Part shown: positions 1-64,000 of the stretch, in pieces
How positions within the stretch are numbered: the first letter of the stretch is position 1
How the letters are laid out: each line of letters begins with the position of its first letter
Assembly: GCA_030447505.1 (NCBI GenBank)
Contig: JAUJOT010000002.1
Coordinates: forward strand, 558,001-622,000
Reading direction: 5' to 3'
Length of the DNA stretch: 64,000 nt
Origin: Solirubrobacteraceae bacterium
Lineage (GTDB): Bacteria > Actinomycetota > Thermoleophilia > Solirubrobacterales > Solirubrobacteraceae
Position numbers and translations under genes: made by a program
The notes under the pieces: model-generated
Told to the model about the DNA's origin: nothing
Databases searched by the model: none
What the model saw: the letters and a program-made list of their open reading frames with translations, nothing else

Positions 1-158
1 TGCGCATCGATGTCGTCCGGGATCGCCGCCGGCGAACCGCGATCGACCGCCACGACCTGCTCTCCGCGCGAGATCAGGGCCCGCGCCGCCGCGATTCCCG
101 ACCGCGCCAACCCCACGACGAGCCACGGGCCCGGCGGCAGCGGCGGGCGGCTACGCAA
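1..158 (-). CDS. murD: UDP-N-acetylmuramoylalanine-D-glutamate ligase, N-terminal fragment (runs off the window)
   Basis: Only about the first 52 codons are present. The frame reads through a glycine-rich nucleotide-binding start (VVGLARSGIAAARAL) followed by a short strand ending VAVDRG, which is the expected N-terminal Rossmann-type fold of MurD. MurD adds D-glutamate to UDP-MurNAc-L-Ala in the cytoplasm. The most likely start is a TTG at 158-156 that overlaps the mraY stop codon. Position directly after mraY is the standard dcw order. The assignment rests on this short stretch plus context, so the family is fairly safe but the start is not. Confidence 0.75.
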   Translation of the reverse strand, partial: MRSRPPLPPGPWLVVGLARSGIAAARALISRGEQVVAVDRGSPAAIPDDIDA

Positions 159-1131
159 CGGAGGCCTGGTACAGCGTGAAGCCGATCGCGCTGCAGATCG
201 CCGCGATGATCCAGAAGCGCAGGATGATCTTCGTCTCCGACCATCCGAGAAGCTCGAAGTGGTGATGGATCGGCGCCATCAGGAACGGTCGCTTGCGGAA
301 GGCCTGAAACGAGAAGACCTGGATCATCACGCTGAGCGCCTCGATGACGAAGATGCCGCCGAGCAGGATCAGCAGGATCTCGGTCTTCGTCATGACCGCA
401 AGCCCGGCGATCGCGCCGCCGAGGGCGAGCGACCCCGTGTCCCCCATGAAGATCGTCGCCGGGAACGCGTTGAACCACAGAAACCCGACGCACGCGCCGA
501 CGAGGCAGGCGGACAGGATCGCGAGGTCGTGCTGGCCGCTCGTGATGAACGTGATCCCGATGTAGGCCAGCGCCACGATCGCGGCGCAGCCGGCGGCGAG
601 GCCGTCGAGGCCGTCGGTGAGGTTGACGGCGCTCGTCGTGCCGGCGACGACGATGATGATGAGCGCGAGGAACGGCAGCCCGGCGAGGAAGCCGAGGTCG
701 ATTTGATAGTCGACGACGCGTAGGCGCAGCGTCTGCTGCAGCCCGGCCTTCTCGGTCGCGATCCACCACAGCGCGACCGAGATCACGATCGTGATCGCGA
801 GCTTCATCCGCGCGCTCAGCCCGAGCGAGCGGCGGCGGACGATCTTCGTGTAGTCGTCGGCGAAGCCGAGCAGCGCGCAGCCGATCGCCGCCCCGTACAC
901 GCCGACCGCCCGCCAGTCGTACTCGGACAGGATCAGGAACGGGATCGAGATCGCGGCGACGATGATGATCCCGCCCATCGTCGGGGTGCCGGCCTTGACG
1001 TGGTGCTTGGCCGGCCCCTCCTCGCGGATGAACTGGCCGAACTCGCGCCGGCGCAGGAACGCGATGAACTTCGGCGACAGGAAGATGCAGATCAGCAGCG
1101 CCGCCGTGCCGGCGATCAGGACCTCGCCCAT
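151..1131 (-). CDS. mraY: Phospho-N-acetylmuramoyl-pentapeptide transferase
   Basis: MraY is an integral membrane enzyme that transfers phospho-MurNAc-pentapeptide from UDP to undecaprenyl phosphate, giving lipid I. The 326-residue length is slightly short of the usual 320-360. Visible family marks are PTMGG at about residue 50, the aspartate-rich DDYTK at 92-96, NLTDGLDGLA from about 170, and the histidine-rich HHHFELLGW near 290. Several hydrophobic segments separate them. It lies 7 bases downstream of murF and its end overlaps the putative murD start, so the three are almost certainly co-transcribed and translationally coupled. Confidence 0.97.
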   Translation of the reverse strand: MGEVLIAGTAALLICIFLSPKFIAFLRRREFGQFIREEGPAKHHVKAGTPTMGGIIIVAAISIPFLILSEYDWRAVGVYGAAIGCALLGFADDYTKIVRRRSLGLSARMKLAITIVISVALWWIATEKAGLQQTLRLRVVDYQIDLGFLAGLPFLALIIIVVAGTTSAVNLTDGLDGLAAGCAAIVALAYIGITFITSGQHDLAILSACLVGACVGFLWFNAFPATIFMGDTGSLALGGAIAGLAVMTKTEILLILLGGIFVIEALSVMIQVFSFQAFRKRPFLMAPIHHHFELLGWSETKIILRFWIIAAICSAIGFTLYQASVA

Positions 1132-1138
1132 GCCGTGC

Positions 1139-2458
1139 CTACTCCGCGTCCGCTGCCGCCTGCAGACCCTGCGCGACGACCTCCAGGCCGACGCCGCGCG
1201 AGCCCTTGACGAGCACCGTATCGCCCGCGGCGACGAGCGCGCGAACGAGCGCGCTCGCGGCGGCGGCGTCGGGCGCGCCGTGCAGCTCGCCGCCGAAGCC
1301 GTCGCCCATCAGCGCCGCCAACGGCCCCACCGTCACGAGCACGTCGACGCCGCACTCGCGGGCGTAACGCCCGATCTCCGCGTGGAAGCGCGCCTCCTCT
1401 GGACCGAGCTCGAGCATGTCTCCGAGGACGGCGATCCGGCGCCCGGACCGAGCACCGGACGCGGCGAGATCATCGAGGGCGGCGCGCATCGACATCGGGT
1501 TGGCGTTGTAGCAGTCGTCGATGACGAGCACGTCGCCGGCCAGCTCGATCCGCTGGCCGCGGAGGGCGCTGAGCTCGACCTCGAGGTGCCCGCTCGGCTC
1601 GACGCCCGCGGCGCGCGCCGCGGCCAGCGCCGCGAGCGCGTTGAGGCGCATGTGGCGCGAGGTGAACGGCAGCTCGAGGTCGTCGGGCAGCGCGCAGACG
1701 TCGCCGCCGGGACCGAAGGTGACGGTGTGCAGGTCGTCGCGCAGGTGCACGTCGAGCAGCGGCTCGTCGGACGGCAGGACGGCGGTCGCGCCCGGGCGCA
1801 GGTCGACGAGCAGCTCGGCCTTTGCCGCGGCGACCGCCTCGAGCGAGCCGAGCAGCTCGAGGTGCACCGGCCCGACGTTGACGATCACGCCGACGTCGGG
1901 CTCGGCGATCGCGGTCAGCTCGGCGATCTGCCCGGTACCGCGCATCGCCATCTCGAGCACGAGCACCTCGGTGCCGGCGGGCGCGGCGAGGATCGACAGC
2001 GGCAGCCCGATCTCCGTGTTGAGGTTCTGCGCGCTCGCGACGACGCGCCTGCGCTGGGCGAGCATCGCCGCGAGCAGGTCCTTCGTCGACGTCTTGCCGG
2101 TCGACCCCGTGATCGCGACGACCTGCGCTCCGAGCGCGCGCCGCCACGAGCGCGCGAGCGCCTGCAGCCCGGCGAGCGGGTCGTCGGCGGCGAGCAGGAC
2201 GCCCGGGCCGCTCGCGGAGCGGACGTGCTGGGGAGCGACGAGCACCCCCCAGGCGCCGGCCTCGAGCGCCGCGTCGGCGTAGCGCCCGCCGTCGACATTG
2301 CGGCCGCTGAGGCCGACGAACAAATCGCCGGGCTGGACGTCGCGCGAGTCGATCGTCACCCGCTGCGGCCCGCAGGGGGTGTCGTCGCGCCGCGGCGCGG
2401 GGCGCACGAGCCGCACGCCCGCCGCCTCGGCGACGAGCTCAGGCCACCAGTCGCGCAC
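1139..2458 (-). CDS. murF: UDP-N-acetylmuramoyl-tripeptide--D-alanyl-D-alanine ligase
   Basis: MurF is a cytoplasmic ATP-dependent ligase that adds D-Ala-D-Ala to the UDP-MurNAc-tripeptide. At 439 residues it has the normal Mur-ligase size. The N-terminal substrate domain carries TIDSRDVQPGDLFVGL at about 35-50, the ATP loop is GSTGKTSTKD at about 118-127, and the central domain has DDCYNANP near residue 318, typical of MurF. The start is a GTG at 2458 (MRDWWPELV). It is separated from murE by 373 bases that contain a broken antitoxin gene, so coupling to murE is looser than usual. The intervening piece from 2459 to 2567 has no recognisable gene. Confidence 0.96.
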   Translation of the reverse strand: MRDWWPELVAEAAGVRLVRPAPRRDDTPCGPQRVTIDSRDVQPGDLFVGLSGRNVDGGRYADAALEAGAWGVLVAPQHVRSASGPGVLLAADDPLAGLQALARSWRRALGAQVVAITGSTGKTSTKDLLAAMLAQRRRVVASAQNLNTEIGLPLSILAAPAGTEVLVLEMAMRGTGQIAELTAIAEPDVGVIVNVGPVHLELLGSLEAVAAAKAELLVDLRPGATAVLPSDEPLLDVHLRDDLHTVTFGPGGDVCALPDDLELPFTSRHMRLNALAALAAARAAGVEPSGHLEVELSALRGQRIELAGDVLVIDDCYNANPMSMRAALDDLAASGARSGRRIAVLGDMLELGPEEARFHAEIGRYARECGVDVLVTVGPLAALMGDGFGGELHGAPDAAAASALVRALVAAGDTVLVKGSRGVGLEVVAQGLQAAADAE

Positions 2459-2567
2459 GTCGTGCCTCCCACGCGACGGCTACGTCGTCGAACAGCAGCC
2501 GCGTCGATGCGATCGAACTCAATGCGCAGTGCTCGGTCGACAGATCGTGTCCTGCGGGCCGCGACGC

Positions 2568-2800
2568 CTACCGCTGCTCGCCATCGCGCAGGGCGCGCAC
2601 GGTCTCGTCGTCGACCGCCGCGCCAGACGCCGGGACCACGAGGCGGCCGCCGCGTTCCTCCAGCGACGCCACCGCCAGCGGCTCGACGCGGATGCCCGTC
2701 CCGTCGGGCTGCACCTCGACGACGCGCGGCCGCAGACCCAGCGCTTCGCGCAGCGACTTCGAAATCACGAGCCACCTGGCTTGTCGATGGTTGCCTTCAT
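2568..2800 (-). pseudogene. AbrB/MazE-type antitoxin, broken by a one-base frameshift
   Basis: An ATG at 2800 opens a reading frame starting MKATIDKPG, the usual first strand of the SpoVT-AbrB swapped-hairpin fold. The next residues in that frame are G-S-stop. Shifting by one base at about 2771-2774 restores LVISKSLREALGL, followed by GIRVEPLA, giving the full normal length of about 77 residues. A single missing base (family consensus PGRLVI) explains this. In related loci such an antitoxin is paired with a downstream PIN-domain toxin. Here only about 110 bases remain before murF, with no intact PIN gene. It could be a sequencing error, but the missing partner also points to decay. Confidence 0.75.
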
Positions 2801-2831
2801 GCGGGAACCGTACCGCCGCGATGGCGGCAGA

Positions 2832-4274
2832 TCACGCGACCAGTCGCGCGCGCAGCGCCTCCCGCGCGACGGCGACGTCGTCGAACGGCAGCTTGCGCCC
2901 GCCCTCGAACTCCTGGCCCTGCTCGTGGCCCTTGCCGGCGATGACGACGACGTCGCCGCGCCGCGCGAGCGCGACGGCGCGCTCGATCGCCGCGTGGCGG
3001 TCGACGATCGCCTCCGTCGCGCCGCGATCCTCGATCCCGGCGAGGATCTCTTCGACGATCGCGGCCGGCTCCTCCGAGCGGGGGTTGTCCGAGCTGACGA
3101 TCGTGTGGTCGGCCAGCCGCGCGGAGATCGCGCCCATCTGCGGGCGCTTGCCGCGGTCGCGATCACCGCCGCAGCCGAAGACGCAGATCAGGCGGCCGGC
3201 CGCCAGCGGCCGCGCCGCCAGCAGCACGTTCTCCAGCGAGTCGGGCGTGTGCGCGTAGTCGACGAGCACGGCGAAGTCCTGGCCCTCGTCGACAGGTTCG
3301 AAACGGCCCGGCACGCGTCCTGCCTCGGGCAGCGCCGCGACGATCGTCGCGTCGTCGACGCCCAGCGCGCGCACAGCCGCGACGGCGCCGAGCACGTTCA
3401 TCACGTTGAAGCGCCCCGGCAGGGGCGAGCGCAGCTCGAGCCCGCCGGCGCAGAACGTCGAGCCGGCGAAGGCGCTCTCGATCTGCGTCGCGCGCAGGTC
3501 GGCGCCGGCCGTGTCGATCCCGACGGTCACGAGCTCGGGCACGATGTCGCGGATCACGGCCGCCAGCCGCGCCCCGTACGCGTCGTCGACGTTGACCACC
3601 GCCACCTGCGGGCGCCCGTCGACGAAGAGCTTGCACTTCGCGGCGAAGTACTCCTCCATCGTCGGATGGAAGTCGAGGTGGTCCTGGGTGAGGTTCGTGA
3701 AGATCGCCGCCGCCCAGTGGATCGCGTCGGCGCGACCGAGCTCGAGCGCGTGGCTGGAGACCTCCATCACGCAGTGGCTGTCGCCGCCGTCGCGCATCGC
3801 CGCGAACGTCGCCTGCAGGTCGATCGCCTCGGGCGTGGTCCGCGCGACCGAGTGCTCTAAGCCGCCCACGATCGAGGTGACGGTGCCGAGCAGGCCCGTC
3901 TGGTGGCCGGCGGCCTCGAGCAGCGCGCGTACGAGGTAGGCGGTGGTCGTCTTGCCGTTCGTGCCGGTCACGCCGATCGTGCGCAGCGTCACCGTCGGGT
4001 CACCGTGCAGGCGGGCGGCCGCCGGCGCCATCGCCGCGCGCACGTCCTCGACGACGACCTCGGGCACGGCGAGGCCGAGCGGGTGGTCGACGACGAGCGC
4101 GGCGGCGCCGCGGGCGACGGCATCGCCGGCGAAGTCATGCCCGTCGCGCGTGAAGCCGCGGACGCAGAAGAAGAGCGTGCCCGGCTGGACCCGCCGGTTG
4201 TCGTAGGCGAGCGCCTGGACCTCGACGGGCGGCGCGTCGCGGGCAGCGTCGCCGAGCACCTCGCGCAGCAGCAT
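2832..4274 (-). CDS. murE: UDP-N-acetylmuramoyl-tripeptide synthetase, meso-diaminopimelate type
   Basis: MurE adds the third amino acid of the peptidoglycan stem peptide in the cytoplasm. The 480-residue protein has the ATP-binding loop GVTGTNGKTTTAY at about residues 101-113, the conserved segment YDNRRVQPG near 24, and a C-terminal DNPRSEEP motif. In the family, DNPR with the following residues marks enzymes that use meso-diaminopimelate, so the wall is probably of the DAP type. The ATG at 4274 is the natural start. Upstream the gene faces an oppositely oriented HEPN/MNT pair, which cuts it off from ftsI and implies its own promoter in the 4275-4386 gap. Confidence 0.97.
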   Translation of the reverse strand: MLLREVLGDAARDAPPVEVQALAYDNRRVQPGTLFFCVRGFTRDGHDFAGDAVARGAAALVVDHPLGLAVPEVVVEDVRAAMAPAAARLHGDPTVTLRTIGVTGTNGKTTTAYLVRALLEAAGHQTGLLGTVTSIVGGLEHSVARTTPEAIDLQATFAAMRDGGDSHCVMEVSSHALELGRADAIHWAAAIFTNLTQDHLDFHPTMEEYFAAKCKLFVDGRPQVAVVNVDDAYGARLAAVIRDIVPELVTVGIDTAGADLRATQIESAFAGSTFCAGGLELRSPLPGRFNVMNVLGAVAAVRALGVDDATIVAALPEAGRVPGRFEPVDEGQDFAVLVDYAHTPDSLENVLLAARPLAAGRLICVFGCGGDRDRGKRPQMGAISARLADHTIVSSDNPRSEEPAAIVEEILAGIEDRGATEAIVDRHAAIERAVALARRGDVVVIAGKGHEQGQEFEGGRKLPFDDVAVAREALRARLVA

Positions 4275-4386
4275 CGCTGCGCGAGTCTAGAAGGCATGGG
4301 GCACGATGCTCCGACGCGGTCGAGACCGGCGCGCTGAGCCCGGCCTGAGGCGGCGACTCCGGGGAATCGCGGATAAGGTCGTTGGC

Positions 4387-4806
4387 GTGGACGAGCCGCT
4401 CGTTGACGCGGACGAGTTCCGGCGCTGGCGTGCCGAAGCCGACGCCGCGCTGCGCAGCGCGCGCCTGCAGGCCGACGCAGAACTGCACAACTGGGCCTGC
4501 TTCGCGGCCGAGCAGGCTGCCCAGCTCGCCGTCAAGGGACTGCTCCACGGCCTCGGCCGGGGCCCCTGGGGGCACGACCTGGTCCGGCTCGGCGAACTGC
4601 TCTCCGAGGTGGGCGAAGTGCCGACCGCCGTCGCAGACTCGCTACGGCGGCTCAGCCGTCACTACATTCCGGCGCGCTATCCGGACGCTCACCCCTCAGG
4701 ACCGCCCGGCATCCACTACGGCGCGGCCGACTCGGCGCAGGCCGTCGCCGACGGCGAAGGTGTGCTCGCCCATGTCGATGCGCTCTGGAGGGGTGTTTCG
4801 CGGTGA
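4387..4806 (+). CDS. HEPN-domain protein, probable toxin of a HEPN/MNT pair
   Basis: The chosen GTG at 4387 gives 139 residues (VDEPLVDADEFRRW); an upstream ATG at 4306 would add a basic, unconserved leader. The middle has the all-helical HEPN signature, with HNWACFAAEQAAQLAVKGLL followed by GHDLVRLGELL and then YIPARYPDAHPSG. The RYPDAH piece fits an R-x4-H pattern, the expected position of the HEPN ribonuclease pair, though in this branch its activity is unproven. The stop overlaps the start of the nucleotidyltransferase gene by 4 bases, the usual arrangement of type VII (HepT/MntA-like) toxin-antitoxin pairs. The pair sits on the strand opposite to the dcw genes. Confidence 0.85.
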   Translation: MDEPLVDADEFRRWRAEADAALRSARLQADAELHNWACFAAEQAAQLAVKGLLHGLGRGPWGHDLVRLGELLSEVGEVPTAVADSLRRLSRHYIPARYPDAHPSGPPGIHYGAADSAQAVADGEGVLAHVDALWRGVSR

Positions 4807-5201
4807 GCGACGTGCTCGCCGACCGCCGCGCCGAACGCGACCGCCTGATGGCGATCGCGCGCACGTACGCTGAAACGCTCACCGCACGCCTCCCCGTCCG
4901 CGCCGTGGTGCTGGCCGGCTCGCTGGCGCGCGGCGACTTCAACGTCTGGAGCGACATCGACGTGATCGTGATCGCCGACGCGCTCCCCGAGCGGTTGCCG
5001 GATCGGCTTGCGCTGCTGGGAGCGGACGCTCCCGGCGGCGTCCAGGCCGTGGGCTTCACGCCAACCGAGCTGCGCCAAGCCGCCGGACGCGCCAACCGGC
5101 TCGTCCTCGATGCCGCCGCGCACGGCATCGTCCTCGCCGGCGATCCGCACGTCCTCGCACGCGCGTGCGGCCAGATCGCCGCGCCCGCTGTCGAGCGCTG
5201 A
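4803..5201 (+). CDS. Minimal nucleotidyltransferase (MNT), probable antitoxin of the HEPN/MNT pair
   Basis: This 132-residue protein starts at GTG 4803 inside the stop of the HEPN gene. It contains the polymerase-beta type core GS-x10-DxD (GSLARGDFNVWSDID, about residues 39-53), which binds ATP and metal. In characterised MntA/HepT systems such an enzyme adds AMP groups to the HEPN toxin and blocks its RNase activity; that role is inferred here from motif and pairing. Length matches the family. About 150 bases without a gene follow (5202-5353) before the end of ftsI on the other strand. Confidence 0.87.
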   Translation: MSDVLADRRAERDRLMAIARTYAETLTARLPVRAVVLAGSLARGDFNVWSDIDVIVIADALPERLPDRLALLGADAPGGVQAVGFTPTELRQAAGRANRLVLDAAAHGIVLAGDPHVLARACGQIAAPAVER

Positions 5202-5353
5202 AGGAGGCCGGCGGCCACCCGCCGGTGCAGCGGTCCTGTTTTGCGGCGCGGTCGCTCGCGCAACCGCACTCCGACGATCTTCTCGCGCGTCCCGCGATCC
5301 GCGAAAGGCGTCGCGTCGCGCCAGGCGCTTCCGTGGCGCGTCGGCGCGTACGC

Positions 5354-7015
5354 TCAGCGCGGCGCGATGCCGAGATACGGCAGCGCGAAGCGCATGATCT
5401 CCTGAAACGCCGGCGCCGCGACCTCCGAACCGTAGATCTCGCCCTGAGGCTCATCGACCATCACGGTCACGAGCAACTTCGGCTTGCGCGCCGGCGCGAA
5501 GCCCACGAAGGAGCCGATGAAGCGCGTCTTGGAGTACTCGCCGGTGCTGGGATCGACCTTGTTCGCGGTGCCGGTCTTGCCGGCCAGCGTGTAGCCCTGG
5601 ATCGCCGCCTGGCTGCCCGTTCCGCCCGCCGTCACGACGCCCTCGAGCATCTCGCGCAGCTGCGCGGCGGTGGTGCTCGAGATCACGCGCCGCCCGCGCG
5701 GCGTCGGCGTGCGCACGCCGTCGACCGCGGCGATGATCCGCGGGCTGCGCATGATCCCGCCATTGGCGATCGCCGCGTAGGCCGTCGCGAGCTGCATCGG
5801 CGTCACCGATTCGCCCTGGCCGATCGGCAGGTTGCCCATCGACGAACCGGAGTACTCGCCGAGCTTGAGGACCTGACCCGACTCCTCGGCGGGCAGCTCG
5901 ATCCCCGTCGGACGGCCGAAGCCGAAGCGCCGCACCCAGCGATCGAAGCGCCGGTCACCGAGCCGCAACCCGATGCGGACCGTGCCGACGTTGCTGGACT
6001 GCGCAAGGATCTGCGTCGTCGACAGGTCGACCGCGCCGCGCTCGTGCGCCTCCTTGATCTGGCGGTCGGCGACCGTGATCGAGGGCGGCAGGTTGAAGAC
6101 GTCGTCCGGCGTGACGACCTTCTCCTCCAGCGCGCCCGCGATCGTGAAGGCCTTGAACGTCGAGCCGGGCTCGTAGTTGAAACCGACGGCGCGGTTCTGC
6201 GCCGCGTAGGAGGGTGCCCCGAGACGGTCGTTGGCGTCGACCCGCGGCCAGTTGGCCAGCGCGAGGATCGTGTTCGAGTACGGGTCCATGACGAGTGCCG
6301 TAGCACCCTTCGGCCGCCACGCGACGCCGACCTGCGCCAGCACGTCCTCGACCTTGCCCTGCAGCTCGGCGTCGAGCGTCAGGCGCAGGTCGTTGCCCGG
6401 CTGCGCCCGTTCGGTCTCCTGAAGCACGATCGGCTGGCCGAGCGCGTCCTTGACGATCCGCCGCTTGCCGTCGGTGCCGCGCAGGACGCTGTCGCGTCCG
6501 TACTCGAGCCCCGCCAGGCCCTTTCCGTCCGTCCCCACCCAGCCGAGCACCTGCGACGCCAGCCACTTGCGAGGGTAGGAGCGCCGCGAGCTCGGGATGA
6601 ACTGCAGCCCCTCGATGCCGAGCTTCTTGATCTTCGCCGACTGGGCGCCCGGTAGGTTGCGCGCGAGGTAGACGAACCCGCCCTTCTGCGAGAGCTTCTC
6701 GAGCACCTTCGCCTGGCTCATGTCGAGCAGCGGCGCAAGCCGCCGGGCGACCGTCAGCGGCGACTTGACGAGATACGGGGTGACGGCGACGTCGTCAGCC
6801 GGCTCGGACACGGCGAGCTCGATGCCATTGCGGTCGGTGATCGCCCCGCGGCGCGCGGGAACGTCGACCTGCTCGACCTGCTGGGTGCTGGCGAGCGCCT
6901 GCAGCGACGAGCCGCGGACGCCGCCCAGCCAGGCTGCGCGCGCGACTGCGATCACGAGCAGCGCGAGAAACAGCGCGAACAGCAGCCCGATCCGCCGCTC
7001 GGTGAGGCCGGCTAT
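5354..7015 (-). CDS. ftsI: Peptidoglycan D,D-transpeptidase FtsI (penicillin-binding protein, class B)
   Basis: This septal transpeptidase cross-links peptidoglycan outside the membrane. It has one N-terminal membrane helix, a dimerisation domain beginning VPARRGAITDRNG, and the transpeptidase domain with SxxK (GSTFKAF), SxN (SSN) and KTGT (AGKTGTANK). The first ordinary start codon in the frame is GTG 6955, but that would cut the helix in half. The frame stays open upstream with IAGLTERRIGLLFALFLALL, which completes the helix and reaches the ftsL stop. The only candidate there is an ATA at 7015 overlapping the ftsL stop, so the true start is uncertain. About 553 residues from that position. 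Confidence 0.93.
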   Translation of the reverse strand: MAGLTERRIGLLFALFLALLVIAVARAAWLGGVRGSSLQALASTQQVEQVDVPARRGAITDRNGIELAVSEPADDVAVTPYLVKSPLTVARRLAPLLDMSQAKVLEKLSQKGGFVYLARNLPGAQSAKIKKLGIEGLQFIPSSRRSYPRKWLASQVLGWVGTDGKGLAGLEYGRDSVLRGTDGKRRIVKDALGQPIVLQETERAQPGNDLRLTLDAELQGKVEDVLAQVGVAWRPKGATALVMDPYSNTILALANWPRVDANDRLGAPSYAAQNRAVGFNYEPGSTFKAFTIAGALEEKVVTPDDVFNLPPSITVADRQIKEAHERGAVDLSTTQILAQSSNVGTVRIGLRLGDRRFDRWVRRFGFGRPTGIELPAEESGQVLKLGEYSGSSMGNLPIGQGESVTPMQLATAYAAIANGGIMRSPRIIAAVDGVRTPTPRGRRVISSTTAAQLREMLEGVVTAGGTGSQAAIQGYTLAGKTGTANKVDPSTGEYSKTRFIGSFVGFAPARKPKLLVTVMVDEPQGEIYGSEVAAPAFQEIMRFALPYLGIAPR

Positions 7016-7887
7016 GGGACCGTCACCCCGCCGGGGGTCACCTGCGGGGTTCCCTCTGCCGCGGGCGCGACGGCGCCAGCCGGCGCGGGCGCGGCCGCAG
7101 TCGCGCCGGTCGCGGTCGCCGGCAGCGGTACGGCGGGCGCGGCCGGCTGACCCGCCGTTGCCGGTGCCGTCGCTGCGGCCGGGGCCGCCGGAGCGGACGC
7201 CGTCCCCGGCACGACGCCCGCGGACGTGCCGGTGTCGGGCGCGGCGCCGGTCAGAGCTGACGGCGGCTCCGCGATCGCCGATCCGGCCGGTCCGGCGATC
7301 GTCGCGTCGGGAGCGCGCATCTGTCGCGCCGCCTTCGACCCGTTTGAGCGCAGGTCGCGCGCACGGAGGTAGGTGACATCGGCGGGCTCAGGCATGACGA
7401 ACCCGCGCGAGCCGGCAAGCGCCTGGATCCGGTCGCCGGAGCTCAGCCGCGAGATCTCGCCGCGCAGCGCCGCGTTGCCGCGCTCGAGCGTCGCGGCCGT
7501 CTCGACCGCCCGCCCGATGCCGGCGTTCAGCTTCAGCATCGAGACCTGCATCGCGACGATCCCGATCAGGCCGAAGGCGACGACCACGACCCAGCCGCGG
7601 CTTCGCATGAGGCGGTCCATCGTGCGGCTGCGCGAGACCTCCAGCGCGGCCTCGGCGACGCGCAGTACGACCGAGGCACCGCTCGCGGCGAGCCGCAGCG
7701 GCGGGCGCGACGGCATCCGCGGGCGCGGCGCCGGCACAGCGTCGGACATCTTCAGCATCTGCGAGTCGACGCGGTCGCGCGGCGCAGGCAGCGGCCCCGA
7801 GACGCGTCGTGCGATTGCGGGCCCATGCCCGCGCGGCGCGCGTGCGGCGTTGTCATGGTCGGCACGGGCTGCGGCGGAGCGGCTCAT
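7012..7887 (-). CDS. ftsL: FtsL-like septum protein with long proline/alanine-rich tail
   Basis: The product is 291 residues with three parts: a basic, proline-rich cytoplasmic N-terminus (1 to about 100), one membrane helix (GWVVVVAFGLIGIVAMQVSM, about 100-120), and a short coiled-coil stretch (LKLNAGIGRAVETAATLERG onward) with the septum-initiator pattern that ends MPEPADVTYLRA. The last 90 residues are a low-complexity Ala/Pro/Gly region outside the membrane. Size and position between rsmH and ftsI are those of FtsL, a partner of FtsB/FtsQ at the septum. FtsL is poorly conserved, so the assignment leans on topology and context. The long extension at both ends is unusual. Confidence 0.8.
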   Translation of the reverse strand: MSRSAAARADHDNAARAPRGHGPAIARRVSGPLPAPRDRVDSQMLKMSDAVPAPRPRMPSRPPLRLAASGASVVLRVAEAALEVSRSRTMDRLMRSRGWVVVVAFGLIGIVAMQVSMLKLNAGIGRAVETAATLERGNAALRGEISRLSSGDRIQALAGSRGFVMPEPADVTYLRARDLRSNGSKAARQMRAPDATIAGPAGSAIAEPPSALTGAAPDTGTSAGVVPGTASAPAAPAAATAPATAGQPAAPAVPLPATATGATAAAPAPAGAVAPAAEGTPQVTPGGVTVP

Positions 7888-7942
7888 CGCGAGGGCCTCG
7901 CTCCCGGGTCCATCCTCACGACCGTCGAGCGATGGCGCGCTG

Positions 7943-8890
7943 TCATGCTCGATCCTCCCGGAGCTTCGATGCGACGCGCAGACGAGCCGACCGCGCGCGC
8001 GGGTTGGCTGCGACCTCGCCCGGGGTGGGCGCGATCGCGCGGCGGCTGACGAGCTCCGCCTCGGGCTCTCGGCCGCAGGCGCAGACCGGCAGGTCCGGCG
8101 GGCAGATGCAGCCCTGGGCGCGCGCGGCGAGGAAGCGCTTCACGCGCCGGTCCTCGAGCGAGTGAAAGGAGATCGCGGCGAACCGGCCGCCGTTGCCCAG
8201 GATGTCCCACGCGAGCGGCAGCGCAGCGTCGAGCTGGCCGAGCTCGTCGTTGACGGCGATCCGCAGCGCCTGGAACACGCGCTTGGCAGGGTGCCCGGCC
8301 GCGAAGCGCGCCGGCGCGGGTACGGCGCGCGTGATGACATCGACGAGCGCGATCGTGGACTTCACCGGGGCGCGCTCGCGCGCGCGCACGATCGCGCGCG
8401 CGATCTGACGCGCGTAGCGCTCCTCGCCGAGGTCGCGGAAGATCGCCTCCAGGCGGCGTGGCTCGGCCTCGTTGACGAGCGCGTGCGCCGACAGCTCGAT
8501 GTCGGGGTCCATCCGCATGTCGAGCGGCGCGTCGTAGGAGTAGGAGAAGCCGCGCTGCCACGTGTCGACCTGCATCGAGGACATCCCGAGATCCATCAGC
8601 ACGATGTCCGCGCGTAGGCCCTCGTCGTGCAGCTGCGCGAGGCCGTCGACGAACGCCGCCCGGATGAAACGCGCGGCCGGCGCGAGCTCGGGCTCGAGCC
8701 CGGCGAAGCGCTCGGCGGCGACCGGGTCGCGATCGATCGCGATCAGCGTGCCGGTCGCGCCGATCCGCCCCGCGAGCAGGCGCGCGTGACCGCCCGCGCC
8801 GAAGGTGCAGTCCACGACGGTCTGACCGGGCTGCGGGTCGAGCAGCTCGATCGCCTCGCCGGCGAGGACCGGCACGTGGGGCATGGTCAT
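7943..8890 (-). CDS. rsmH: 16S rRNA (cytosine1402-N4)-methyltransferase
   Basis: RsmH (MraW) methylates N4 of C1402 in 16S rRNA using S-adenosylmethionine. The start chosen is ATG 8890 (MTMPHVPVLAGEA), which directly follows the mraZ stop; a longer frame to 8986 would overlap mraZ deeply. The SAM-binding motif DCTFGAGGHARLL is at about residues 26-38, and the family segments LMDLGMSSMQ, GFSYSYDAPLDMRMD and FHSLEDRRVK are all present. The 315-residue length is normal. Second gene of the dcw operon after mraZ. Confidence 0.96.
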   Translation of the reverse strand: MTMPHVPVLAGEAIELLDPQPGQTVVDCTFGAGGHARLLAGRIGATGTLIAIDRDPVAAERFAGLEPELAPAARFIRAAFVDGLAQLHDEGLRADIVLMDLGMSSMQVDTWQRGFSYSYDAPLDMRMDPDIELSAHALVNEAEPRRLEAIFRDLGEERYARQIARAIVRARERAPVKSTIALVDVITRAVPAPARFAAGHPAKRVFQALRIAVNDELGQLDAALPLAWDILGNGGRFAAISFHSLEDRRVKRFLAARAQGCICPPDLPVCACGREPEAELVSRRAIAPTPGEVAANPRARSARLRVASKLREDRA

Positions 8891-8891
8891 G

Positions 8892-9326
8892 TCAAGCAGT
8901 GTGGCCAAGGGATGCGGTGATGTCGGAGACGTCGGATGCGAGCGCGTCGTTGTAGTCCGCCCAGGTCCTGCGGTCCCAGATCTCAAGCGATTCGCCGGAG
9001 CCGGTCACGACGACCTCCTTGCTGAGGCCGGCGTGGTCGAGCAGAAACGGCGGGACCATCACGCGACCGGCCGCGTCGAGGTCGGTGTCAAACGAGTTGG
9101 CGGAGAAGAAGCGCTTGAGCTTGCGCGCGTCGGGCGACAGCGGATGGAAGCCGGCCAGCGAGGCCTGCGTGTAGGCGTCGTAGCCCGTCGGCGTCCAGAG
9201 GGCGACGCAGCGCTCGAGGCCCTTGGCGAGCACGACCCCTTCGGAGAGCGCGGCGCGGAAGCGCGCCGGCACGGTGAGCCGGTTCTTCGCGTCGAGGGAG
9301 TAGTCGAAGGTTCCACGGAAGATCAT
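8892..9326 (-). CDS. mraZ: Transcriptional regulator and cell-division protein MraZ
   Basis: MraZ is an AbrB-fold DNA-binding protein that regulates its own dcw operon. The ATG at 9326 gives 144 residues starting MIFRGTFDYSLDAKNRL, the conserved beginning, and the second repeat is seen at FDTDLDAAGRVMVPPFL. Family size is about 140-150. A longer in-frame start at 9422 would run across the promoter and is rejected. Upstream there is a readable promoter with MraZ boxes in its spacer, which supports negative autoregulation of the whole cluster. Confidence 0.96.
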   Translation of the reverse strand: MIFRGTFDYSLDAKNRLTVPARFRAALSEGVVLAKGLERCVALWTPTGYDAYTQASLAGFHPLSPDARKLKRFFSANSFDTDLDAAGRVMVPPFLLDHAGLSKEVVVTGSGESLEIWDRRTWADYNDALASDVSDITASLGHTA

Positions 9327-9354
9327 GAGCGCATACGGCGAAGACTCGAGCCGG

Positions 9355-9383
9355 GGTGGAGGGGTGGGAGGAGCCCCTCCACC
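9355..9383 (-). other. Strong hairpin in the mraZ leader
   Basis: A perfect 10-base inverted repeat (GGTGGAGGGG / CCCCTCCACC) with a 9-base loop lies between the mraZ promoter and its ATG, about 29 bases upstream of the start codon. There is no following T tract, so it does not look like an intrinsic terminator. It may fold in the leader mRNA and affect stability or translation; that is inference. Confidence 0.55.
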
Positions 9384-9400
9384 GCGGCTCATCGACCGCG

Positions 9401-9452
9401 AAGGTATCCCACCTTCTCCCACGATGCAACCTAAAGTGCATCATCTCTCCCA
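9401..9452 (-). promoter_or_regulatory. mraZ/dcw operon promoter with MraZ boxes
   Basis: On the minus strand TTGCAT (9429-9424) and TACCTT (9406-9401) are separated by exactly 17 bases, a good -35/-10 pair. The spacer contains two direct TGGGA repeats 5 bases apart (9421-9417 and 9411-9407), the known MraZ binding pattern TGGGN-N5-TGGGN. A third TGGGA sits 31 bases upstream of the first (9452-9448). Binding to the spacer pair would block RNA polymerase. Confidence 0.8.
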
Positions 9453-10041
9453 CTCTGTTGTTCCGTTGCGCGCCTTGACGCAGAAAATCGCCGCGCTTGC
9501 GGAGTCTGAGCGCGGCTTGCGATCGCGAAGCGAGCGGCGAACAGCCGCAGGGCGAGTTGCAGCAGCTGGACGTGGGCGCGATCTTGCGCTTTGAGGCAGG
9601 GTTCCGCCGCTCGGTGTGCTTGTCACCGTTGTGGGCGAGGACCTACCTACGGCGGCACCGGCCGCTGCTGGCGCGGACGCGACCCGCGCGAACGAGCCAA
9701 GGTACGGGCTTCGGGGCGCTGCTCCGTTCTGCCGATCACCCGAGCCGACGCTGAGCGCGCGACGTCAACCTGCTCGTTGTGCTGGCGGCTGCCTCGCCCG
9801 CGCTATGGCTGGATCACCGAGGACTCGACCTCAGCGAACTTCGTCGAGCTCCGCCTCCGCGGATCCACACGTACGCAACGAGGTCAACGCCCTCGAACGA
9901 CGCATCGGTGCGCACGCCGCCGGCGAATTCGAGGCGCGGACAGGATTCCGCCGGTCGACGTGCTCGACGGTGGGGAATCGTGCGGCGAGCGGCGAGCGGC
10001 GACCTCGAGGTTCCATCATCTGCCGCGAGCAGGCGACCGGA
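9453..10041. other. Gene-free stretch between the dcw and Tad clusters
   Basis: About 590 bases between the mraZ promoter and tadC. Open frames exist on both strands but none looks like a known family, none has a convincing ribosome-binding site, and they are rich in Arg, Ser and Ala in the way random GC-rich frames are. There is a short GCGGCGA triplet repeat near 9990. I see no RNA gene or clear terminator. Confidence 0.5.
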
Positions 10042-10947
10042 TCATCCGAACACGTTCTTCAAGGCGAACACCGCCGGGCCCAGCAGCACGATGAACAGCG
10101 CCGGGAAGATCAGGAACACGAGCGGGAAGAGGATCTTCACGGGCGCCTTCTGGGCGCGCTCCTCGGCAACCTGCCGGCGCCGCGTGCGCATCTCCCCGGC
10201 CAGGTTTCTCAGGATCGTGCCGATCGATACGCCGAGCCGCTCGCCCTGCTGCAGCGAGCGCACGAACGAGCGCACGGACGGCGTGTCACAGCGCTCCAAC
10301 AGCTTCGACAGCGCATGGTCGCTGGACAGACCCATGCTCTGCTCCTGCTGCATGAGCCGCAGCTCGGCGCCCATCGGGCCGTCCATCCTGCTGGCCATCA
10401 TCTGCAGCGCGCCGGCGAGACCGACGCCGGCCTCGATGCTGACGACGAGCAGGTCGATCAGCTCGGGCAGCTCGCGATCGATCTCCTCGCGGCGCGCCTT
10501 CGCCCGGCGCTGCACCACGACCAGCGGCAGCCGCCATCCCATCGTCGCCGCGACGGCGACGCCGGCGAACGCCAGCAGGCTCGGCGCGCTGACGGCCAGC
10601 AGCAGCATGAAAGCCGTGAGGGCGGCCGTCGCGAGGATGCGGTAGCCGAGGTAGGCCTCCGCCGTGATCGCGTAGAAGCCGGCGCCGAGCAGGTCGCGGC
10701 GCATCTGCACGAGATCGACGCGACCGAGGCGGCCCGTCATCGCCCTCCCGACCTGCTCTGCGAGGCCGCTGAGGCTCAGCCGCAACGGCCCGGCGGCCGG
10801 CATGGCGTCCCCGGAACGCCCGAAGCCGTACATCTCGATCGAGCGCAGGCGCTGGGCGGACTGGATCCGGCCGGAGGACAGCGCGCGGGCGCCGATCGCA
10901 GCCGAGATGCCGAGCAGTGCCAGTCCGGCGAGCAGTGTGACGAGCAT
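10042..10947 (-). CDS. tadC: Type II secretion F-domain protein TadC
   Basis: This 301-residue inner-membrane protein carries the T2SS F domain: helices at the N-terminus (LVTLLAGLALLGISAAIGA) and around 85-130, a cytoplasmic helical region with EIDRELPELIDLLVVSIEAGVGLAGAL, and helices at the end (KILFPLVFLIFPALFIVLLGP). TadC with TadB forms the platform of the Flp/Tad pilus machine that TadA drives. It is the last gene of the minus-strand Tad operon, 10 bases after the TadB gene. Confidence 0.92.
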   Translation of the reverse strand: MLVTLLAGLALLGISAAIGARALSSGRIQSAQRLRSIEMYGFGRSGDAMPAAGPLRLSLSGLAEQVGRAMTGRLGRVDLVQMRRDLLGAGFYAITAEAYLGYRILATAALTAFMLLLAVSAPSLLAFAGVAVAATMGWRLPLVVVQRRAKARREEIDRELPELIDLLVVSIEAGVGLAGALQMMASRMDGPMGAELRLMQQEQSMGLSSDHALSKLLERCDTPSVRSFVRSLQQGERLGVSIGTILRNLAGEMRTRRRQVAEERAQKAPVKILFPLVFLIFPALFIVLLGPAVFALKNVFG

Positions 10948-10957
10948 GTGCTTCCCC

Positions 10958-12826
10958 TCAGACCTTGAAGTCGACGATCTTCTTGATGACGAGCGATCCG
11001 GTGATCATCAGCACGCCCGCCATCGCCAGCATGATCCTGCCGAGCCCCGTCGTGTAGAGCGGCTCCACGTAGTCCGGGTTGGTGAGCGTGATGAAGGCCA
11101 GCAGGAAGATCGGGATCACCGTCACGACCCAGCGCGACAGCCTCCCCTGAGCGGTCAGCGACCGCACCATGCGGCGCAGCTCGGCGCTGCGCCGCAGCGA
11201 CTCGGTGATGCGGTCAAGCACCTCGGCGATGTTGCCGCCGGTCTCGCGCTGAAGCTGCGCGACGAGCGCGATCTGCTGCACGTCGCGGCTGTCCATGCGC
11301 CGCTGCACGACGCTCAGCGCGTCGTCGAGCGGCACACCCAGCCGCTCGTCGGCGACGACGCGCTGGAACTCGGCCCGGCTCGGCTCGGGCGCGTCCTCGG
11401 CGACCATCGCCAGCGCGCCCGTCAGGCCGTGCCCGGCGCGGATCGCGGACGCGCTGCCCTGCAGGATGTCCGGCAGCTGATCGACGAACAGGCGCCGCTC
11501 TCGGTCGAGCCTGAAGCGCACCCAGCTGCGCACCGCGAGCGGGATCGCGAGGGCGAAGAGCGCCGCCAGCGGGCCCCCGACCTTCAGCAGGACGTACATG
11601 ACGAGCAGCGTCCCGATCGCCGTCGCGACGACGATCCGGACCGGATCGCTCTCGATACGAGCGATCTCGCAGTCCTCCTTGAATCGAGCCCACCACCGCG
11701 TCCGCTCGAGCGAGCGCTCCGCCGCACCGCGGGGCGCGTCGCCCGTCACGACGATCTCCGCACTGCTCGCGACCTCGCCGAGCGAGGAGACGAAGCCGCG
11801 CACACGCTCGCGCAGATCGGGTCGGCGGTGGCGGCGGACGAGCAGGATCGCGATCCCGATCGCGAGCAGCAGGGCGCACAACAGCGTCGTCGCGAGGATG
11901 CCGAGCGTCGAGGTCCAGAAGCTGTCCTCGACGAGCACGAACGATGTGCCGCCCGGCACGCGGTACCTCATCGTGGCCACGCCGTCGACGCCGGGCACCT
12001 GCACCGCCACGGTCACCGCCCGTCCCGGCCGCGTGACGGAGCGATACCGGACGAGGTACTCGCTTGCGAGCTGGGTGCCGAGGTCGCGGAAGATCGCGCC
12101 GAGGTCGTTGATCGAGTCGGCCGGGAAGTAGCGGCCGCGGCCTGCCGCCGCCAGCTCGCTGAGCTGCGTAACGTCGAACGAGCGCGAGCGCAGGCCGATC
12201 GTGAAGACCCTTACGTTGGCCTTGCGGGCGCGGGCGCCGACGGCGCTCGCGGGCACGAGGCTGCCGGTGTCGGCGCCGTCGGACAGCACGATGACCGATC
12301 CGGCGGTGATCCGCGCCGTCGCCAGCAGGGCCAGCGCGGTGTCGACGGCGTCGAAGACATGTGTCTGAGGGCCGAGCTTCGGCGTGCCGCTCAGCGCCTG
12401 CTCGATCGCCCGCTGATCGCTGGAGGGAGCGATCAGGACGGTCGGCGTGCTGTTGAAGACGATCACGCCGAGCTGCTGGTTGCCGGTGCGCTCGGCGGCG
12501 AGCGCACGCGCGGCGGCCATCGCGCGGCGGATCCCGGCCTTGCGCATGCTCTTGCTCGCGTCGATCACGAGGACGGTGCCGAAGTCGGTTGGGCGCGGAC
12601 CGGCGGCGGAGGTCAGCGTCACGCCGCGCACGCGGTCGCCGTTCTCGCTGACCTTGACCTGCGCGGCTGACAGCGCACGCTGCTCGGGTACGGTCAGGCG
12701 CAACGCACGGTCGGGGAACTGCGGTGATCCCGCCGGCACGATCACCGGACTCTCAGCGGCGCGCGCGGGCGTGGGCGCGAGCAGCAGCAGCCCGAGCACG
12801 ACGGCGGCGAGCGCGGCGCGTCTCAT
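10958..12826 (-). CDS. tadB: TadB platform protein fused to an extracytoplasmic von Willebrand A domain
   Basis: At 622 residues this is twice the size of ordinary TadB. A signal-peptide-like start (residues 1-23, ending PARAAE) leads into a vWA domain with the metal site DASKS at 89-93 (D-x-S-x-S) and the later segments HVFDAVDTAL and VLSDGADTGS. A membrane helix follows at about 305-330, then the T2SS F domain with LPDILQGSASAIRAGHGLTGAL and ETGGNIAEVLDRI, and C-terminal helices. The vWA part should lie outside the membrane and could bind pilin or wall ligands through a metal ion. Its start overlaps the tadA stop by 4 bases. Confidence 0.9.
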   Translation of the reverse strand: MRRAALAAVVLGLLLLAPTPARAAESPVIVPAGSPQFPDRALRLTVPEQRALSAAQVKVSENGDRVRGVTLTSAAGPRPTDFGTVLVIDASKSMRKAGIRRAMAAARALAAERTGNQQLGVIVFNSTPTVLIAPSSDQRAIEQALSGTPKLGPQTHVFDAVDTALALLATARITAGSVIVLSDGADTGSLVPASAVGARARKANVRVFTIGLRSRSFDVTQLSELAAAGRGRYFPADSINDLGAIFRDLGTQLASEYLVRYRSVTRPGRAVTVAVQVPGVDGVATMRYRVPGGTSFVLVEDSFWTSTLGILATTLLCALLLAIGIAILLVRRHRRPDLRERVRGFVSSLGEVASSAEIVVTGDAPRGAAERSLERTRWWARFKEDCEIARIESDPVRIVVATAIGTLLVMYVLLKVGGPLAALFALAIPLAVRSWVRFRLDRERRLFVDQLPDILQGSASAIRAGHGLTGALAMVAEDAPEPSRAEFQRVVADERLGVPLDDALSVVQRRMDSRDVQQIALVAQLQRETGGNIAEVLDRITESLRRSAELRRMVRSLTAQGRLSRWVVTVIPIFLLAFITLTNPDYVEPLYTTGLGRIMLAMAGVLMITGSLVIKKIVDFKV

Positions 12827-14193
12827 CGCTGCCCCACCCGCGCGGCCAGCGCGGTCATCGGCGCGGCTGCGTGGCCGTTGGACGTCTGGAAGAGGTTCGC
12901 GGGCAGCTTGACGTTGCGCTTCTCGAACTTGTCGAGGAACGTCGGGCGCAGCCCCGTGGCGCGCAGCGAACCGCAGACCCTGCGCTCGGCGCTGACCGAG
13001 TCGATCTTGAACTCGAACAGCGGCTGCAGGCCGATCACGTCCGACTCCATCCGCTGCACCTCCGTGATCGCCGTCACGCGCCGCGAGCCGTCCAGCATCC
13101 GCTCCAGGTGCACGATCAGGTCCAGCGCCGAGCAGACCTGCTGGCGGATCGCCCGCATCGGCAGGTCATAGCCGGCCATCAGCACCATCGTCTCGATTCG
13201 CGCGAGCGCGTCGCGCGCGCTGTTGGCGTGCGCCGTGCAGAGCGAGCCGTCGTGGCCGGTGTTCATCGCCTGCAGCATGTCGAGCGCCTCGGCGCCGCGA
13301 ACCTCGCCGACGATGATGCGGTCGGGCCGCATGCGCAGTGAGTTGCGCACGAGGTCGCGGATCTCGACCGCGCCCTCGCCCTCGACGTTGCTCGGCCGGC
13401 ATTCCATCCGCAGCACGTGGCGCTGGTTGAGACGCAACTCGGCCGAGTCCTCGATCGTGATGATCCGGTCGCTGTCGGGGATCGCCGTCGAGAGCGCGTT
13501 GAGCAGCGTCGTCTTGCCGGTGCCGGTGCCGCCTGAGACGAGGATGTTCAGCTCCGCCTCGACACAGCGCTGCAGGAAGTCGACGGTCTCCGCGCTCAAC
13601 GCGTCCATCCGGACGAGGTCCGTGAGATCCCAGCGCTGCTTGCTGAACTTGCGGATCGTCACCAGCGGTCCGCTGAGCGACAGCGGCGGGATCACGGCGT
13701 TGACGCGGCTGCCGTCGGGCAGGCGCGCGTCGACCATCGGCACCGACTCGTCGATCCGGCGGCCGACCTCGGCCACCATCTTGTTGATGATCCTGCGCAG
13801 GTGCGAGGCGTCGGCGAAGCGCACCGATGTCGGGACGAGCTTGCCCTTGCGCTCGATCCAGATGTCCGACGGGCCGTTGACCATGATCTCCGTGACGGTG
13901 TCGTCGGCGAGCAGCCGCTCGAGCGGTCCGTGACCGAGGATGTCGTCGGCGATGTCCTCGGCGAGCAGCGTGCGGTCCTCGCGGGAGATTCCCGACTCCT
14001 GCGCCAGACGCGTCGTGATCTCGGCGGTGACCTTCGCCTTCAGTGCGCTGCGATCGACCTCTGCGTTGAAGATCTGGCGGCCCAGGTCCTCGATCACGCC
14101 CAGATGGATCCGGTTCTTGACCTCGGCGAACGGGTCGATCGTCAGCTTCGCGTCGGTCGGCTGCCCGGCCGAGATGCGCTCGTGGAGCTCCAT
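12823..14193 (-). CDS. tadA: Pilus assembly ATPase TadA (CpaF family)
   Basis: TadA is a hexameric cytoplasmic ATPase that powers assembly of Flp pili. The 456 residues contain the N-terminal family segment DDTVTEIMVNGPSDIWIE (about 98-115), Walker A GGTGTGKTT at 221-229, the Asp box with TIEDSAELRLNQ, and RPDRIIVGEVRGAEALDMLQ (Walker B). The ATG at 14193 has a purine-rich site (AAAGGACG) upstream. It lies 10 bases after tadZ and overlaps the vWA-TadB gene. Confidence 0.96.
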   Translation of the reverse strand: MELHERISAGQPTDAKLTIDPFAEVKNRIHLGVIEDLGRQIFNAEVDRSALKAKVTAEITTRLAQESGISREDRTLLAEDIADDILGHGPLERLLADDTVTEIMVNGPSDIWIERKGKLVPTSVRFADASHLRRIINKMVAEVGRRIDESVPMVDARLPDGSRVNAVIPPLSLSGPLVTIRKFSKQRWDLTDLVRMDALSAETVDFLQRCVEAELNILVSGGTGTGKTTLLNALSTAIPDSDRIITIEDSAELRLNQRHVLRMECRPSNVEGEGAVEIRDLVRNSLRMRPDRIIVGEVRGAEALDMLQAMNTGHDGSLCTAHANSARDALARIETMVLMAGYDLPMRAIRQQVCSALDLIVHLERMLDGSRRVTAITEVQRMESDVIGLQPLFEFKIDSVSAERRVCGSLRATGLRPTFLDKFEKRNVKLPANLFQTSNGHAAAPMTALAARVGQR

Positions 14194-14203
14194 GGTCGTC
14201 CTT

Positions 14204-15382
14204 TCAACCGGTGCGGGAGAAGCCCAGGCGCCGGCGGCGCCTGGCCGCTGTCACCGGGATGTCGGTATACAGCGACGCGAGCGCGTGGAAGGCCTGGGCG
14301 GCCTGCGAGGCCTTGGCCTTGAGCGCGATCGGGGCGCCTTCGTTGACGGAGCGCGTGATCGCGCGGTCACTCGGGACGAGCACGTCCGGCGCACGACCGA
14401 TGATCGCGTCGACGTCGTCGAGGCTGATCCCGACCTGACTGTCGGCGCGGTTGAGCACGAAGCGGATCGCGCTCTGCGGGTAGCCCATCAGCTCGAGCGT
14501 CTCGAGCCCGAGCTTGAGGTTCTTCAGCGACAGCGCGTCGAGCATCGCGACGACGCAGACGTCCGTCGAGACGTCCACGGCGGCGATCATCTCGGGCGTG
14601 AACGCCGGCGGCGTGTCGACGATCACGACGTCGTGCGACGAGCGCAGGACCGCGAAGACGTCGCGCAGGAACTCGACCGTGATCAGGCCGGCCTGGTCGG
14701 GCCGCCGCGGAGCGAGCAGCGCGCGCGCACCGGACTCGTGCTCGACGAGGAACGCCTCGACCTTCTCGGCGTCCATCGAGCCGCCCGAGCTCAGCAGGTC
14801 GTAGACCGTCTTCTCCGGCGCGAGCCCGAGCGCCAGGCCGACATCGCCGAACTGCAGGTCGAGGTCGACCACCACGACGCGGCGCCCGGCGTCGGCGAGC
14901 GCGGCGGCGAGGTTCGTCGCCGTCAGCGTCTTGCCGCTGCCGCCCTTGGGCCCCACCAAGACCACCATCTTGCCCTCGCCGCCGGCCGCCGGGTCGCGCT
15001 TGAGGACGGCCTTGTTGATCGTGAACAGGACCTGGTGCGACATCGCGCGGGCGAGGTTGACGTCGCACGGCTGCGGCAGGACCACGAGGTCGGCGGCGCC
15101 GGCCTGGTAGGCATGGTCGACGTAGCCGTTCGGTGCGCCCTGCGTCACGAGCAGGACGGGTCGCTCCGGCCGATCCTCGACGCCCTCGCGGATCAGCGAC
15201 CCGGCCTCCTCGCTGTAGACGCCGCAGGCGACGACGAGCACGTCGGCCGCCGGCATGTGATGACCGAGCCCGTCGTAGAAGCCGACGACCTGCAGCTCGT
15301 CCGGCGCCGACAGCAGCGCGCGGATGACGGATTCGTCCATCGTGCCGTCATGGACGACGAGGATCCTGGTCGGACCCTTCAT
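14204..15382 (-). CDS. tadZ: TadZ/CpaE-like pilus localisation ATPase
   Basis: With start ATG 15382 (MKGPTRILVVHDG) the product is 392 residues. The N-terminal third is a receiver-like alpha/beta domain without an obvious phosphoacceptor context. The rest is a MinD/ParA-type ATPase with the deviant Walker A GPKGGSGKTLTATNLAAAL, then VVVDLDLQFGDVGLALGL and VIVDTPPAFTPEM. Such proteins place the Tad machine in the cell. The start overlaps the cpaB stop by 4 bases (ATGA). A longer frame to 15484 would run through cpaB and is rejected. Confidence 0.92.
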   Translation of the reverse strand: MKGPTRILVVHDGTMDESVIRALLSAPDELQVVGFYDGLGHHMPAADVLVVACGVYSEEAGSLIREGVEDRPERPVLLVTQGAPNGYVDHAYQAGAADLVVLPQPCDVNLARAMSHQVLFTINKAVLKRDPAAGGEGKMVVLVGPKGGSGKTLTATNLAAALADAGRRVVVVDLDLQFGDVGLALGLAPEKTVYDLLSSGGSMDAEKVEAFLVEHESGARALLAPRRPDQAGLITVEFLRDVFAVLRSSHDVVIVDTPPAFTPEMIAAVDVSTDVCVVAMLDALSLKNLKLGLETLELMGYPQSAIRFVLNRADSQVGISLDDVDAIIGRAPDVLVPSDRAITRSVNEGAPIALKAKASQAAQAFHALASLYTDIPVTAARRRRRLGFSRTG

Positions 15383-16212
15383 CGCCCGCTCCGGACCGAC
15401 TTCGCGCCCAACAGCAGCTGCTCCAGCGTGACGATCGGCTGCACCTCGGTGTCGCGACCGTTCTGCGGACGCAAAACCAGCCACAGCTTGCCGTTGTCTG
15501 CGGCGAAGGCGAGCTTCGGTGCCTGCTTGTCCGTGACCCGCAACGTGACCTCCTTGGCCTTGCCGCCGGACCCGCCGCCCACACCACCTCCGGCCTTGAC
15601 CTCCGTCGGCGCGTCGAGGACGAGCAGGTTCTGCATCAGGATGCGCAGCATCGGCCGCTGCCGCGCTGCCGCGCTGTCGACGAGGAAGCCCGACAGGACG
15701 TCGACGTGGTCGCCCTTGGCGACCGTGCCGATCAGCCCGTGCGCGCCGTCGAACGCGATCTTGATCGCGCGCTGGTCGGGCCCGAGCTTCGTCACGACCC
15801 CGCGACCGGCGGGCCTGAAGTCAGCGGCCGTGAGCTGCTGGCCCGGCAGGATGTCGTCGACGGCGACCTTGCCGCGCAGCATGGCAGCGTCGGTGACGGC
15901 CCCCGTCTTGAGCTGGTCGCGCGGCACCTCGTCGGCCTTGAAGAGCCCGGCGGCGCCGATCGTGTCGCCCGACGCGCCCCGCTCGATCAGCTTGTCGGCG
16001 ACGAGCACCGGCGTCGGAACGCCGTCCTTGTTGACGTTGTCGCGGTACTGGTTGAGGAAGACCATGATGATCAGCCCGGCGAGCGCGGCCGTCACGACAG
16101 CGGCGAGAACGGAGCCGTTCTTGGAGGACAGCGGTCCCTTGCCGTCCTTCTTGAGCTTCGAGCCCCTGGAATCCCTGTTGGGCTGCGGTGGTTTGAGAGT
16201 GGTCTGCATCAT
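15379..16212 (-). CDS. cpaB: Flp pilus assembly protein CpaB/RcpC
   Basis: The ATG at 16212 (or the adjacent one at 16209) gives about 277 residues: a short basic cytoplasmic part, one membrane helix (VLAAVVTAALAGLIIMVFL, about 35-53), then an extracytoplasmic SAF-type domain (PTPVLVADKLIERGA onward), with LPGQQLTAADF and the RcpC-type segment VAKGDHVDVLSGF. In Gram-negative bacteria RcpC works with the outer-membrane secretin; in Gram-positives its role is unclear. It is 8 bases after tadG. Confidence 0.88.
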   Translation of the reverse strand: MMQTTLKPPQPNRDSRGSKLKKDGKGPLSSKNGSVLAAVVTAALAGLIIMVFLNQYRDNVNKDGVPTPVLVADKLIERGASGDTIGAAGLFKADEVPRDQLKTGAVTDAAMLRGKVAVDDILPGQQLTAADFRPAGRGVVTKLGPDQRAIKIAFDGAHGLIGTVAKGDHVDVLSGFLVDSAAARQRPMLRILMQNLLVLDAPTEVKAGGGVGGGSGGKAKEVTLRVTDKQAPKLAFAADNGKLWLVLRPQNGRDTEVQPIVTLEQLLLGAKSVRSGR

Positions 16213-16220
16213 CTTCCTCG

Positions 16221-18179
16221 CTATCGGGTGATTACGGCGACGCAGGAGCCGAATGCGCTCTCGTCGCACACTTCGTCTCCTGCCGAGCCGTCGTTGAGTG
16301 TCTTCACGTACTTGATGAAATGGCCGACGATCTCGCCCTGGCCTGCCGGGTCGTCTCCGTCGCCCTGGCAGCCGCCGCCATCCCACCCGGTCACGTAGAA
16401 GCTGGCAAATCCGGTGACAGGCACGGTCGTTCCGCCCGCGCCGGTGAAGGCACCGAACGGTGTCAGGAACACCTGGACGATCCGCGGATCTCCGCGTGAG
16501 AAGTTCGGGAAGCTCGCCCAGTCGTTTGGTGCGGTGCAGGGAGGATTGACCTCTTGGTCGAGAATGCGCAGGTTCAGGCCCTGCGTCACCTGCCCTACGG
16601 CGTTACCGGTGCTGATGACGACGCAGTTCCAGGGCTGGGGGCTGCCCCAGAGGACCGTCTTGTTCGGGCACGCCTGTCCGTCGTTCGGTATGTAGCGCGG
16701 ACCGCAGCCATTGGCCAGTTCGTCTCTGAGGTTGGTGAGGACGTTGTCACAGTCCATGGCCTGGTTCTGGCTGCCACCGCCCGCCACCTTGAGCGACACG
16801 ATCGGGTCGCCGGTGCTCTGAGCGTTCTCCAGGCCGGGCTCGAGGCCCAGCGTGACGACGAGGTCGTGCGTGCACGTGGCGCAGCGCTCGAAGGAGTTCG
16901 CGCCCGGCAGCGAATTCTCTGATACGCGCAGCAGCTTGATCGGACCGGACACGTCGAGCGACTCGTCGCCCGCGAACGCGCGCTGCACCGTGCCAAGGCT
17001 CGTCTTGGTCGTCTTGCAGGACTTCGTGCGATCGGTATCGCAGCCCGTCTGCCAGAGCAGTTCGATCGAATTCGCCTGCGAACCGGCAGCGATCGAGACG
17101 CCTGACGGGCCCGTCCATTGCTCGCCGGCAGCGCCCGGCGGCGCGAGCTCGACGGCGGTGTTGTTGTTGGCGCCCGTCCGTTTCGCGACCACGCGGACCG
17201 TCTCGATCGAGGCGCCGCCGAAGTCGACGACCGCGCCGACGTTCACGCTGCAGGGGTACGACGCCGTCGCGGTGAAATAGCCGTCCTCGCAGTCTCCGGC
17301 AAAGAGCTCGGCGTCCCGCACCTGAGGCGCGGTCGCCGTGCCGGCGGTCGCACCCGACCAGCCGCGAATGTGCACGAGCCCTGGCGTGCCTGCGACGATC
17401 GCCGCGCTCGTGCCGGCGCCGTAGCAGTTGACGAGCGGATCGCCGCACGTCGTCGAGTCGCTCCCGCTGAGCACGATCCGCACGCCGATCCGGGCGCGGT
17501 CGATGGTCACCGGCACCGGCACGGCGACGTTGCTCCAGATCGCCAGGCCACCAGCGCTTCCGCTGCGGACCAGCGGCGTCGTCGCGATCACATCGCCCGT
17601 GATCTCGTCGACGAAGATCGCCAGCGCCTTCTTCGGCTCGACCTCGGGCACGCCGACGGGCAGCGAGCCGGCGCCGACCTTCTGCTGCATGATCTCGACG
17701 CGCGCATGGGTATTGATGTACGGCACGAGGTCGCCGAACAACCTCAGCCACCACGGCAGGTCCGTCTCCGTGAGCTTGACGTCGATCATCTTCGCCGCGC
17801 ACGGACCGCCGGTGCGGACGCTGTCGTCGGCGGGCGCCGTCTGGTCGTACCAGGTCGGGCTGTTGATCTCGTCGTGCAGCTCGTCGAGCGGCGTGCCGCC
17901 GATCTGCGGGTTGTAGCCGGTCGCGTCGTCGACGGTCGAGTACTTCGCGACCTTGTCGAGGATCGGCGCGTCCGAGCAGGGGAAGCGGAACTCGCCGGCG
18001 CCGGCGAGCGCGCCCGCGTCGGCCTGCGTCTGCAGGTGGCGCTTGTGCGCGAACCAGTTGCCGACGTCGATGACGAGGCCGCCCATGCCGATCAGTACCG
18101 GCAGCATCAGGGCGAACAGCACGAGCACCGCGCCGCCGTCGTGGCGCGCCGTGCGGGCTATCCGGCGAGCGCGGCTCAC
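16221..18179 (-). CDS. tadG: TadG-like pilus-associated protein
   Basis: The product is 652 residues from GTG 18179, which overlaps the TadE stop by 4 bases; a GTG 9 bases upstream is an alternative. A basic N-terminus is followed by the TadG hydrophobic segment GGAVLVLFALMLPVLIGMGGL and then DVGNWFAHKRHLQTQADAGALAGA, the standard start of TadG proteins. The remainder is a large, cysteine-containing extracytoplasmic region with no domain I recognise. It is probably a minor pilin-like or pilus-anchoring component. Confidence 0.87.
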   Translation of the reverse strand: MSRARRIARTARHDGGAVLVLFALMLPVLIGMGGLVIDVGNWFAHKRHLQTQADAGALAGAGEFRFPCSDAPILDKVAKYSTVDDATGYNPQIGGTPLDELHDEINSPTWYDQTAPADDSVRTGGPCAAKMIDVKLTETDLPWWLRLFGDLVPYINTHARVEIMQQKVGAGSLPVGVPEVEPKKALAIFVDEITGDVIATTPLVRSGSAGGLAIWSNVAVPVPVTIDRARIGVRIVLSGSDSTTCGDPLVNCYGAGTSAAIVAGTPGLVHIRGWSGATAGTATAPQVRDAELFAGDCEDGYFTATASYPCSVNVGAVVDFGGASIETVRVVAKRTGANNNTAVELAPPGAAGEQWTGPSGVSIAAGSQANSIELLWQTGCDTDRTKSCKTTKTSLGTVQRAFAGDESLDVSGPIKLLRVSENSLPGANSFERCATCTHDLVVTLGLEPGLENAQSTGDPIVSLKVAGGGSQNQAMDCDNVLTNLRDELANGCGPRYIPNDGQACPNKTVLWGSPQPWNCVVISTGNAVGQVTQGLNLRILDQEVNPPCTAPNDWASFPNFSRGDPRIVQVFLTPFGAFTGAGGTTVPVTGFASFYVTGWDGGGCQGDGDDPAGQGEIVGHFIKYVKTLNDGSAGDEVCDESAFGSCVAVITR

Positions 18180-18619
18180 GTGGAGCACCCCCCCGGGATG
18201 TCGTCAGGCACGGCCTCGAGGCGCATCGTCGCATCACCCCGGACGGTCATCAGCACTCCGCCGAGCAGAGGCAGCAGCTGGTAGTCGTAGCTCATCGTGA
18301 CCTTGACCGGATCGCCCACCTCGCCTGCGGTCGACGTGTCCGGATTCGTCGGGTACTCGACGCAGACCTTTGCGGTGTTCCGCATGTCCTCCGTGTCGGC
18401 GGCCTGCTTGATGTAGTCCTGCAGCGAGCCGGCACCCGGGTTCTGGTTGACGGCCGCATAGCGCGCGCCCGAGCTCGTCAGGTGTGACTCGTCGATCCAC
18501 GCGTTCAGGAGGATGCCGAACTGCAGCATGCCGACGACGAGCAGCAGCAAGAAAGGAACGACGATCGCGAACTCGACCATGACCGCTCCGTTCTCTCTGC
18601 TTGCTGCTGACACCGGCAC
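18176..18619 (-). CDS. tadE: TadE-like minor pseudopilin
   Basis: A small (147-residue) protein with a short leader, then ENGAVMVEFAIVVPFLLLLVVG, which is the prepilin-type cleavage and hydrophobic helix of TadE proteins, including the glutamate five residues after the cut. The C-terminal part has two cysteines. TadE-like proteins are processed by the prepilin peptidase and needed for Flp pilus assembly. Downstream of the pilin gene and its terminator, upstream of tadG with overlap. Confidence 0.9.
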   Translation of the reverse strand: MPVSAASRENGAVMVEFAIVVPFLLLLVVGMLQFGILLNAWIDESHLTSSGARYAAVNQNPGAGSLQDYIKQAADTEDMRNTAKVCVEYPTNPDTSTAGEVGDPVKVTMSYDYQLLPLLGGVLMTVRGDATMRLEAVPDDIPGGCST

Positions 18620-18662
18620 GCCCTTCTGCTTGAAGGTTGAACATGTACGAGTAACAAAACGG

Positions 18663-18694
18663 CACTGCTCCGGGGCGACGGCCCCGGAGCAGTG
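18663..18694 (-). terminator. Strong hairpin after the flp gene
   Basis: A perfect 14-base inverted repeat with a 4-base loop lies between the pilin gene and tadE. On the minus strand it is followed by CCGTTTTGTTA, so it reads as an intrinsic terminator for the flp transcript. It would let the pilin mRNA be made in excess while limited read-through feeds the assembly genes. Confidence 0.8.
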
Positions 18695-18711
18695 GTAAAG
18701 CGTAAATCGTG

Positions 18712-18912
18712 CTACGGGGCAAGGTTCCCAAGCGTGTTCGAGACCTGGTTGAAGACGGCTCCGATGTCCGCACCGAGGGCGCCCAGGAGCCCGATCACCG
18801 CGACCGAGACGAGCACGAGGATAAGGGCGTACTCGACGAGTCCCTGGCCCTCCTCACGCTCCTTGATGTCCGTGAATGCCACCATGAGGTAAGCAAAAAG
18901 GTTGTTCAGCAT
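18712..18912 (-). CDS. flp: Flp/Fap family major pilin
   Basis: The ATG at 18912 is preferred over the GTG at 18921 because GGGAGG lies 8 bases before it. The 66-residue prepilin has a leader ending EREEGQG, then LVEYALILVLVSVAVIGLLGAL, the Flp signature with glutamate at position +3 and tyrosine at +4 of the cleaved form. The C-terminus is short. Cleavage should be done by the peptidase encoded at 19901. It heads the minus-strand pilus operon and is followed by a strong terminator. The 18913-19103 gap upstream must carry its promoter, but I cannot assign -35/-10 boxes with confidence. Confidence 0.93.
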   Translation of the reverse strand: MLNNLFAYLMVAFTDIKEREEGQGLVEYALILVLVSVAVIGLLGALGADIGAVFNQVSNTLGNLAP

Positions 18913-19103
18913 GAAATTCACCTCCCCTCGTGCTGTCTGTGCTCTCGGGCGCTTTCCCGTGGAGCGATTTGCTGGAAGTTCGTTGTTCGACGAGGCACAG
19001 AATGCCGCAGCGGGTTACGCCTGCCTACGGGATCAAGGTCCAGTTGCGAACCCGGACCTTTGCCCGGCGACGCCGGCCCGCACGCGCTGCATCCTTGCCC
19101 GCT

Positions 19104-19478
19104 GTGACCCGCACGCGCGTCATCTCCGATCCCGCCACCGGCGCCGCCGTGTGCGAGCGCTGCGTCGTCGCCGACCGGCCGCTGCTGCGCATGCGCGGGC
19201 TGCTCGGCCGGCGCGACCTGCACGCGGACGAGGGGCTGCTGCTGCGCCCCGCGAGCTCGATCCACACCCACTTCATGCGCTTCCCGATCGACGTCGTGTT
19301 CCTCGATCGCGAATGTCGCGTCGTCGACGTGCGCAGCGCCGTGCGGCCGTGGCGCATGGCGCGCAAGCGCGGCGCGAAGGCCGTGCTCGAGCTGCGTGCG
19401 GGCGAGGCGCGGCGGCGCGGCGTCGAGGTCGGCGCCGTTCTGCGCTTGGCCGATGTCGCGGAGGCGCGCGATGCCTGA
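19104..19478 (+). CDS. DUF192 family protein
   Basis: From GTG 19104 the product is 124 residues, the usual DUF192 size. The family segments are clear: RMRGLLGR near residue 30, EGLLLRPASSIHTHFMRFPIDVVFLD, and WRMARKRGAKAVLEL with the closing glycine. No biochemical function is established for the family. It is the first of four overlapping plus-strand genes that divide the Tad locus from its divergent flp operon, so it may belong to the pilus machinery. An earlier in-frame start at 18930 adds a basic, unconserved leader. Confidence 0.87.
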   Translation: MTRTRVISDPATGAAVCERCVVADRPLLRMRGLLGRRDLHADEGLLLRPASSIHTHFMRFPIDVVFLDRECRVVDVRSAVRPWRMARKRGAKAVLELRAGEARRRGVEVGAVLRLADVAEARDA

Positions 19479-19911
19479 CGCCGGCGGGGAGAGCGCCGCG
19501 GGCGCTCAGGTGATCCGGCTGCATCCGGTTCGCACGCTCGTCATCTCGCGCGACCTCGCCTTCCGCCAGCGCGCGATGACCGTCCTGGAGGACCTGGGCG
19601 TCGTGTCCTTCGCGATCGCCGGCCTCGAAGCGCGCGGCGAGGTCGTCGCGCTGATCGAGCACCAGCATCCGGACGTCGTCGTGCTCGACGCCACAGCCTG
19701 CGCCCCATCGATCGCCGGCCTCGTCTACGAGCTCTACGAACGCGCTCCGCGCGTCGGCGTCGTGATCGTCTCGTCAAGCGGACCGGACCACCGTCTCGGC
19801 CTTCCGGCTCTGGCGAAGTGGGGCTGGGCCGCCGACCTGTCGCGCGCGGTCCAACAGGCCTACCGAGACGGAAACCCCCTCAAGGAGGAGAAGACGCTCC
19901 GTGCCTACTGA
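19471..19911 (+). CDS. Receiver-like (CheY-fold) protein in the Tad operon
   Basis: The ATG at 19471 overlaps the end of the DUF192 gene by 8 bases and gives 146 residues. The fold looks like a response-regulator receiver: TLVISRDLAFRQRAM, then PDVVVLDATACAP with an aspartate at the phosphorylation position, GVVIVSSSG, and a lysine in ALAKWGWAADL. Only one residue of the usual acidic pair near the N-terminus is present, so phosphorylation is doubtful. There is no output domain. It resembles the receiver domain of TadZ/CpaE proteins and may be a stand-alone partner. Confidence 0.7.
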   Translation: MPDAGGESAAGAQVIRLHPVRTLVISRDLAFRQRAMTVLEDLGVVSFAIAGLEARGEVVALIEHQHPDVVVLDATACAPSIAGLVYELYERAPRVGVVIVSSSGPDHRLGLPALAKWGWAADLSRAVQQAYRDGNPLKEEKTLRAY

Positions 19912-20524
19912 CGCTGCCGACAGCGAGATCGACGAGCGCGCGACGGACGAGACGGCCCCGAGCCCGGCGGACGTCGTCGACACGAACGAGACCTCGGCGA
20001 CCGACGTCCCGCTCAGCGAGCTGATCCCGCGCCACCCGCTCGTGCCCGTCTTCTGCGTCGGCCTGCCGCTGCTGGCGCTCGGCGTCTTCGGCTTCGAGCG
20101 CCAGGCGCTGATCGCCGCGATCGCGTCCGTCGTGCTGACGCTGCTCGCGGCGATCGACATCGAGCACCGCATCCTGCCCAACCGCATCGTGCTGCCGGCG
20201 ACCGCGGTCCTGCTCGCGCTGCAGCTCATCTTCTTCCCCGGCGACTGGCTTCAGTGGCTGCTCGCGGGTCCCGCCGCCGCGGCGTTCCTCGCGGCGCCGC
20301 TCATCTTCCGCCGCGACGCGATGGGGATGGGCGACATCAAGCTCGCGGTGCTGCTGGGAACGATCGTCGGCTGGAACGTCTTCGGCGCGATCGTCATCGG
20401 CTGCTTCGCAATCGTCCCGATCGCGCTCTGGATGCGGGTCCGCCAGGGCTCGATCAAGGGCGCGACGCTCCCCTTCGGCCCGTTCCTCGCGTTCGGGACG
20501 CTGGTGATCCTGTTCACGTCATGA
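19901..20524 (+). CDS. tadV: Type IV prepilin peptidase (TadV/CpaA-like)
   Basis: A 207-residue membrane protein of the A24 aspartic peptidase family. The two catalytic aspartates lie in AAIDIEHRILPNRI and in AMGMGDIKLAVLL. About six hydrophobic segments follow an acidic 40-residue cytoplasmic leader. It should cleave the leaders of Flp and TadE. It starts at GTG 19901 inside the preceding gene and its stop overlaps the next start (ATGA), so translation is coupled. Confidence 0.93.
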   Translation: MPTDAADSEIDERATDETAPSPADVVDTNETSATDVPLSELIPRHPLVPVFCVGLPLLALGVFGFERQALIAAIASVVLTLLAAIDIEHRILPNRIVLPATAVLLALQLIFFPGDWLQWLLAGPAAAAFLAAPLIFRRDAMGMGDIKLAVLLGTIVGWNVFGAIVIGCFAIVPIALWMRVRQGSIKGATLPFGPFLAFGTLVILFTS

Positions 20525-22263
20525 GTGAGGTACCAGACATGTCCCGGCCGCAGACCGACTTCGACGGATCGCTTGAGGTCCTCTTCGACCCCGACGCCAA
20601 CCGCGCGCTGCTGCTGGACCCCGACACGCCCGTCGAGCTGCGTCGCGGCGGCCGCGGACGGCGCTTCGCGTTCGCCCGCGTCGGGCTGTCGGTGGTCGCG
20701 GTCTCGGGACTGCTCCTCGTCCCGGCGAGCACGCTCGCCGAGGCCGTTCCGGCGAGCGCGCCGCCGGTCGTCTCGGCCGGCTGCGAGATCAGCGACACCC
20801 TCGACGACGGCACGCCGAGCGGGATCCTGGAGGACGGCAGCGTCTGCGTGCTCCCGCAGCCCGCGCCCGCCGGCCCGCCGACGCCGCCCGCCGACGCGCC
20901 CGCCGAGCCGGCGTCCGACCCGCCCGCGCAGCCGCCGACCGACCCGCCCGCGCAGCCGCCCGCCGAGGCCGGCGGCGATCCGCTCCCCGTGCCCGCCGCG
21001 CCGCCGCAGCCGGCCGCACCTGCGGCCGCGGCCGAGACCGCGCAGCCGGCCGCGGCGGATGCAGGCACGACAGCAGTCGCCGCGCCGGCGGCGCAGCCGT
21101 CCTCCCCCAGCTCCTCGGCGTCGTCGAAGCCGGCCCAGCGCGAGACCCCGACGCGACGCACGCAGAGGCAGTCGACGCGCAAGCGGGCAAACGCGTCCGG
21201 CGCGAGCAAGCAGGCCAAGCGCCGCGCCAAGACGAGCCTGCGCCACCGGATGAAGCCCCGTCCGAAGCACGCCCGCAGCACAGCGGACGTGCACAAGGAC
21301 GTCAGCACCGACGCGCTCGCGGGCCCGCTTACGCCGCCGTTCTACGTCAACGACGAGGCCGTCATCCCGCGCTTTCTGATCAAGCTCTACAAGCAGGCCG
21401 GCAAGCGCTACGACATCCCGTGGCCGATCCTCGCGGCGGTCAACGAGATCGAGACCGACTTCGGACGCAACGTCGCGGTCTCGTCGGCCGGCGCGGTCGG
21501 CTGGATGCAGTTCATGCCGGCCACCTGGAAGGTCTACGGCGTCGACGCCGACCACAACGGCGTCAAGGACCCGAACAACCCGCGCGACGCGATCTTCGCC
21601 GCCGCCCGCTACCTCCACGCGTCGGGCGCGCCGAAGCACATGCGCCGCGCGATCTTCGCCTACAACCACGCGGGCTGGTACGTCGATTCGGTCCTGCTGC
21701 GCGCCGAGCGGATCGCCGCCCAGCAGGGCGAGCGCAGCCGTACGCTGTCGAAGCTGTTCGAGACGAGCGGGCGCCGACTCGAGCAGCAGGTGCTCTCCGA
21801 CCCGCGCATCTCGCTCTACGAGTGCGGGCGCGACGACATCGCCGCGCACCGGATCGACCGCCGCGTGCTCGTCCTGCTGCGCTTCCTCGCGTGGTCGGGC
21901 CTGCATCCGACCGTCTCGAGCCTGGAGTGCGGCCACGGGTACTACACGAAGTCCGGCAACGTCTCGCATCACTCGAGCGGCAACGCGGTCGACATCTCGG
22001 CGATCAACGGCATCCCGATCCTCGGCCACCAGGGCTCGGGCTCCGTCACCGAGGCGACGATCCGCGAGCTGCTGACGCTGCGCGGCGCGATGCGTCCCGA
22101 CCAGATCATCAGCCTGATGACGTTCGAGCGCGCGGACAACACGATCGCGATGGGCGACCACGCCGACCACATCCACGTCGGCTTCCAGCCGCTGGAGCCG
22201 ACCGGCAAGGTCCCGTCGGCCTGGCGCTTCGGCGCAGCCGGCCGGATCACGATCGCGCGCTGA
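20521..22263 (+). CDS. Secreted wall hydrolase: lytic transglycosylase domain plus M15-like peptidase domain
   Basis: The start ATG 20521 overlaps the peptidase gene stop. The 580-residue protein has a cytoplasmic leader, a membrane helix (about 50-70), a long Pro/Ala linker (about 110-260), then a lytic-transglycosylase domain from about residue 300 with WPILAAVNEIETDFG (catalytic Glu), GAVGWMQFMPATW and FAYNHAGWYV. The C-terminal part has HSSGNAVDIS near 483 and HADHIHVGF near 547, the metal-binding pattern of D-Ala-D-Ala carboxypeptidase-type M15 enzymes. Placed in the Tad operon it could open a passage through peptidoglycan for the pilus. Confidence 0.85.
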   Translation: MSEVPDMSRPQTDFDGSLEVLFDPDANRALLLDPDTPVELRRGGRGRRFAFARVGLSVVAVSGLLLVPASTLAEAVPASAPPVVSAGCEISDTLDDGTPSGILEDGSVCVLPQPAPAGPPTPPADAPAEPASDPPAQPPTDPPAQPPAEAGGDPLPVPAAPPQPAAPAAAAETAQPAAADAGTTAVAAPAAQPSSPSSSASSKPAQRETPTRRTQRQSTRKRANASGASKQAKRRAKTSLRHRMKPRPKHARSTADVHKDVSTDALAGPLTPPFYVNDEAVIPRFLIKLYKQAGKRYDIPWPILAAVNEIETDFGRNVAVSSAGAVGWMQFMPATWKVYGVDADHNGVKDPNNPRDAIFAAARYLHASGAPKHMRRAIFAYNHAGWYVDSVLLRAERIAAQQGERSRTLSKLFETSGRRLEQQVLSDPRISLYECGRDDIAAHRIDRRVLVLLRFLAWSGLHPTVSSLECGHGYYTKSGNVSHHSSGNAVDISAINGIPILGHQGSGSVTEATIRELLTLRGAMRPDQIISLMTFERADNTIAMGDHADHIHVGFQPLEPTGKVPSAWRFGAAGRITIAR

Positions 22264-22276
22264 CGCGCGGTCGGAG

Positions 22277-23062
22277 GTGAGCGACCTGATGTCGAGTGCG
22301 CCGGCGCGACTTGCCCTGCAGAGCGGCCGGCTTGATGACCACCGGCGGGAGATCACGGCCGACGACGACCTCTGGAACGACGCCTGCCGGTGCTTTCTCG
22401 AGCGCGACGAGATCGACGGCGCACAGCACGCTGACGACATGCGCGCGCTGTGCGAGCGCTGGCCGCGCCGCGAAGGCGCGCCAGGCGATCGCGAGGCTCT
22501 GGCTGTCACGCTGGCGCTCGCATCGCCATTCGCAGGTCGCGAGCGGGTCCTCGAGGCGCTGAGCGGGCACGGAGTCGTAGCGGACACATCACGTGGAGAG
22601 CGCCCGCACGCGCCGGTCCTCGTGAGCCCGTGGGCCGTCCCGCGCCCCCGGTTCCCACACATCTACGACCCCGACGGCGAGGAGCGCGCACCGATCATCG
22701 CCGTCCTCGATGGACCGCTCAACGCCAAGGTGGCGCAGATGCTGGACGCCATCAAGAGGCAGGACGCGACGCTCGCCGACGCGATCGTCCTCGGCGCCGA
22801 TCTCGAGACGCTCGAGCTGCTCGACCGCCTGAGCCTCGAAGCCAAGCGGGCGGCGCGCTGGGAGCTTGCCGCGCAGGTCGAACAGGACCGAGCGCGCTGG
22901 AGGCGGCGCGCCGATCAGGCACGCGCGCGTCAACGCCTCGAGGCTTCGCACTACGGCTGGCACAGCGACAACTTCCCGCCCGGATGCCTCGAGGCTGCCA
23001 GAGCCGCGATTCGCCACGACGTCGAGGTCCTGCTGGAGCACCCGCCAGCACCGCCGAGCTGA
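22277..23062 (+). CDS. Hypothetical protein, no family recognised
   Basis: The frame starts at GTG 22277, 13 bases after the wall hydrolase, and gives 261 mostly polar residues. It has no signal peptide or membrane helix. Visible features are a charged N-terminal half with DDDLWNDACRCFLERDE, a segment IAVLDGPLNAKVAQMLDAIKRQDATLADAIVLG, and a helical region rich in Arg, Glu and Ala ending HHDVEVLL-like. It ends 16 bases before the convergent regulator gene. Close spacing to the pilus genes may mean co-transcription only. Codon use looks like its neighbours, so it is probably a real gene. Confidence 0.65.
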   Translation: MSDLMSSAPARLALQSGRLDDHRREITADDDLWNDACRCFLERDEIDGAQHADDMRALCERWPRREGAPGDREALAVTLALASPFAGRERVLEALSGHGVVADTSRGERPHAPVLVSPWAVPRPRFPHIYDPDGEERAPIIAVLDGPLNAKVAQMLDAIKRQDATLADAIVLGADLETLELLDRLSLEAKRAARWELAAQVEQDRARWRRRADQARARQRLEASHYGWHSDNFPPGCLEAARAAIRHDVEVLLEHPPAPPS

Positions 23063-23078
23063 CGTCGGCTGAGGACGA

Positions 23079-23744
23079 TCAGGCGCTGAGCGCGTCCGCG
23101 TCGCCGTCGACGGACGGTGACGAGACGAGCCCGTGCTTAAAGGCGTAGCGCATCGCGGCGGTGCGGTTGTGCACGCCGAGCTTGCGGTAGATGTTCGTCA
23201 GGTGGAACTTGACCGTCTTCTCGCTGATCCACAGCTCGCGGCTGATCGCCTTCGTACTCAGCCCCTGCGCGACGGCCTCGAGCAGCGTGCGCTCGCGCTT
23301 GGTCAGCTCGTCGCCGGGAGCGGCGGGCCCGGCGCTCGCCGCCTCCTCGCCGCCGGCATCCGCCGAGCGCTGGTAGACGACCCCGGCAACGACCTGCCGC
23401 ACCGCCGATGCGAGGTCGTCGGGGTTGATGCGCTTGCCGATGTAGGCGCTCGCGCCGGCGCCGAGCGCTTCGGAGATCTGCTTCGGGTCCTCTGACGCCG
23501 AGAGCATCACGACCTTGACCTCCGGCCAGCGCTGCTTGATCGTCCTCAGGCAGCTCAGCCCGTCCACGTCGGGCATCCGATGATCGAGCAGCACCACGTC
23601 GGGCACATGCGCCTCGACGAGCCGGAGGACCTCCTTGCCGGAGTGCGCGGCTCCGACGACCTCGATGTCCTCGGCCGTCGTCAATGCGGCGCGAACCGCG
23701 TTGAGAATCAGCACATGGTCGTCGGCGATACAGACCTTGAGCAT
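23079..23744 (-). CDS. NarL/LuxR-type response regulator
   Basis: A 221-residue two-domain regulator. The receiver domain starts MLKVCIADDHVLI with the acidic pair at 8-9, the phosphoacceptor Asp54 in VVLLDHRMPDVDG and a lysine in AYIGKRI. The C-terminal domain has the LuxR helix-turn-helix: LTKRERTLLEAVAQGLSTKAISRELWISEKTVKFHL is its core (given here in part: KAISRELWISEKTVKFHL). No sensor kinase is adjacent; the nearest is at 27860-28579. It lies between the two Tad loci and could control either. Confidence 0.93.
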   Translation of the reverse strand: MLKVCIADDHVLILNAVRAALTTAEDIEVVGAAHSGKEVLRLVEAHVPDVVLLDHRMPDVDGLSCLRTIKQRWPEVKVVMLSASEDPKQISEALGAGASAYIGKRINPDDLASAVRQVVAGVVYQRSADAGGEEAASAGPAAPGDELTKRERTLLEAVAQGLSTKAISRELWISEKTVKFHLTNIYRKLGVHNRTAAMRYAFKHGLVSSPSVDGDADALSA

Positions 23745-23787
23745 CCAGTTCGTCCTCCTGTACGGGCGCCCTTGCCCTGCCCCGTCG

Positions 23788-23804
23788 CAAAACTACACGT
23801 TTTG
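23788..23804. promoter_or_regulatory. Palindrome upstream of the NarL-type regulator
   Basis: CAAAAC-TACAC-GTTTTG, a perfect 6-base inverted repeat with 5-base spacer, sits 44 bases upstream of the regulator's start in an unusually AT-rich patch. It looks like an operator, possibly for autoregulation. Confidence 0.45.
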
Positions 23805-23886
23805 TGCGCCGAAAACATCGCAAAGCTGCATATTCCGTCAGTGACCGGTACGTCTCATGCGGCCTCGATCCTCTGCGCGATGCGGT

Positions 23887-24747
23887 TCACGCGCTGCCGG
23901 CGAACCCCCGCACGAGCACCGCGCCGATCAGCAGCATGACGGCCGGGACGAGCACGAGCGCGACGACGAGCTGGATCTTCGGCGCGGCCTTCGCCGCTGC
24001 GTCGCGCAGGCCGCGAGCCTGCTCGGCGCGTGCCTCGGCGGCGAGCGCCTCGAGCGCCGGGGCGAGCGGCGCTCCGTGGCGATCGGCGCGCGCGATCGCG
24101 GCGACGAGCGTCGCGACGCCCGGCAGCGGGCAGCGCGCGACGAGCTCGCGCAGGACGTCGCTGCGCGGCGCCCCGAGCTGCATGCGAGCGGCCGCGCCGT
24201 CGAGCTCGGCGGCGAGGACGCCGTTCATCCGCCGTCCCACCTCCCCCATCGCCCGTCCCACCGGCAGTCCTGCCCGGATGGCGACGCGCAGCAGGTCGAG
24301 CACGTCGGCGAGCTCGTCGGCGATGCGGCGCCGGCGTGCCCTGGCGAGGCGTGCGAGCACGAATTCGGGCGCGAAGAACCCCGCGAGCGGCGCCGCCAGC
24401 AGCGCGGCGACGCCGAGCCGGCCGGGCAGCGCGCCGGCGAAGGGAAAGGCGAACAGCAGCACGCCGAGCGCGCCCGCGCCCTTCAGCGCGATGACGTCGC
24501 CGACGGCGAGGCCGAGCGGCGCGCCGGCGGCGGCGATCCGCGCCTCGAGGTCACCGGGTGCGGCGCGCACGCCGGCGCGGCGCGCGATCCGCGCGAGCAG
24601 CACGGTCATCCCGGCGAGATGCGATCGCCGCCCGCGCGCCGCCGGGCGCGTCCGGCGACGCTCGCATCGCGGCACGCCGAACCACTCCACGAGCGCCGCC
24701 GCGGCGCACGTCCCAGCAGCGGCGGCCAGCAGCACGGCGACGCTCAC
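23887..24747 (-). CDS. Second-locus TadC-type F-domain protein
   Basis: From GTG 24747 (VSVAVLLAAAAG) the product is 286 residues. It shows the TadC layout: a membrane helix at the N-terminus, a hydrophobic pair around 100-135 (GALGVLLFAFPFAGALPG), the F-domain segment RIADELADVLDLLRVAIRAG with VGRAMGEVGRRM, and C-terminal helices (IQLVVALVLVPAVMLLIGAVL). It overlaps the preceding tadB-type gene by 4 bases. It ends the second Tad operon; 142 bases separate it from the regulator downstream. Confidence 0.88.
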   Translation of the reverse strand: MSVAVLLAAAAGTCAAAALVEWFGVPRCERRRTRPAARGRRSHLAGMTVLLARIARRAGVRAAPGDLEARIAAAGAPLGLAVGDVIALKGAGALGVLLFAFPFAGALPGRLGVAALLAAPLAGFFAPEFVLARLARARRRRIADELADVLDLLRVAIRAGLPVGRAMGEVGRRMNGVLAAELDGAAARMQLGAPRSDVLRELVARCPLPGVATLVAAIARADRHGAPLAPALEALAAEARAEQARGLRDAAAKAAPKIQLVVALVLVPAVMLLIGAVLVRGFAGSA

Positions 24748-25604
24748 GGCGGCGTCCCGATCCGCGCGATCCGTCGCACGCAGACGAACGCGACGACCTG
24801 CAGCGCAAGCGCCAGCGCGACCATCGCAGCCGTCAGCGGCGCCGAGGCCAGGGCGAGCACGAAGCCCGGCTGCGCGAGCTCGCCGAGCGCCAGGCCGGCG
24901 GCCGGCAGGCCGGTCACGAGCAGCGCGGTGAAGCGTGCCTGCGCCGTCGCCGAGCGCGCATCGGCGACAACGCGCCCGCGCTGCTCGAGGGCGGCGGCGA
25001 GGTCGCGCAGCAGCGTCGCGAGGTCGCCGCCGGAGTCGCGCTGCAGCAGCACGGCGGCGGCGAGCGTGTCGAGCGGCCCGTGACCGGCGCGCTGGGCGAG
25101 CGCGCGCAGGACGTCCTCGGTGCGCTCGCCGAGCTCGAGCGCCGCGGCGACGAGGCGCAGCTCCTCCCCCGCCGGCCCGGTCACGCCGCCGCCGCCCGCG
25201 GCGGCCGTCAGCGCGCCGCGGACGGACTGGCCGCCGGCGAGCGCGTCGGCGACGGCGCGGGCGATCGCGGGCGCCCCCGCCGCGACGGCGACAGCGCGGC
25301 GGCGGCGGCGCATCCGCACGACGAAGCGCGCCGCCCACGGAGCAGCCGCCCCGAGCACGAGCCCCGCCCACGGGCCTGCGACGAGCCAGCCGGCGCCGAG
25401 CAGCGAGAGCGCGCCGAGTGCCGCGACGCGCCGCCGCTCGGGGCTCGTCGGCTCGCGTCCCGAGCGCACGACGTCGAGCGCCGGGGCGAGCCACGCGCGG
25501 ATCGGGCGCACGACGCGCTGCTCGTCGACGGCGGCGATCGCCTCCCACGCGGCGAGCACGGCACAGACGCCGGCCAGGCCGGCGAGCAGCACCGCGCCGG
25601 TCAC
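24744..25604 (-). CDS. Second-locus TadB-type F-domain protein
   Basis: The GTG at 25604 (VTGAVLLAGLAGVCAV) overlaps the tadA-type stop by 4 bases. The 286-residue protein has N-terminal and central hydrophobic segments, the F-domain core PAIARAVADALAGGQSVRGAL and QRDSGGDLATLLRDLAAAL, and C-terminal helices (LTAAMVALALALQVVAFVCV). Unlike its counterpart in the first locus it has no vWA domain. It should pair with the TadC-type protein as platform for the second TadA. Confidence 0.88.
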   Translation of the reverse strand: MTGAVLLAGLAGVCAVLAAWEAIAAVDEQRVVRPIRAWLAPALDVVRSGREPTSPERRRVAALGALSLLGAGWLVAGPWAGLVLGAAAPWAARFVVRMRRRRRAVAVAAGAPAIARAVADALAGGQSVRGALTAAAGGGGVTGPAGEELRLVAAALELGERTEDVLRALAQRAGHGPLDTLAAAVLLQRDSGGDLATLLRDLAAALEQRGRVVADARSATAQARFTALLVTGLPAAGLALGELAQPGFVLALASAPLTAAMVALALALQVVAFVCVRRIARIGTPP

Positions 25605-26803
25605 GCCGCCTGCGCCTGCGACAGCCGCAGCGCGAGTGCGGAGCCGAGCGGTGCGCGCCAGGTCGGGCGCCCGTCGCGGAGCGCGTACAGCTCCCGCGTG
25701 GCCGCGCCGCCCGCGACCCGCACGACCTCGCTCACGGCGACCACGCAGCGCGCGCCGGCTGGCATCCGCGCCTGGTGGACGACGAGGTCCAGCGCGCCCG
25801 CGACCTGCTCGCGAACCGCCTCGTGCGGCAGGCCCAGCCCGGCCATCAGCGCAAGCGTCTCGACGCGCCGCAGCGCCTCCTCCGGCGAGCCCGCGTGGAC
25901 CGTCGACAGCGAGCCGTCGTGGCCGCTGGACATCGCGCTCAGCATGTCGAGCGCCTCGGCGCCGCGCACCTCGCCGACGACGATGCGGTCCGGTCGCATC
26001 CGCAGCGCGTTGCGCACGAGCCGGCGCACCGTCACCTCGCCGCGACCCTCCAGCGAGGCCGGGCGCGCCTCGAGCCGGACGACGTGGGCGTGGCGCAGGC
26101 GCAGCTCGGCCGCGTCCTCGACCGTCACGATGCGCTCGCCGGCGCCGATGAACTCCGTCAGCGCGTTGAGCGTCGTCGTCTTGCCCGAGCCCGTGCCGCC
26201 GCTGATCAGGATGTTGCAGCGTGCCCGCACGGCGCTTGCGAGCAGATCGCGCAGCGGCGCCGCCCAGGTGCCGTTGGCGACGAGATCGTCGGGCCCGAAG
26301 CCGCGCGGGCGAAAGCGGCGGATCGTCAGGATCGAGCCGTCGAGCGCCAGCGGCGCGACGACGACGTTGACCCTCGATCCGTCGGGCAGCCTCGCGTCGC
26401 ACAGCGGCTCGGCCTCGTCGACGCGGCGCCCGAGCGGCGCGAGGATCCGTTCGATCGCGTGGCGCAGCTCCGCCTCGCCGCCGAACTGCGCCCCGGTCGG
26501 CTCGATCCGCCCGCCGCGCTCGACCCAGACCTGGCCGGGACCGTTGACCATCACCTCGTCGACCGTCGGATCGCCGAGCAGCGGCTCGAGCGGGCCCAGC
26601 CCGAACGAGCGCTCCGCGACGCGCGCGGCGAGCCGCGCGCGGGCGTCGTCGTCGAGCAGGCCCGCCTCGCGGTCGACGAGCGCGCGGATGCGCTCGTGCA
26701 GGTCACCCGCCGTGCCGTGCCTGCCGGCCTCGGCGAGCAGGCGGTCGCGCAGCGCGCCGGCGAGCGCGTCGAACGCGTCGTCGCGGGCGTGGTCGTGCTC
26801 CAT
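25601..26803 (-). CDS. Second-locus TadA/CpaF-type ATPase
   Basis: 400 residues, with the TadA family segments DPTVDEVMVNGPGQVWVE (about 78-95), DARLPDGSRVNVVVAPL, Walker A GGTGSGKTT at 202-210, TVEDAAELRLRHAHVV, and RPDRIVVGEVRGAEALDMLS. It is shorter at the N-terminus than the first-locus TadA. It opens the second operon (tadA-tadB-tadC) and is preceded by the G-tract element described at 26811-26842. Confidence 0.94.
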   Translation of the reverse strand: MEHDHARDDAFDALAGALRDRLLAEAGRHGTAGDLHERIRALVDREAGLLDDDARARLAARVAERSFGLGPLEPLLGDPTVDEVMVNGPGQVWVERGGRIEPTGAQFGGEAELRHAIERILAPLGRRVDEAEPLCDARLPDGSRVNVVVAPLALDGSILTIRRFRPRGFGPDDLVANGTWAAPLRDLLASAVRARCNILISGGTGSGKTTTLNALTEFIGAGERIVTVEDAAELRLRHAHVVRLEARPASLEGRGEVTVRRLVRNALRMRPDRIVVGEVRGAEALDMLSAMSSGHDGSLSTVHAGSPEEALRRVETLALMAGLGLPHEAVREQVAGALDLVVHQARMPAGARCVVAVSEVVRVAGGAATRELYALRDGRPTWRAPLGSALALRLSQAQAA

Positions 26804-26810
26804 GCCTCAG

Positions 26811-26842
26811 ATAGGGCGCGGCACAGCGCGATTCGCCCCCCC
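26811..26842 (-). promoter_or_regulatory. G-tract bipartite element upstream of the second tadA
   Basis: On the minus strand GGGGGGGCGAA is followed after 12-13 bases by GCGCCCTA, the latter ending 8 bases before the ATG. Two further copies precede the kinase and regulator genes at the same distance from their starts. It looks like a promoter or a regulator-binding site. Confidence 0.6.
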
Positions 26843-26879
26843 GCCGGCTCCGCTGCTCTTGCGGTCTTCGATCAGGCGG

Positions 26880-27130
26880 CTACGGCCACTCGATCGGCGC
26901 CGGCGGAAGCGGAGCCGCCTCGAACGGCGGGTAGACGCTGCCGAACGGCTGGTGGTCTGAGCACGTCGGCGAGTCGTAATCCGGCAGGCACGGGTTGCTG
27001 AGCGCCAGCGTCGCCGACCCGTGGGGCCTTCCACATGAGGTGCTCCTGCGCGCTCGTCATGCCGTCTCCGTCGTAGTCGCTGCCGCCGTCGCCGCCGTCG
27101 AGCGCGTTGGGGTAGGGCCGCTTGCCGGCA
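26880..27130 (-). pseudogene. Remnant of an EF-hand-type secreted protein
   Basis: Between cpaB2 and tadA2 the minus strand reads GKRPYPNALDGGDGG, then SDYDGDGMTSAQEHLMWKA, an EF-hand/dockerin-like calcium loop (DxDGDGxxxxxE). After a frameshift at about 27020 a second frame continues LALSNPCLPDYDSPTCSDH and PFGSVYPPFEAAP to a stop at 26882-26880, with amino-acid composition of a real protein rather than noise. No start is visible upstream. This is the C-terminal end of a gene that lost its 5' part and suffered an indel. Family unknown. Confidence 0.6.
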
Positions 27131-27164
27131 TCGGTGGACGCTTGCCGACGAGACGGCCTGCGTG

Positions 27165-27863
27165 CTACGGAAGCTCGGGCATCATCCGCAGCCCGCCGCG
27201 ACCGCGGCTGCGGTCGCCGATCGCGCGCGGCAGCAGGCGCAGCTCACGGGCGAAGTCCTGTACCGCCGCGAGATACACGGCCTGGCGCAGCGTCACCCGC
27301 AGCGATGCCGCGACACGCGGCCCCGGAGCGCCCTTGCCGACCGAGGCGTCGTCGCCCGTGAGCTCCGTCGCCGCGATCACCTCGACGTCCTCGAGCGCGA
27401 GCAGCGCCGCGCCCGGCAGGTCTGCGCGCGGCTCGGGCGTGACGAGCACATCGACGCGGCTGCCGGCGACGACGAGCTGCGGCGCTGCGAGCGCGACGAC
27501 CTGGGCGACGCGCTCGCCGCGTCGCACCGGCGCGCCGGCCGGTCGTGGCTCTTCTTCGCCGATCATCCCGGCCGTCAGGTCGCTGCCGGCGGGGATCGGG
27601 ACGCGGGCGCGCTGGCCGACGAGCTGCTGCGGGTCGCCGATCGCGCTGCGCGGCGCGAAGCGCTCGGGCACGCGGCGGACCGCGAGGGCGCGCTCGGGCA
27701 CGCGCTGGCCGGCGCCGATCGGCTCGTGAGCCACGACGACGTCGACGAGCCCGCCGACGCGGCGCTCGAGCGCGGCCTCGCGGCCGGCGACGTTGAACGC
27801 GGCCAGGCCGCCGAGCACGAGCGCCAGGCCGCCGAGCACCAGCGCGCGACGGCGGCGGCTCAC
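27165..27863 (-). CDS. CpaB/RcpC-like protein of the second Tad locus
   Basis: The GTG at 27863 overlaps the kinase stop by 4 bases and gives 232 residues. A basic start and one membrane helix (ALVLGGLALVLGGLAAF) precede a SAF-type domain (VDVVVAHEPIGAGQRVPERAL), then IPAGSDLTAGMIG and a segment VVAGSRVDVLVTPE, matching the RcpC layout. It ends with a 40-residue Arg-rich tail. It is separated from tadA2 by the EF-hand remnant. Confidence 0.82.
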   Translation of the reverse strand: MSRRRRALVLGGLALVLGGLAAFNVAGREAALERRVGGLVDVVVAHEPIGAGQRVPERALAVRRVPERFAPRSAIGDPQQLVGQRARVPIPAGSDLTAGMIGEEEPRPAGAPVRRGERVAQVVALAAPQLVVAGSRVDVLVTPEPRADLPGAALLALEDVEVIAATELTGDDASVGKGAPGPRVAASLRVTLRQAVYLAAVQDFARELRLLPRAIGDRSRGRGGLRMMPELP

Positions 27864-28579
27864 GGCGGCCGCCGCACGAGCGGCAGCTCGAGGCCGACCC
27901 GCGTTCCGCGCGGCGCCGACGCCGCCACGAGCCGCCCGCGGTGGCGCTCGGCGATCTGCGCCGCGATCGCCAGCCCGCGCCCGCGCCGCCCGCGCCCGCC
28001 GCGGGCGCGCCGCGTCAGCTGCGCAAGCGAGACGGGCAGCCCCGGCCCCTCGTCGATGACCTCGATGCACACGTGCTGCGCGCCGACGAAGCGCGCCGTG
28101 AGCTCGATGCGGCCCGGACCGTGCTCGAGCGCGTTGGCGATCAGGTTCGAGATCGCCTGCGCGAGGCGCAGGCGGTCGCCGACGATCCTCGTCCCGGGCA
28201 GCACGCATCCGAGCAGCACTCTGCTCTCGAAGGCGCAGGCGACCGCCTCCCAGCTGTCGAACTGCTCCTCCATCAGCTCGGCGACCTCGACCGGCTCCTC
28301 GCGCTCGAGGATCCGCCGCCCACTGCGCGCGGCGGCGAAGTCGTCGAGCGCGAGGCCGGCCCGGCGCAGCTCGTGGTCGAGCGTCGCCAGGCGCTCGGGC
28401 GGCGCCTCGCGCCGGCGCTCCATCGTCGCGAGGCCGAGGCGTACGGCGGTCAGCGGGCCGCGCAGCTCATGGCAGGCGCGCGCGACGAGCTCGCGGCGGC
28501 GGCGCAGCTCGAACGCGGCGAGCACGGCGAGCGCAAAGCCGGCGGCTGCCAGCGCCCAGGGGAGGATGCTCGTGGCCAT
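27860..28579 (-). CDS. Sensor histidine kinase, short membrane-bound form
   Basis: 239 residues: one N-terminal membrane helix (LPWALAAAGFALAVLAAF) and no extracytoplasmic sensor domain, an H-box with phosphoacceptor His37 in ARACHELRGPLTAVRL, then an HATPase domain with the N-box NLIANALEHG, G1 VIDEGPGLP and G2 RRGRGLAIAAQIAERH. It probably phosphorylates the OmpR-type regulator encoded 51 bases upstream. Because it has almost nothing outside the membrane, it likely senses through a partner or the membrane. It has its own G-tract element. Confidence 0.9.
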   Translation of the reverse strand: MATSILPWALAAAGFALAVLAAFELRRRRELVARACHELRGPLTAVRLGLATMERRREAPPERLATLDHELRRAGLALDDFAAARSGRRILEREEPVEVAELMEEQFDSWEAVACAFESRVLLGCVLPGTRIVGDRLRLAQAISNLIANALEHGPGRIELTARFVGAQHVCIEVIDEGPGLPVSLAQLTRRARGGRGRRGRGLAIAAQIAERHRGRLVAASAPRGTRVGLELPLVRRPP

Positions 28580-28587
28580 GTGCTCGT

Positions 28588-28621
28588 AGTAGGCGCCGCG
28601 CGCAAGAAGTTCGCCCCCCCC
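28588..28621 (-). promoter_or_regulatory. G-tract bipartite element upstream of the histidine kinase
   Basis: GGGGGGGGCGAA (eight G), 13 bases, then GCGCCTACT ending 8 bases before the ATG at 28579. Same arrangement as the elements before tadA2 and the OmpR-type regulator. Confidence 0.6.
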
Positions 28622-28630
28622 TCGTCGCGC

Positions 28631-29383
28631 TCAGGCGATCAATCGCTCGTCGACCGCCGCCATGCGCGCCGGCGGCGCGTCCAGCAGCCGGTAGCCGACC
28701 CCCCACACGTTGACCACGTACCGCTCGCCGTGGGCGCCGAGCTTGTGGCGCAGCCGGCAGGCGTGCGAATCGAGCGTTCGCGTCGAGCCGCGCGAGCGGT
28801 AGCCCCAGATCGTCCGCAACAGCTCCTCCTTGGTGAAGACCCGCGTCGGGTCGGAGACGAGCGTGCGCAGCAGCGCGAACTCCTTCTGCGACAGCGCGAC
28901 GCGGTCGCCGTGCAGGCGCACCTCGCGCGACGGCGGGTCGACCTCGAGGGGCCCGGCTCGCAGGTGGCCGTGTGAGGGACGGTGATCGGCGCGGCGCAGC
29001 AGCGCCGCGATGCGGCCGCGCAGCTCGGGGTAGGAGAAAGGCTTGCAGACGTAGTCGTCCGCGCCGCGATCGAAGCCGCGGACACGGTCGAGCTCCGTCG
29101 CGCGGCCGCTGATGACCATCAGCGGCATCTCGGGGTTGATCCGGCTCGCCACGCCGTCGGCGCTGCGCACGCGGCGCAGCAGCTCGAGGCCGCTGCCGTC
29201 GGGCAGGCCGACGTCGACGAGCGCGATGTCGGGAAACCTGCGCTCGATCAGGCTCAGCCCGACCGCTGCGCAGTCCGCGACGAGCAGGTCGTAGCCGTCG
29301 GCGGAGAGGTTGTCGGCGAGGAACGTGCGCGTCGCGTCGTCGTCCTCGACGACGAGGATCGTGGAGGGTTCGTCGTTCGTCAT
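28631..29383 (-). CDS. OmpR/PhoB-type response regulator
   Basis: 250 residues. The receiver domain has the acidic pair in VVEDDDATRT, phosphoacceptor Asp57 (ALVDVGLPDG), Ser/Thr in VISGRA and Lys in DDYVCKPFSYPEL. The C-terminal winged helix is typical (VALSQKEFALLRTLV, TKEELLRTIWGYRSR, then RTLDSHACRLRHKL and VWGVGYRLL). The last ~20 residues form a short extra tail. It precedes the kinase with 51 bases between them and likely controls the second Tad locus. Start ATG 29383. Confidence 0.94.
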   Translation of the reverse strand: MTNDEPSTILVVEDDDATRTFLADNLSADGYDLLVADCAAVGLSLIERRFPDIALVDVGLPDGSGLELLRRVRSADGVASRINPEMPLMVISGRATELDRVRGFDRGADDYVCKPFSYPELRGRIAALLRRADHRPSHGHLRAGPLEVDPPSREVRLHGDRVALSQKEFALLRTLVSDPTRVFTKEELLRTIWGYRSRGSTRTLDSHACRLRHKLGAHGERYVVNVWGVGYRLLDAPPARMAAVDERLIA

Positions 29384-29388
29384 GTCCC

Positions 29389-29422
29389 TAAGAGGCGCGA
29401 AGTGGCGAAGGTTCGCCCCCCC
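29389..29422 (-). promoter_or_regulatory. G-tract bipartite element upstream of the OmpR-type regulator
   Basis: GGGGGGGCGAA, 13 bases, then GCGCCTCTTA ending 5 bases before the ATG at 29383. Third copy of the element in this locus; if the regulator binds it, this one would give autoregulation. Confidence 0.6.
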
Positions 29423-29506
29423 GGCGGCGCGAGGGCGGCCACCGGGTGCAACTTCACGTGCACCGGGCCGCGCGAGCAGGAGTCGTGCCTAGGATGCCGA
29501 CGCGTC

Positions 29507-29974
29507 ATGGACGAGACCCAACGACGCGGCAACTATGACTCGGGGGAGGACTTCGTTCTCGAGTACGGGGAGCTGCGCTTCACCTTCAACGAGCGCGACT
29601 TCGGCGAGCGTTGCGAACAGGCGGCTCTGAAGCTGGGCTTCGTCCACGGCCGGCTCGGCGAGAACGAGCTCGACGATCTCGTCAACCTGTCCGTCAACGG
29701 CGAGATCCAGGCGCCCGCCTCGGCTCTGGGCGAGCACGTCAACGACTGCTGGCCCGAGCTCTGCGGCCCGTCGGACCGCTCGCTCGTGCACTGGCTGCGG
29801 CGCCTCGTCTTTCGCTCCGCCTGGCTTGATCAGCGCGTCAAGGAGGGCGAGCTCGACATCGCGTTCTGCGTCGACACGCAGACCTTCGGCTACGTCCAGC
29901 CCGATCGCGGCGGCGAGGCGATCGAGCTCTCACCCGAGCCCTCCTGGGACCGGGTCGCGTACATGCCGCGCTGA
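29507..29974 (+). CDS. Hypothetical protein, 155 residues
   Basis: The ATG at 29507 gives an acidic, soluble protein starting MDETQRRGNYDSGEDF, with FTFNERDFGERCEQAALKLGF, ELDDLVNLSVNGEI, SLVHWLRRLVFRSAWLDQRV and a C-terminal YVQPDRGGEAIEL. It has no signal peptide, no membrane helix and no family I recognise. It is a single-gene unit between the divergent regulator and the convergent rho gene. Coding composition supports it being real; the frame extends upstream to 28982 only as antisense of the regulator. Confidence 0.65.
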   Translation: MDETQRRGNYDSGEDFVLEYGELRFTFNERDFGERCEQAALKLGFVHGRLGENELDDLVNLSVNGEIQAPASALGEHVNDCWPELCGPSDRSLVHWLRRLVFRSAWLDQRVKEGELDIAFCVDTQTFGYVQPDRGGEAIELSPEPSWDRVAYMPR

Positions 29975-30090
29975 GCGCCGGTCCCGACGCATCTCGAAGA
30001 GCCTCTTGAGAGCTGCGGGCGCCGTCGGCCCCAGGCTCGTTCGAGCGAGAGCAGCGTGCGGAATATCCCGACCGCGACGACGCAGTGCGC

Positions 30091-31530
30091 CTAACCGATC
30101 GCGGCGGCGCGGGCCTCGGCGATCGCCTCGGCGCCCTTCTCGCCGACGAGCAGCTCGGCGCGGATCGTCGCGCTTCTGGTCAGGTCGAGCGCGGGGACCC
30201 GGCCGCTCGCGGTCAGCGTGGCGTCGAGTGCGATCACGGTCGTCTCGCCGCCGAGCGGCTCGTTTGCGGTCGCGACGATCGTCAGCGAGCCGCCGTCGAC
30301 CATGTTGCGCGCGGCCGCCAGCGTGCGGCGGGCGAGCGGCACGGGCACGTATGCGAGCGTGTCGATCAGGACGACGGCGTGGCCGCCGCGCGCGGCGACC
30401 CGGCGGCCGGTCTCGATCGCGCGCTCGATCGCCTGGCCCTGGGCGTCGGGGGCGGCGCCGAGGCCGAGCTCGACGACGGGCTGCAGCGCTCCGGACCTCC
30501 AGTCGCCGATCTCCTCCGGGCGCACGCCCGCCAGCACGACGTTGCACTCGAACTCCTCCTGGCGCGAGAGCGCGGCGGCGAGGCGGCGCAGGGCCTCGGT
30601 CTTGCCGGCGCGCGGCCCGCCGACGATGACGACGCGTGAGCCGCGGCCGAACGGCGTCAGCCACTCGATCGCCTTGAGGGTCGCGTCCTCTTCGTCGAGC
30701 GCGATGCGCTCGGTCGCCCAGCTGCAGGGCAGGTCGTCGTACTTCGTGCCCTCGGCGACCTCGTCGGCCGCGCGGCCGTTGATCGTGTCGACGCGGATCA
30801 GCGACGGGTAGCGCTCCGAGCGGCGCGGCGCGCGCACGGGTCCGCAGACCTCGTCTCCCGAGACGAGCTCGCAGCGGCGCACCTGCGCCGCTGAGATGTA
30901 GACGTCGTCGTCGGAGGGCTCGGGCGCCGAGACGCGGACGAAGCCCGAGCCGTTGGGCAGCAGCTCGACGGTGCCGGTCGCGACGCGCTCCTCGGCGGCG
31001 GGGCTGTCAGCGTCGCGGTCGCGGTCGCGCCCGCGCCCAGCGCGGTCCCGGCCGCCGCGCGACCGAGCGGGCGCAGCCTCGGGTGTGAGCTCGGCCTCGG
31101 CCTCTCCCTCACCCTCCGGCTCGGCCTCGCCGACCTCGATGTCGCCCGGATCGCGGTCGCGCGCACGGCTGCGACCGCGACCGCCGCGGCGCGACCGGCG
31201 TGCGGGCCTCTCGTCGACCTCGGCCTCGGCCTCTCCGACCGCCTCCGCGGGAGCCTCCCCGAGCGCCTCCGCGGGAGCCTCCCCGAGCGCCTCCGCGCGA
31301 GCCTCCCCAACCGCCTCCGCGGGAGCCTCCCCAACCGCCTCGTCGGGACCGGCGGCGTCGAGGTCGGCCTCGGGCGGCCCATCGCCGTTTGCGCCCTGGC
31401 GCTCGATGATCGCCGCGATGAGATCGGCCTTGCGCAGGCGACGGAAGCCGTCCATCCCGAGCTCGGAGGCGATTTCGTGCAGGTCGGCGAGCGGGCTGGA
31501 CTGCAGAGCGGAGCGGGAGATGACGGACAT
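30091..31530 (-). CDS. rho: Divergent transcription termination factor Rho
   Basis: From ATG 31530 the product is 479 residues. A Rho N-terminal helix bundle (SPLADLHEIASELGMDGFRRL, with LRKADLIAAII) is followed by a repetitive acidic GEAPAEAV region, an Arg/Gly/Asp-rich stretch, the RNA-binding domain (GFVRVSAPEPSDDDVYIS) and the ATPase domain with Walker A GGPRAGKTEALRR and Walker B VVLIDTLAY. Compared with E. coli Rho the catalytic IDERPEEV reads AGVRPEEI, and about 25 residues covering the Q-loop region are missing after Walker B; the arginine motif NRSGTR reads TRSATIR. Either a lineage-specific Rho or a paralogue with altered activity. Confidence 0.85.
   Translation of the reverse strand: MSVISRSALQSSPLADLHEIASELGMDGFRRLRKADLIAAIIERQGANGDGPPEADLDAAGPDEAVGEAPAEAVGEARAEALGEAPAEALGEAPAEAVGEAEAEVDERPARRSRRGGRGRSRARDRDPGDIEVGEAEPEGEGEAEAELTPEAAPARSRGGRDRAGRGRDRDRDADSPAAEERVATGTVELLPNGSGFVRVSAPEPSDDDVYISAAQVRRCELVSGDEVCGPVRAPRRSERYPSLIRVDTINGRAADEVAEGTKYDDLPCSWATERIALDEEDATLKAIEWLTPFGRGSRVVIVGGPRAGKTEALRRLAAALSRQEEFECNVVLAGVRPEEIGDWRSGALQPVVELGLGAAPDAQGQAIERAIETGRRVAARGGHAVVLIDTLAYVPVPLARRTLAAARNMVDGGSLTIVATANEPLGGETTVIALDATLTASGRVPALDLTRSATIRAELLVGEKGAEAIAEARAAAIG
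31237..31332. repeat. Four 24-base tandem repeats inside rho
   Basis: Four consecutive 24-base units with a few substitutions, plus a partial fifth, encode an eight-residue repeat (GEAPAEAV/L) in the linker between the Rho N-terminal bundle and its Arg-rich region. Copy number could vary between strains without shifting the frame. Confidence 0.85.
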
Positions 31531-31604
31531 GGCGTCCTCCTGAGGATCTTCGGTGGGCGTCCGGCCGCGTTGGACAGCGGTCGGCGACTCGTATCGACTA
31601 CAAG

Positions 31605-32498
31605 TTATCGCGCGTGACGGATCGCGTCGTCGAGCGCGAGCCGCCCGTCGACCGCGGCGTCGCCGCGCAGCGCGGCCCGCACGGCGAGGAAGTCCGTCAC
31701 CGCCGGCACGTCGTGCACGCGCAGGATGTGCGCCCCCGCGTCGACCCCAGCGCCGATCGCCGCGAGCGTGCCGGCGAGCCGGTCGCGCGGCGCACGGCCG
31801 GTCAGCGCGCCGACGAAGTCCTTGCGCGAGACCGCCAGCAGCAGCGGGCGCCCGAGCTCGTGCAGCGCCTCGAGGCGAGCCAGCAGCGCGATCGTCTGGG
31901 CGGGGGTCTTCGCGAAGTCCGGGCCCGGATCGAGGATCAGCTGCTCGTCGGCCACGCCCTGGTCGCGCGCGAGCTGCATCCGCTCGCGCAGGAAGTCGCA
32001 GACGTCGACGACGACGTCGTCGTAGAGCTCGGGGTCCTGCAGGCGCTGCTTCGGCCGCGCGCGCGTGTGCATGAGCACGAGCGCGGCCCCCGTCCGCGTA
32101 CAGACCGCGGCGAGCTCGGGATCGCGCAGCCCGCTGACGTCGTTGACGATCACGGCGCCGGCGGCGATCGCGGCCGCGGCGACCGGCGGCTTGTAGGTGT
32201 CGACGGAGACCGTCGCGCCGAGCTCGCCGACGATCCGCTGCACGAGCGGCACGACGCGCTCGAGCTCCTCCGCGACCGCGACCGGCGGGCGCAGCGTGAT
32301 CGCCGACTCGCCGCCGACGTCGATGATGTCCGCGCCGGCCTCGATCAGTTCGGCGGCGCGCTGCACGCGCGCGTCGAGGTCCCGCTGCGCGCCGGCGTCC
32401 GAGAACGAGTCCGGCGAGGCGTTGACGATCCCCATCAGCCACGGTCGATCGCCGAGCGCGAGCGCGCAGCCCGCGGCAGCGACCGTGTGGCAGAGCAT
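31605..32498 (-). CDS. folP: Dihydropteroate synthase
   Basis: FolP joins p-aminobenzoate to 6-hydroxymethyl-dihydropterin diphosphate in folate synthesis. The 297-residue TIM-barrel protein has the signature LMGIVNASPDSFSDAG near residue 21, AGADIIDVGGES, VSVDTYKPPVA, IVNDVSGL, LDPGPDFAKT and a C-terminal LRVHDV. All pterin- and sulfonamide-site landmarks are visible. Its ATG at 32498 overlaps the last base of the preceding gene. No other folate genes are adjacent. Confidence 0.95.
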   Translation of the reverse strand: MLCHTVAAAGCALALGDRPWLMGIVNASPDSFSDAGAQRDLDARVQRAAELIEAGADIIDVGGESAITLRPPVAVAEELERVVPLVQRIVGELGATVSVDTYKPPVAAAAIAAGAVIVNDVSGLRDPELAAVCTRTGAALVLMHTRARPKQRLQDPELYDDVVVDVCDFLRERMQLARDQGVADEQLILDPGPDFAKTPAQTIALLARLEALHELGRPLLLAVSRKDFVGALTGRAPRDRLAGTLAAIGAGVDAGAHILRVHDVPAVTDFLAVRAALRGDAAVDGRLALDDAIRHAR

Positions 32499-34327
32499 CA
32501 GCCGATCCGCACGTTGCGCCGGATGACGCGCTCGTTGCCGACGCGGTCGCGGCCGGTGATCTTCAACCGGAAGGCGCCCCTGCCGCGATAGCGGTGGCGC
32601 GCACGCAGCCTCGTCGTCGCGCGCGCGCCCTTGGACCGGTCCCCCCACGACACGACGATCGACCGCATGCCCGACGCGTGGTCCCCGCGCGGCGCCGCGT
32701 CGCGGGCGCGCACCGAGACGGTGACGACGCGGCGCGAGCGCTTGTAGCCGACGCTCACGCGTGGCGCGAGACCGTCGATCCGCAGGCGGCGCGTGCGCGA
32801 GCGCTTGATCTGTCCGCGCCCGTCGATCGCCAGTACCTGCCATCTGCGCGTCGGCCCGCTGATCGGCGTCGTGGGCGTGAAGACGGTGTCCGTCGTCTCC
32901 CCCACGACCGTGCCGTCGACCGTGACGACGTAGCGCAGAGCGCCCCAGAGGCTGAACGACGGCTGCCAGCTCAGGCGCGGCCGCGCGCTCTGACAGCAGC
33001 GCTGCGACGTGTAGCCGGCGAAGTTGCCCGGCGGGCGGTCGACGTAGCCGGCGACGATCCTGCGATCCTCCGCGCCGCCCTGGACCCAGCCGACGACGAC
33101 GCCGCCGGCGCGGTCGGCCGCCACGTCGAAGCCGAGCTGCGGGACCACCGCGCCCAGCTCGGGCCGCGACAGCAGCTGCTCGACGCCCGGCCTGCCGTCC
33201 TCGATCGTGCGCACGCGGACGATCGGCGGCGCGCCCGGGCCGGCGAGCACGGCCGCGATCAGGCCGCTGTTGTTCTCCGACATCGCCGGCACCACCGCGG
33301 GCGCGGCGACGCTCGGGAAGAACGCGCGGCTGCCGACGCCGAAGCGGTCGCGCTCGAGGATCGCCGACATCGGCTGCCCGCTGAGCGCGCCGGTCGTCAT
33401 CCCGACGCCGACGCCGCGACCGTTGAGGTCGATCCGCGGGCGGCCGACGGGCTCGCCGGCGGGCTCGTCGATCGCGACCGGCGGGTCGAAGGTCGTCCCG
33501 CGCTGCCGCCGCGCGAGGATCCTCGAGCCACCGTCCGTGAAGCTCTGGCGAAAGACGACCCAGGCGTAGCTCGAATCGTCCTCGGCGTCGACGTCGGGCA
33601 GGTCGGAGAGCATGGGCACGCGCCCCTCGAAGTCCGCCGGGGTGAGGTCCTGCGGCGCCTTGGAGAGGGCGCCCCCGAACATCTTGCGCGCGTAGACGCG
33701 GCCGCCCTCGCCCCACGTCACGACACCGATGCCGTCGGCGGAGATCGCGACGCGCGGGCGCCCGCCGTCGACGCCCGCGAGGCGGGCCGGATCGACGTCG
33801 GCCGGCTGCTCGATCACGCCCCAGCCGTTCGTGCGGCGGTCAAGGCGCGCGACCCGCACGTCGCCGCCGGCGCTGAACGTCGCGTACGCCGTGCCGTTGA
33901 TCGACAGATCGACGGCCGGATCGGCGCCGGCGCCGAGCGGCACGGGCGCCGACCAGGCGCCGCCCGCGGGACGAACGACGCCGTGCACGACGCCGGCGCT
34001 GACGAACACGACCGCGAGGCGACCGGCGTCGGAGGCGCCGACGACGGGCTGCGAGCTCGCGGTCGGCAACGCCGCGTCGATCCGCTCGGCCGCCTTGAAG
34101 ACGCCGCCCTCGAAGCGCGCCACGAAGATGTGATCGACGCCGTCGACGCTCTTGACGTAGGCGAGCGCACCGCTGCCATCGCGCGCGAGGTCGAGGTCGC
34201 CGAGCGAGCGGATGTCCGGGCTGGGTCCGTCGACGGAGTCGCCGGCGAAGAACGCCGCCTGCGCCGCGGCTGGCGCGAGCGCGGCGAGCATGGCGAACAG
34301 GCATGTGAATCGAAGAGGACGGCGCAT
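32498..34327 (-). CDS. Secreted protein with propeller-like repeats and Ig-like C-terminus
   Basis: A cleavable signal peptide is clear (MRRPLRFTCLFAMLAALAPA, cut near AQAAF). The 609-residue protein then has repeated blocks of the type ARDGSGALAYVKS, DAGRLAVVFV, ISADGIGVVTWGEGG and DRAGGVVVGWVQGG, which look like blades of a beta-propeller. The last 180 residues contain an Ig/fibronectin-like stretch (PTTPISGPTRRWQV) and a very basic end. Exported and probably surface-associated; ligand unknown. The gene overlaps folP by one base. Confidence 0.75.
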   Translation of the reverse strand: MRRPLRFTCLFAMLAALAPAAAQAAFFAGDSVDGPSPDIRSLGDLDLARDGSGALAYVKSVDGVDHIFVARFEGGVFKAAERIDAALPTASSQPVVGASDAGRLAVVFVSAGVVHGVVRPAGGAWSAPVPLGAGADPAVDLSINGTAYATFSAGGDVRVARLDRRTNGWGVIEQPADVDPARLAGVDGGRPRVAISADGIGVVTWGEGGRVYARKMFGGALSKAPQDLTPADFEGRVPMLSDLPDVDAEDDSSYAWVVFRQSFTDGGSRILARRQRGTTFDPPVAIDEPAGEPVGRPRIDLNGRGVGVGMTTGALSGQPMSAILERDRFGVGSRAFFPSVAAPAVVPAMSENNSGLIAAVLAGPGAPPIVRVRTIEDGRPGVEQLLSRPELGAVVPQLGFDVAADRAGGVVVGWVQGGAEDRRIVAGYVDRPPGNFAGYTSQRCCQSARPRLSWQPSFSLWGALRYVVTVDGTVVGETTDTVFTPTTPISGPTRRWQVLAIDGRGQIKRSRTRRLRIDGLAPRVSVGYKRSRRVVTVSVRARDAAPRGDHASGMRSIVVSWGDRSKGARATTRLRARHRYRGRGAFRLKITGRDRVGNERVIRRNVRIG

Positions 34328-34359
34328 CGGGGCCTTTCAACCACTGACGTCGCGCAAAG

Positions 34360-36060
34360 TTACGCGCTGCCGACGACGCCGTCGGCGCGCGCCTCGGCGC
34401 TCCAGGCATCGAGCTGCGTTCGCAGATCGCCGTCGTCCCACCCCAGCTCGGCCTGCAGGGTGGCCGCGACGCGCTGCACGGCCGGACCGCCGGAGCCCAG
34501 ATCGCGCCCCGCCAGCAGGCCCAGGCGCGTGCGCCGCAGCAGGACGTCGCCGATCGTCCGCGCCTGCTCGCGGCGGACCGCAAAGGCGACCTCGGCGAGC
34601 AGGTCGGGCAGGTCGCAGACGATCGGCTGCGCCAGCTCGGCGCGCTCGCGCGCAACCGCCAGCACGTCGTGCGCGGCATGGCCGTAGCGCCCGGCGAGCG
34701 CCGCGAGCGCCTTCTCCGGCACGCCGTCGACGCGCGGCAGCTCGGAGACCGCGACCGGCGCCCCGAGCGGGATCTCGTGCGTGCGGCAGGGCGCGTCGCG
34801 CGCCTCGCGCTCGACGAGGCGGTCGACGGCCATCTTCGCCATCCGCCGCCAGGTCGTGAGCTTGCCGCCCGTGATCGTGACCATGCCGCTCGACGTCTCG
34901 TACAGCTCGGCCTTGCGCGAGATGTCGACGGACTTCTTCGGGTCGCCGGTCGTGATCAGAGGCCGCACGCCGGCATAGGCGCCGGTCAGATCGCCCGCGC
35001 CCAGCGACGTGCCGAAGTACTCGTTCGTCGCGTCGAGCAGGTACTCGACGTCCTCCTGCGCCGGCGCGACGTGGTGATCGTTCAGCTCGCCTTCGAAGTC
35101 GTTGTCGGTCGTGCCCAGCAGCGTTCGGCCCTGCCACGGCAGCGCGAAGATCGAGCGCCCGCCGCCGGCCGGCACGATCGCGCCCGCGCCGGCGAGCGGC
35201 AGATCCTCGTGGCGCAGCGTGATGTGCGTCCCGCGGCTCGGGCGGATGCGCGGCACCTCGGCCTCGTCGTGCAGCTCGGTCGGGCGCAGCCGGTCGGCCC
35301 AGACGCCGGTCGCGTTGACGACGTTCGACGCCTCGATGACGAACTCGTCACCGCTCGCGCCGTCGCGCACCCGCACGCCGGCGGCGCGGCCCGCTTCGTC
35401 GCGCACGAGCTCGCCGACGTCGAGGCGGTTTCCGACGACGGCGCCGAAGCGCTCGGCCTCGCCGAGGACGGTCAGCACGAGGCGGACGTCGTCGGTCTGG
35501 CAGTCATAGAACAGGTAGCCCGATGTCGGAGCGCGCTGCGCCAGTGCCGGGATCAGCTCGAGCACCTCATCGCCGGAGATGACGCGGTGGCGCTCGGGAC
35601 TCCAGTCGGAGAAGTCGCCGGCGAGGTCGGGCGCCGGCCGCCCCCGGCGCGCGCGTGGCAGCCGCGAGCGCCCGCGCAGCCGCTCGACCGCCATCACGTC
35701 GTAGAGGTTCAGCCCGACGCCGGTCAGGCGGTCGGGCCGCGCGCCCTCGAAGGCCGCCACGACGAGCGGCAGCGGATGGACCAGGTGCGGCGCCAGCGCG
35801 ACCATCAGCTGGCGCTCGAGCAGTGCCTCGCGGACGAGCCCGAGATCGAAGTTCTGCAGGTAGCGCAGGCCGCCGTGGACGAGCTTCGAGGAGCGGCTGG
35901 ACGTGCCGGCCGCGAAGTCGGCGCGCTCGACGAGCGCGACGCTGTAGCCGCGCGTCGCGGCATCCAGCGCGACGCCGGCGCCCGTGATCCCGCCGCCGAT
36001 CACGACGACGTCGAACTGCTCCTCGGCGAGCGCCGTCAGGGCGTCCGCTCGTTTCATCAT
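34360..36060 (-). CDS. glpD: Glycerol-3-phosphate dehydrogenase, FAD-dependent
   Basis: The 566-residue flavoenzyme oxidises glycerol-3-phosphate to dihydroxyacetone phosphate and passes electrons to the quinone pool. The N-terminal FAD-binding motif is VVVIGGGITGAGVALDAATRG, followed by GTSSRSSKLVHGGLRYL, both diagnostic; later segments are VVNATGVWAD, PSRGTHI, and the C-terminal TITGGKLTTWRRMA. The ATG at 36060 overlaps the pntB stop (TGATG), so it is the last gene of the transhydrogenase operon. An ATG 3 bases further in is an equal alternative. Confidence 0.95.
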   Translation of the reverse strand: MMKRADALTALAEEQFDVVVIGGGITGAGVALDAATRGYSVALVERADFAAGTSSRSSKLVHGGLRYLQNFDLGLVREALLERQLMVALAPHLVHPLPLVVAAFEGARPDRLTGVGLNLYDVMAVERLRGRSRLPRARRGRPAPDLAGDFSDWSPERHRVISGDEVLELIPALAQRAPTSGYLFYDCQTDDVRLVLTVLGEAERFGAVVGNRLDVGELVRDEAGRAAGVRVRDGASGDEFVIEASNVVNATGVWADRLRPTELHDEAEVPRIRPSRGTHITLRHEDLPLAGAGAIVPAGGGRSIFALPWQGRTLLGTTDNDFEGELNDHHVAPAQEDVEYLLDATNEYFGTSLGAGDLTGAYAGVRPLITTGDPKKSVDISRKAELYETSSGMVTITGGKLTTWRRMAKMAVDRLVEREARDAPCRTHEIPLGAPVAVSELPRVDGVPEKALAALAGRYGHAAHDVLAVARERAELAQPIVCDLPDLLAEVAFAVRREQARTIGDVLLRRTRLGLLAGRDLGSGGPAVQRVAATLQAELGWDDGDLRTQLDAWSAEARADGVVGSA

Positions 36061-37484
36061 CAGAGCTGGGCGAGCTCCGATGTGATCTCGGACACGCTCG
36101 CCTTCGCGTCGCCGAACAGCATCTGCGTCTTCTCGCCGTGGAAGAGCGGGTTCTCGATTCCGGCGAAGCCCGACGCCATCGAGCGCTTGAGGACGATGAC
36201 CTGCCTGGACTCGTCGACGTTGAGGATCGGCATGCCGTAGATCGGCGAGTCGGGCTTCAGGCGCGCGTCGGGGTTCGTGACGTCGTTGGCGCCGATCACG
36301 AGCGACACGTCGGTGCGGCCGAACTCCGGGTTGATGTCGTCCATCTCCTTGAGCTGGTCGTACGGCACGTCGGCCTCGGCCAGCAGGACGTTCATGTGGC
36401 CCGGCATGCGGCCCGCGACCGGGTGGATCGCGTACTTCACCTCGATGCCCTTCTTCTCCAGCGCCTTGGCCATCTCGCGGACCGCGTGCTGGGCCTGCGC
36501 GACCGCCATCCCGTAGCCGGGCACGACGACGACCTGGCGCGCGTAGGCGAGCAGGATCGCGACGTCGGCGGCGCTCGTCGAGCGCACGGTGCCACCGGTC
36601 TCGCCGCCCGCTCCCCCGCCGCCGGCGGCGGGCGCCTCGCCGCCGAAGCCGCCCAGCAGCACCGAGCCGATCGAGCGGTTCATCGCCTTTGCCATCTGGT
36701 CGGTCAGGATCGTGCCCGAGGCGCCGACGATCATGCCGGCGACGATCAGCGCGTAGTTGTCGAGCGCGATCCCGGCGGCTGCGGCGCTGAGCCCGGTGAA
36801 GGCGTTCAGGGTCGAGATCACGACGGGCATGTCGGCGCCGCCGATCGGCAGCACGGCGAGGTTGCCGAGGATCGCCGCCGCGATCAGGATCGCCAGGAAG
36901 AGGCCCTCGCTGTCGGAGCCGAGCAGGATCGCGACGCCGGCGCCGATCGCCGTCGCCAGCAGCGCGATGTTCACGAACAGCCCGGCCGGGACCTTCACCG
37001 GGCTGCCGGAGATCAGGCCCTGGAGCTTTCCAAAGGCGATGTTCGAGCCCCAGAAGGAGATCGAGCCGACGATCGCCGCGAAGATCAGCGGCACGCCGAT
37101 GTCGAGGTTGTCGGACAGGTTGCCGCCGAGATCGCGGAACTCCGCCCACGCGATCAGCGCGACCGCGCCGCCGCCGACGCCGTTGAAGAGCGCCACCATC
37201 TGCGGCATCGCGGTCATCTTCACGTTGCGCGCCGCGGGAACGCCGACGATCGTGCCGATGATCAGCCCGACCGCGATGAGCGCGAACTCCGAGCCGTCGA
37301 GATCGCGGTTCAGCAGCGTCGCGACGACCGCGAGCAGCATTCCGGCGGCGGCGATCTTGTTGCCCTGGACGGCGGTCGTCGGGCTCGTCAGCTTCGCCAG
37401 GCCGGTGATGAAGAGCGAGAACGCGACGATGTAGGACGCGTTGATGAAGTTGACGTCCTGAAAGAACGCCGCGGCGAGGCTCAC
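36060..37484 (-). CDS. pntB: Proton-translocating NAD(P) transhydrogenase, beta subunit
   Basis: 474 residues. The N-terminal half is hydrophobic with about eight helices, and the C-terminal 180 residues form the NADP(H)-binding domain III with VVVPGYGMAVAQAQHAV, GRMPGHMNVLLAEADVPY and VIGANDVTNPDA, plus VLKRSMASGFAG near the end. It works with the two alpha subunits encoded just upstream to make NADPH at the expense of the proton gradient. Overlaps pntAB by 4 bases and glpD by one. Confidence 0.96.
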   Translation of the reverse strand: MSLAAAFFQDVNFINASYIVAFSLFITGLAKLTSPTTAVQGNKIAAAGMLLAVVATLLNRDLDGSEFALIAVGLIIGTIVGVPAARNVKMTAMPQMVALFNGVGGGAVALIAWAEFRDLGGNLSDNLDIGVPLIFAAIVGSISFWGSNIAFGKLQGLISGSPVKVPAGLFVNIALLATAIGAGVAILLGSDSEGLFLAILIAAAILGNLAVLPIGGADMPVVISTLNAFTGLSAAAAGIALDNYALIVAGMIVGASGTILTDQMAKAMNRSIGSVLLGGFGGEAPAAGGGGAGGETGGTVRSTSAADVAILLAYARQVVVVPGYGMAVAQAQHAVREMAKALEKKGIEVKYAIHPVAGRMPGHMNVLLAEADVPYDQLKEMDDINPEFGRTDVSLVIGANDVTNPDARLKPDSPIYGMPILNVDESRQVIVLKRSMASGFAGIENPLFHGEKTQMLFGDAKASVSEITSELAQL

Positions 37485-37831
37485 TTCTGCGGCTCCTCCG
37501 CGACCGGCTCGGGCTTGCGCTTGAACATGCTCAGCATCCGGTCGGTGACGAGGAAGCCGCCGACGACGTTGATCGTGCCAAAGGCGATCGCGATGACGAG
37601 GATGAGCTGGTTGAGGAAGCCCTCGCCGTGCGCGATCGCGACGAGGCCGCCGAGCAGCACGATGCCGTGGATCGCGTTCGTGCCCGACATCAGCGGCGTG
37701 TGCAGCGTGTTGGGGACCTTCGAGATGACCTGAAAGCCCACGAACGCGGCGAGGATCAGGATCGCGATCTCGGTCAGCAGCGGGCTGCCGGTGTCGACGG
37801 CCAGCACGGTGATGACGGCGTGCGGCTGCAT
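37481..37831 (-). CDS. pntAB: NAD(P) transhydrogenase alpha subunit, membrane part
   Basis: A 116-residue membrane protein with three hydrophobic helices, corresponding to domain II of the split alpha subunit: ILILAAFVGFQVISKVPNTLHTPLMSGTNAIHG carries the family landmark (shown in part: VPNTLHTPLMSGTNAIHG). Short polar ends. It lies 4 bases after pntAA and overlaps pntB, so the three-subunit form of the enzyme is encoded. Confidence 0.95.
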   Translation of the reverse strand: MQPHAVITVLAVDTGSPLLTEIAILILAAFVGFQVISKVPNTLHTPLMSGTNAIHGIVLLGGLVAIAHGEGFLNQLILVIAIAFGTINVVGGFLVTDRMLSMFKRKPEPVAEEPQK

Positions 37832-37835
37832 CGCG

Positions 37836-39005
37836 CTACTCCTCCTCGCGCGCGGCTGCTGCCGGCGCCGGCGCGGCCGCCTGCAGCGTCTTCTTCGCGC
37901 CCGCGTGGACGACCTCCCCGTCGCGCGTGATGCAGGCGCCGGCGATGATCTCGTCGTCGAAGTTCAGGTCGATCCGGCCGTCCTCGCCGACCAGCAGCTC
38001 GAGCAGCGACTGGACGTTGCGCGAGTACAGCGCGGAGGAGTGCTCGGCCATCGAGGCCGGCAGGTTCAGCGGCGAGACGATCGTGACGTCGTGCTTGACG
38101 ACGGTCTCGCCGGGCTCGGTCAGCTCGCAGTTGCCGCCGGTCTCGCCCGCGAGGTCGACGATCACGCTGCCGGCCTTCATCTTCTCGACGCTCTCGGCGC
38201 TGACGAGGCGCGGCGCCGGCCGTCCCGGCACGAGCGCCGTCGTGATGACGACGTCGAACGTCGCGATCTTGTCGGCGAGCTCCTGCTGCTGGGCCTTCTT
38301 CTCGTCCTCGGTCAGCTCGCGCGCGTAGCCGCCCTCGGCCTCGGCCGGGCGGGTGGGTCCGGTTCCCTCCAGCTCGAGGAACGTCGCGCCGAGCGACCGG
38401 ACCTGCTCCGCCACGGCGGCGCGCACGTCGTAGCCCGTCACCTGGGCGCCGAGCCGGCGCGCGGTGGCGATCGCCTGCAGGCCCGCGACACCCGCGCCGA
38501 GCACGAGCACCTTGGCCGGCGGGACCGTGCCGGCCGCGGTCATCATCATCGGCAGGAAGCGGCCGAGGTGGTTCGTCGCGACGAGCACCGACTTGTAGCC
38601 CGCGACGTTCGACTGCGAGGACAGCGCGTCCATCGACTGCGCGCGCGAGATGCGCGGGATCGCCTCCATCGCAAAGGCGGTCGCCCCCGCGTCGGCGAGC
38701 GCCTGCGTCGTCTTCGGGCTCGACAGCGGCCCGAGGAAGCCGATCAGGACCGTGCTCTTGCCGAGCTTTGCGATCTCGTCGTCTGACGGCGCGGCGACCT
38801 TCACGACGACGTCGGCGCTCCAGACGTCGTCGGAGATCGTCGCGCCCGCGTCCTCGTAGAGCGCGTCGGAGAGCATCGAGCCCTCGCCCGCGCCGGACTG
38901 CACGACGACCTCGAAGCCCTTCGCGGTGAGCTTGCGCACGATCTCGGGGACGAGTGCGACCCGCGTCTCACCCGCTGCGGTCTCCTTGGTAACACCCACC
39001 CTCAT
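37836..39005 (-). CDS. pntAA: NAD(P) transhydrogenase alpha subunit, NAD-binding part
   Basis: 389 residues of the alanine-dehydrogenase/PNT family. It starts MRVGVTKETAAGETRVAL, has the family segment GFEVVVQSGAG, and the Rossmann NAD motif VLVLGAGVAGLQAIATARRLGA. A C-terminal 25-residue Ala/Glu tail is extra. Cytoplasmic; binds NAD(H). First gene of the pntAA-pntAB-pntB-glpD operon; about 39 bases separate it from the convergent end of the next operon at 39045. Confidence 0.96.
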   Translation of the reverse strand: MRVGVTKETAAGETRVALVPEIVRKLTAKGFEVVVQSGAGEGSMLSDALYEDAGATISDDVWSADVVVKVAAPSDDEIAKLGKSTVLIGFLGPLSSPKTTQALADAGATAFAMEAIPRISRAQSMDALSSQSNVAGYKSVLVATNHLGRFLPMMMTAAGTVPPAKVLVLGAGVAGLQAIATARRLGAQVTGYDVRAAVAEQVRSLGATFLELEGTGPTRPAEAEGGYARELTEDEKKAQQQELADKIATFDVVITTALVPGRPAPRLVSAESVEKMKAGSVIVDLAGETGGNCELTEPGETVVKHDVTIVSPLNLPASMAEHSSALYSRNVQSLLELLVGEDGRIDLNFDDEIIAGACITRDGEVVHAGAKKTLQAAAPAPAAAAREEE

Positions 39006-39044
39006 GCGGCCGTGAACATATCCGACTCGCGAGTTCTCGACCGG

Positions 39045-39896
39045 TCAGGGCTGGGGAACGGCGACGGGGAGATCGTCGGCGATCGCAAGCGCGAAGCGGT
39101 CGGCGAGGACCGACTCGTCCAGCGCCCGCGCCGCCGCCGCCACGCCGGCCTCGTCCGTGCCGGTCACGAACCAGACCGGCTGGCGGCCGGTCTGGCGCGT
39201 GGCGGCGATCAGGCCGGCGCCGTCACCGAGCGTCCGGGCGACGTCGCCGCCGGGACCCAGCACGAGCAGGCGCTCTGCGGAGGCGTCGAAGCGCGCGTAG
39301 ACGCCGCTCGCGCGCGGGCCGGCGTCGATGCTGTCGGCTTCGAACTCGCGCCCGCGCAGCCGCTTCCAGGGCGCGACGAGGATCCGCAGCGTCTCGTCCG
39401 CCGCGCTGCGGCTGATGATGCTGCGCCCGGCGACGACGCCGAGCCCGACGAGCTTGTCGGCGACCGCGGCGCAGGCCCCGCCGCGGGGGTCGTCGCACTC
39501 GACGCGGACCGGTAGGCGCCTTCCGTCGGACCCGCGCAGGAAGGGCTCGGGAAAGGCGCCCACGACCGCCCGGATCTCGCGCGCGGCGCCCGCCTCGTGC
39601 TGGTCGAGCCAGACGCGGTCTCCGCCCTGCACGGTCAGCTCGGACGCCGCCTCGTCGGCGAGGATCCCGTTGACGAACAGGCTCTGCGCGCCCCGCCTGT
39701 TCGGATGGCGCTCGAAGATCCGCGCCAGGCCGCCGGCTGACGGGACGCGCTCGAGCGCGACGACGTCGTCGGCGCCGAAGTCGCGCGTGACGGTGATCGA
39801 GATCTCGTCGCTGCTCGTGTTCGCCGACGCTCCGCAGCCTGCGAGCGCGGTCATGGCGAGGACGAGCGCGAGCGCGCGGGCGTGTATGGGCGACAT
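39045..39896 (-). CDS. Lipoprotein, hypothetical, DUF4430-like start
   Basis: Using ATG 39896, the 283-residue protein has a lipoprotein signal (ALALVLAMTALAGCGAS, lipobox LAGC), so it should be anchored outside the membrane. Residues 30-100 (ISITVTRDFGADDV, then VPSAGGLARIF and SLFVNGILADEAA) resemble DUF4430-type surface domains, here only a tentative match. The rest has no family I know. The gene is divergent from the cobalamin adenosyltransferase, 31 bases away. A longer frame to 39950 would overlap that gene. Confidence 0.72.
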   Translation of the reverse strand: MSPIHARALALVLAMTALAGCGASANTSSDEISITVTRDFGADDVVALERVPSAGGLARIFERHPNRRGAQSLFVNGILADEAASELTVQGGDRVWLDQHEAGAAREIRAVVGAFPEPFLRGSDGRRLPVRVECDDPRGGACAAVADKLVGLGVVAGRSIISRSAADETLRILVAPWKRLRGREFEADSIDAGPRASGVYARFDASAERLLVLGPGGDVARTLGDGAGLIAATRQTGRQPVWFVTGTDEAGVAAAARALDESVLADRFALAIADDLPVAVPQP

Positions 39897-39927
39897 CGCG
39901 CGCGCCACTGTAGCGTTGGTCAGTGCC

Positions 39928-40503
39928 ATGACCGTCAACCTCACACGCATCTATACGAAGCTCGGCGACGGCGGCGAGACGCACCTCGGCGACATGAGCC
40001 GCGTGCCGAAGACCCATCCGCGGATCGAGGCCTACGGCGACGTCGACGAGCTCAACGCGCAGATCGGCGTCACGCTGACCGTGACGGGCCTGCCCGAGCA
40101 GTACGCGGGTTGGCTGCGGCGCATCCAGAACGACCTCTTCGACGTCGGCGCCGACCTCGCCGTCCCGGACACCGCCGGCCAAGCCGCTGGTCGCGGCGAG
40201 CGCGAGCGCCTGCGCGTCAGTCCGGACCAGACGACGTGGCTCGAGGCCGCCTGCGACGAGGTCAACGCGACGCTCGAGCCGCTGCGGTCCTTCGTCCTGC
40301 CCGGCGGGACGGCGGCGGCCGCCCAGCTGCACGTCTGCCGCACCGTCTGCCGCCGCGCCGAGCGCCGCGCGCTGCTGGTCGAGGACTCCAACCCCGAGGT
40401 CGTGCGATACCTCAACCGCCTGTCGGACCTGCTCTTCATCCTCAGCCGCGGGGCCAACGACGGCGAGGAGCCGCTCTGGGAGCCCGGAAGGTCGCAGCGC
40501 TGA
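39928..40503 (+). CDS. pduO: Cob(I)alamin adenosyltransferase, PduO type
   Basis: This enzyme transfers adenosyl from ATP to cob(I)alamin. The ATG at 39928 gives 191 residues starting MTVNLTRIYTKLGDGGETHL, the conserved ATP-binding start (TRxYTKxGDxGxT), followed by RIEAYGDVDELNAQIG and a C-terminal RRAERRALLVEDSN and YLNRLSDLLFILSR. All are diagnostic for the PduO family. Its stop overlaps the start of the next gene by one base. No other cobalamin gene is nearby. Confidence 0.94.
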   Translation: MTVNLTRIYTKLGDGGETHLGDMSRVPKTHPRIEAYGDVDELNAQIGVTLTVTGLPEQYAGWLRRIQNDLFDVGADLAVPDTAGQAAGRGERERLRVSPDQTTWLEAACDEVNATLEPLRSFVLPGGTAAAAQLHVCRTVCRRAERRALLVEDSNPEVVRYLNRLSDLLFILSRGANDGEEPLWEPGRSQR

Positions 40504-41147
40504 TGGACGGCGAGGAGATCCGCGCGCTGCTGGCCTCGGTCGTGGCGCCGGCCGAGATGCCGATCCCCGTGCCGCCGAACATGTCGGCGATCCCGGCGGC
40601 GCCGGTACTCGATGCCGGCGCCGATCCGGCCGAGGTCGAGGCCTGGGTGCGCTCCGTGCTCGGCTGGCCCAAGCGCGTCCCGCCGATGTTCGCCCCGCCC
40701 GACGCCGCAGAGCGCGAGCTGATGTTCTACATCGTCCCCGACAAGGAGCTCGAGCGCGGGCGCGCGCCCGCGGTCTCGCTGGGCGGCTCGGACCTGATCG
40801 CGTTCGTGCCGACGAAGGACATGGGCAGGGCGCGCCCGTTTTATGAGAAGACGCTCGGGCTGCCGATCGAGGGCGAGAGCCCGGTCGCCTGCGCATTTCG
40901 CGCGAACGGCGTGCTGCTGCGCGTCATCGTCGTCGAGCAGCTGACGCCGTTTCCGTTCACGCTGCTGGGCTGGAGCGTCGAGGACATCGCGGCGACCGTC
41001 GCCGCGCTGACCGCGCGCGGGGTCGCCTTCGACCGCTTCGAGGGCGTCGAGCAGGACGAGCTCGGCGTCTGGCGCTCGCCGGGCGGGGCGCAGGTCGCGT
41101 GGTTCAAGGACCCCGACGCCAACACGCTGTCGCTGACGCAGTTCTGA
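40503..41147 (+). CDS. VOC (glyoxalase-fold) protein with an N-terminal extra domain
   Basis: 214 residues. The C-terminal 115 residues are a VOC domain: LIAFVPTKDMGRARPFYEKTLGLP, later WSVEDIAATVAALTARGV and VAWFKDPDANTLSLTQF. The first 85 residues (MDGEEIRALLASVVAPAEMP onward, with AGADPAEVEAWVRSVLG and a final YIVPD) are not part of a VOC fold. They resemble the stand-alone 94-residue protein encoded next (AGADLDDVRAWVESVGG, YYVVPE). Substrate unknown. Coupled to pduO by a one-base overlap. Confidence 0.82.
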   Translation: MDGEEIRALLASVVAPAEMPIPVPPNMSAIPAAPVLDAGADPAEVEAWVRSVLGWPKRVPPMFAPPDAAERELMFYIVPDKELERGRAPAVSLGGSDLIAFVPTKDMGRARPFYEKTLGLPIEGESPVACAFRANGVLLRVIVVEQLTPFPFTLLGWSVEDIAATVAALTARGVAFDRFEGVEQDELGVWRSPGGAQVAWFKDPDANTLSLTQF

Positions 41148-41166
41148 ACTACACTGCCCCCGCGTC

Positions 41167-41451
41167 ATGGCCTCCGACGATGCGATCCGCACGCTCCTTG
41201 CCGGCATCCCGCCGCAGCCCTTCATCTGGGTCGAGAAGGGCTGCGTCGCGATCATGGAGGACAAGGTCGCCGAAGCCGGCGCCGACCTCGACGACGTGCG
41301 CGCGTGGGTCGAGTCCGTCGGCGGTCACGAGGACCGCACGATCCCCGTCACAGCGACGCGACGCGGCACGAGCGCCGCGCCCAAGCCGGTCGGCCGGCGC
41401 TACTACGTCGTGCCCGAAGCCGCGCTGGGCGGCGACGCGACGGCGGCGTAG
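41167..41451 (+). CDS. Small protein related to the N-terminal domain of the preceding VOC protein
   Basis: 94 residues from ATG 41167. It aligns by eye with residues 1-85 of the upstream gene: xDDAIRTLLAGI against GEEIRALLASV, AGADLDDVRAWVESVG against AGADPAEVEAWVRSVLG, and YYVVPEAAL against FYIVPDKEL, with similar spacing. So this domain exists both alone and fused to a VOC domain in two adjacent genes. Function unknown. No signal or membrane segment. Confidence 0.72.
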   Translation: MASDDAIRTLLAGIPPQPFIWVEKGCVAIMEDKVAEAGADLDDVRAWVESVGGHEDRTIPVTATRRGTSAAPKPVGRRYYVVPEAALGGDATAA

Positions 41452-41517
41452 GCCCCGCTCCGCTTGCAGGCGCGTATAAGCTCGCGTTCGGCGAGCAACC
41501 GCAATCAGGGAAACGTC

Positions 41518-43923
41518 GTGCGCGCGCATCGTGCTTCACTCCTCATCTGGGCCGCCCTGATCGCGCTGGCCGCGCCGACCGGGGCCGTCGCGGACGAGAC
41601 CGCCGAGGACCATAGGCAGAACGACACGTCGGCGCGCAAGACGCCGCGGGAGGAGCGCACGCTCACGCGCCAGACGCAGGCCGCCACCGCTGCCGACGCG
41701 CAGGCCGCGGCGCTCGCGGTGGCCGGCGCGCCCGACGACGTCGGCACGTGGTCACAGCCCGTCGACTGGCCAGTCGTCGGCGTGCACGCAGCGCTGCTGC
41801 CCGACGGCAAGGTCCTCGCCTACGACTCGCTCGGCGACCGCGCGACGGAGAACGACGCGGTCCACGACCACACGCGGGCGACCGTCTGGGACCCGCAGAC
41901 GGGGAAGCACAGCGACGTGCGCGTCGACACCGGTTTCAACGTCTTCTGCAGCGGCCTTGCGCACCTGCTCGACGGCTCGGTCTTCCTCGCCGGCGGCAAC
42001 AAGGACTCGCAGCTCAACGGGATCCGCCAGACACACCTCTTCAACCCCACGTCGAGCACCTGGGCGCGCGGCGCCGACATGGTCTACGAGCGCTGGTATC
42101 CGACCGTCACCGGCCTGCCCGACGGCGAGCTGCTGATCACCGGAGGCAGGCCCGCCAGGCCCGAGATACGCATGACCAACGGCCGGCTGCGGACGCTGAG
42201 CACGGCGTCGCTGAACCTGCCGCTGTACCCGTGGATGGACGTTGCGCCGGACGGCCGCGCCTTCTACTCCGGCCCTGGACTGACGATGCGCGCGCTCGAC
42301 ACGAGCGGCACCGGCGCCTGGCAGAGCTACACGCAGCGCGACTCGATCCACCGCAGCTACGGCGGCCACGCGATGTTCGACGTCGGCAAGCTGCTGGTCG
42401 CGGGCGGCGGCACATCAACGAAGGACGCGCGCGTCATCGACCTCAACGGCGCGACCCCGACGGTGTCGCCGACCGCGCCGATGGCCTTCGGCCGGCGCCA
42501 GAACAACCTCACGCTGCTCGCCGACGGCACGGTACTGGCGACGGGCGGCAACTCGTCCGGCGCGGAGCTCGTCGACATGAACAACGGCGTCTATGCCGCC
42601 GAGCTGTGGAACCCGGCGACCGGCGCCTGGAGGACGCTCGCCGCGCAGCGGGTCACGCGCCAGTACCACTCGACCGCGCTGCTGCTGGCCGACGGCCGCG
42701 TGCTCTCCTCGGGCGGCGGCGTCTGCGGCACGTGCGACGCGGCCGGCTATCTCGCCAAGAACGCCGAGGTCTTCACCCCGCCCTACCTCTACAAGAAGGA
42801 CGGATCGGGCGAGCTCGCGCCGCGGCCGCAGGTCACGGCTGCGCCCGCAAGCGTCGAGTACGGCACGCCGTTCGAGATCACGACGCCTGACGCGAGCTCG
42901 ATCGCGAAGGCGGGGCTCGTGCGCCTCGGCGCGGTCACCCACTCCGTCGACATGGATCAGCGCTACATCCCGCTGTCGTTGACGCCCGGCAGCGGCAGGC
43001 TGACCGCGATCGGCCCGGCGAACGCCAACGTTGCGCCACCCGGCCCGTACATGCTCTTCATCGTCGACGCGGCAGGAGTGCCGTCGGTGGCGCGGATGGT
43101 GACGGTGCCGCCGACGAACTCGCCCCCGGTCGTCAGCGTCACGCAGCCCGCCGCCGGCGCTGCGTTTCAGGCGCCGGCGACGGTCGACATCGCCGCGAGC
43201 GCCTCCGACGCGGACGGGACGGTCACGAAGGTCGAGTTCCTCAACGGCGCCACGAAGCTCGGCGAAGACGCGAGCGCGCCCTACGCGTACTCCTGGGCCG
43301 GCGTCGCCGCCGGCACGTACTCGATCACTGCGCGCGCCAGCGACGATCGCGGCAAGACGACGACGAGCGCGCCCGTGAGCATCACGGTGGCGGTGTCCGA
43401 GCGCGAGCCGATCGAGCCCGCGTCTCCGCCAGCTCCGCCTCCGCCAGCTCCGCCGCCTCCGCCGCCTCCGCCGCCTCCGCCGCCTGCGCCGCCTGCGTCG
43501 CCGGACAGGACCAGCCCGTTTCTCCGCGCGCTGTCGCTGTCACCCGGTCGCTTCGCGGCCGCCGGTAAGGGCGCAAGCATCATCAGTCGGGGTCGCAGCA
43601 CGGTCTCCTACACGCTGTCAGAGCCCGCGACGGTGACCTTCAGGGTCCAGCGCGCCAGCAGCGGGCGCCGCGTGGGCGGACGCTGTGTCAAGGCGACGCG
43701 CTCGAACCGCCGCGCGCAGCGCTGCATCCGCTATCGCACCCTGAGCGGCAGGTTCAGGCACCGCGGCAGCACTGGCAAGAACACCTTTGGGTTCAGTGGG
43801 CGCCTGCGCAACCGCAAGCTCGCGCCCGGGCGCTATCGCCTGCGGGCAATCGCGACCGACGCCGCCGCCAACGGCTCGCGCGCGAAACGCAGCCGCTTTC
43901 AGATCCTGGACCCGCTGAAGTAG
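41518..43923 (+). CDS. Secreted galactose-oxidase/glyoxal-oxidase-like radical copper oxidase
   Basis: The GTG at 41518 gives 801 residues with a signal peptide (ASLLIWAALIALAAP). The core is a seven-bladed kelch propeller followed by the DUF1929 domain. Copper-radical landmarks are visible: Cys144 in FNVFCSG, the Tyr partner in ERWYPTVTGLPDG, Tyr383-His384 in RQYHSTALL and His near 474 in VTHSVDMDQRYIPL. A bacterial Ig-like domain (about 540-640), a 25-residue proline tract and a basic C-terminal domain follow. It probably oxidises alcohols or aldehydes to give hydrogen peroxide outside the cell; substrate unknown. Confidence 0.88.
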   Translation: MRAHRASLLIWAALIALAAPTGAVADETAEDHRQNDTSARKTPREERTLTRQTQAATAADAQAAALAVAGAPDDVGTWSQPVDWPVVGVHAALLPDGKVLAYDSLGDRATENDAVHDHTRATVWDPQTGKHSDVRVDTGFNVFCSGLAHLLDGSVFLAGGNKDSQLNGIRQTHLFNPTSSTWARGADMVYERWYPTVTGLPDGELLITGGRPARPEIRMTNGRLRTLSTASLNLPLYPWMDVAPDGRAFYSGPGLTMRALDTSGTGAWQSYTQRDSIHRSYGGHAMFDVGKLLVAGGGTSTKDARVIDLNGATPTVSPTAPMAFGRRQNNLTLLADGTVLATGGNSSGAELVDMNNGVYAAELWNPATGAWRTLAAQRVTRQYHSTALLLADGRVLSSGGGVCGTCDAAGYLAKNAEVFTPPYLYKKDGSGELAPRPQVTAAPASVEYGTPFEITTPDASSIAKAGLVRLGAVTHSVDMDQRYIPLSLTPGSGRLTAIGPANANVAPPGPYMLFIVDAAGVPSVARMVTVPPTNSPPVVSVTQPAAGAAFQAPATVDIAASASDADGTVTKVEFLNGATKLGEDASAPYAYSWAGVAAGTYSITARASDDRGKTTTSAPVSITVAVSEREPIEPASPPAPPPPAPPPPPPPPPPPPAPPASPDRTSPFLRALSLSPGRFAAAGKGASIISRGRSTVSYTLSEPATVTFRVQRASSGRRVGGRCVKATRSNRRAQRCIRYRTLSGRFRHRGSTGKNTFGFSGRLRNRKLAPGRYRLRAIATDAAANGSRAKRSRFQILDPLK

Positions 43924-44049
43924 CGTCGTTGCACAGGTCTTCGGGCAATCTCTGCGCAACTCAGAATCGCGGGGGGAAAACGAAAAGGGACGCATTAATC
44001 TGCGCGCTCTCGTGTTCCCGCGAGCGGGCAGCCCCCGCCCATGGCAGCA

Positions 44050-44079
44050 CCCGGCGGCGACGCCAAGCTCGCCGCCGGG
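44050..44079. terminator. GC-rich hairpin between the oxidase and lipoprotein genes
   Basis: A perfect 11-base inverted repeat with an 8-base loop in the 43924-44134 gap between two convergent genes. No T tract follows, which is common in high-GC actinobacteria. Possibly a bidirectional terminator. Confidence 0.5.
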
Positions 44080-44134
44080 CTGCTGCTCCGCAGCTGCTCG
44101 AACCCGGCGGCGTGTTTGCTGCTGACGTTGCCGC

Positions 44135-44572
44135 TCAGCGGCGGCGCGGACGGTTGTACTCGGCCGCCACGCAGTTCGCGATGACGCCGGCCTCAGTGTC
44201 GCTGGCGCCGTGACGGATGAGTTCGGCACGGCCGAACGAGACGCCATTCGAGCCCTCCGCCACCGTCTGCGCGACTGCCTTGCGAGCAGCGCCGGCGTCG
44301 GGGTGGACGATGACAACGGCTGCAAGCTTGCCGTTCGGGCTCTTGACCGACAGGTTGTGGGGGTCGTCGTCAGCCGTCACGTCGTGCCCGATGCCGCCTT
44401 TGATGCATTCGACCATCTGCGCGCGGGCGCTGTTGCGCTTCGGCTCGGCTTTCTCGACCTGAGCGGCCTCAGGCTGTCTGTCGGAGTTCGGCTCCGGGTC
44501 GTCGGAGCCGCATCCGCTGGCGACGAAACCCGCGCTGGCGAGCACGGCGAGAGCAACACGGTTGCGAGGCAT
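44135..44572 (-). CDS. Small hypothetical lipoprotein
   Basis: From ATG 44572 the 145-residue product starts MPRNRVALAVLASAGFVASG followed by Cys, a lipoprotein signal with lipobox VASGC. A charged linker (SDDPEPNSDRQPEAA) leads to a compact domain with MVECIKGGIGHDV and LAAVVIVHPDAGAARKAVAQ, and a cysteine near the end. It should sit on the outer face of the membrane. No family recognised. A longer start at 44599 would place extra residues before the signal. Confidence 0.7.
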   Translation of the reverse strand: MPRNRVALAVLASAGFVASGCGSDDPEPNSDRQPEAAQVEKAEPKRNSARAQMVECIKGGIGHDVTADDDPHNLSVKSPNGKLAAVVIVHPDAGAARKAVAQTVAEGSNGVSFGRAELIRHGASDTEAGVIANCVAAEYNRPRRR

Positions 44573-44636
44573 GAGCGCAGTCTGCCGTATCGCGTGCAAG
44601 ACGACAAAAGGCTCTGATCTGCGAGCGCTCTGTCAG

Positions 44637-44709
44637 TACCGCTACGGGGATTCGAACCCCGGTTTCCGCCGTGAGAGGGCGGCGTCCTAGTCCCCTAGAC
44701 GATAGCGGC
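44637..44709 (-). tRNA. tRNA-Glu (CTC)
   Basis: 73 bases fold as a cloverleaf: acceptor GCCGCTA paired with TAGCGGT, anticodon stem CCGCC/GGCGG with loop CTCTCAC giving anticodon CTC, and the T arm CCGGGGTTCGAATCCCCG. No CCA is encoded. Confidence 0.95.
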
Positions 44710-44820
44710 GCGGGGGCTCACGGTAGCAAAGGGTCTCGCGCTGGCCGGCGTGCGTGATCCCGCCACGGCAGGGCTCGCAGGCGCCGGCCGGCGACGCCGG
44801 ACGCTAAGGTTGACGCGCCT

Positions 44821-44907
<87 letters not shown>

Positions 44908-44925
44908 CCGTACTCAGCGCTGTGG

Positions 44926-46182
44926 CTACTTCCGGCGGTTGCGCGGCGACGCCGACGCGACCGGCCTGCCCGACGCGGAGGCGGCGGCGCGCTCGCGGCG
45001 GCCGGGTCGCTGCTGCGGACGGCGCGACCGCTGACCGCCATCGACGCCGCTGCGCGTCGAAGTGGGCAGCCCGCTCAGCGAGAACTCGCGGTGCAGGCCG
45101 AGGTCCGTCGCGATCCTGCCCATCTCGTGCGCCTGGTCGCCGAGCACGAACGTCACGCCGATCCCGGCGCGGCCCGCGCGGCCGGTGCGCCCGACGCGGT
45201 GCACATAGCCGTCGCGATCCTCGGGCATGTCGTAGTTGATGACGTGCGTCACGTCGCGCACGTCGATTCCGCGCGCGGCGACGTCGGTCGCCACGAGCGT
45301 GTCGATCTCGCCGCGCTCGAAGCGCGCAAGCGCCTTCTCGCGCTGCGACTGCGTCTTGTCGCCGTGCATCGCGACGGCCGTCACGTAGTTGTCCTTCAGG
45401 CGCTTGACGAGCCGGTCGGCGCCGCGCTTCGTCCGCACGAAGACGATCGTGAGCCCGCGCTCCTCGTCCTTGAGCTCGCGCACGAGCGCGTCGACCTTGG
45501 CCTCGTGGGCGACCCTGATGAAGCGGTGCACGGTCTCGGCGCGCGACGGATCGACCGCCGGCACGTGCTCGTGCCGGCGCGCGTCGCGCGTGTACTCCGC
45601 CGCGATCTTGCCGGCCGCGCCCTCGAGGGTCGCGGAGAAGAACAGCGTCTGGCGCTTGTTCGGCGTCAGCGCGACGATGCGGTCGACGGCCGGGCGGAAG
45701 CCCATGTCGAGCATCCGGTCGGCCTCGTCGAGGACGAGAATGCGGATCTGCTCGAGCGAGACCGCGCGGCGCTGGATCAGATCCTCCAGCCGGCCCGGCG
45801 TCGCGACGAGGATGTGCGCGCGACGCGCCTGCTGGATCTGACGCTGGATGCCTGCGCCACCGTAGATGGCCGCGATCGAGAGCGCGCGGACATGCGCGAT
45901 CTCCGTCATGTCGTCGACGATCTGCAGCGCGAGCTCGCGCGTCGGGGCGAGGATCAACGCGCTCGGACGGCGGTCTGTCGCGCTCAGGCGCTCGACCATC
46001 GGCACGCCGAACGCGAGCGTCTTGCCCGAGCCCGTCGGCGACTTGGCCAGCACGTCATGTCCGGCCAGGACGTCGGGAACGACGAGCGACTGGATCGCGA
46101 AGGGCTCGGCGATCCCGCGCGAGCGCAGCACGTCGACCACCACCTTCGATACGCCGAGATCGGCGAAGGACTGCGAAGACAT
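44926..46182 (-). CDS. DEAD-box ATP-dependent RNA helicase
   Basis: The ATG at 46182 gives 418 residues starting MSSQSFADLGVS, the Q-motif region. The helicase motifs follow in order: AKSPTGSGKT (I), APTRELALQ (Ia), TPGRLEDL, VLDEADRMLDMGF (II, DEAD), FFSATLEG (III, SAT), VFVRTKRGADRL, ATDVAARGIDV (V) and HRVGRTGRAGR (VI). A short basic C-terminal tail follows. RhlE-like; acts on structured RNA, often in ribosome assembly or cold adaptation. The leader carries a hairpin at 46290-46306. Confidence 0.94.
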   Translation of the reverse strand: MSSQSFADLGVSKVVVDVLRSRGIAEPFAIQSLVVPDVLAGHDVLAKSPTGSGKTLAFGVPMVERLSATDRRPSALILAPTRELALQIVDDMTEIAHVRALSIAAIYGGAGIQRQIQQARRAHILVATPGRLEDLIQRRAVSLEQIRILVLDEADRMLDMGFRPAVDRIVALTPNKRQTLFFSATLEGAAGKIAAEYTRDARRHEHVPAVDPSRAETVHRFIRVAHEAKVDALVRELKDEERGLTIVFVRTKRGADRLVKRLKDNYVTAVAMHGDKTQSQREKALARFERGEIDTLVATDVAARGIDVRDVTHVINYDMPEDRDGYVHRVGRTGRAGRAGIGVTFVLGDQAHEMGRIATDLGLHREFSLSGLPTSTRSGVDGGQRSRRPQQRPGRRERAAASASGRPVASASPRNRRK

Positions 46183-46391
46183 ATGAAGTTGCTCCTGGCG
46201 AGCAGCCACGTCGGAGTGACCGCAAGAAGATTCGGGAGATTCGACTGGCCCGAACCACGCGGAGCGCACTCAGAGACAAGGAACCTCACGAGCGGCGGCG
46301 CCGCTCATGGCGATGACGGTAGCAAGCTTCGCGTCGGCCTCGCTCGAGGCGCTGTTCCGCGTCGCGATCGCAGCCGCGACAATGCAGCCCG

Positions 46392-47579
46392 ATGCCCGCG
46401 CAGCCGCCCTCCCTGTCGGCCCGTCTGAGCGAGGTGCGCTCCTCGCCCGTGCGCGACATCCTCGAGCTCACCCAGCGCCACGAGGTGATCTCGTTCGCCG
46501 GCGGCCTGCCCGCGCCCGAGCTGTTTCCCGCCGAGATCATCGCCGACGCGTTCGCCCGTGCGCTCGCGCCGACCGTCGCCGCGCGCGCGCTGCAGTACTC
46601 CTCGACGGAGGGCGATCCGGGGCTGCGGGCGCTGCTCGCCGAGCGCTTCTGCGGCCGCGGTCTGTCGTGCACGGCTGACGAGCTGCTCGTGACGACGGGC
46701 TCCCAGCAGGCGCTGGGGCTGATCGCCGCCGTCCTGCTCGACCCCGGCGACGCCGTCCTCGTAGAGAACCCGTCCTACCTCGCCGCGCTGCAGTGCTTCG
46801 GCTTCGCGGGCGCGAGGCTCGTGGCCGTCCCATGCGACGAGGACGGCCTGGACGTTGAGGCGCTGCCGGCGCTGATCGCCGAGCACGCGCCGAAGTTCCT
46901 CTACGTCGTCCCGACATTTCAGAACCCGACCGGGCGCACGCTGCCCGCCACGCGGCGCGCCCGGCTTGCGGAGATCGCCGCCGAGCACGGCCTCTGGATC
47001 ATCGAGGACGACCCCTACGGCGAGCTGCGCTACGACGGCGAGCCGCTGGCCCCGATCGGGTCGCAGGCGGGCGCCGCCGACCGCACGGTGACGATCTCCT
47101 CGCTGTCGAAGGTGCTGGCGCCGGGGCTGCGGATCGGCTGGCTGCGTGCCCCCGAGGCGATCCTGCGTCCGCTCACGATCGCAAAGCAGGCGGCGGACCT
47201 GCACACCTCGACGGTCGATCAGCTCGCCGCGCGCACGTCGCTGCAGGCCGCCGACCTCGACATCCACGTCGCGCGGCTGTGCGACGAGTACCGCCGGCGC
47301 CGCGACGCGCTGCTGGACGGCCTCGCCGCCGCGCTGCCGCAGGGCTCGACGTTCAATCGGCCCGCGGGCGGCATGTTCGTCTGGGCCCGACTGCCGCGCG
47401 GCTGGGACGCGGCGCAGCTGCTGCGTACCGCGCTCGAGCACGACGTCGCGTTCGTCCCCGGCCATCCGTTCTTCGCGCTCACGCCCGACGAGCGCACGCT
47501 GCGCCTGTCCTTCACCACGCACGTCCCGTCCGAGATCGCCGAGGGCCTCGCGCGCCTGGGCCGCGCGAGCGCCGCATGA
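46392..47579 (+). CDS. PLP-dependent aminotransferase, class I/II
   Basis: 395 residues of fold type I. Visible landmarks are FAGGLPAPELFP near 35, YSSTEGDPGLRALLAERF, VTTGSQQALGLIAAVLL, YVVPTFQNPTGRTL, IIEDDPYGELRYDG, the PLP lysine in SSLSKVLAPGLRIGWL and a C-terminal LRLSFTTH. The pattern matches the branch that includes LysN-type 2-aminoadipate aminotransferases and the aminotransferase half of MocR regulators, but without a DNA-binding domain. The exact substrate cannot be told. Its stop overlaps the S4 gene start (ATGA). Confidence 0.93.
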   Translation: MPAQPPSLSARLSEVRSSPVRDILELTQRHEVISFAGGLPAPELFPAEIIADAFARALAPTVAARALQYSSTEGDPGLRALLAERFCGRGLSCTADELLVTTGSQQALGLIAAVLLDPGDAVLVENPSYLAALQCFGFAGARLVAVPCDEDGLDVEALPALIAEHAPKFLYVVPTFQNPTGRTLPATRRARLAEIAAEHGLWIIEDDPYGELRYDGEPLAPIGSQAGAADRTVTISSLSKVLAPGLRIGWLRAPEAILRPLTIAKQAADLHTSTVDQLAARTSLQAADLDIHVARLCDEYRRRRDALLDGLAAALPQGSTFNRPAGGMFVWARLPRGWDAAQLLRTALEHDVAFVPGHPFFALTPDERTLRLSFTTHVPSEIAEGLARLGRASAA

Positions 47580-47797
47580 GCCCGGAGCCGCGTGACGTCG
47601 AGGTCCGCGACGAGACGATCCGCCTCGGCCAGCTGCTCAAGCTCGCGGGCGTCGCCGACAGCGGCGGCGAGGCGCGCGAGCTCGTGCAGGAGGGCGCGGT
47701 GCGCGTCAACGGGGAGGTCGAGACGCGGCGCGGGCGCCAGCTGCGAAACGGCGATGTCGTCGAGGCGGCTGGTGAGCGGCTACGCGTCATCGTCTGA
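47576..47797 (+). CDS. S4-domain RNA-binding protein
   Basis: 73 residues, nearly all one S4 domain: TIRLGQLLKLAGVADSGGEA, ELVQEGAVRVNGEVETRRGR and LRNGDVVEAAGERLRV. The size and pattern match the YbcJ/RlbA type of stand-alone S4 proteins, which bind structured RNA or ribosomal particles. Start overlaps the aminotransferase stop by 4 bases. Confidence 0.9.
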   Translation: MSPEPRDVEVRDETIRLGQLLKLAGVADSGGEARELVQEGAVRVNGEVETRRGRQLRNGDVVEAAGERLRVIV

Positions 47798-47829
47798 GCT
47801 GATGTCGGCGCGCGCGCGAAGGACGTCGG

Positions 47830-48012
47830 ATGCGGCGGATCGGGGAGGGAGCCGTGCGAGTGTTCAAGACGCTCGCCGGACAGGATCGCGACGAGCCGAT
47901 GAGCTCGTACGCGATCGCGCTCTACACCTTCCTGCTCGCCGTCGCGATGATCCTCTTCCTGGCGTGGATCAGCGGGGCGCCGATCGAGTGCGTCATCCGC
48001 GCGAGCTGCTGA
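47830..48012 (+). CDS. Small single-helix membrane protein
   Basis: 60 residues with a charged start (MRRIGEGAVRVFKTLAGQDRDEP) and one membrane helix (SYAIALYTFLLAVAMILFLAWI), ending in two cysteines. No family recognised. The helix and position in a tight gene row make it a plausible gene; an internal GTG at 47854 is an alternative start. Confidence 0.6.
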   Translation: MRRIGEGAVRVFKTLAGQDRDEPMSSYAIALYTFLLAVAMILFLAWISGAPIECVIRASC

Positions 48013-48067
48013 GCGCTCGCGCCACGGGCCGCTCGCGCGGGAGCGTCCGGCGAGCGTTCAGGCAGTC

Positions 48068-48844
48068 ATGACAGCGCCGATCGACCCCGTCGCCGGTCGG
48101 ATGACCGCCGTCGTGCGGCGCGACGGCGAGCGCGACGAGGTCGCCGTCGAGGAGCCGCTCGAGATCCGCGTCGACGGCGTGGCGCTGACGGTGACGATGC
48201 GCACGCCGGGTCACGACGAGGAGCTCGCGCTCGGCTTCCTCTCCGGCGAGGGACTGATCGACGGCCCGCGCGCCGCGGGCCTGACCGACGACCTGGCGGC
48301 AAACGTCGTCGACGTCGAGGGACCGCTGCTGCGCGATCCGGGTGCGCGGCGCTTCTACACGACGTCGTCGTGCGGGGTCTGTGGACGGGGATCGCTCGCG
48401 GAGGTGGCCGTCCACGCACCGCTGCTGCCGCCCGGTCCGCGCGTCGCTCGCGGACTGCTCGCCGCGCTGCCGGACGGGCTGCGCCAGCCGGCCTTCGCCC
48501 GCACCGGCGGGATGCACGCGACCGGTCTCTTCACGGCCGCTGGCAAGACGCTGCTCGTGCGCGAGGACGTGGGCCGCCACAACGCGATGGACAAGGTCAT
48601 CGGCCGCGCGCTGCTCGACGGGCTGCTGCCGCTCGGCGGCCAGATCCTCTGCGTGAGCGGCCGGCTGTCGTTCGAGCTCGTCCAGAAGGCGGCCGTCGCG
48701 GGCGCGCCGGTCCTCGTCGGCGTCGGCGCGCCGACGTCGCTTGCGATCGAGCTCGCGGTCGACCGCGGGATGACGCTGGCCGGCTTCGCGCGCGGCGAGA
48801 GCGTCAACGTCTACAGCGGCGACGAGCGCGTCGCTTCGGGCTGA
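48068..48844 (+). CDS. fdhD: Sulfurtransferase FdhD for formate dehydrogenase
   Basis: FdhD carries sulfur from cysteine desulfurase to the molybdenum cofactor of formate dehydrogenase. The 258-residue protein has EEPLEIRVDG near 28, PGHDEELALGFL, the reactive motif SSCGVCGRGS with Cys102 and Cys105, GMHATGLF, REDVGRHNAMDKVIG and SGRLSFELVQKA, all diagnostic. No formate dehydrogenase gene is in the window. It ends 4 bases before the convergent gene at 48849. Confidence 0.96.
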   Translation: MTAPIDPVAGRMTAVVRRDGERDEVAVEEPLEIRVDGVALTVTMRTPGHDEELALGFLSGEGLIDGPRAAGLTDDLAANVVDVEGPLLRDPGARRFYTTSSCGVCGRGSLAEVAVHAPLLPPGPRVARGLLAALPDGLRQPAFARTGGMHATGLFTAAGKTLLVREDVGRHNAMDKVIGRALLDGLLPLGGQILCVSGRLSFELVQKAAVAGAPVLVGVGAPTSLAIELAVDRGMTLAGFARGESVNVYSGDERVASG

Positions 48845-48848
48845 GCGA

Positions 48849-49442
48849 CTACGGCGTCGATGGCAGGACGACCAGGGGGCTGTCGAGCCCGGCGGCGAGA
48901 CCGCGCTCTGCGGCCAGGATCTCGAGCATGATCGCGGTGTCGGCGATCGCGACGCCGGTCAGATGCTCCTCGCGGCCGGCGAAGTCGTCGGCGATCGCGG
49001 CGGCCGCCGCGGCGTACGCCTCTTTGTCGCCGGCTGCCAGCGCGCGCAGGGCGATCGCGGTGCGCTCGAACGCCCCGCCGCGCGGCTGCATGACGTCGGC
49101 GAGCGCAGCGACGGCGTCGTCGTCACCGGCGATCAGCGCGGCGACCGCGAGCACGTAGGACGCCACCGGCGAGCCGGCCGCGTCGGGGTCGTCGGCGAGC
49201 GCCGCGCGGACCTCGTCGGCCGCCGGTCGGCCGTTGCCGCCGAGCACCGCGGCCTTCAGCAGCCCGACGAGGCGGCCGTAGCTCTTCGGGGGCGCGACGG
49301 CCCACGACGCGCGATAGGTCTCGACCGCCCGCGCGTAGGCCGCCGCTGCCGCCTCGCTGTCGCCCGCCAGCAGGGCGCTGTGCGCTTCGCCCTCGGCCGC
49401 GATCGCCGCGAGCATGAGATCGCGATGCTCACCGTGCTGCAT
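48849..49442 (-). CDS. Alanine-rich helical (TPR-like) hypothetical protein
   Basis: From ATG 49442 the protein has 197 residues, over a quarter alanine, and reads as stacked helical hairpins (GEAHSALLAGDSEAAAAAYA, with AVETYRASWAVAPPKSYGRL and later TAIALRALAAGDKEAYAAAA). That pattern suggests TPR-like repeats without strict consensus. No signal peptide. An upstream in-frame extension to 49904 is proline/glycine-rich antisense of the next genes and is not credible. Confidence 0.7.
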   Translation of the reverse strand: MQHGEHRDLMLAAIAAEGEAHSALLAGDSEAAAAAYARAVETYRASWAVAPPKSYGRLVGLLKAAVLGGNGRPAADEVRAALADDPDAAGSPVASYVLAVAALIAGDDDAVAALADVMQPRGGAFERTAIALRALAAGDKEAYAAAAAAIADDFAGREEHLTGVAIADTAIMLEILAAERGLAAGLDSPLVVLPSTP

Positions 49443-49560
49443 GGCGCCGGAGCTTACGCTTTCCTGCGGCCCGTTCGGCGTCCGCCCCGGGGCACGCCGG
49501 TTTGGCGGCGTGCGGACGAGGGCACCCGATGAATCACCATCCAGGTGAGGGACATGCGCG

Positions 49561-49680
49561 ATGACCACGCCCGCAGGCGAAACTCCCGCCCCGCCGCCGC
49601 TTCCCGAGCCGGCGCCGCCGGTTCCGGGACCGGACCCGTGGCCGGACCCGATCCCGGACCCGGTGCCGCCCGGCCAGTAG
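49561..49680 (+). CDS. Proline-rich small peptide, 39 residues
   Basis: ATG 49561 opens MTTPAGETPAPPPLPEPAPP, continuing with PGPDPWPDPIPDPVPPGQ and a stop, about half proline with repeated PDP steps. The DNA shows matching gccggacccg repeats. It is followed after 8 bases by a small membrane protein gene. No clear ribosome-binding site decides it; GGTGAGGGACAT lies 10-20 bases upstream. Could be a cytoplasmic linker-like peptide or not translated. Confidence 0.4.
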   Translation: MTTPAGETPAPPPLPEPAPPVPGPDPWPDPIPDPVPPGQ

Positions 49681-49688
49681 ACCGCGGC

Positions 49689-49901
49689 ATGCGCTGGCTG
49701 CTCGTCGCGATCGCTGCCTGCATCCTCGGCTCTGCCGTCCTGATCGCGGTCGGCGGCTCGAACCTCGTGACGTTCCTCGGGATCTCCCTCGGCGGCATCG
49801 CGTTCGTGCTCGTGCTCGCGGCGGTCTTCTATGCGGTCGGCCGCAGCGAGGATCGCGAGCGGGCCGAGCGAGAGGCCGGGCCGCAGCGGCCCTCGGCGTA
49901 G
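49689..49901 (+). CDS. Small two-helix membrane protein
   Basis: 70 residues from ATG 49689: MRWLLVAIAACILGSAVLIA, a short turn (VGGSNLVTF), a second hydrophobic segment (LGISLGGIAFVLVLAAVFYAV), and a charged tail with RSEDRERAEREAG. No family recognised. A strong terminator follows at 49935-49968, which supports a real transcription unit ending here. A longer start at 49545 would absorb the peptide region in another frame. Confidence 0.7.
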   Translation: MRWLLVAIAACILGSAVLIAVGGSNLVTFLGISLGGIAFVLVLAAVFYAVGRSEDRERAEREAGPQRPSA

Positions 49902-49934
49902 CACGACCTCGACGGCCGTCTCCTCGAGCGTGGA

Positions 49935-49968
49935 CAGCGCCCGCTATCAGCCGCGATAGCGGGCGCTG
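49935..49968 (+). terminator. Strong intrinsic-type hairpin
   Basis: A perfect 14-base inverted repeat with a 6-base loop, 34 bases after the small membrane protein. No T tract follows, but the stem is very stable. The stretch from 49969 to 50184 beyond it has no gene I can support. Confidence 0.75.
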
Positions 49969-50184
49969 CGCACCCTCGGTGCGTCGGGTCGCGCGGCCGG
50001 GACTCGGCGGCGCTCAACGCACCCGCCGGCGTACGCCCTTTCTCTCATATGAGGCCAACGGTACGCGTCGCGACATGCGCGCTACGACAACGACGACGGG
50101 GCCGAGCGGTTGCGGTTGGCCAGTTTTCATCGCACTTGCGGACGAGCCAGGGGTTCCGCCGCTCGCCGTCTTACCCTCGTGCAC

Positions 50185-51498
50185 ATGAGCGAGAAGCGGC
50201 ATCGGCAGCAGCAACGACGACAGCGGCGCAAGACCGCGGGGCGACCTCGGTCGAGCGGGACCGCGCGGTTGACGAGCAGGAACGACAGCGACCACGAGCT
50301 CGCGGAGCTGATGACGAGCCTTGCCGCGATCGCCGCCGGCGACGCGAGTGCGCCGACCAGCGCCGTGGAGGCGGAGCAGTGGGCGGCCTGCATCATCGGC
50401 ACCTGGCATGTCCGCCCGCTCCCCGGCGGCGAGAACGTCGAGGAGCTGTTCTTCGCCGGCTTCACGGCGGCGCTCGAGCAGCTCGGAACGGCCCGGGCGC
50501 TTGCGACGTTGCGCGCGCTGAGCGCCGTCGGCGCCGGCATCCACGAGCAGCGTGCCCGAGCCGCCGCCGACCGGCTCGCAGCCCGCGGCCTGACCGAGGC
50601 GCCGTGGTCGGCTGAGCTGGGCCGGGCGCGGCCGACTGCGGCGGCCCTGATGTACGAGGAGGCGTTCGACGACGGTGTCAGCGTCCTCGTCGAGTTCTCA
50701 TACGCGGACCGCGATCCGCACACGCTCGGGATCTACATCGACCACAACATGGGCGGCCTGGTGAAGGATGCGTTCGTGGCCGGCCCGCTGAGCGAGTTGC
50801 GCGACAAACTGGAGCGTCAGGCTGCACAGGAGGTCGGGCCCGCGATCCGCGACCTCGACCTCGCCGAGGCTCGAGCGCGCGTCGAAGCGGCGCTCTACAT
50901 GCTCGACCACACCTACGACGCGCCCGTCGGCGAGGATGTGCGCCCGCTGCGCGCGCTGATCGACGCGCGCCTGCGGCTGCTGCCCGACGGCTGCGAACTC
51001 GGCGACGACTTCGAGGAGCTGACCCCGCAGGAGCGCGACCAGCTGCTCTTGGACTTCGTCGCCTCGCCGGAGGGCCAGCGTTGGCGCGGCGATGAGGACG
51101 CCGAGGACGTCGTCTGGACGGCGATCGACTTCGGCGCGGGCTACAACCACGGCGGGCCGCTGCGCTGGAGCCCCGTCGTCGTCGAGATCTTCATGACGAG
51201 CTGGCTCGCGCGGAAGGTCGCGCGCGAGCCGGAGTTCTTCGAGCGCGTCGCCGACGTGCTGCCCGACTGGGTCGCCTACGCCGGGCGCCGGCGCGGCGTC
51301 CCGTCGAAGCCACTGCGCGACGCCGTTGCCGCAGTGAATCGCTATCGCGCAGAGATGCTCGAAGCCGCCGGCGACCACGAGGCGTGGGGCCCGGCCAAGA
51401 CCTTCGCCGTCGCCGCCCAGCAGGCCGGCGTGGACCTGTCCGACCCCGACGCAGTCGGCGAGTTCATCGAGCAGTACAACGACGGGCTGGCGGCGTAG
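50185..51498 (+). CDS. Hypothetical protein, 437 residues
   Basis: The ATG at 50185 (MSEKRHRQQQRRQRRK) is preferred over a longer frame from 50110. The protein begins with a very basic 35-residue stretch, then helical segments: HELAELMTSLAAIAAGD, WHVRPLPGGENVEELF, AALMYEEAFDDGVSVLVEFS and YIDHNMGGLVKDAFV, later LTPQERDQLLLDFVASPE and WSPVVVEIFMTSWLARKV. No family is recognised with certainty. It recalls proteins found next to SEC-C and pRiA4b ORF-3 genes in actinobacteria, both of which occur further along. Intracellular. Confidence 0.72.
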   Translation: MSEKRHRQQQRRQRRKTAGRPRSSGTARLTSRNDSDHELAELMTSLAAIAAGDASAPTSAVEAEQWAACIIGTWHVRPLPGGENVEELFFAGFTAALEQLGTARALATLRALSAVGAGIHEQRARAAADRLAARGLTEAPWSAELGRARPTAAALMYEEAFDDGVSVLVEFSYADRDPHTLGIYIDHNMGGLVKDAFVAGPLSELRDKLERQAAQEVGPAIRDLDLAEARARVEAALYMLDHTYDAPVGEDVRPLRALIDARLRLLPDGCELGDDFEELTPQERDQLLLDFVASPEGQRWRGDEDAEDVVWTAIDFGAGYNHGGPLRWSPVVVEIFMTSWLARKVAREPEFFERVADVLPDWVAYAGRRRGVPSKPLRDAVAAVNRYRAEMLEAAGDHEAWGPAKTFAVAAQQAGVDLSDPDAVGEFIEQYNDGLAA

Positions 51499-51586
51499 CG
51501 ACGATAACGCGCCTCCTACTCAGATGGCCGCTTCATCCGAGCGGATCTGCCGCGAACTGCTCGTCGGTCAGACGATCCTCGACGAC

Positions 51587-51608
51587 AGTATGGGATCTAC
51601 CCCATACT
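51587..51608. promoter_or_regulatory. Palindromic operator before the XRE regulator
   Basis: AGTATGGG-ATCTAC-CCCATACT, a perfect 8-base inverted repeat ending 6 bases before the regulator's ATG; a third half-site CGTATGGGG overlaps the start codon. Very likely the regulator's own operator. Confidence 0.75.
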
Positions 51609-51614
51609 GGTCGT

Positions 51615-51905
51615 ATGGGGACGTTCGACGAGTTCATTGCTGAGCTTGAAGCGGAGGCTCGCGCCGAGGGTCCCGAGGCCGCGGCCGAGCTCGAGGCCTT
51701 CCGCCTGCACTTCTCCCTTGCCCGCCAGCTCGCCGCTCAGCGGCGCGCGCTGCACCTCACCCAGAAGCAGCTCGCCGAGCGCACCGGGATCGACCAGGCG
51801 GAGATCAGCCGGATCGAGCGCGGCCAAGCGAACGCGACCACGGCGACGCTCGGTGCGCTGACACGCGCCCTCGGCGTCGACGTTCGGCTCGTGCCGCTGT
51901 CGTGA
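51615..51905 (+). CDS. XRE-family helix-turn-helix regulator (HigA-like, apparently without toxin)
   Basis: 96 residues. An N-terminal helical part (FDEFIAELEAEARAEGPEAA) precedes the HTH: LARQLAAQRRALHLTQKQLA and TGIDQAEISRIERGQANATT, then ALGVDVRLVPL. This is the layout of HigA-type antitoxins. No RelE/HigB-type toxin gene lies on either side: upstream is a 437-residue protein, downstream a SEC-C protein. The palindrome immediately before the start suggests autorepression. It could also regulate the accessory region. Confidence 0.85.
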   Translation: MGTFDEFIAELEAEARAEGPEAAAELEAFRLHFSLARQLAAQRRALHLTQKQLAERTGIDQAEISRIERGQANATTATLGALTRALGVDVRLVPLS

Positions 51906-52032
51906 GCCAACCGCCGCTATCGAAGCCTGTTCGCTGGAATCGGATGCCCCGCACGCGTTTAGGTGTCATCGCGGTTGAGATCCGCGACGCGCCCGCCTCG
52001 TGTGCCGCCGCGCAGTGCGATATTCAATCCGC

Positions 52033-53052
52033 GTGACGTTCGAGCAGGCGCTGAAGGACGGGGACCTCGACCGCGCGTCGGCGATCCTCGCCGAGCTGGC
52101 GGAGCTGCCCGAGACGGGCGGCCTGTACATGCCAGAGTGCTACGCGGACCTTGCGCGCTCGTTCGATCATCGCGGACGCCACGACGACGCGATCACTGCG
52201 ATGGAACGCGCGATCCAGCACGGCTGGAACGGGCGACCCGATGGTCATTCGGACGTCGCCGAGTTCCACCTCAGAGCTGGACGCGCCGATCGGGCCGCCC
52301 AGATCTGGGCGCAGCTGAAGGCGAAGGAGCCCGATGACGTCTGGCTCTACAACGCCGCCGGGCTGTCGTACAACGAGGTCGGCGAGCACGAGCTTGCGGT
52401 CGCCTGGCTCGGGGAGGGCATCGAGCTGGCAATCTGCACGGACGACCCCGAAGGCCTCGTCGCGCAGCTCTCGGACGTGCGCCGTCGCAGCCTGGCAGCG
52501 CTGGGACGCGAGCACGATGAGCTGGAACGACGCGTCGACCCCTTCCTCGAGCAGTGGCGCGCAGATGAACGCAAGCGCAGCCGGCGGTTCTCGCTGTTCA
52601 GCGCGATCGAGGATGCGATGCCTCCAGCCGACGCGCCCCTCGCGCATCCTCATCGCGGCGGTGAGGTCCCGCTCGCGTTGGCCTGGTTCCCTGCCGGCGA
52701 GTACGAGCGAGCCATCGACGGTTGGCCCGACCTCGCCGAGGAGTGGGCCGGCGTGTCGCATCCGGCCTACTGCGCTCGACTCGACGGGCATGCCAAGTGG
52801 ATGCGCGGCCATGGGGTCCACGTGCGGGCGATCGCGCCGATCCACGTCGACGACTACATCACGTGGTGCGCGCAGAACGACGAGGATCCCGAGGAGGCGC
52901 GCGCGCACTACGCCGCTCACCGCTTGGCTGACGGCGCGGCCACGTCGTGGCCACCCGGACGCAACGAGCCGTGCTGGTGTGGCTCGGGTCGTAAGTACAA
53001 GAAGTGCTGCGGACCCGCACCGCCGGGCCCGATGCACGACACTGAGACGTAG
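52033..53052 (+). CDS. TPR-like protein with C-terminal SEC-C zinc motif
   Basis: From GTG 52033 the product is 339 residues. The first 150 are TPR-type repeats (ASAILAELAELPETGGLYMP, HDDAITAMERAIQHGW, RADRAAQIWAQLKAKEPDD, AVAWLGEGIELAI). The end has a SEC-C motif, RNEPCWCGSGRKYKKCCG, which binds zinc. Between them lies PLALAWFPAGEYERAIDGWP and HVDDYITWCAQNDEDPEEAR, of unknown fold. Such proteins occur often near mobile elements; the molecular role is unknown. It ends 52 bases before the broken HNH copy. Confidence 0.82.
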   Translation: MTFEQALKDGDLDRASAILAELAELPETGGLYMPECYADLARSFDHRGRHDDAITAMERAIQHGWNGRPDGHSDVAEFHLRAGRADRAAQIWAQLKAKEPDDVWLYNAAGLSYNEVGEHELAVAWLGEGIELAICTDDPEGLVAQLSDVRRRSLAALGREHDELERRVDPFLEQWRADERKRSRRFSLFSAIEDAMPPADAPLAHPHRGGEVPLALAWFPAGEYERAIDGWPDLAEEWAGVSHPAYCARLDGHAKWMRGHGVHVRAIAPIHVDDYITWCAQNDEDPEEARAHYAAHRLADGAATSWPPGRNEPCWCGSGRKYKKCCGPAPPGPMHDTET

Positions 53053-53103
53053 CGAGCGCCTGCCACAGTCGGCACCTCCCAGGCGCAGATCACCCGTACT
53101 ACT

Positions 53104-53392
53104 TTGTCGCTCCTACCGATCATGGCTGGTACCAGTTCCTGCGAGCCCGCCCGGAGATCGAAGAGGTCAACTTCTGGCGTCCCGGTGGCACCGCGTTCTC
53201 GGCGCTCAGGCCAGGCGAGGTCTTCTTCTTCAAGCTCAAAGCGCCGTACAACGCGATCGGCGGGTTCGGGCTCTTCGCGCGGTTCGCCCCACTGCCGGTA
53301 TCGCGCGCGTGGGACGTCTTTGGCGAGGCGAACGGCACCGCGGATGAGTACGAGCTACTCAGGCGCCTCGGCCGCCTCTCCGCGACGCGCCT
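53104..53392 (+). pseudogene. Truncated copy of the HNH endonuclease gene
   Basis: The frame reads FVAPTDHGWYQFLRARPEIE, then FWRPGGTAFSALRPGEVFFF and ANGTADEYELLRRLGRLSAT, nearly identical to the first 95 residues of the intact gene at 53643. It has no start codon and the HNH half is missing. It stops at three TTTCCTC(C/G) repeats (53392-53415) directly before the tRNA-Pro repeat. DNA identity to the intact copy is high over about 285 bases. Confidence 0.85.
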
Positions 53393-53415
53393 TTCCTCCT
53401 TTCCTCCTTTCCTCG

Positions 53416-53463
53416 AGTCGGGGAGACAGGATTTGAACCTGCGACCGCCCGGCCCCCAGCCGG
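53416..53463. repeat. Distal attachment-site copy: 48 bases of tRNA-Pro
   Basis: Identical over 48 bases to 58868-58915, the 3' part of the intact tRNA-Pro gene (T arm, variable loop and 3' side of the anticodon arm). The 5' half of the tRNA is absent here. This is the mark left by site-specific integration into a tRNA gene. Confidence 0.92.
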
Positions 53464-53642
53464 ATTGCCCATTTTCCTCGGAGTTGGAGAAATCGGAACT
53501 AGCAGCATTTTCTTAGTTCTCGTGCGTCTGAGTTGCCCTGAAATTGGATCCCGTTTTGGACTCCGTGGTTGCGCGAGCAACGATCAGCGCGGTCGGCCGC
53601 CCTTCCCGGAACGGCGTTCGCGCGCATACGATCCGCGGGCCC

Positions 53643-54569
53643 ATGCGCGGCTTCGTCGCTCCCACCGATCATGGCTGGTATCAGTTCCTGCGCGCGCGGC
53701 CGGAGATCGACGAAGTCAACTTCTGGCGCCCTGGCGCAACCGCGTTTTCGGCGCTTCGGCCGGGCGAGATCTTCTTCTTCAAGCTCAAAGCGCCGTACAA
53801 CGCGATCGGCGGCTTCGGGCTCTTCGCGCGGTTCGCTCCACTGCCGGTGTGGCGTGCCTGGGACATCTTCGGCCAGGCGAACGGCACCGCGGACGAGCAT
53901 GAGCTGCTCGCTCGCCTCGGCCGACTGGCCGCGGCGCGCACGCCGATCTCGATGGACCGCGTGATCGGCTGCATCGCCATCACGCAGCCGGTCTTCTTCA
54001 CACCGGACGACTGGATCGCGGCGCCGACCGACTGGGCTCGCAACATCGTTTCGGGCCGCGGCTACGACCTCACGACGGGCGAAGGGCTACGACTCTGGAC
54101 GCAGTGCCTCGAGCTCGCCGCCCGCACCCATCACATGACCGAACGGACGACGGAGGCGATCGAGCTTCGCCGACACGGCAAGCCGCAGATCATCACCCCC
54201 AGACTCGGGCAGGCAAGCTTCCGGCTCGCCGTCCTCGACGCCTATGACGGCGCGTGCGCGGTCACGAACGAGCACTCCCTGCCCGTGCTCGAGGCCGCCC
54301 ACATCCGACCCTGGAAGGACGGTGGCCGCCACGAAGTATCCAACGGTCTGCCCCTGCGCCGTGACATCCACCGACTGTTCGACCTCGGATTCGTGACCGT
54401 CAGGCCGGACCTGCGCTTCGCGGTCAGTCCCGCACTCCGCGACGCGTATGCCAACGGCCGGACCTATTACGCACTCGACGGACGCACGATCGCCACGCCG
54501 GCCGTCATCCATGCAACCCCGTCCCGCGAGCTGCTCGAATGGCACGGCGACGTCGTCTACCGCGCCTGA
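53643..54569 (+). CDS. HNH endonuclease-type protein
   Basis: 308 residues from ATG 53643. The N-terminal part (VAPTDHGWYQFLRARPEIDE, PGEIFFFKLKAPYNAIGGFG) is a separate domain, perhaps DNA-recognising. The C-terminal HNH core is AVTNEHSLPVLEAAHIRPW, then HEVSNGLPLRRDIHRLFDLG, the HNH_2 layout with AAHI-x-PW and the N-G-L-x-L-x-x-D-I-H-x-L-F-D signature; zinc cysteines are not obvious. Probably a DNA-cutting enzyme of a restriction-like system. First complete gene of the island. The 180 bases before it carry no gene. Confidence 0.85.
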   Translation: MRGFVAPTDHGWYQFLRARPEIDEVNFWRPGATAFSALRPGEIFFFKLKAPYNAIGGFGLFARFAPLPVWRAWDIFGQANGTADEHELLARLGRLAAARTPISMDRVIGCIAITQPVFFTPDDWIAAPTDWARNIVSGRGYDLTTGEGLRLWTQCLELAARTHHMTERTTEAIELRRHGKPQIITPRLGQASFRLAVLDAYDGACAVTNEHSLPVLEAAHIRPWKDGGRHEVSNGLPLRRDIHRLFDLGFVTVRPDLRFAVSPALRDAYANGRTYYALDGRTIATPAVIHATPSRELLEWHGDVVYRA

Positions 54570-54698
54570 CCGGCTCGGCTGCTCGCGGGTATCTCATGCG
54601 TTCGCCGCTACGCGGGACCGGCCCCGTCCGCCGGACTCGCGCGCGATCGAGATCGCCTTCAGCGCGCCACAGCGACTGAGGTTCCCGTCGATCGGAAG

Positions 54699-55439
54699 TT
54701 GCGCGAGGGCGACAGGACCCACAAGTACGATCGCCTCCTGGCCTCCACCGCGACATCTCCTCGCCCGCTCGGACGCGACGATCCTCGTGTCAGCGTCCCG
54801 CTGTTCACGCTGCGCGAGAGCGCCGCGTACCTGCAGACACCCGTCTCGACGCTGCATGCCTGGGCGCATCCGAAGGATGGCGATCCGCTCGTCACCGTCT
54901 TTCCGCGGGCCGGCCGAGCGGCGACCGTCCCGTTCGTCGGCTTCGCCGAGGCGTTCGTGCTCGGTGCCCTGCGCAAGGCCGGAGTCCCAATGCAGCGAAT
55001 CCGCCCCGCGGTTGCGAAGCTGAACGCCGAGATCGGGCTCGAGCATGCGCTCGCGTCCCAGCGCGTGTACACCGACGGTGCGGAGCTGATCTTCGACTAC
55101 GCCGCGGCACACAGCGACGACGAGGCCCTGCTGACCGTCGTGCGTACAGGTCAGCAGCACTTCGCGCAGATCATCCGCGAGTACCTCAGACCGATCACGT
55201 ACGGTGACGACGGCTGGGCCGAGCGTCTGCGGCTGCCGGCCTACGCGCGGGCCGAGGTCACCGTGGACCCCCGCCAAGCCTTCGGTCAGCCGCTCATCGT
55301 GCACGGCGGCGCCCGCGTCGAGGATCTCGTCGATCGCTTCCAGGCCGGCGACGGCTTCGCCGAGATCGCCGGCGACTTCGGCGTTCCCGCCGAGGAGGTG
55401 GAGGACGTGATCAGGGTTGCCCTCCGCCTCACCGCCTGA
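54699..55439 (+). CDS. VapB45-like antitoxin (HTH plus DUF433 domain)
   Basis: The first possible start is TTG 54699, giving 246 residues; the true start may lie slightly inside. An N-terminal MerR/HTH-like segment (PLFTLRESAAYLQTPVSTLH AW without the gap) matches the DNA-binding start of this antitoxin family. The C-terminal DUF433 domain reads VDPRQAFGQPLIVHGGARVE and FAEIAGDFGVPAEEVEDVI. It is paired with, and overlaps by 23 bases, a gene for a PIN-like toxin, the arrangement of Mycobacterium VapBC45. It should bind its own promoter and the toxin. Confidence 0.83.
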   Translation: MREGDRTHKYDRLLASTATSPRPLGRDDPRVSVPLFTLRESAAYLQTPVSTLHAWAHPKDGDPLVTVFPRAGRAATVPFVGFAEAFVLGALRKAGVPMQRIRPAVAKLNAEIGLEHALASQRVYTDGAELIFDYAAAHSDDEALLTVVRTGQQHFAQIIREYLRPITYGDDGWAERLRLPAYARAEVTVDPRQAFGQPLIVHGGARVEDLVDRFQAGDGFAEIAGDFGVPAEEVEDVIRVALRLTA

Positions 55440-55827
55440 GTTCTTCATCGACCGCAGCCTCGGCCGCCACATCGTGCCGGACGCGCTCCGGGCGGCAGGC
55501 GCAGTTGTTCACGTCATGGCCGACGTGTACGGGGAGCGCATCGGTCAAGGGCTCGCCGACGAGGAGTGGTTACGGGATGCCGGCGAGCGCGGCTGGGTCG
55601 TAATGATGAAAGACGCGAAGATCCGATACAGGCCCGCAGAACTCCAGGTGCTCATTCAGCATGGGCTGCGAACGTTCTGCCTGACCAACGCGAATCTGCG
55701 AGGTGCCGAGATGGCCGAGCGGCTCGTTGAGAACCTCGCGCGGATCGTCCGCATCGCCGAGCAGAAGCCCGGGCCATACATCTACGGCGTCTACTCCGAC
55801 GCCGTGCGACCGCTCTGGCCCAGGTAG
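55417..55827 (+). CDS. VapC45-like PIN-type toxin
   Basis: 136 residues from TTG 55417. It begins PPEFFIDRSLGRHIVPDALR, with the first acidic residue of the PIN-like site, followed by DEEWLRDAGERGWVVMMKDAKIR in part (VVMMKDAKIRYRPAEL), where KD is the conserved second acidic site, and TFCLTNANL. This is the VapC45 branch of the PIN fold (DUF5615-like), predicted to be a metal-dependent RNase. It overlaps the antitoxin gene, so translation is coupled. Confidence 0.83.
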   Translation: MPSASPPEFFIDRSLGRHIVPDALRAAGAVVHVMADVYGERIGQGLADEEWLRDAGERGWVVMMKDAKIRYRPAELQVLIQHGLRTFCLTNANLRGAEMAERLVENLARIVRIAEQKPGPYIYGVYSDAVRPLWPR

Positions 55828-55857
55828 CGTCGCTGCCGGCCCTCTTGCCCGTGCACG

Positions 55858-56448
55858 TCAGGCCACGCCGACTCGCCCGCCGAGCACGACGTTGACCTCG
55901 TCGGCGTCGAACCCATGCCGATCGAACTCCGCCGCAGTCTCGATCCCGAGCCATTCGAGCATGTCGGCGTGGTCCTCGTGGGCCGGATCGGCGAGCGTCT
56001 CGCGGAGCTCTGCGTACCCCCACACGCCGCCGCAGTCCTCTGGCGGGCAGCGTCCCTTGCCGGTGAGGCAGATCGGGTAGCGCGAGCCGGGCTCGGCCGC
56101 CAGCACCTTCTCGACGACGACGTCGTGCCGCCAGTGGTCGCCGAAGTCGTAGACGTAGCGCATCCGGTCTCGCCGCTCGCTGATCACGTCGCCGACCGCC
56201 GTCCTGCGCTCGTCGCGATGGCCGAGCTCGGGATCCGGCGGGCCGTAAGGGTCCGGCGGGCCGTAGTCGACGCCTCTTGCCGTGAAGGCGTGCAGGTGGT
56301 AGTCCTCCCAGCCCATTGCGGCCTGGATCACGTCGTGCAGTCGATCCAGACGCATACTCGCCGGCACCAGGAGCCGGCGCCAGACAGGCGGGTCAGAGGC
56401 ACCCACGAGGCTGACCTTCAGTTGCAGGACGGGCTCGCTCGCGGCCAT
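55858..56448 (-). CDS. Plasmid pRiA4b ORF-3 family protein
   Basis: 196 residues. The family pattern is clear: LQLKVSLVGASDPPVWRRLL, LDRLHDVIQAAMGWEDYHLH, then YVYDFGDHWRHDVVVEKVL and ICLTGKGRCPPEDCGGVWGY, with the histidines and cysteines that suggest a metal site. These proteins are frequent on plasmids and islands and are sometimes annotated as IS1096 passenger proteins. The biochemical role is unknown. Transcribed opposite to the VapBC45-like pair. Confidence 0.9.
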   Translation of the reverse strand: MAASEPVLQLKVSLVGASDPPVWRRLLVPASMRLDRLHDVIQAAMGWEDYHLHAFTARGVDYGPPDPYGPPDPELGHRDERRTAVGDVISERRDRMRYVYDFGDHWRHDVVVEKVLAAEPGSRYPICLTGKGRCPPEDCGGVWGYAELRETLADPAHEDHADMLEWLGIETAAEFDRHGFDADEVNVVLGGRVGVA

Positions 56449-56548
56449 GACGGCTCCCTTCGTTGCTGCCGGTCGCTTACGACCGGCAACGCTAGACGGC
56501 GCGGCGGACGGTCGTGGACGAGCTTCTTCGCCCGCGACGGTGGATTGC

Positions 56549-56827
56549 TCAGGCCAGCGCGAGCTTGATCTGCTCGCGCTGCACGTCGACGACCTGCGGG
56601 ACCGTCACATGGATGTCGCCGCGATCGAGCAGCAGCTTCGCGTTGACGAGCGTGATCCCGATGATGTGGCCGTCGCCGTCGTAGCGCACCGCGTGCCCTT
56701 CGGGCGTGCCGTACGTCTGCGCCGACGGCTGGGGATCTCCGACCGAGAGGTAGAGGACGTCGGCGTCACGGTCGTAGTCGACGCGGTCGAACGTCGTGTC
56801 CCCGATCGTGACGGTGTGGTCGCTCAT
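56549..56827 (-). CDS. DUF2283 protein, probable antitoxin partner
   Basis: 92 residues with the DUF2283 pattern: VDYDRDADVLYLSVGDPQPS, then GHAVRYDGDGHIIGITLVNA, a small beta-rich domain. In other genomes DUF2283 genes often follow RelE/DUF4258-type genes and are regarded as antitoxins. Here it follows the RelE-like gene by 3 bases on the same strand. About 100 bases without a gene separate it from the pRiA4b gene. Confidence 0.82.
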   Translation of the reverse strand: MSDHTVTIGDTTFDRVDYDRDADVLYLSVGDPQPSAQTYGTPEGHAVRYDGDGHIIGITLVNAKLLLDRGDIHVTVPQVVDVQREQIKLALA

Positions 56828-56830
56828 GTC

Positions 56831-57112
56831 TCAGGCGGGATCGTTGGTCTGCGCAAACGCGGTGATGATCTGTTCGAGGTCGATGACGACTCTCATCCAG
56901 CGCTCCGGCCCGCCGCGGCGGAACATCCGCTCGCGCCCCACGGCGATGTCCGGTTCACGGTAGTCGGGCTGGGACACAGTTTGCAGGATCGTCTCCAGGT
57001 GATCGACCATTTCCGGATGGCCCTCGACGATCTTGGCCCAGCGCGCGGCCGTCAGGACGCTCTCGTGACCCTCCGGCGTCGCCGTGCGAGCAACGACGAC
57101 CGGCTCGGTCAC
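56831..57112 (-). CDS. RelE/PBECR-like putative toxin
   Basis: 93 residues. The pattern [20 protein letters not shown], with QPDYREPD, then [20 protein letters not shown] and IITAFAQ is that of small RelE/barnase-like nuclease domains coupled to DUF2283 (W-x-x-I-x-x-x-HPEM, R-x-R and a C-terminal TAF). It starts at GTG 57112, overlapping the integrase-fragment stop by 4 bases. Activity is predicted by similarity of pattern and context only. Confidence 0.68.
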
Positions 57113-57570
57113 GGCGCCGCATCAGAGCCGCTGCGGAGGGCTTCTCCGTTCCGAGACGGTTGCTCATCGGCGAACGCCGCGTTGACCATCTCGATCTCGT
57201 GCGCGCTTGGCGCGTAGTGCGCGTAGATCTGCGTCGTCTTGGAGTCGGCGTGGCCGAGGAACTCCTGGATCGTACGCATCGGCTGCCCTGACGCGGCGAG
57301 ACGCGTCGCGAACGTGTGGCGCAGGTCGTGGAAGCGGACCGCGCGGACGCCGGCGTCGGCGCCGGCGGCCTTGAAGCGCCGAGAGAGCTTCGTGCGGTCG
57401 AGCGGCCGACCGGACTGCGGGTGGGCGAAGACGAGGTCGTCGTCGGCGCGGTAGAGCGTGCGCTGGGACCAGCAGTCGAGCTCGCGGGCGAGGCGGTCGG
57501 CCATTGGGACCGAGCGGCGCGTCGAGAGGTCGGATTTGCCCTCGGCGGAGTGCTCGCCGCGGACCCAAGA
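57109..57570 (-). pseudogene. Tyrosine recombinase, C-terminal fragment
   Basis: The minus strand encodes the last ~150 residues of a phage-type integrase: [35 protein letters not shown], then [18 protein letters not shown] and [20 protein letters not shown]. These supply His-x-x-Arg, the second His and the nucleophilic Tyr, but the N-terminal domain and the first catalytic Arg are missing. Upstream the frame runs into methyltransferase sequence at about 57570, so the gene was cut there. Likely the former integrase of the tRNA-Pro island. Confidence 0.87.
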
Positions 57571-58663
57571 TCGCAAAGCGACCGAGGTCGCAAGCGACCC
57601 ACCGGCGACCAAGCTTCTCGGCGACAGCTGCCGTCGTTCCTGATCCGCAGAAGAAATCCGCCACGAGATCACCCGGGTTGCTCGACGCGCGTATCACGCG
57701 GTCGAGGAGCGCCTCGGGCTTTTGAGTCGGGTATCGAGGCGTTCGCGGGCCTGAGGATTCACCGGCGGGATATCGGTCCACAGGTCCTGCAGCGGCACGC
57801 CGGGCATGTCATCCGCGTACTGCAGCAACGTCGGCGTTCCGGACTTGGTATAGCAGATGCGCCCCTCCCGCTCGTGCACCTCCATCTTCGCCCGCTGGAT
57901 AGCCCAGGTGCGTGATGGCGCCGGAAACTTGCCGTGCCACTCGTAGATCAGGTTCGGGCTGCCTTCGCCATGGCGCGGCGCGTCGAGCGGCACGGTGCGG
58001 AAGTACCGACCGCTCTCATCCTGCTTGAAGTACTCCTCGCGGTACTCGGTGTATTGCTCGTTCCAGACGACCTGGTCGGACTTGCCGTAGTACATGAGCA
58101 CGTCCGCGATTCGACCGAACCGCTTCGGATCGTTGTGGGCGTTCGCGCGCCTCCACACGACCTGGTTACGAAACTGGTCGGCGCCGAACACCTCGTCGCA
58201 TACTGCTCGGAGCACGTGGCTGACTGTCGGGGCGCAGTGCAAATAGAACGAGCCATCGTCCGCGAGCAACTCGTGAATGAGCACGATCCGCGAGTACATC
58301 ACCGAGAGGTACGAATCGACGCCCGCGCCCCAGGTGTCGCGATAGGCGTGCTCCTCGAGAATCGAGGGCTCCTTGACGAATCGCGAATCGCCAACCTCGA
58401 TCCGCATCGCAAAGTCGGCGCCCGTGTCGAACGGTGGGTCGATGTAGACGAGCTTCACCTTGCCTGCGTAGTCCGACAGCAGGCTGCTCATCACGAGCTT
58501 GTTGTCACCCCAGACCAGGAGATTGCGAGCGTCGTGCGCCGCCGCGGGTGCCGCCGAAGAGCGCGCCTACGTCCCGCTCCCGGGTCGCGCGCGACTCGTT
58601 GATGGTCTCAACCGTCTGAAACGGCAGCGCGAGCCGTTCGGCCTGCGTCGCTTTCCCTCCCAC
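57571..58663 (-). pseudogene. Type III (Mod-like) DNA methyltransferase, frameshifted and truncated
   Basis: From GTG 58663 the frame reads AERLALPFQTVETINESRAT up to about 58550. A one-base shift restores ARNLLVWGDNKLVMSSLLSD and the catalytic DPPFDTGADF, running to about 57733. A second shift restores [20 protein letters not shown] and the SAM motif [20 protein letters not shown]. After ACDLGRF the sequence joins the integrase fragment, so the C-terminal end is lost. The longest intact piece is 57694-58494. It would have methylated adenine or cytosine in DNA; no restriction subunit is present. From 58664 to 58867 I see no gene. Confidence 0.85.
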
Positions 58664-58867
58664 TCCAGACGGACCGTCAAGACCTCTCGACTCCTCGATT
58701 GCGCGACTGGCTGCTCCCGTCGCAGGCTAACGACGCGGTCGGCGGCGGTCCCGAGCAGGGCTTCTCCACCGACGTCGTGGAGAAAATTGGACCGGAATGG
58801 ACCCCGTGGGAGGCCAGCACCGTGCCTTTGACAGCGGAAAAGGCCTGCAAAAGCAGACCTCTTCCTA

Positions 58868-58915
58868 AGTCGGGGAGACAGGATTTGAACCTGCGACCGC
58901 CCGGCCCCCAGCCGG
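58868..58915. repeat. Proximal attachment-site copy inside tRNA-Pro
   Basis: The 48 bases identical to 53416-53463. Here they form the 3' part of an intact tRNA-Pro gene, so integration regenerated the tRNA at this end. Confidence 0.92.
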
Positions 58916-58943
58916 GTGCGCTACCAGACTGCGCCACTCCCCG
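58870..58943 (-). tRNA. tRNA-Pro (GGG)
   Basis: 74 bases, acceptor CGGGGAG/CTCCCCG, anticodon stem CCCGG/CCGGG with loop CTGGGGG (anticodon GGG), T arm GCAGGTTCAAATCCTGT. No encoded CCA. Its 3' part is the attachment site of the island on its downstream side. Confidence 0.96.
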
Positions 58944-58953
58944 TGGCCTGTGA

Positions 58954-59024
58954 AGCGGGCGACGGGAATCGAACCCGCCCTAGAAGCTTGGAAGGCTTCT
59001 GTGCAGCCACAACACTTCGCCCGC
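58954..59024 (-). tRNA. tRNA-Gly (TCC)
   Basis: 71 bases, acceptor GCGGGCG/CGCCCGC, anticodon stem GAAGC/GCTTC with loop CTTCCAA (anticodon TCC), T arm GGCGGGTTCGATTCCCGTC. It lies 10 bases upstream of tRNA-Pro on the same strand, probably co-transcribed. Confidence 0.95.
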
Positions 59025-59092
59025 ACGCCCAGACGGCGGAGGATACCGCCCGCGCTCGGTGCTGCGGCGCTCCTTCGGTCCAAACGCTTGCG

Positions 59093-60061
59093 CTACTCCG
59101 CGTCACCCGTCTGGCGCAGAGCGCGCTTCACGACCGCGAGCGCGGGCCGCGCCTGGTCGTTCGCGTCGATGAGCGCCGAGTCCCAGCTGTCACGCCGCGT
59201 GGAGGACCGCCAGTGGTAGATGTAGATCCGCGCCACGCGGCGATCCAGCCGCGCGAGGCGGTCGAAGATGAAGCGCGTCGCGCGAGCGGCATGCGCCTTG
59301 CCCTGCGGCAGCTTCACGGTCGAGCGGTTGCGGCGCGCGACGAGCCCCCCGATCTCCGTCAGCCAGACCTCGCCGGGAACGGCGCGCAGCAACGACGCCG
59401 TGCGCGTCGTCTGGAAGCGGTTGGCGTCGATGTAGTCGTGCAGGCCCCAGTACTTCGGCTCGAAACGCGCCGCGCGACGGAACGCACGCGCCCAGCTGAT
59501 CATGTTCGGCTGGTCGAGCAGATCGGCCGCGACCACCTTGCAGCCGGGACAGTTGCGGCGGATCGCGTTGTAGTAGCGCGCGACGAGCTCCGGCTTCCTG
59601 CAGGTGCCGACGCCGCAGATGTTGGCCTCGTTCCACGCCGACCACGTCTTGACGGTCGGGTAGCGCTTGCGAAAGCGCACGAACTCGCGCAGATACCGGG
59701 CGGCGGTCGGCGGCCGGTAGGTTCGGCCCGTCGTCTTGCGCGAGCGCGCGAGCGTGATGAGCGGCTCGGCGCCGATGAGGCGGGCGCCGGTCACCCACGC
59801 GTCGAGCTCGGCGCGCTGGTCGGCGTGGCGCAGTGCGTCCCAAGCGACCGATCGGCGTACGTAGCCGAAGCCGAGATCGCGCAGGCGCTCGTCGTCGAAG
59901 ACCTCCGCCTTCTGGTCGCCGATGCCGATCTTCGTCTTGAGCTTGCCCGTGACGGGCTTGAGCTTGATCGCCGCGCCCGATGACGCCGGTACGACGAGCG
60001 CAAGACAGAGGAGGCTGACTACGCAGGCGACGGCGCGGGATGGACGGCGGCGGGCTTCCAT
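59093..60061 (-). CDS. Secreted glycoside-hydrolase-like (TIM-barrel) protein
   Basis: 322 residues with a signal peptide (AVACVVSLLCLALVVPASSG). The mature part reads as a (beta/alpha)8 glycosidase of clan A: VRRSVAWDALRHADQRAELD, TWSAWNEANICG with the acid/base Glu after Asn, and VWLTEIGGL with the candidate nucleophile Glu, then YIYHWRS. The arrangement resembles GH39/GH5-type beta-glycosidases common in Solirubrobacterales. Substrate unknown. Single-gene unit on the minus strand after the tRNA pair. Confidence 0.82.
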   Translation of the reverse strand: MEARRRPSRAVACVVSLLCLALVVPASSGAAIKLKPVTGKLKTKIGIGDQKAEVFDDERLRDLGFGYVRRSVAWDALRHADQRAELDAWVTGARLIGAEPLITLARSRKTTGRTYRPPTAARYLREFVRFRKRYPTVKTWSAWNEANICGVGTCRKPELVARYYNAIRRNCPGCKVVAADLLDQPNMISWARAFRRAARFEPKYWGLHDYIDANRFQTTRTASLLRAVPGEVWLTEIGGLVARRNRSTVKLPQGKAHAARATRFIFDRLARLDRRVARIYIYHWRSSTRRDSWDSALIDANDQARPALAVVKRALRQTGDAE

Positions 60062-60091
60062 GCGACGCGGGAGGGTAGCGGGCGAAGAGCC

Positions 60092-60455
60092 TTAGTCCTT
60101 CGCACAGCCGATCGCGTCGAGCCGCGCGACGCTCGTTCGCTCGGCTACCGACACGTTGCGGGAGTTCGACAGCGTCCAGCGCACCTCGAGCGCCTCGCAG
60201 GCGGCACAGAACAGGCTGCGGATGTCTTCTGACAGGTTGGAGAAGAAGTAGCGCACGTACGCGTACTCGGCCACGCGTCCGCTCGGGAGCGTCGTCCGGA
60301 AGCGGTTCGTCGTCCGTCGGGATCTTCGGCCACGATCGGCGCCACCGCCCGACCGTGTTCTTAGCAACACCACTCAGCTCGGCAACCTCGCGATCGCTGT
60401 GCCCCTGCGCGAGCAGGTCGCGTACAAGAGCGCGGTCGGCTTCGCTGCGGATCAC
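60092..60455 (-). pseudogene. Remnant of an HTH/homing-endonuclease-like protein
   Basis: GTG 60455 opens IRSEADRALVRDLLAQGHSD, then EVAELSGVAKNTVGRWRR, the N-terminal helix-turn-helix of a family of actinobacterial proteins that continue into a LAGLIDADG-like region. Here the middle is missing and a different frame resumes with AEYAYVRYFFSNLSEDIRSL and FCAACEALEVRWTLSNSRNV, then VARLDAIG, the family C-terminus. About 100 codons have been deleted and the frame lost. Not functional. Confidence 0.68.
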
Positions 60456-60519
60456 GAACGCATGTTCTCACGCATCCGGACGCAAGCCGCTCGCGAACCT
60501 CTCCGAGCGCTAGATCAAG

Positions 60520-60590
60520 CGGGGGACCCAGGAGTCGAACCTGGCGCGGCGGTTTTGGAGACCGCAGTGTTACCGATACACCAGTCCCCC
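60520..60590 (-). tRNA. tRNA-Trp (CCA)
   Basis: 71 bases, acceptor GGGGGAC/GTCCCCC, anticodon stem GCGGT/ACCGC with loop CTCCAAA (anticodon CCA), T arm CCAGGTTCGACTCCTGG. No encoded CCA tail. Confidence 0.94.
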
Positions 60591-60666
60591 TGAGGGGCAC
60601 GCATTGTAGATGCGTGCCCTGCGCGACGCCGTTTGCGCGCCGCGAACCCTCGTAGAATCACCGCGC

Positions 60667-61551
60667 ATGAGCACCGCAGCCGATCACTCGGCGCTCGTCC
60701 CGCGGCTCCCGGACACGCTGCGACTCGGGCCCGTCCACCTCACCGCCTCGCACCTCGACGGATCGATCGCGTTCTACGAGCGCTCGCTCGGGCTTCAGCT
60801 GCACGACCGCGACGGCGAGCTCGCGACGCTGGGCGCCGGCGGCGAGGATCTGCTCGTCCTGGTCCAGGAAGCCGGCGCCGCGCCCGGCGGGCGCCACGCC
60901 GGCCTGTATCACTTCGCGCTCCTCTTCCCGACGCGCGCGGAGCTCGCCCGCGCGGTCCTGCGCCTCGCGAGCACGCAAACGCGGATCGAGGGCGCCTCCG
61001 ATCACGGCGTCTCGGAGGCGATCTACCTGCGCGACCCCGACGACAACGGGATCGAGCTGTACGCCGACCGGCCGCGCGGCGCGTGGCCGCCGCCGCGTCA
61101 CGAAGGCGAGCGCGTCGAGATGTACACGATCGCCCTCGACATGAAGGACCTCATGCGCGAGATCCAGGACGAGGAGCCGCGCGAGCATGCAGATCGCGGG
61201 CTCGTGATGGGCCATGTGCACCTGCACGTCGGCGACGTCGACCGCGCGCTGCGCTTCTACCGCGACGTGCTCGGCTTCGAGGTCATGGTCAAGCTCGCCA
61301 GCGCGGCGTTCGTCTCGGCCGGCGGCTACCACCATCACCTCGGCTTCAACGTCTGGCTGGGCAGCGACGTCAAGCCGGCGCCGCCGAAGACGGCCGGCCT
61401 GCGCCAGTGGACCGTCCTGCTCTCGTCGCGCGACGAGATCGCCGCGGTGCGCGCCCGGATCGACGCGGCCGGGCTCGAGGCACCCAGCCACGAGGGCGGG
61501 TTCCTCGTGCGCGATCCGTGGCAGACCGCCGTCGTCTTCAGCCTCGGCTGA
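60667..61551 (+). CDS. Two-domain VOC protein, catechol-2,3-dioxygenase-like
   Basis: 294 residues with two glyoxalase-type halves. The first has LGPVHLTASHLDGSIAFYER with the metal His, LYHFALLFPTRAELARAVLR and DPDDNGIELYADRP with the metal Glu. The second has MGHVHLHVGDVDRALRFYRD, a YHHHLGFNVW segment and a C-terminal ARIDAAGLEAPSHEGGFLVR. The layout is that of CatE-type extradiol dioxygenases and related lyases, with a complete His/Glu set at least in part. Substrate unknown. Flanked by tRNA genes. Confidence 0.88.
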   Translation: MSTAADHSALVPRLPDTLRLGPVHLTASHLDGSIAFYERSLGLQLHDRDGELATLGAGGEDLLVLVQEAGAAPGGRHAGLYHFALLFPTRAELARAVLRLASTQTRIEGASDHGVSEAIYLRDPDDNGIELYADRPRGAWPPPRHEGERVEMYTIALDMKDLMREIQDEEPREHADRGLVMGHVHLHVGDVDRALRFYRDVLGFEVMVKLASAAFVSAGGYHHHLGFNVWLGSDVKPAPPKTAGLRQWTVLLSSRDEIAAVRARIDAAGLEAPSHEGGFLVRDPWQTAVVFSLG

Positions 61552-61586
61552 CGGCGGCCTCGTCGCGCCGGCGCGAGGCCCGACGA

Positions 61587-61668
61587 TGCGGGCGGAGGGA
61601 CTTGAACCCCCATGGCTTGCGCCACCGGCACCTAAAGCCGGCGTGTCTACCGATTCCACCACGCCCGC
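61587..61668 (-). tRNA. tRNA-Leu (TAG)
   Basis: 82 bases, acceptor GCGGGCG/CGCCCGC, anticodon stem CCGGC/GCCGG with loop TTTAGGT (anticodon TAG), class II variable arm, T arm GGGGGTTCAAGTCCCTC. Confidence 0.95.
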
Positions 61669-61795
61669 GTGGCGCTGCCCCCGGCGGTGATTGTATGTCG
61701 GCCACGGCTGCTGCGCACGGCGGTCAGTGCGATCCGATCAGCGCCCAGCCGTACGGCCGCGCGCTCGCGCTGACCCTACAATCGGGCTCGATCTG

Positions 61796-61879
61796 GCCCG
61801 GGTGCTGGAACTGGAATACAGGATCGGCTCAAAACCGATTGCCCGTGAGGGATTGTGGGTTCGAATCCCACCCCGGGTA
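61796..61879 (+). tRNA. tRNA-Leu (CAA)
   Basis: 84 bases, acceptor GCCCGGG/CCCGGGT, anticodon stem ATCGG/CCGAT with loop CTCAAAA (anticodon CAA), long variable arm TTGCCCGTGAGGGAT, T arm GTGGGTTCGAATCCCAC. Confidence 0.94.
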
Positions 61880-61894
61880 TCGCCGCGGTCGGCG

Positions 61895-62680
61895 CTAGCC
61901 GACGATCTCGCCGAGCGCCTCGAGCAGGCCCGCCGGCGCCGCGATCACGCCCGACGGCAGCTGCTCGCTCGCCTCGAGCGCCCGCACCTGAAGCCCGGCG
62001 GCCTCGCACAGCACGGCCCCCGCCGCGGTGTCCCAGATCTGCACGGCGCGCTCGTAGAACGCGTCGTAGCGCCCGGACGCGGTCCAGGCGAGGTCGAGCG
62101 CGGCGCTGCCCATCCGGCGCACGTCGCGCACCTGGGGCAGCAGCCGCGCGACGACCGCGGCCTGCACCTCGCGCACCGCCGCGTCGTAGGCGAAGCCGGT
62201 GGCGATCAGCGCGGTGTCGAGCTCTGCGCGCTGCGAGCCGCGCAGCTCGCGCCCGTTGAGCGTCGGCAGCCCGTCCCCCCGCGAGGCCAGGAAGAGCTCG
62301 TCGCGCAGCGGATCGAAGACGACGCCGACGACGCCGCCCTCGTCGTCGTGCACCGCGACGCTCACGCACCACTGCGGTACGCCGAAGAGGAAGTTGACCG
62401 TGCCGTCGAGCGGGTCGACGATCCAGCGCAGGCCGGCGCCCTCCTGGGTCTCGCCTCCCTCCTCGCCGAGGATCGCGTCGTCCGGCCGAGCCGTCGTGAT
62501 GACGTCGCGAATCGCTCGCTCGGCGGCCAGATCGGCCTCCGAGACCGGGTCCGTGCGCGTCGACTTCGAGGCCGTCGCGCGCTCGCCGCCGGCCTCGAAG
62601 CGCTCGCGCAGCAGCGCGCCCGCGGCGCGCGCAGCCTGCTCTGCGATCGCGCGCAGCTCGCCGCGGTCCGCCGAGCTCAA
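61895..62680 (-). CDS. Inositol monophosphatase family protein
   Basis: The TTG at 62680 overlaps the amidase stop and gives 261 residues. Metal-dependent phosphatase motifs are complete: ILGEEGGE (Glu), WIVDPLDGTVNFLFGVPQW (DPLDGT), and IWDTAAGAVLCEAAG (WD near the C-terminus), with MGSAALDLAWTASGRYDAFY before it. The family hydrolyses inositol phosphates, histidinol phosphate or 3'-phosphoadenosine phosphates; which one cannot be told here. Translationally coupled to the amidase. Confidence 0.92.
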   Translation of the reverse strand: MSSADRGELRAIAEQAARAAGALLRERFEAGGERATASKSTRTDPVSEADLAAERAIRDVITTARPDDAILGEEGGETQEGAGLRWIVDPLDGTVNFLFGVPQWCVSVAVHDDEGGVVGVVFDPLRDELFLASRGDGLPTLNGRELRGSQRAELDTALIATGFAYDAAVREVQAAVVARLLPQVRDVRRMGSAALDLAWTASGRYDAFYERAVQIWDTAAGAVLCEAAGLQVRALEASEQLPSGVIAAPAGLLEALGEIVG

Positions 62681-64000
62681 GAGATCGGCGGGCGCGTGTC
62701 GGCCCAGGGCCGCGCGGCCTCGAGCTGGTGCGCGAGCGAGAACAGGGTGGCGTCGGAGTCCGGGCGGCCGACGAGCTGCACCGACAGCGGCAGCCGCTCG
62801 GCGTCGAAGCCCGCCGGCACGGCGACCGCGGGGTTGCCGAGGTGGTTCCAGAGGCCGTTGAACGGCACCCAGCGCAGCACGCCGTTGAGGGTGTACGAGG
62901 CGCTGCGGCCCTCGTAGCGGCCGATCTCCAGCGGCGCCCTGGCCAGCGTCGGGCCGAGCACGATGTCGACGTCGTCGAAGATCGCGTTGACGCGCGCCGC
63001 GTCCTTGGCCTCGTTGCGCCGCGCCCGTGCCGCGGCCGGACGGACGAGCCTGCCCAGGCGCGCGAGCCGGCGCGTGCGGCGCTCGAGGCGCTCGGGGTGG
63101 CAAACGCCTGCGGCTTCCTGTGCGACACCGTCGAGGTAGCGCGCGACGACGTTCAGCCCGACCGGCCCGATCGCCGGCTCGCGCTCGACGATCTCGTGTC
63201 CGAGCGAGGCCAGCAGCTCGGCCGTCGCCTCCGCCGCCCGGCGCCACTCGGCGTTCAGCCGCGCCGTGCTGCCGAGCGGGATCTTCTGTGAGAGCGCGAT
63301 CCGCAGGCGGGGCGGATCCCGCTGCGCTGCCGCCACGAACGGCTTGCCGGACGCGACCTCGTACAGCAGCGCCGCGTCGCCGACGGCGCGCGTCAGAAAG
63401 CCGTAGACCGAGAGGCCGCCGAACAGCGTCTCGTAGGGCGCGGTCGCGATCAGCCCGCGCGTGCTCTTCAACGCGAAGAGGCCACAGCAGGCGCCCGGTA
63501 TGCGGATCGAACCGGCGCCGTCGGAGGCCGTCGCAGCCGGCACGAGCGCCGCCGCCACCGCGGCGCCGCTGCCGCCGCTCGAACCGCCGGGCGTGCGCTG
63601 CGGATCCCACGGGTTGCGCGTGATGCCGCCGTGGAGCGTCTCGGTGAAGGGCCATGCCGCGAGCTCCGGCGTGCGCGTGATGCCGACGACGATCGCACCT
63701 GCGGCACGCAGCCGCGCGACGAACGCGGCGTCCTCGGGCTCCGGCGGGCCGTGTGCGTGCGAGCCGCGGACGCGCGACTCGCCGCCCAACGGCGTGTCGT
63801 CCTTGACGGCGATCGGGACGCCGAGCAGCGGCAGGTCGTCGCCGCCGCCGGCGCGCGCGGCGGCCCGATCGGCCTCTAGCAGCGCCTGCTCGGCGAGCAC
63901 GGTGCGGAAGGCGTTGAGCTTCGGGTCCAGCTCGGAGATCCGCTCGAGCGCAGTCTCGACGAGCTCGCGCGGCGTGACCGCACCCGCCTGGACGAGCTCG
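62677..64000 (-). CDS. Amidase (amidase signature family), 5' end outside the window
   Basis: The visible 441 codons begin inside the protein (ELVQAGAVTPRELVETALER and LNAFRT upstream of the first internal start at 63900). The Ser-cisSer-Lys triad is present: Lys in PLLGVPIAVKDDTPL, and the serines in PQRTPGGSSGGSGAAVAAAL, then SDGAGSIRIPGACCGLFALK. The rest follows the family to the C-terminus. It hydrolyses an amide of unknown nature; GatA is unlikely because the tail and neighbours differ. Confidence 0.93.
   Translation of the reverse strand, partial: ELVQAGAVTPRELVETALERISELDPKLNAFRTVLAEQALLEADRAAARAGGGDDLPLLGVPIAVKDDTPLGGESRVRGSHAHGPPEPEDAAFVARLRAAGAIVVGITRTPELAAWPFTETLHGGITRNPWDPQRTPGGSSGGSGAAVAAALVPAATASDGAGSIRIPGACCGLFALKSTRGLIATAPYETLFGGLSVYGFLTRAVGDAALLYEVASGKPFVAAAQRDPPRLRIALSQKIPLGSTARLNAEWRRAAEATAELLASLGHEIVEREPAIGPVGLNVVARYLDGVAQEAAGVCHPERLERRTRRLARLGRLVRPAAARARRNEAKDAARVNAIFDDVDIVLGPTLARAPLEIGRYEGRSASYTLNGVLRWVPFNGLWNHLGNPAVAVPAGFDAERLPLSVQLVGRPDSDATLFSLAHQLEAARPWADTRPPIS

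What the first reader, a model, noticed from the sequence alone, without database searches (positions are those of the whole stretch)
26811..29422. Three copies of a G-tract bipartite element, each ending 5-8 bases before a start codon
GGGGGGG(G)CGAA, then 12-13 bases, then GCGCC(C)TA or GCGCCTCTTA occurs before tadA2 (26842-26811), the histidine kinase (28621-28588) and the OmpR-type regulator (29422-29389). In each case CGAA lies about 28-30 bases before the ATG. I found no other copy in the window. If the TA part is a -10 element, transcription would begin at or next to the ATG, giving leaderless mRNAs driven by an alternative sigma factor; otherwise the G tract may bind the local regulator. 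The pattern ties the three units of the second Tad locus into one regulon.
Basis: partly seen in the sequence, partly recalled or inferred. Interest (0 to 1): 0.72.

Follow-up and report, generated by a model that had tools for sequence, protein, structure and literature searches.

The report
Conserved promoter class controlling a pilus
The three G-rich repeats are real copies of a promoter found in front of the same pilus genes throughout a family of soil bacteria, and it probably answers to a self-regulating, membrane-attached sigma factor that controls more than the pilus.

Summary
Three copies of GGGGGGCGAA-N12/13-GCGCC lie where stated and are the only exact copies in the 3.84-Mb genome. 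The element is conserved: most of 30 tadA2 orthologues in the family (Solirubrobacterales, Thermoleophilia) carry GGGGCGA(A/G)-N17-CCTA-like blocks at the start codon, and in other genera it also precedes the orthologous response regulator and kinase. In 146 family genomes a strict form gives 46 hits against 1 reversed control. In 28 of 32 tadA2 genes the -10-like CT lies exactly 11 nt before the start codon, so GGGGCGA falls at -36 to -30 and CCTAnn at -12 to -7 if the mRNA starts at the start codon. Other genes carry it with a leader, so it acts on transcription. The regulon is wider than Tad: radA, recQ, AbiEi/Uma2 genes and a single-copy ECF sigma factor fused to an anti-sigma zinc finger. 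That sigma gene carries the element across the order and is the best candidate for the cognate factor. Caveats: no RNA data; the sigma gene is truncated in this genome; comEA-comEC lack the element.

The parts
26804..26842 (-). Promoter element of tadA2: -35-like GGGGCGA 26839-26833, -10-like CCTATC 26815-26810; predicted start site = A of ATG at 26803
   Evidence: start site inferred from geometry
28580..28621 (-). Promoter element of the histidine kinase gene: -35-like GGGGCGA 28617-28611, -10-like CCTACT 28593-28588; predicted start about 2 nt before the ATG at 28579
   Evidence: start site inferred
29384..29422 (-). Promoter element of the OmpR-type regulator gene: -35-like GGGGCGA 29419-29413, -10-like CCTCTT 29395-29390; predicted start site = A of ATG at 29383
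   Evidence: start site inferred
25601..26803 (-). tadA2, TadA/VirB11-type secretion ATPase
   Evidence: Pfam T2SSE 3.5e-62; TIGR03819 4.7e-101, below its cut-off
27860..28579 (-). Histidine kinase
   Evidence: Pfam HisKA and HATPase_c
28631..29383 (-). OmpR-type response regulator
   Evidence: Pfam Response_reg and Trans_reg_C

Best explanation
Each element is the -35/-10 core of one promoter class: GGGGCGA(A/G) at about -36 to -30 and CCT(A/C)nn at -12 to -7, read by an alternative sigma factor of the ECF type. At tadA2 and RR transcription starts at the first base of the start codon (leaderless mRNA), at HK within about 2 nt of it; at other members the same core drives a leadered mRNA. The best candidate for the cognate factor is a single-copy ECF sigma fused to an anti-sigma zinc finger (zf-HC2) and a long C-terminal tail, whose own gene carries the element (positive autoregulation). 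Release of this sigma, probably by proteolysis as proposed for ECF52-type factors, would switch on the Tad pilus genes and their two-component system together with RadA, a RecQ-like helicase, AbiEi and Uma2 family genes and secreted proteins. Shown: the sites, their conservation, spacing and downstream genes. Inferred: promoter function, the start site, the identity of the sigma and the release mechanism.
For: Exact sites unique in the genome. Conserved at tadA2 orthologues across genera and at RR and HK orthologues. Hits against reversed controls: 46:1, 23:2, 32:3. Block spacing 24-25 nt and CT 11 nt before the start codon in 28 of 32, the canonical -35/-10 geometry for a start at the start codon. 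Same element with a 30-60 nt leader at Uma2 genes and at sigma genes of this genus. Sigma orthologue: Sigma70_r2, r4_2, zf-HC2; upstream score at least 10 bits in 51% of 79 loci against 0.5% of background windows. 19 of 21 motif-positive genomes have the sigma; the other two are incomplete (Fisher p 5e-5, not corrected for phylogeny).
Against: No expression data. In this very genome the sigma gene is truncated inside region 4 and the missing part was not found. In the small genomes of group g10 the variant searched for was found only at the sigma gene itself. About half of the sigma loci, mostly distant ones, score below 10 bits. Most genomes with the sigma have no hit to the strict pattern.
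Confidence: 0.65

Rival explanations
1. Same promoter class, but read by a different sigma factor; the zinc-finger sigma gene is only one member of the regulon.
For: The candidate sigma is truncated in this genome although its three sites are near-perfect. Another sigma-like gene also carries the element (L172 in G137).
Against: The element is conserved before this one orthologue across the order and the two co-occur.
Confidence: 0.25
2. Binding site of the local OmpR-type regulator (RR), which activates its own gene, the kinase and tadA2.
For: RR and HK are themselves behind the element here and in other genera.
Against: Position fits -35/-10, not an upstream activator site; no direct repeat typical of OmpR-type sites; the element stands before many non-Tad genes.
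Confidence: 0.07
3. Chance G runs of a GC-rich genome, or slippage-prone G tracts for phase variation.
For: Runs of 7-9 G occur at some copies.
Against: Only four G are invariant and many orthologues have 5-6; controls exclude chance.
Confidence: 0.02

Closest known systems
ECF52/ECF48/ECF53 sigma factors of Actinobacteria, e.g. SCO4117 of Streptomyces coelicolor (PMC5826349, PMC8999054)
   Same: ECF sigma fused to a zinc-finger anti-sigma domain and a long C-terminal extension; autoregulation suggested; release by proteolysis proposed.
   Different: The published putative SCO4117 motif is CSGYN-17bp-SRHA, not GGGGCGA-N17-CCTA; no carbohydrate-binding domain was detected here; the regulon here includes a Tad pilus, radA and recQ rather than antibiotic and sporulation genes.
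Leaderless promoters of Actinobacteria (from general knowledge)
   Same: -10 element ending about 6 nt before the start codon, no leader.
   Different: A strong, unusual -35 block (GGGGCGA) and CCTA at -10 instead of TAnnnT.
Competence regulons driven by a dedicated sigma, such as ComX of streptococci (from general knowledge)
   Same: A sigma-type promoter in front of pilus, radA and recombination genes.
   Different: comEA-comEC lack the element here; DNA uptake is not shown.

Membership tests
ECF-type sigma promoter and regulon | Two conserved blocks with fixed spacing at -35 and -10 | tested here: met
   spacing 24-25 nt between blocks in 31 of 32 tadA2 promoters; positions relative to the real start site not known
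ECF-type sigma promoter and regulon | Element before the gene of the cognate sigma (autoregulation) | tested here: met
   that this sigma is the cognate one is inference
ECF-type sigma promoter and regulon | Cognate sigma reads the promoter | not testable with these tools
   needs in vitro transcription or a deletion
ECF52-like fused sigma | Sigma regions 2 and 4 plus zinc finger | tested here: met
   L116: Sigma70_r4_2 and zf-HC2 above cut-off, Sigma70_r2 just below it
ECF52-like fused sigma | Carbohydrate-binding domain at the C-terminus | tested here: not met
   no such Pfam match in L116
ECF52-like fused sigma | Transmembrane helix in the extension | not tested
   a hydrophobic Ala/Gly-rich stretch is seen by eye in L116; no predictor was run
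Leaderless promoter | Transcription start at the start codon | not testable with these tools
   geometry agrees; no RNA data
Competence regulon | comEA/comEC under the same promoter | tested here: not met
   no convincing element in 15 comEC loci

The most novel reading that the evidence does not exclude
A membrane-tethered ECF sigma of Solirubrobacterales commands a regulon that joins a Tad pilus to DNA-processing genes (RadA, RecQ, nucleases), a DNA-interaction or uptake programme outside known competence regulons. Its gene is also a recurrent integration site whose 9-18-kb insertions split the -35-reading region and may switch the regulon off and on by excision.
Probability: 0.15. Interest if true: 0.75.

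Novelty: new member of a known kind. Interest (0 to 1): 0.55.

Why it matters
It gives a specific promoter sequence, a candidate sigma factor and a testable regulon for an order of Actinobacteria for which the searches made here found no described promoter of this kind. It predicts that the second Tad pilus is made only when a tethered sigma is released, and that its key genes are translated from leaderless messages.

Tried and rejected
Competence regulon in the strict sense: comEA-comEC loci lack the element. Operator of the OmpR regulator and chance: see rivals. Covariation of promoter variant with sigma in group g10: the GGGGAA..TGCTYTAGA variant was found only at the sigma gene itself; in most g10 genomes tadA2 directly follows cpaB and has no promoter of its own. 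C/A variation inside the -35 block does not match between tadA2 and sigma in G017. The missing half of the sigma gene was sought in this genome without result. Literature searches for Solirubrobacter leaderless promoters, ECF sigma in Thermoleophilia, and Tad with ECF sigma found nothing relevant.

Full report
OBSERVATION. The three elements are present as described. GGGGGGCGAA occurs three times in the window, and GGGGGGCGAA-N10-15-GCGCC occurs three times in the 3.84-Mb genome against none for the reversed pattern. The genes behind them are a TadA-type ATPase, a HisKA/HATPase_c kinase and an OmpR-type regulator.

CONSERVATION. In the same genus the strict pattern precedes a tadA2 orthologue and other genes. 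Of 30 tadA2 orthologues fetched from many genera of the family, most carry the element, some in a degenerate form, directly before the start codon, and further orthologues confirm it. Some lack it (e.g. L091, L106), for instance where tadA2 follows cpaB without a gap. In 10 tad2 loci of other species a weight-matrix scan finds its strongest hits at the start of tadA2, of the response regulator or of the kinase; one other site of 16 bits lies in L275. Family-wide, GGGGCGARNTTC-N12/13-CTA-N7-10-RTG gives 46 hits against 1 control and GGGGCGAAYNTC-N8/9-GCGCC gives 23 against 2. Within the genus, GGGGCGAR-N16/17-CTA-N7-10-RTG gives 32 against 3 (tests).

GEOMETRY. In 32 tadA2 promoters the CT of the second block lies 11 nt before the start codon in 28, and the distance between the blocks is 24-25 nt in 31. 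If transcription starts at the first base of the start codon, GGGGCGA occupies -36 to -30 and CCTAnn -12 to -7, the canonical places of -35 and -10 with a 17-nt spacer. Uma2 genes, and sigma genes of this genus, have the element with a leader of about 30-60 nt. The element is therefore tied to transcription and not to translation. In the window the RR and tadA2 copies predict leaderless mRNAs and the HK copy a start about 2 nt before the ATG (inference).

REGULON. Downstream genes (domains): tadA2, RR, HK, a secreted pilin-like protein, DUF192, RadA/Sms (TIGR00416 above cut-off; also in this genome), a RecQ-family helicase in four species, AbiEi_4 proteins (one with DUF559 above cut-off), Uma2, PDDEXK_5, an IS200-like transposase protein, small membrane proteins (one in this genome, C10:245899), large secreted proteins, and ECF-like sigma factors. 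comEA-comEC do not have the element.

CANDIDATE SIGMA. One sigma orthologue, matched once per genome in 74 of 146 genomes, has Sigma70_r2, Sigma70_r4_2 and zf-HC2 domains. Its upstream region has the element in most of the fetched family genomes. In 79 loci of Solirubrobacterales from a second collection, 51% score 10 bits or more against 0.5% of background windows; the two sets overlap in species. Of 21 genomes with strict hits 19 have this sigma, and the other two are incomplete. Fused zinc-finger ECF factors of Actinobacteria (ECF48/52/53) are thought to be released by proteolysis (PMC8999054). SCO4117 is the studied case, with a different putative motif, CSGYN-17bp-SRHA, and suggested autoregulation (PMC5826349). 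The sigma here works like them, but no carbohydrate-binding domain was found, so it is not filed as ECF52.

WEAK POINTS. The sigma gene of this genome is cut off inside region 4 and the rest was not found. In three other genomes the gene is split at the TKVN codons of region 4 by insertions of about 9, 10.6 and 18.4 kb with both halves present; in G005 a serine recombinase gene follows the break. The sigma gene thus looks like a recurrent integration site. Whether this genome's sigma is dead, split or misassembled cannot be told. Everything about function is inference from sequence.

VERDICT. A real, conserved promoter class with a probable leaderless start, belonging to an ECF-type regulon that includes the second Tad locus.

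Noticed in passing
L281 (G014), L290 (G137), L286 (G141), L262 (G005): The ECF sigma gene is split at the same TKVN codons of region 4 by about 9-, 10.6- and 18.4-kb insertions with both halves kept; in G005 a serine recombinase gene follows the break. It looks like a recurrent integration site, comparable to elements in sigK or comK.
   Followed up: partly
G000:C5:185236-185628 (L261): In the window's own genome the sigma gene ends abruptly after ELRALWLRAQG; the missing region 4 and zinc finger were not found in the genome.
   Followed up: partly
L265 (G012), L266 (G016): The N-terminal half of the sigma gene is fused in frame to a piece resembling a large secreted protein, suggesting a DNA rearrangement.
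   Followed up: no
L116, L172, L133, L125, L159 (own genome C10:245899): Sigma factors and small membrane proteins behind the element have Pro/Ala-rich tails that often end in a similar EFG-type C-terminus (e.g. EFGF, SEFGD, GEFRP).
   Followed up: no
window 26850-27160 (-): Between cpaB2 and tadA2 the minus strand shows what may be a decayed calcium-binding-repeat gene (DGDGMTSAQEH).
   Followed up: no
L185 / G003:C38, upstream of the RecQ-like gene: A second GGGGGGCGAACTT copy lies back to back with the RecQ promoter element, suggesting a divergent pair of promoters.
   Followed up: no
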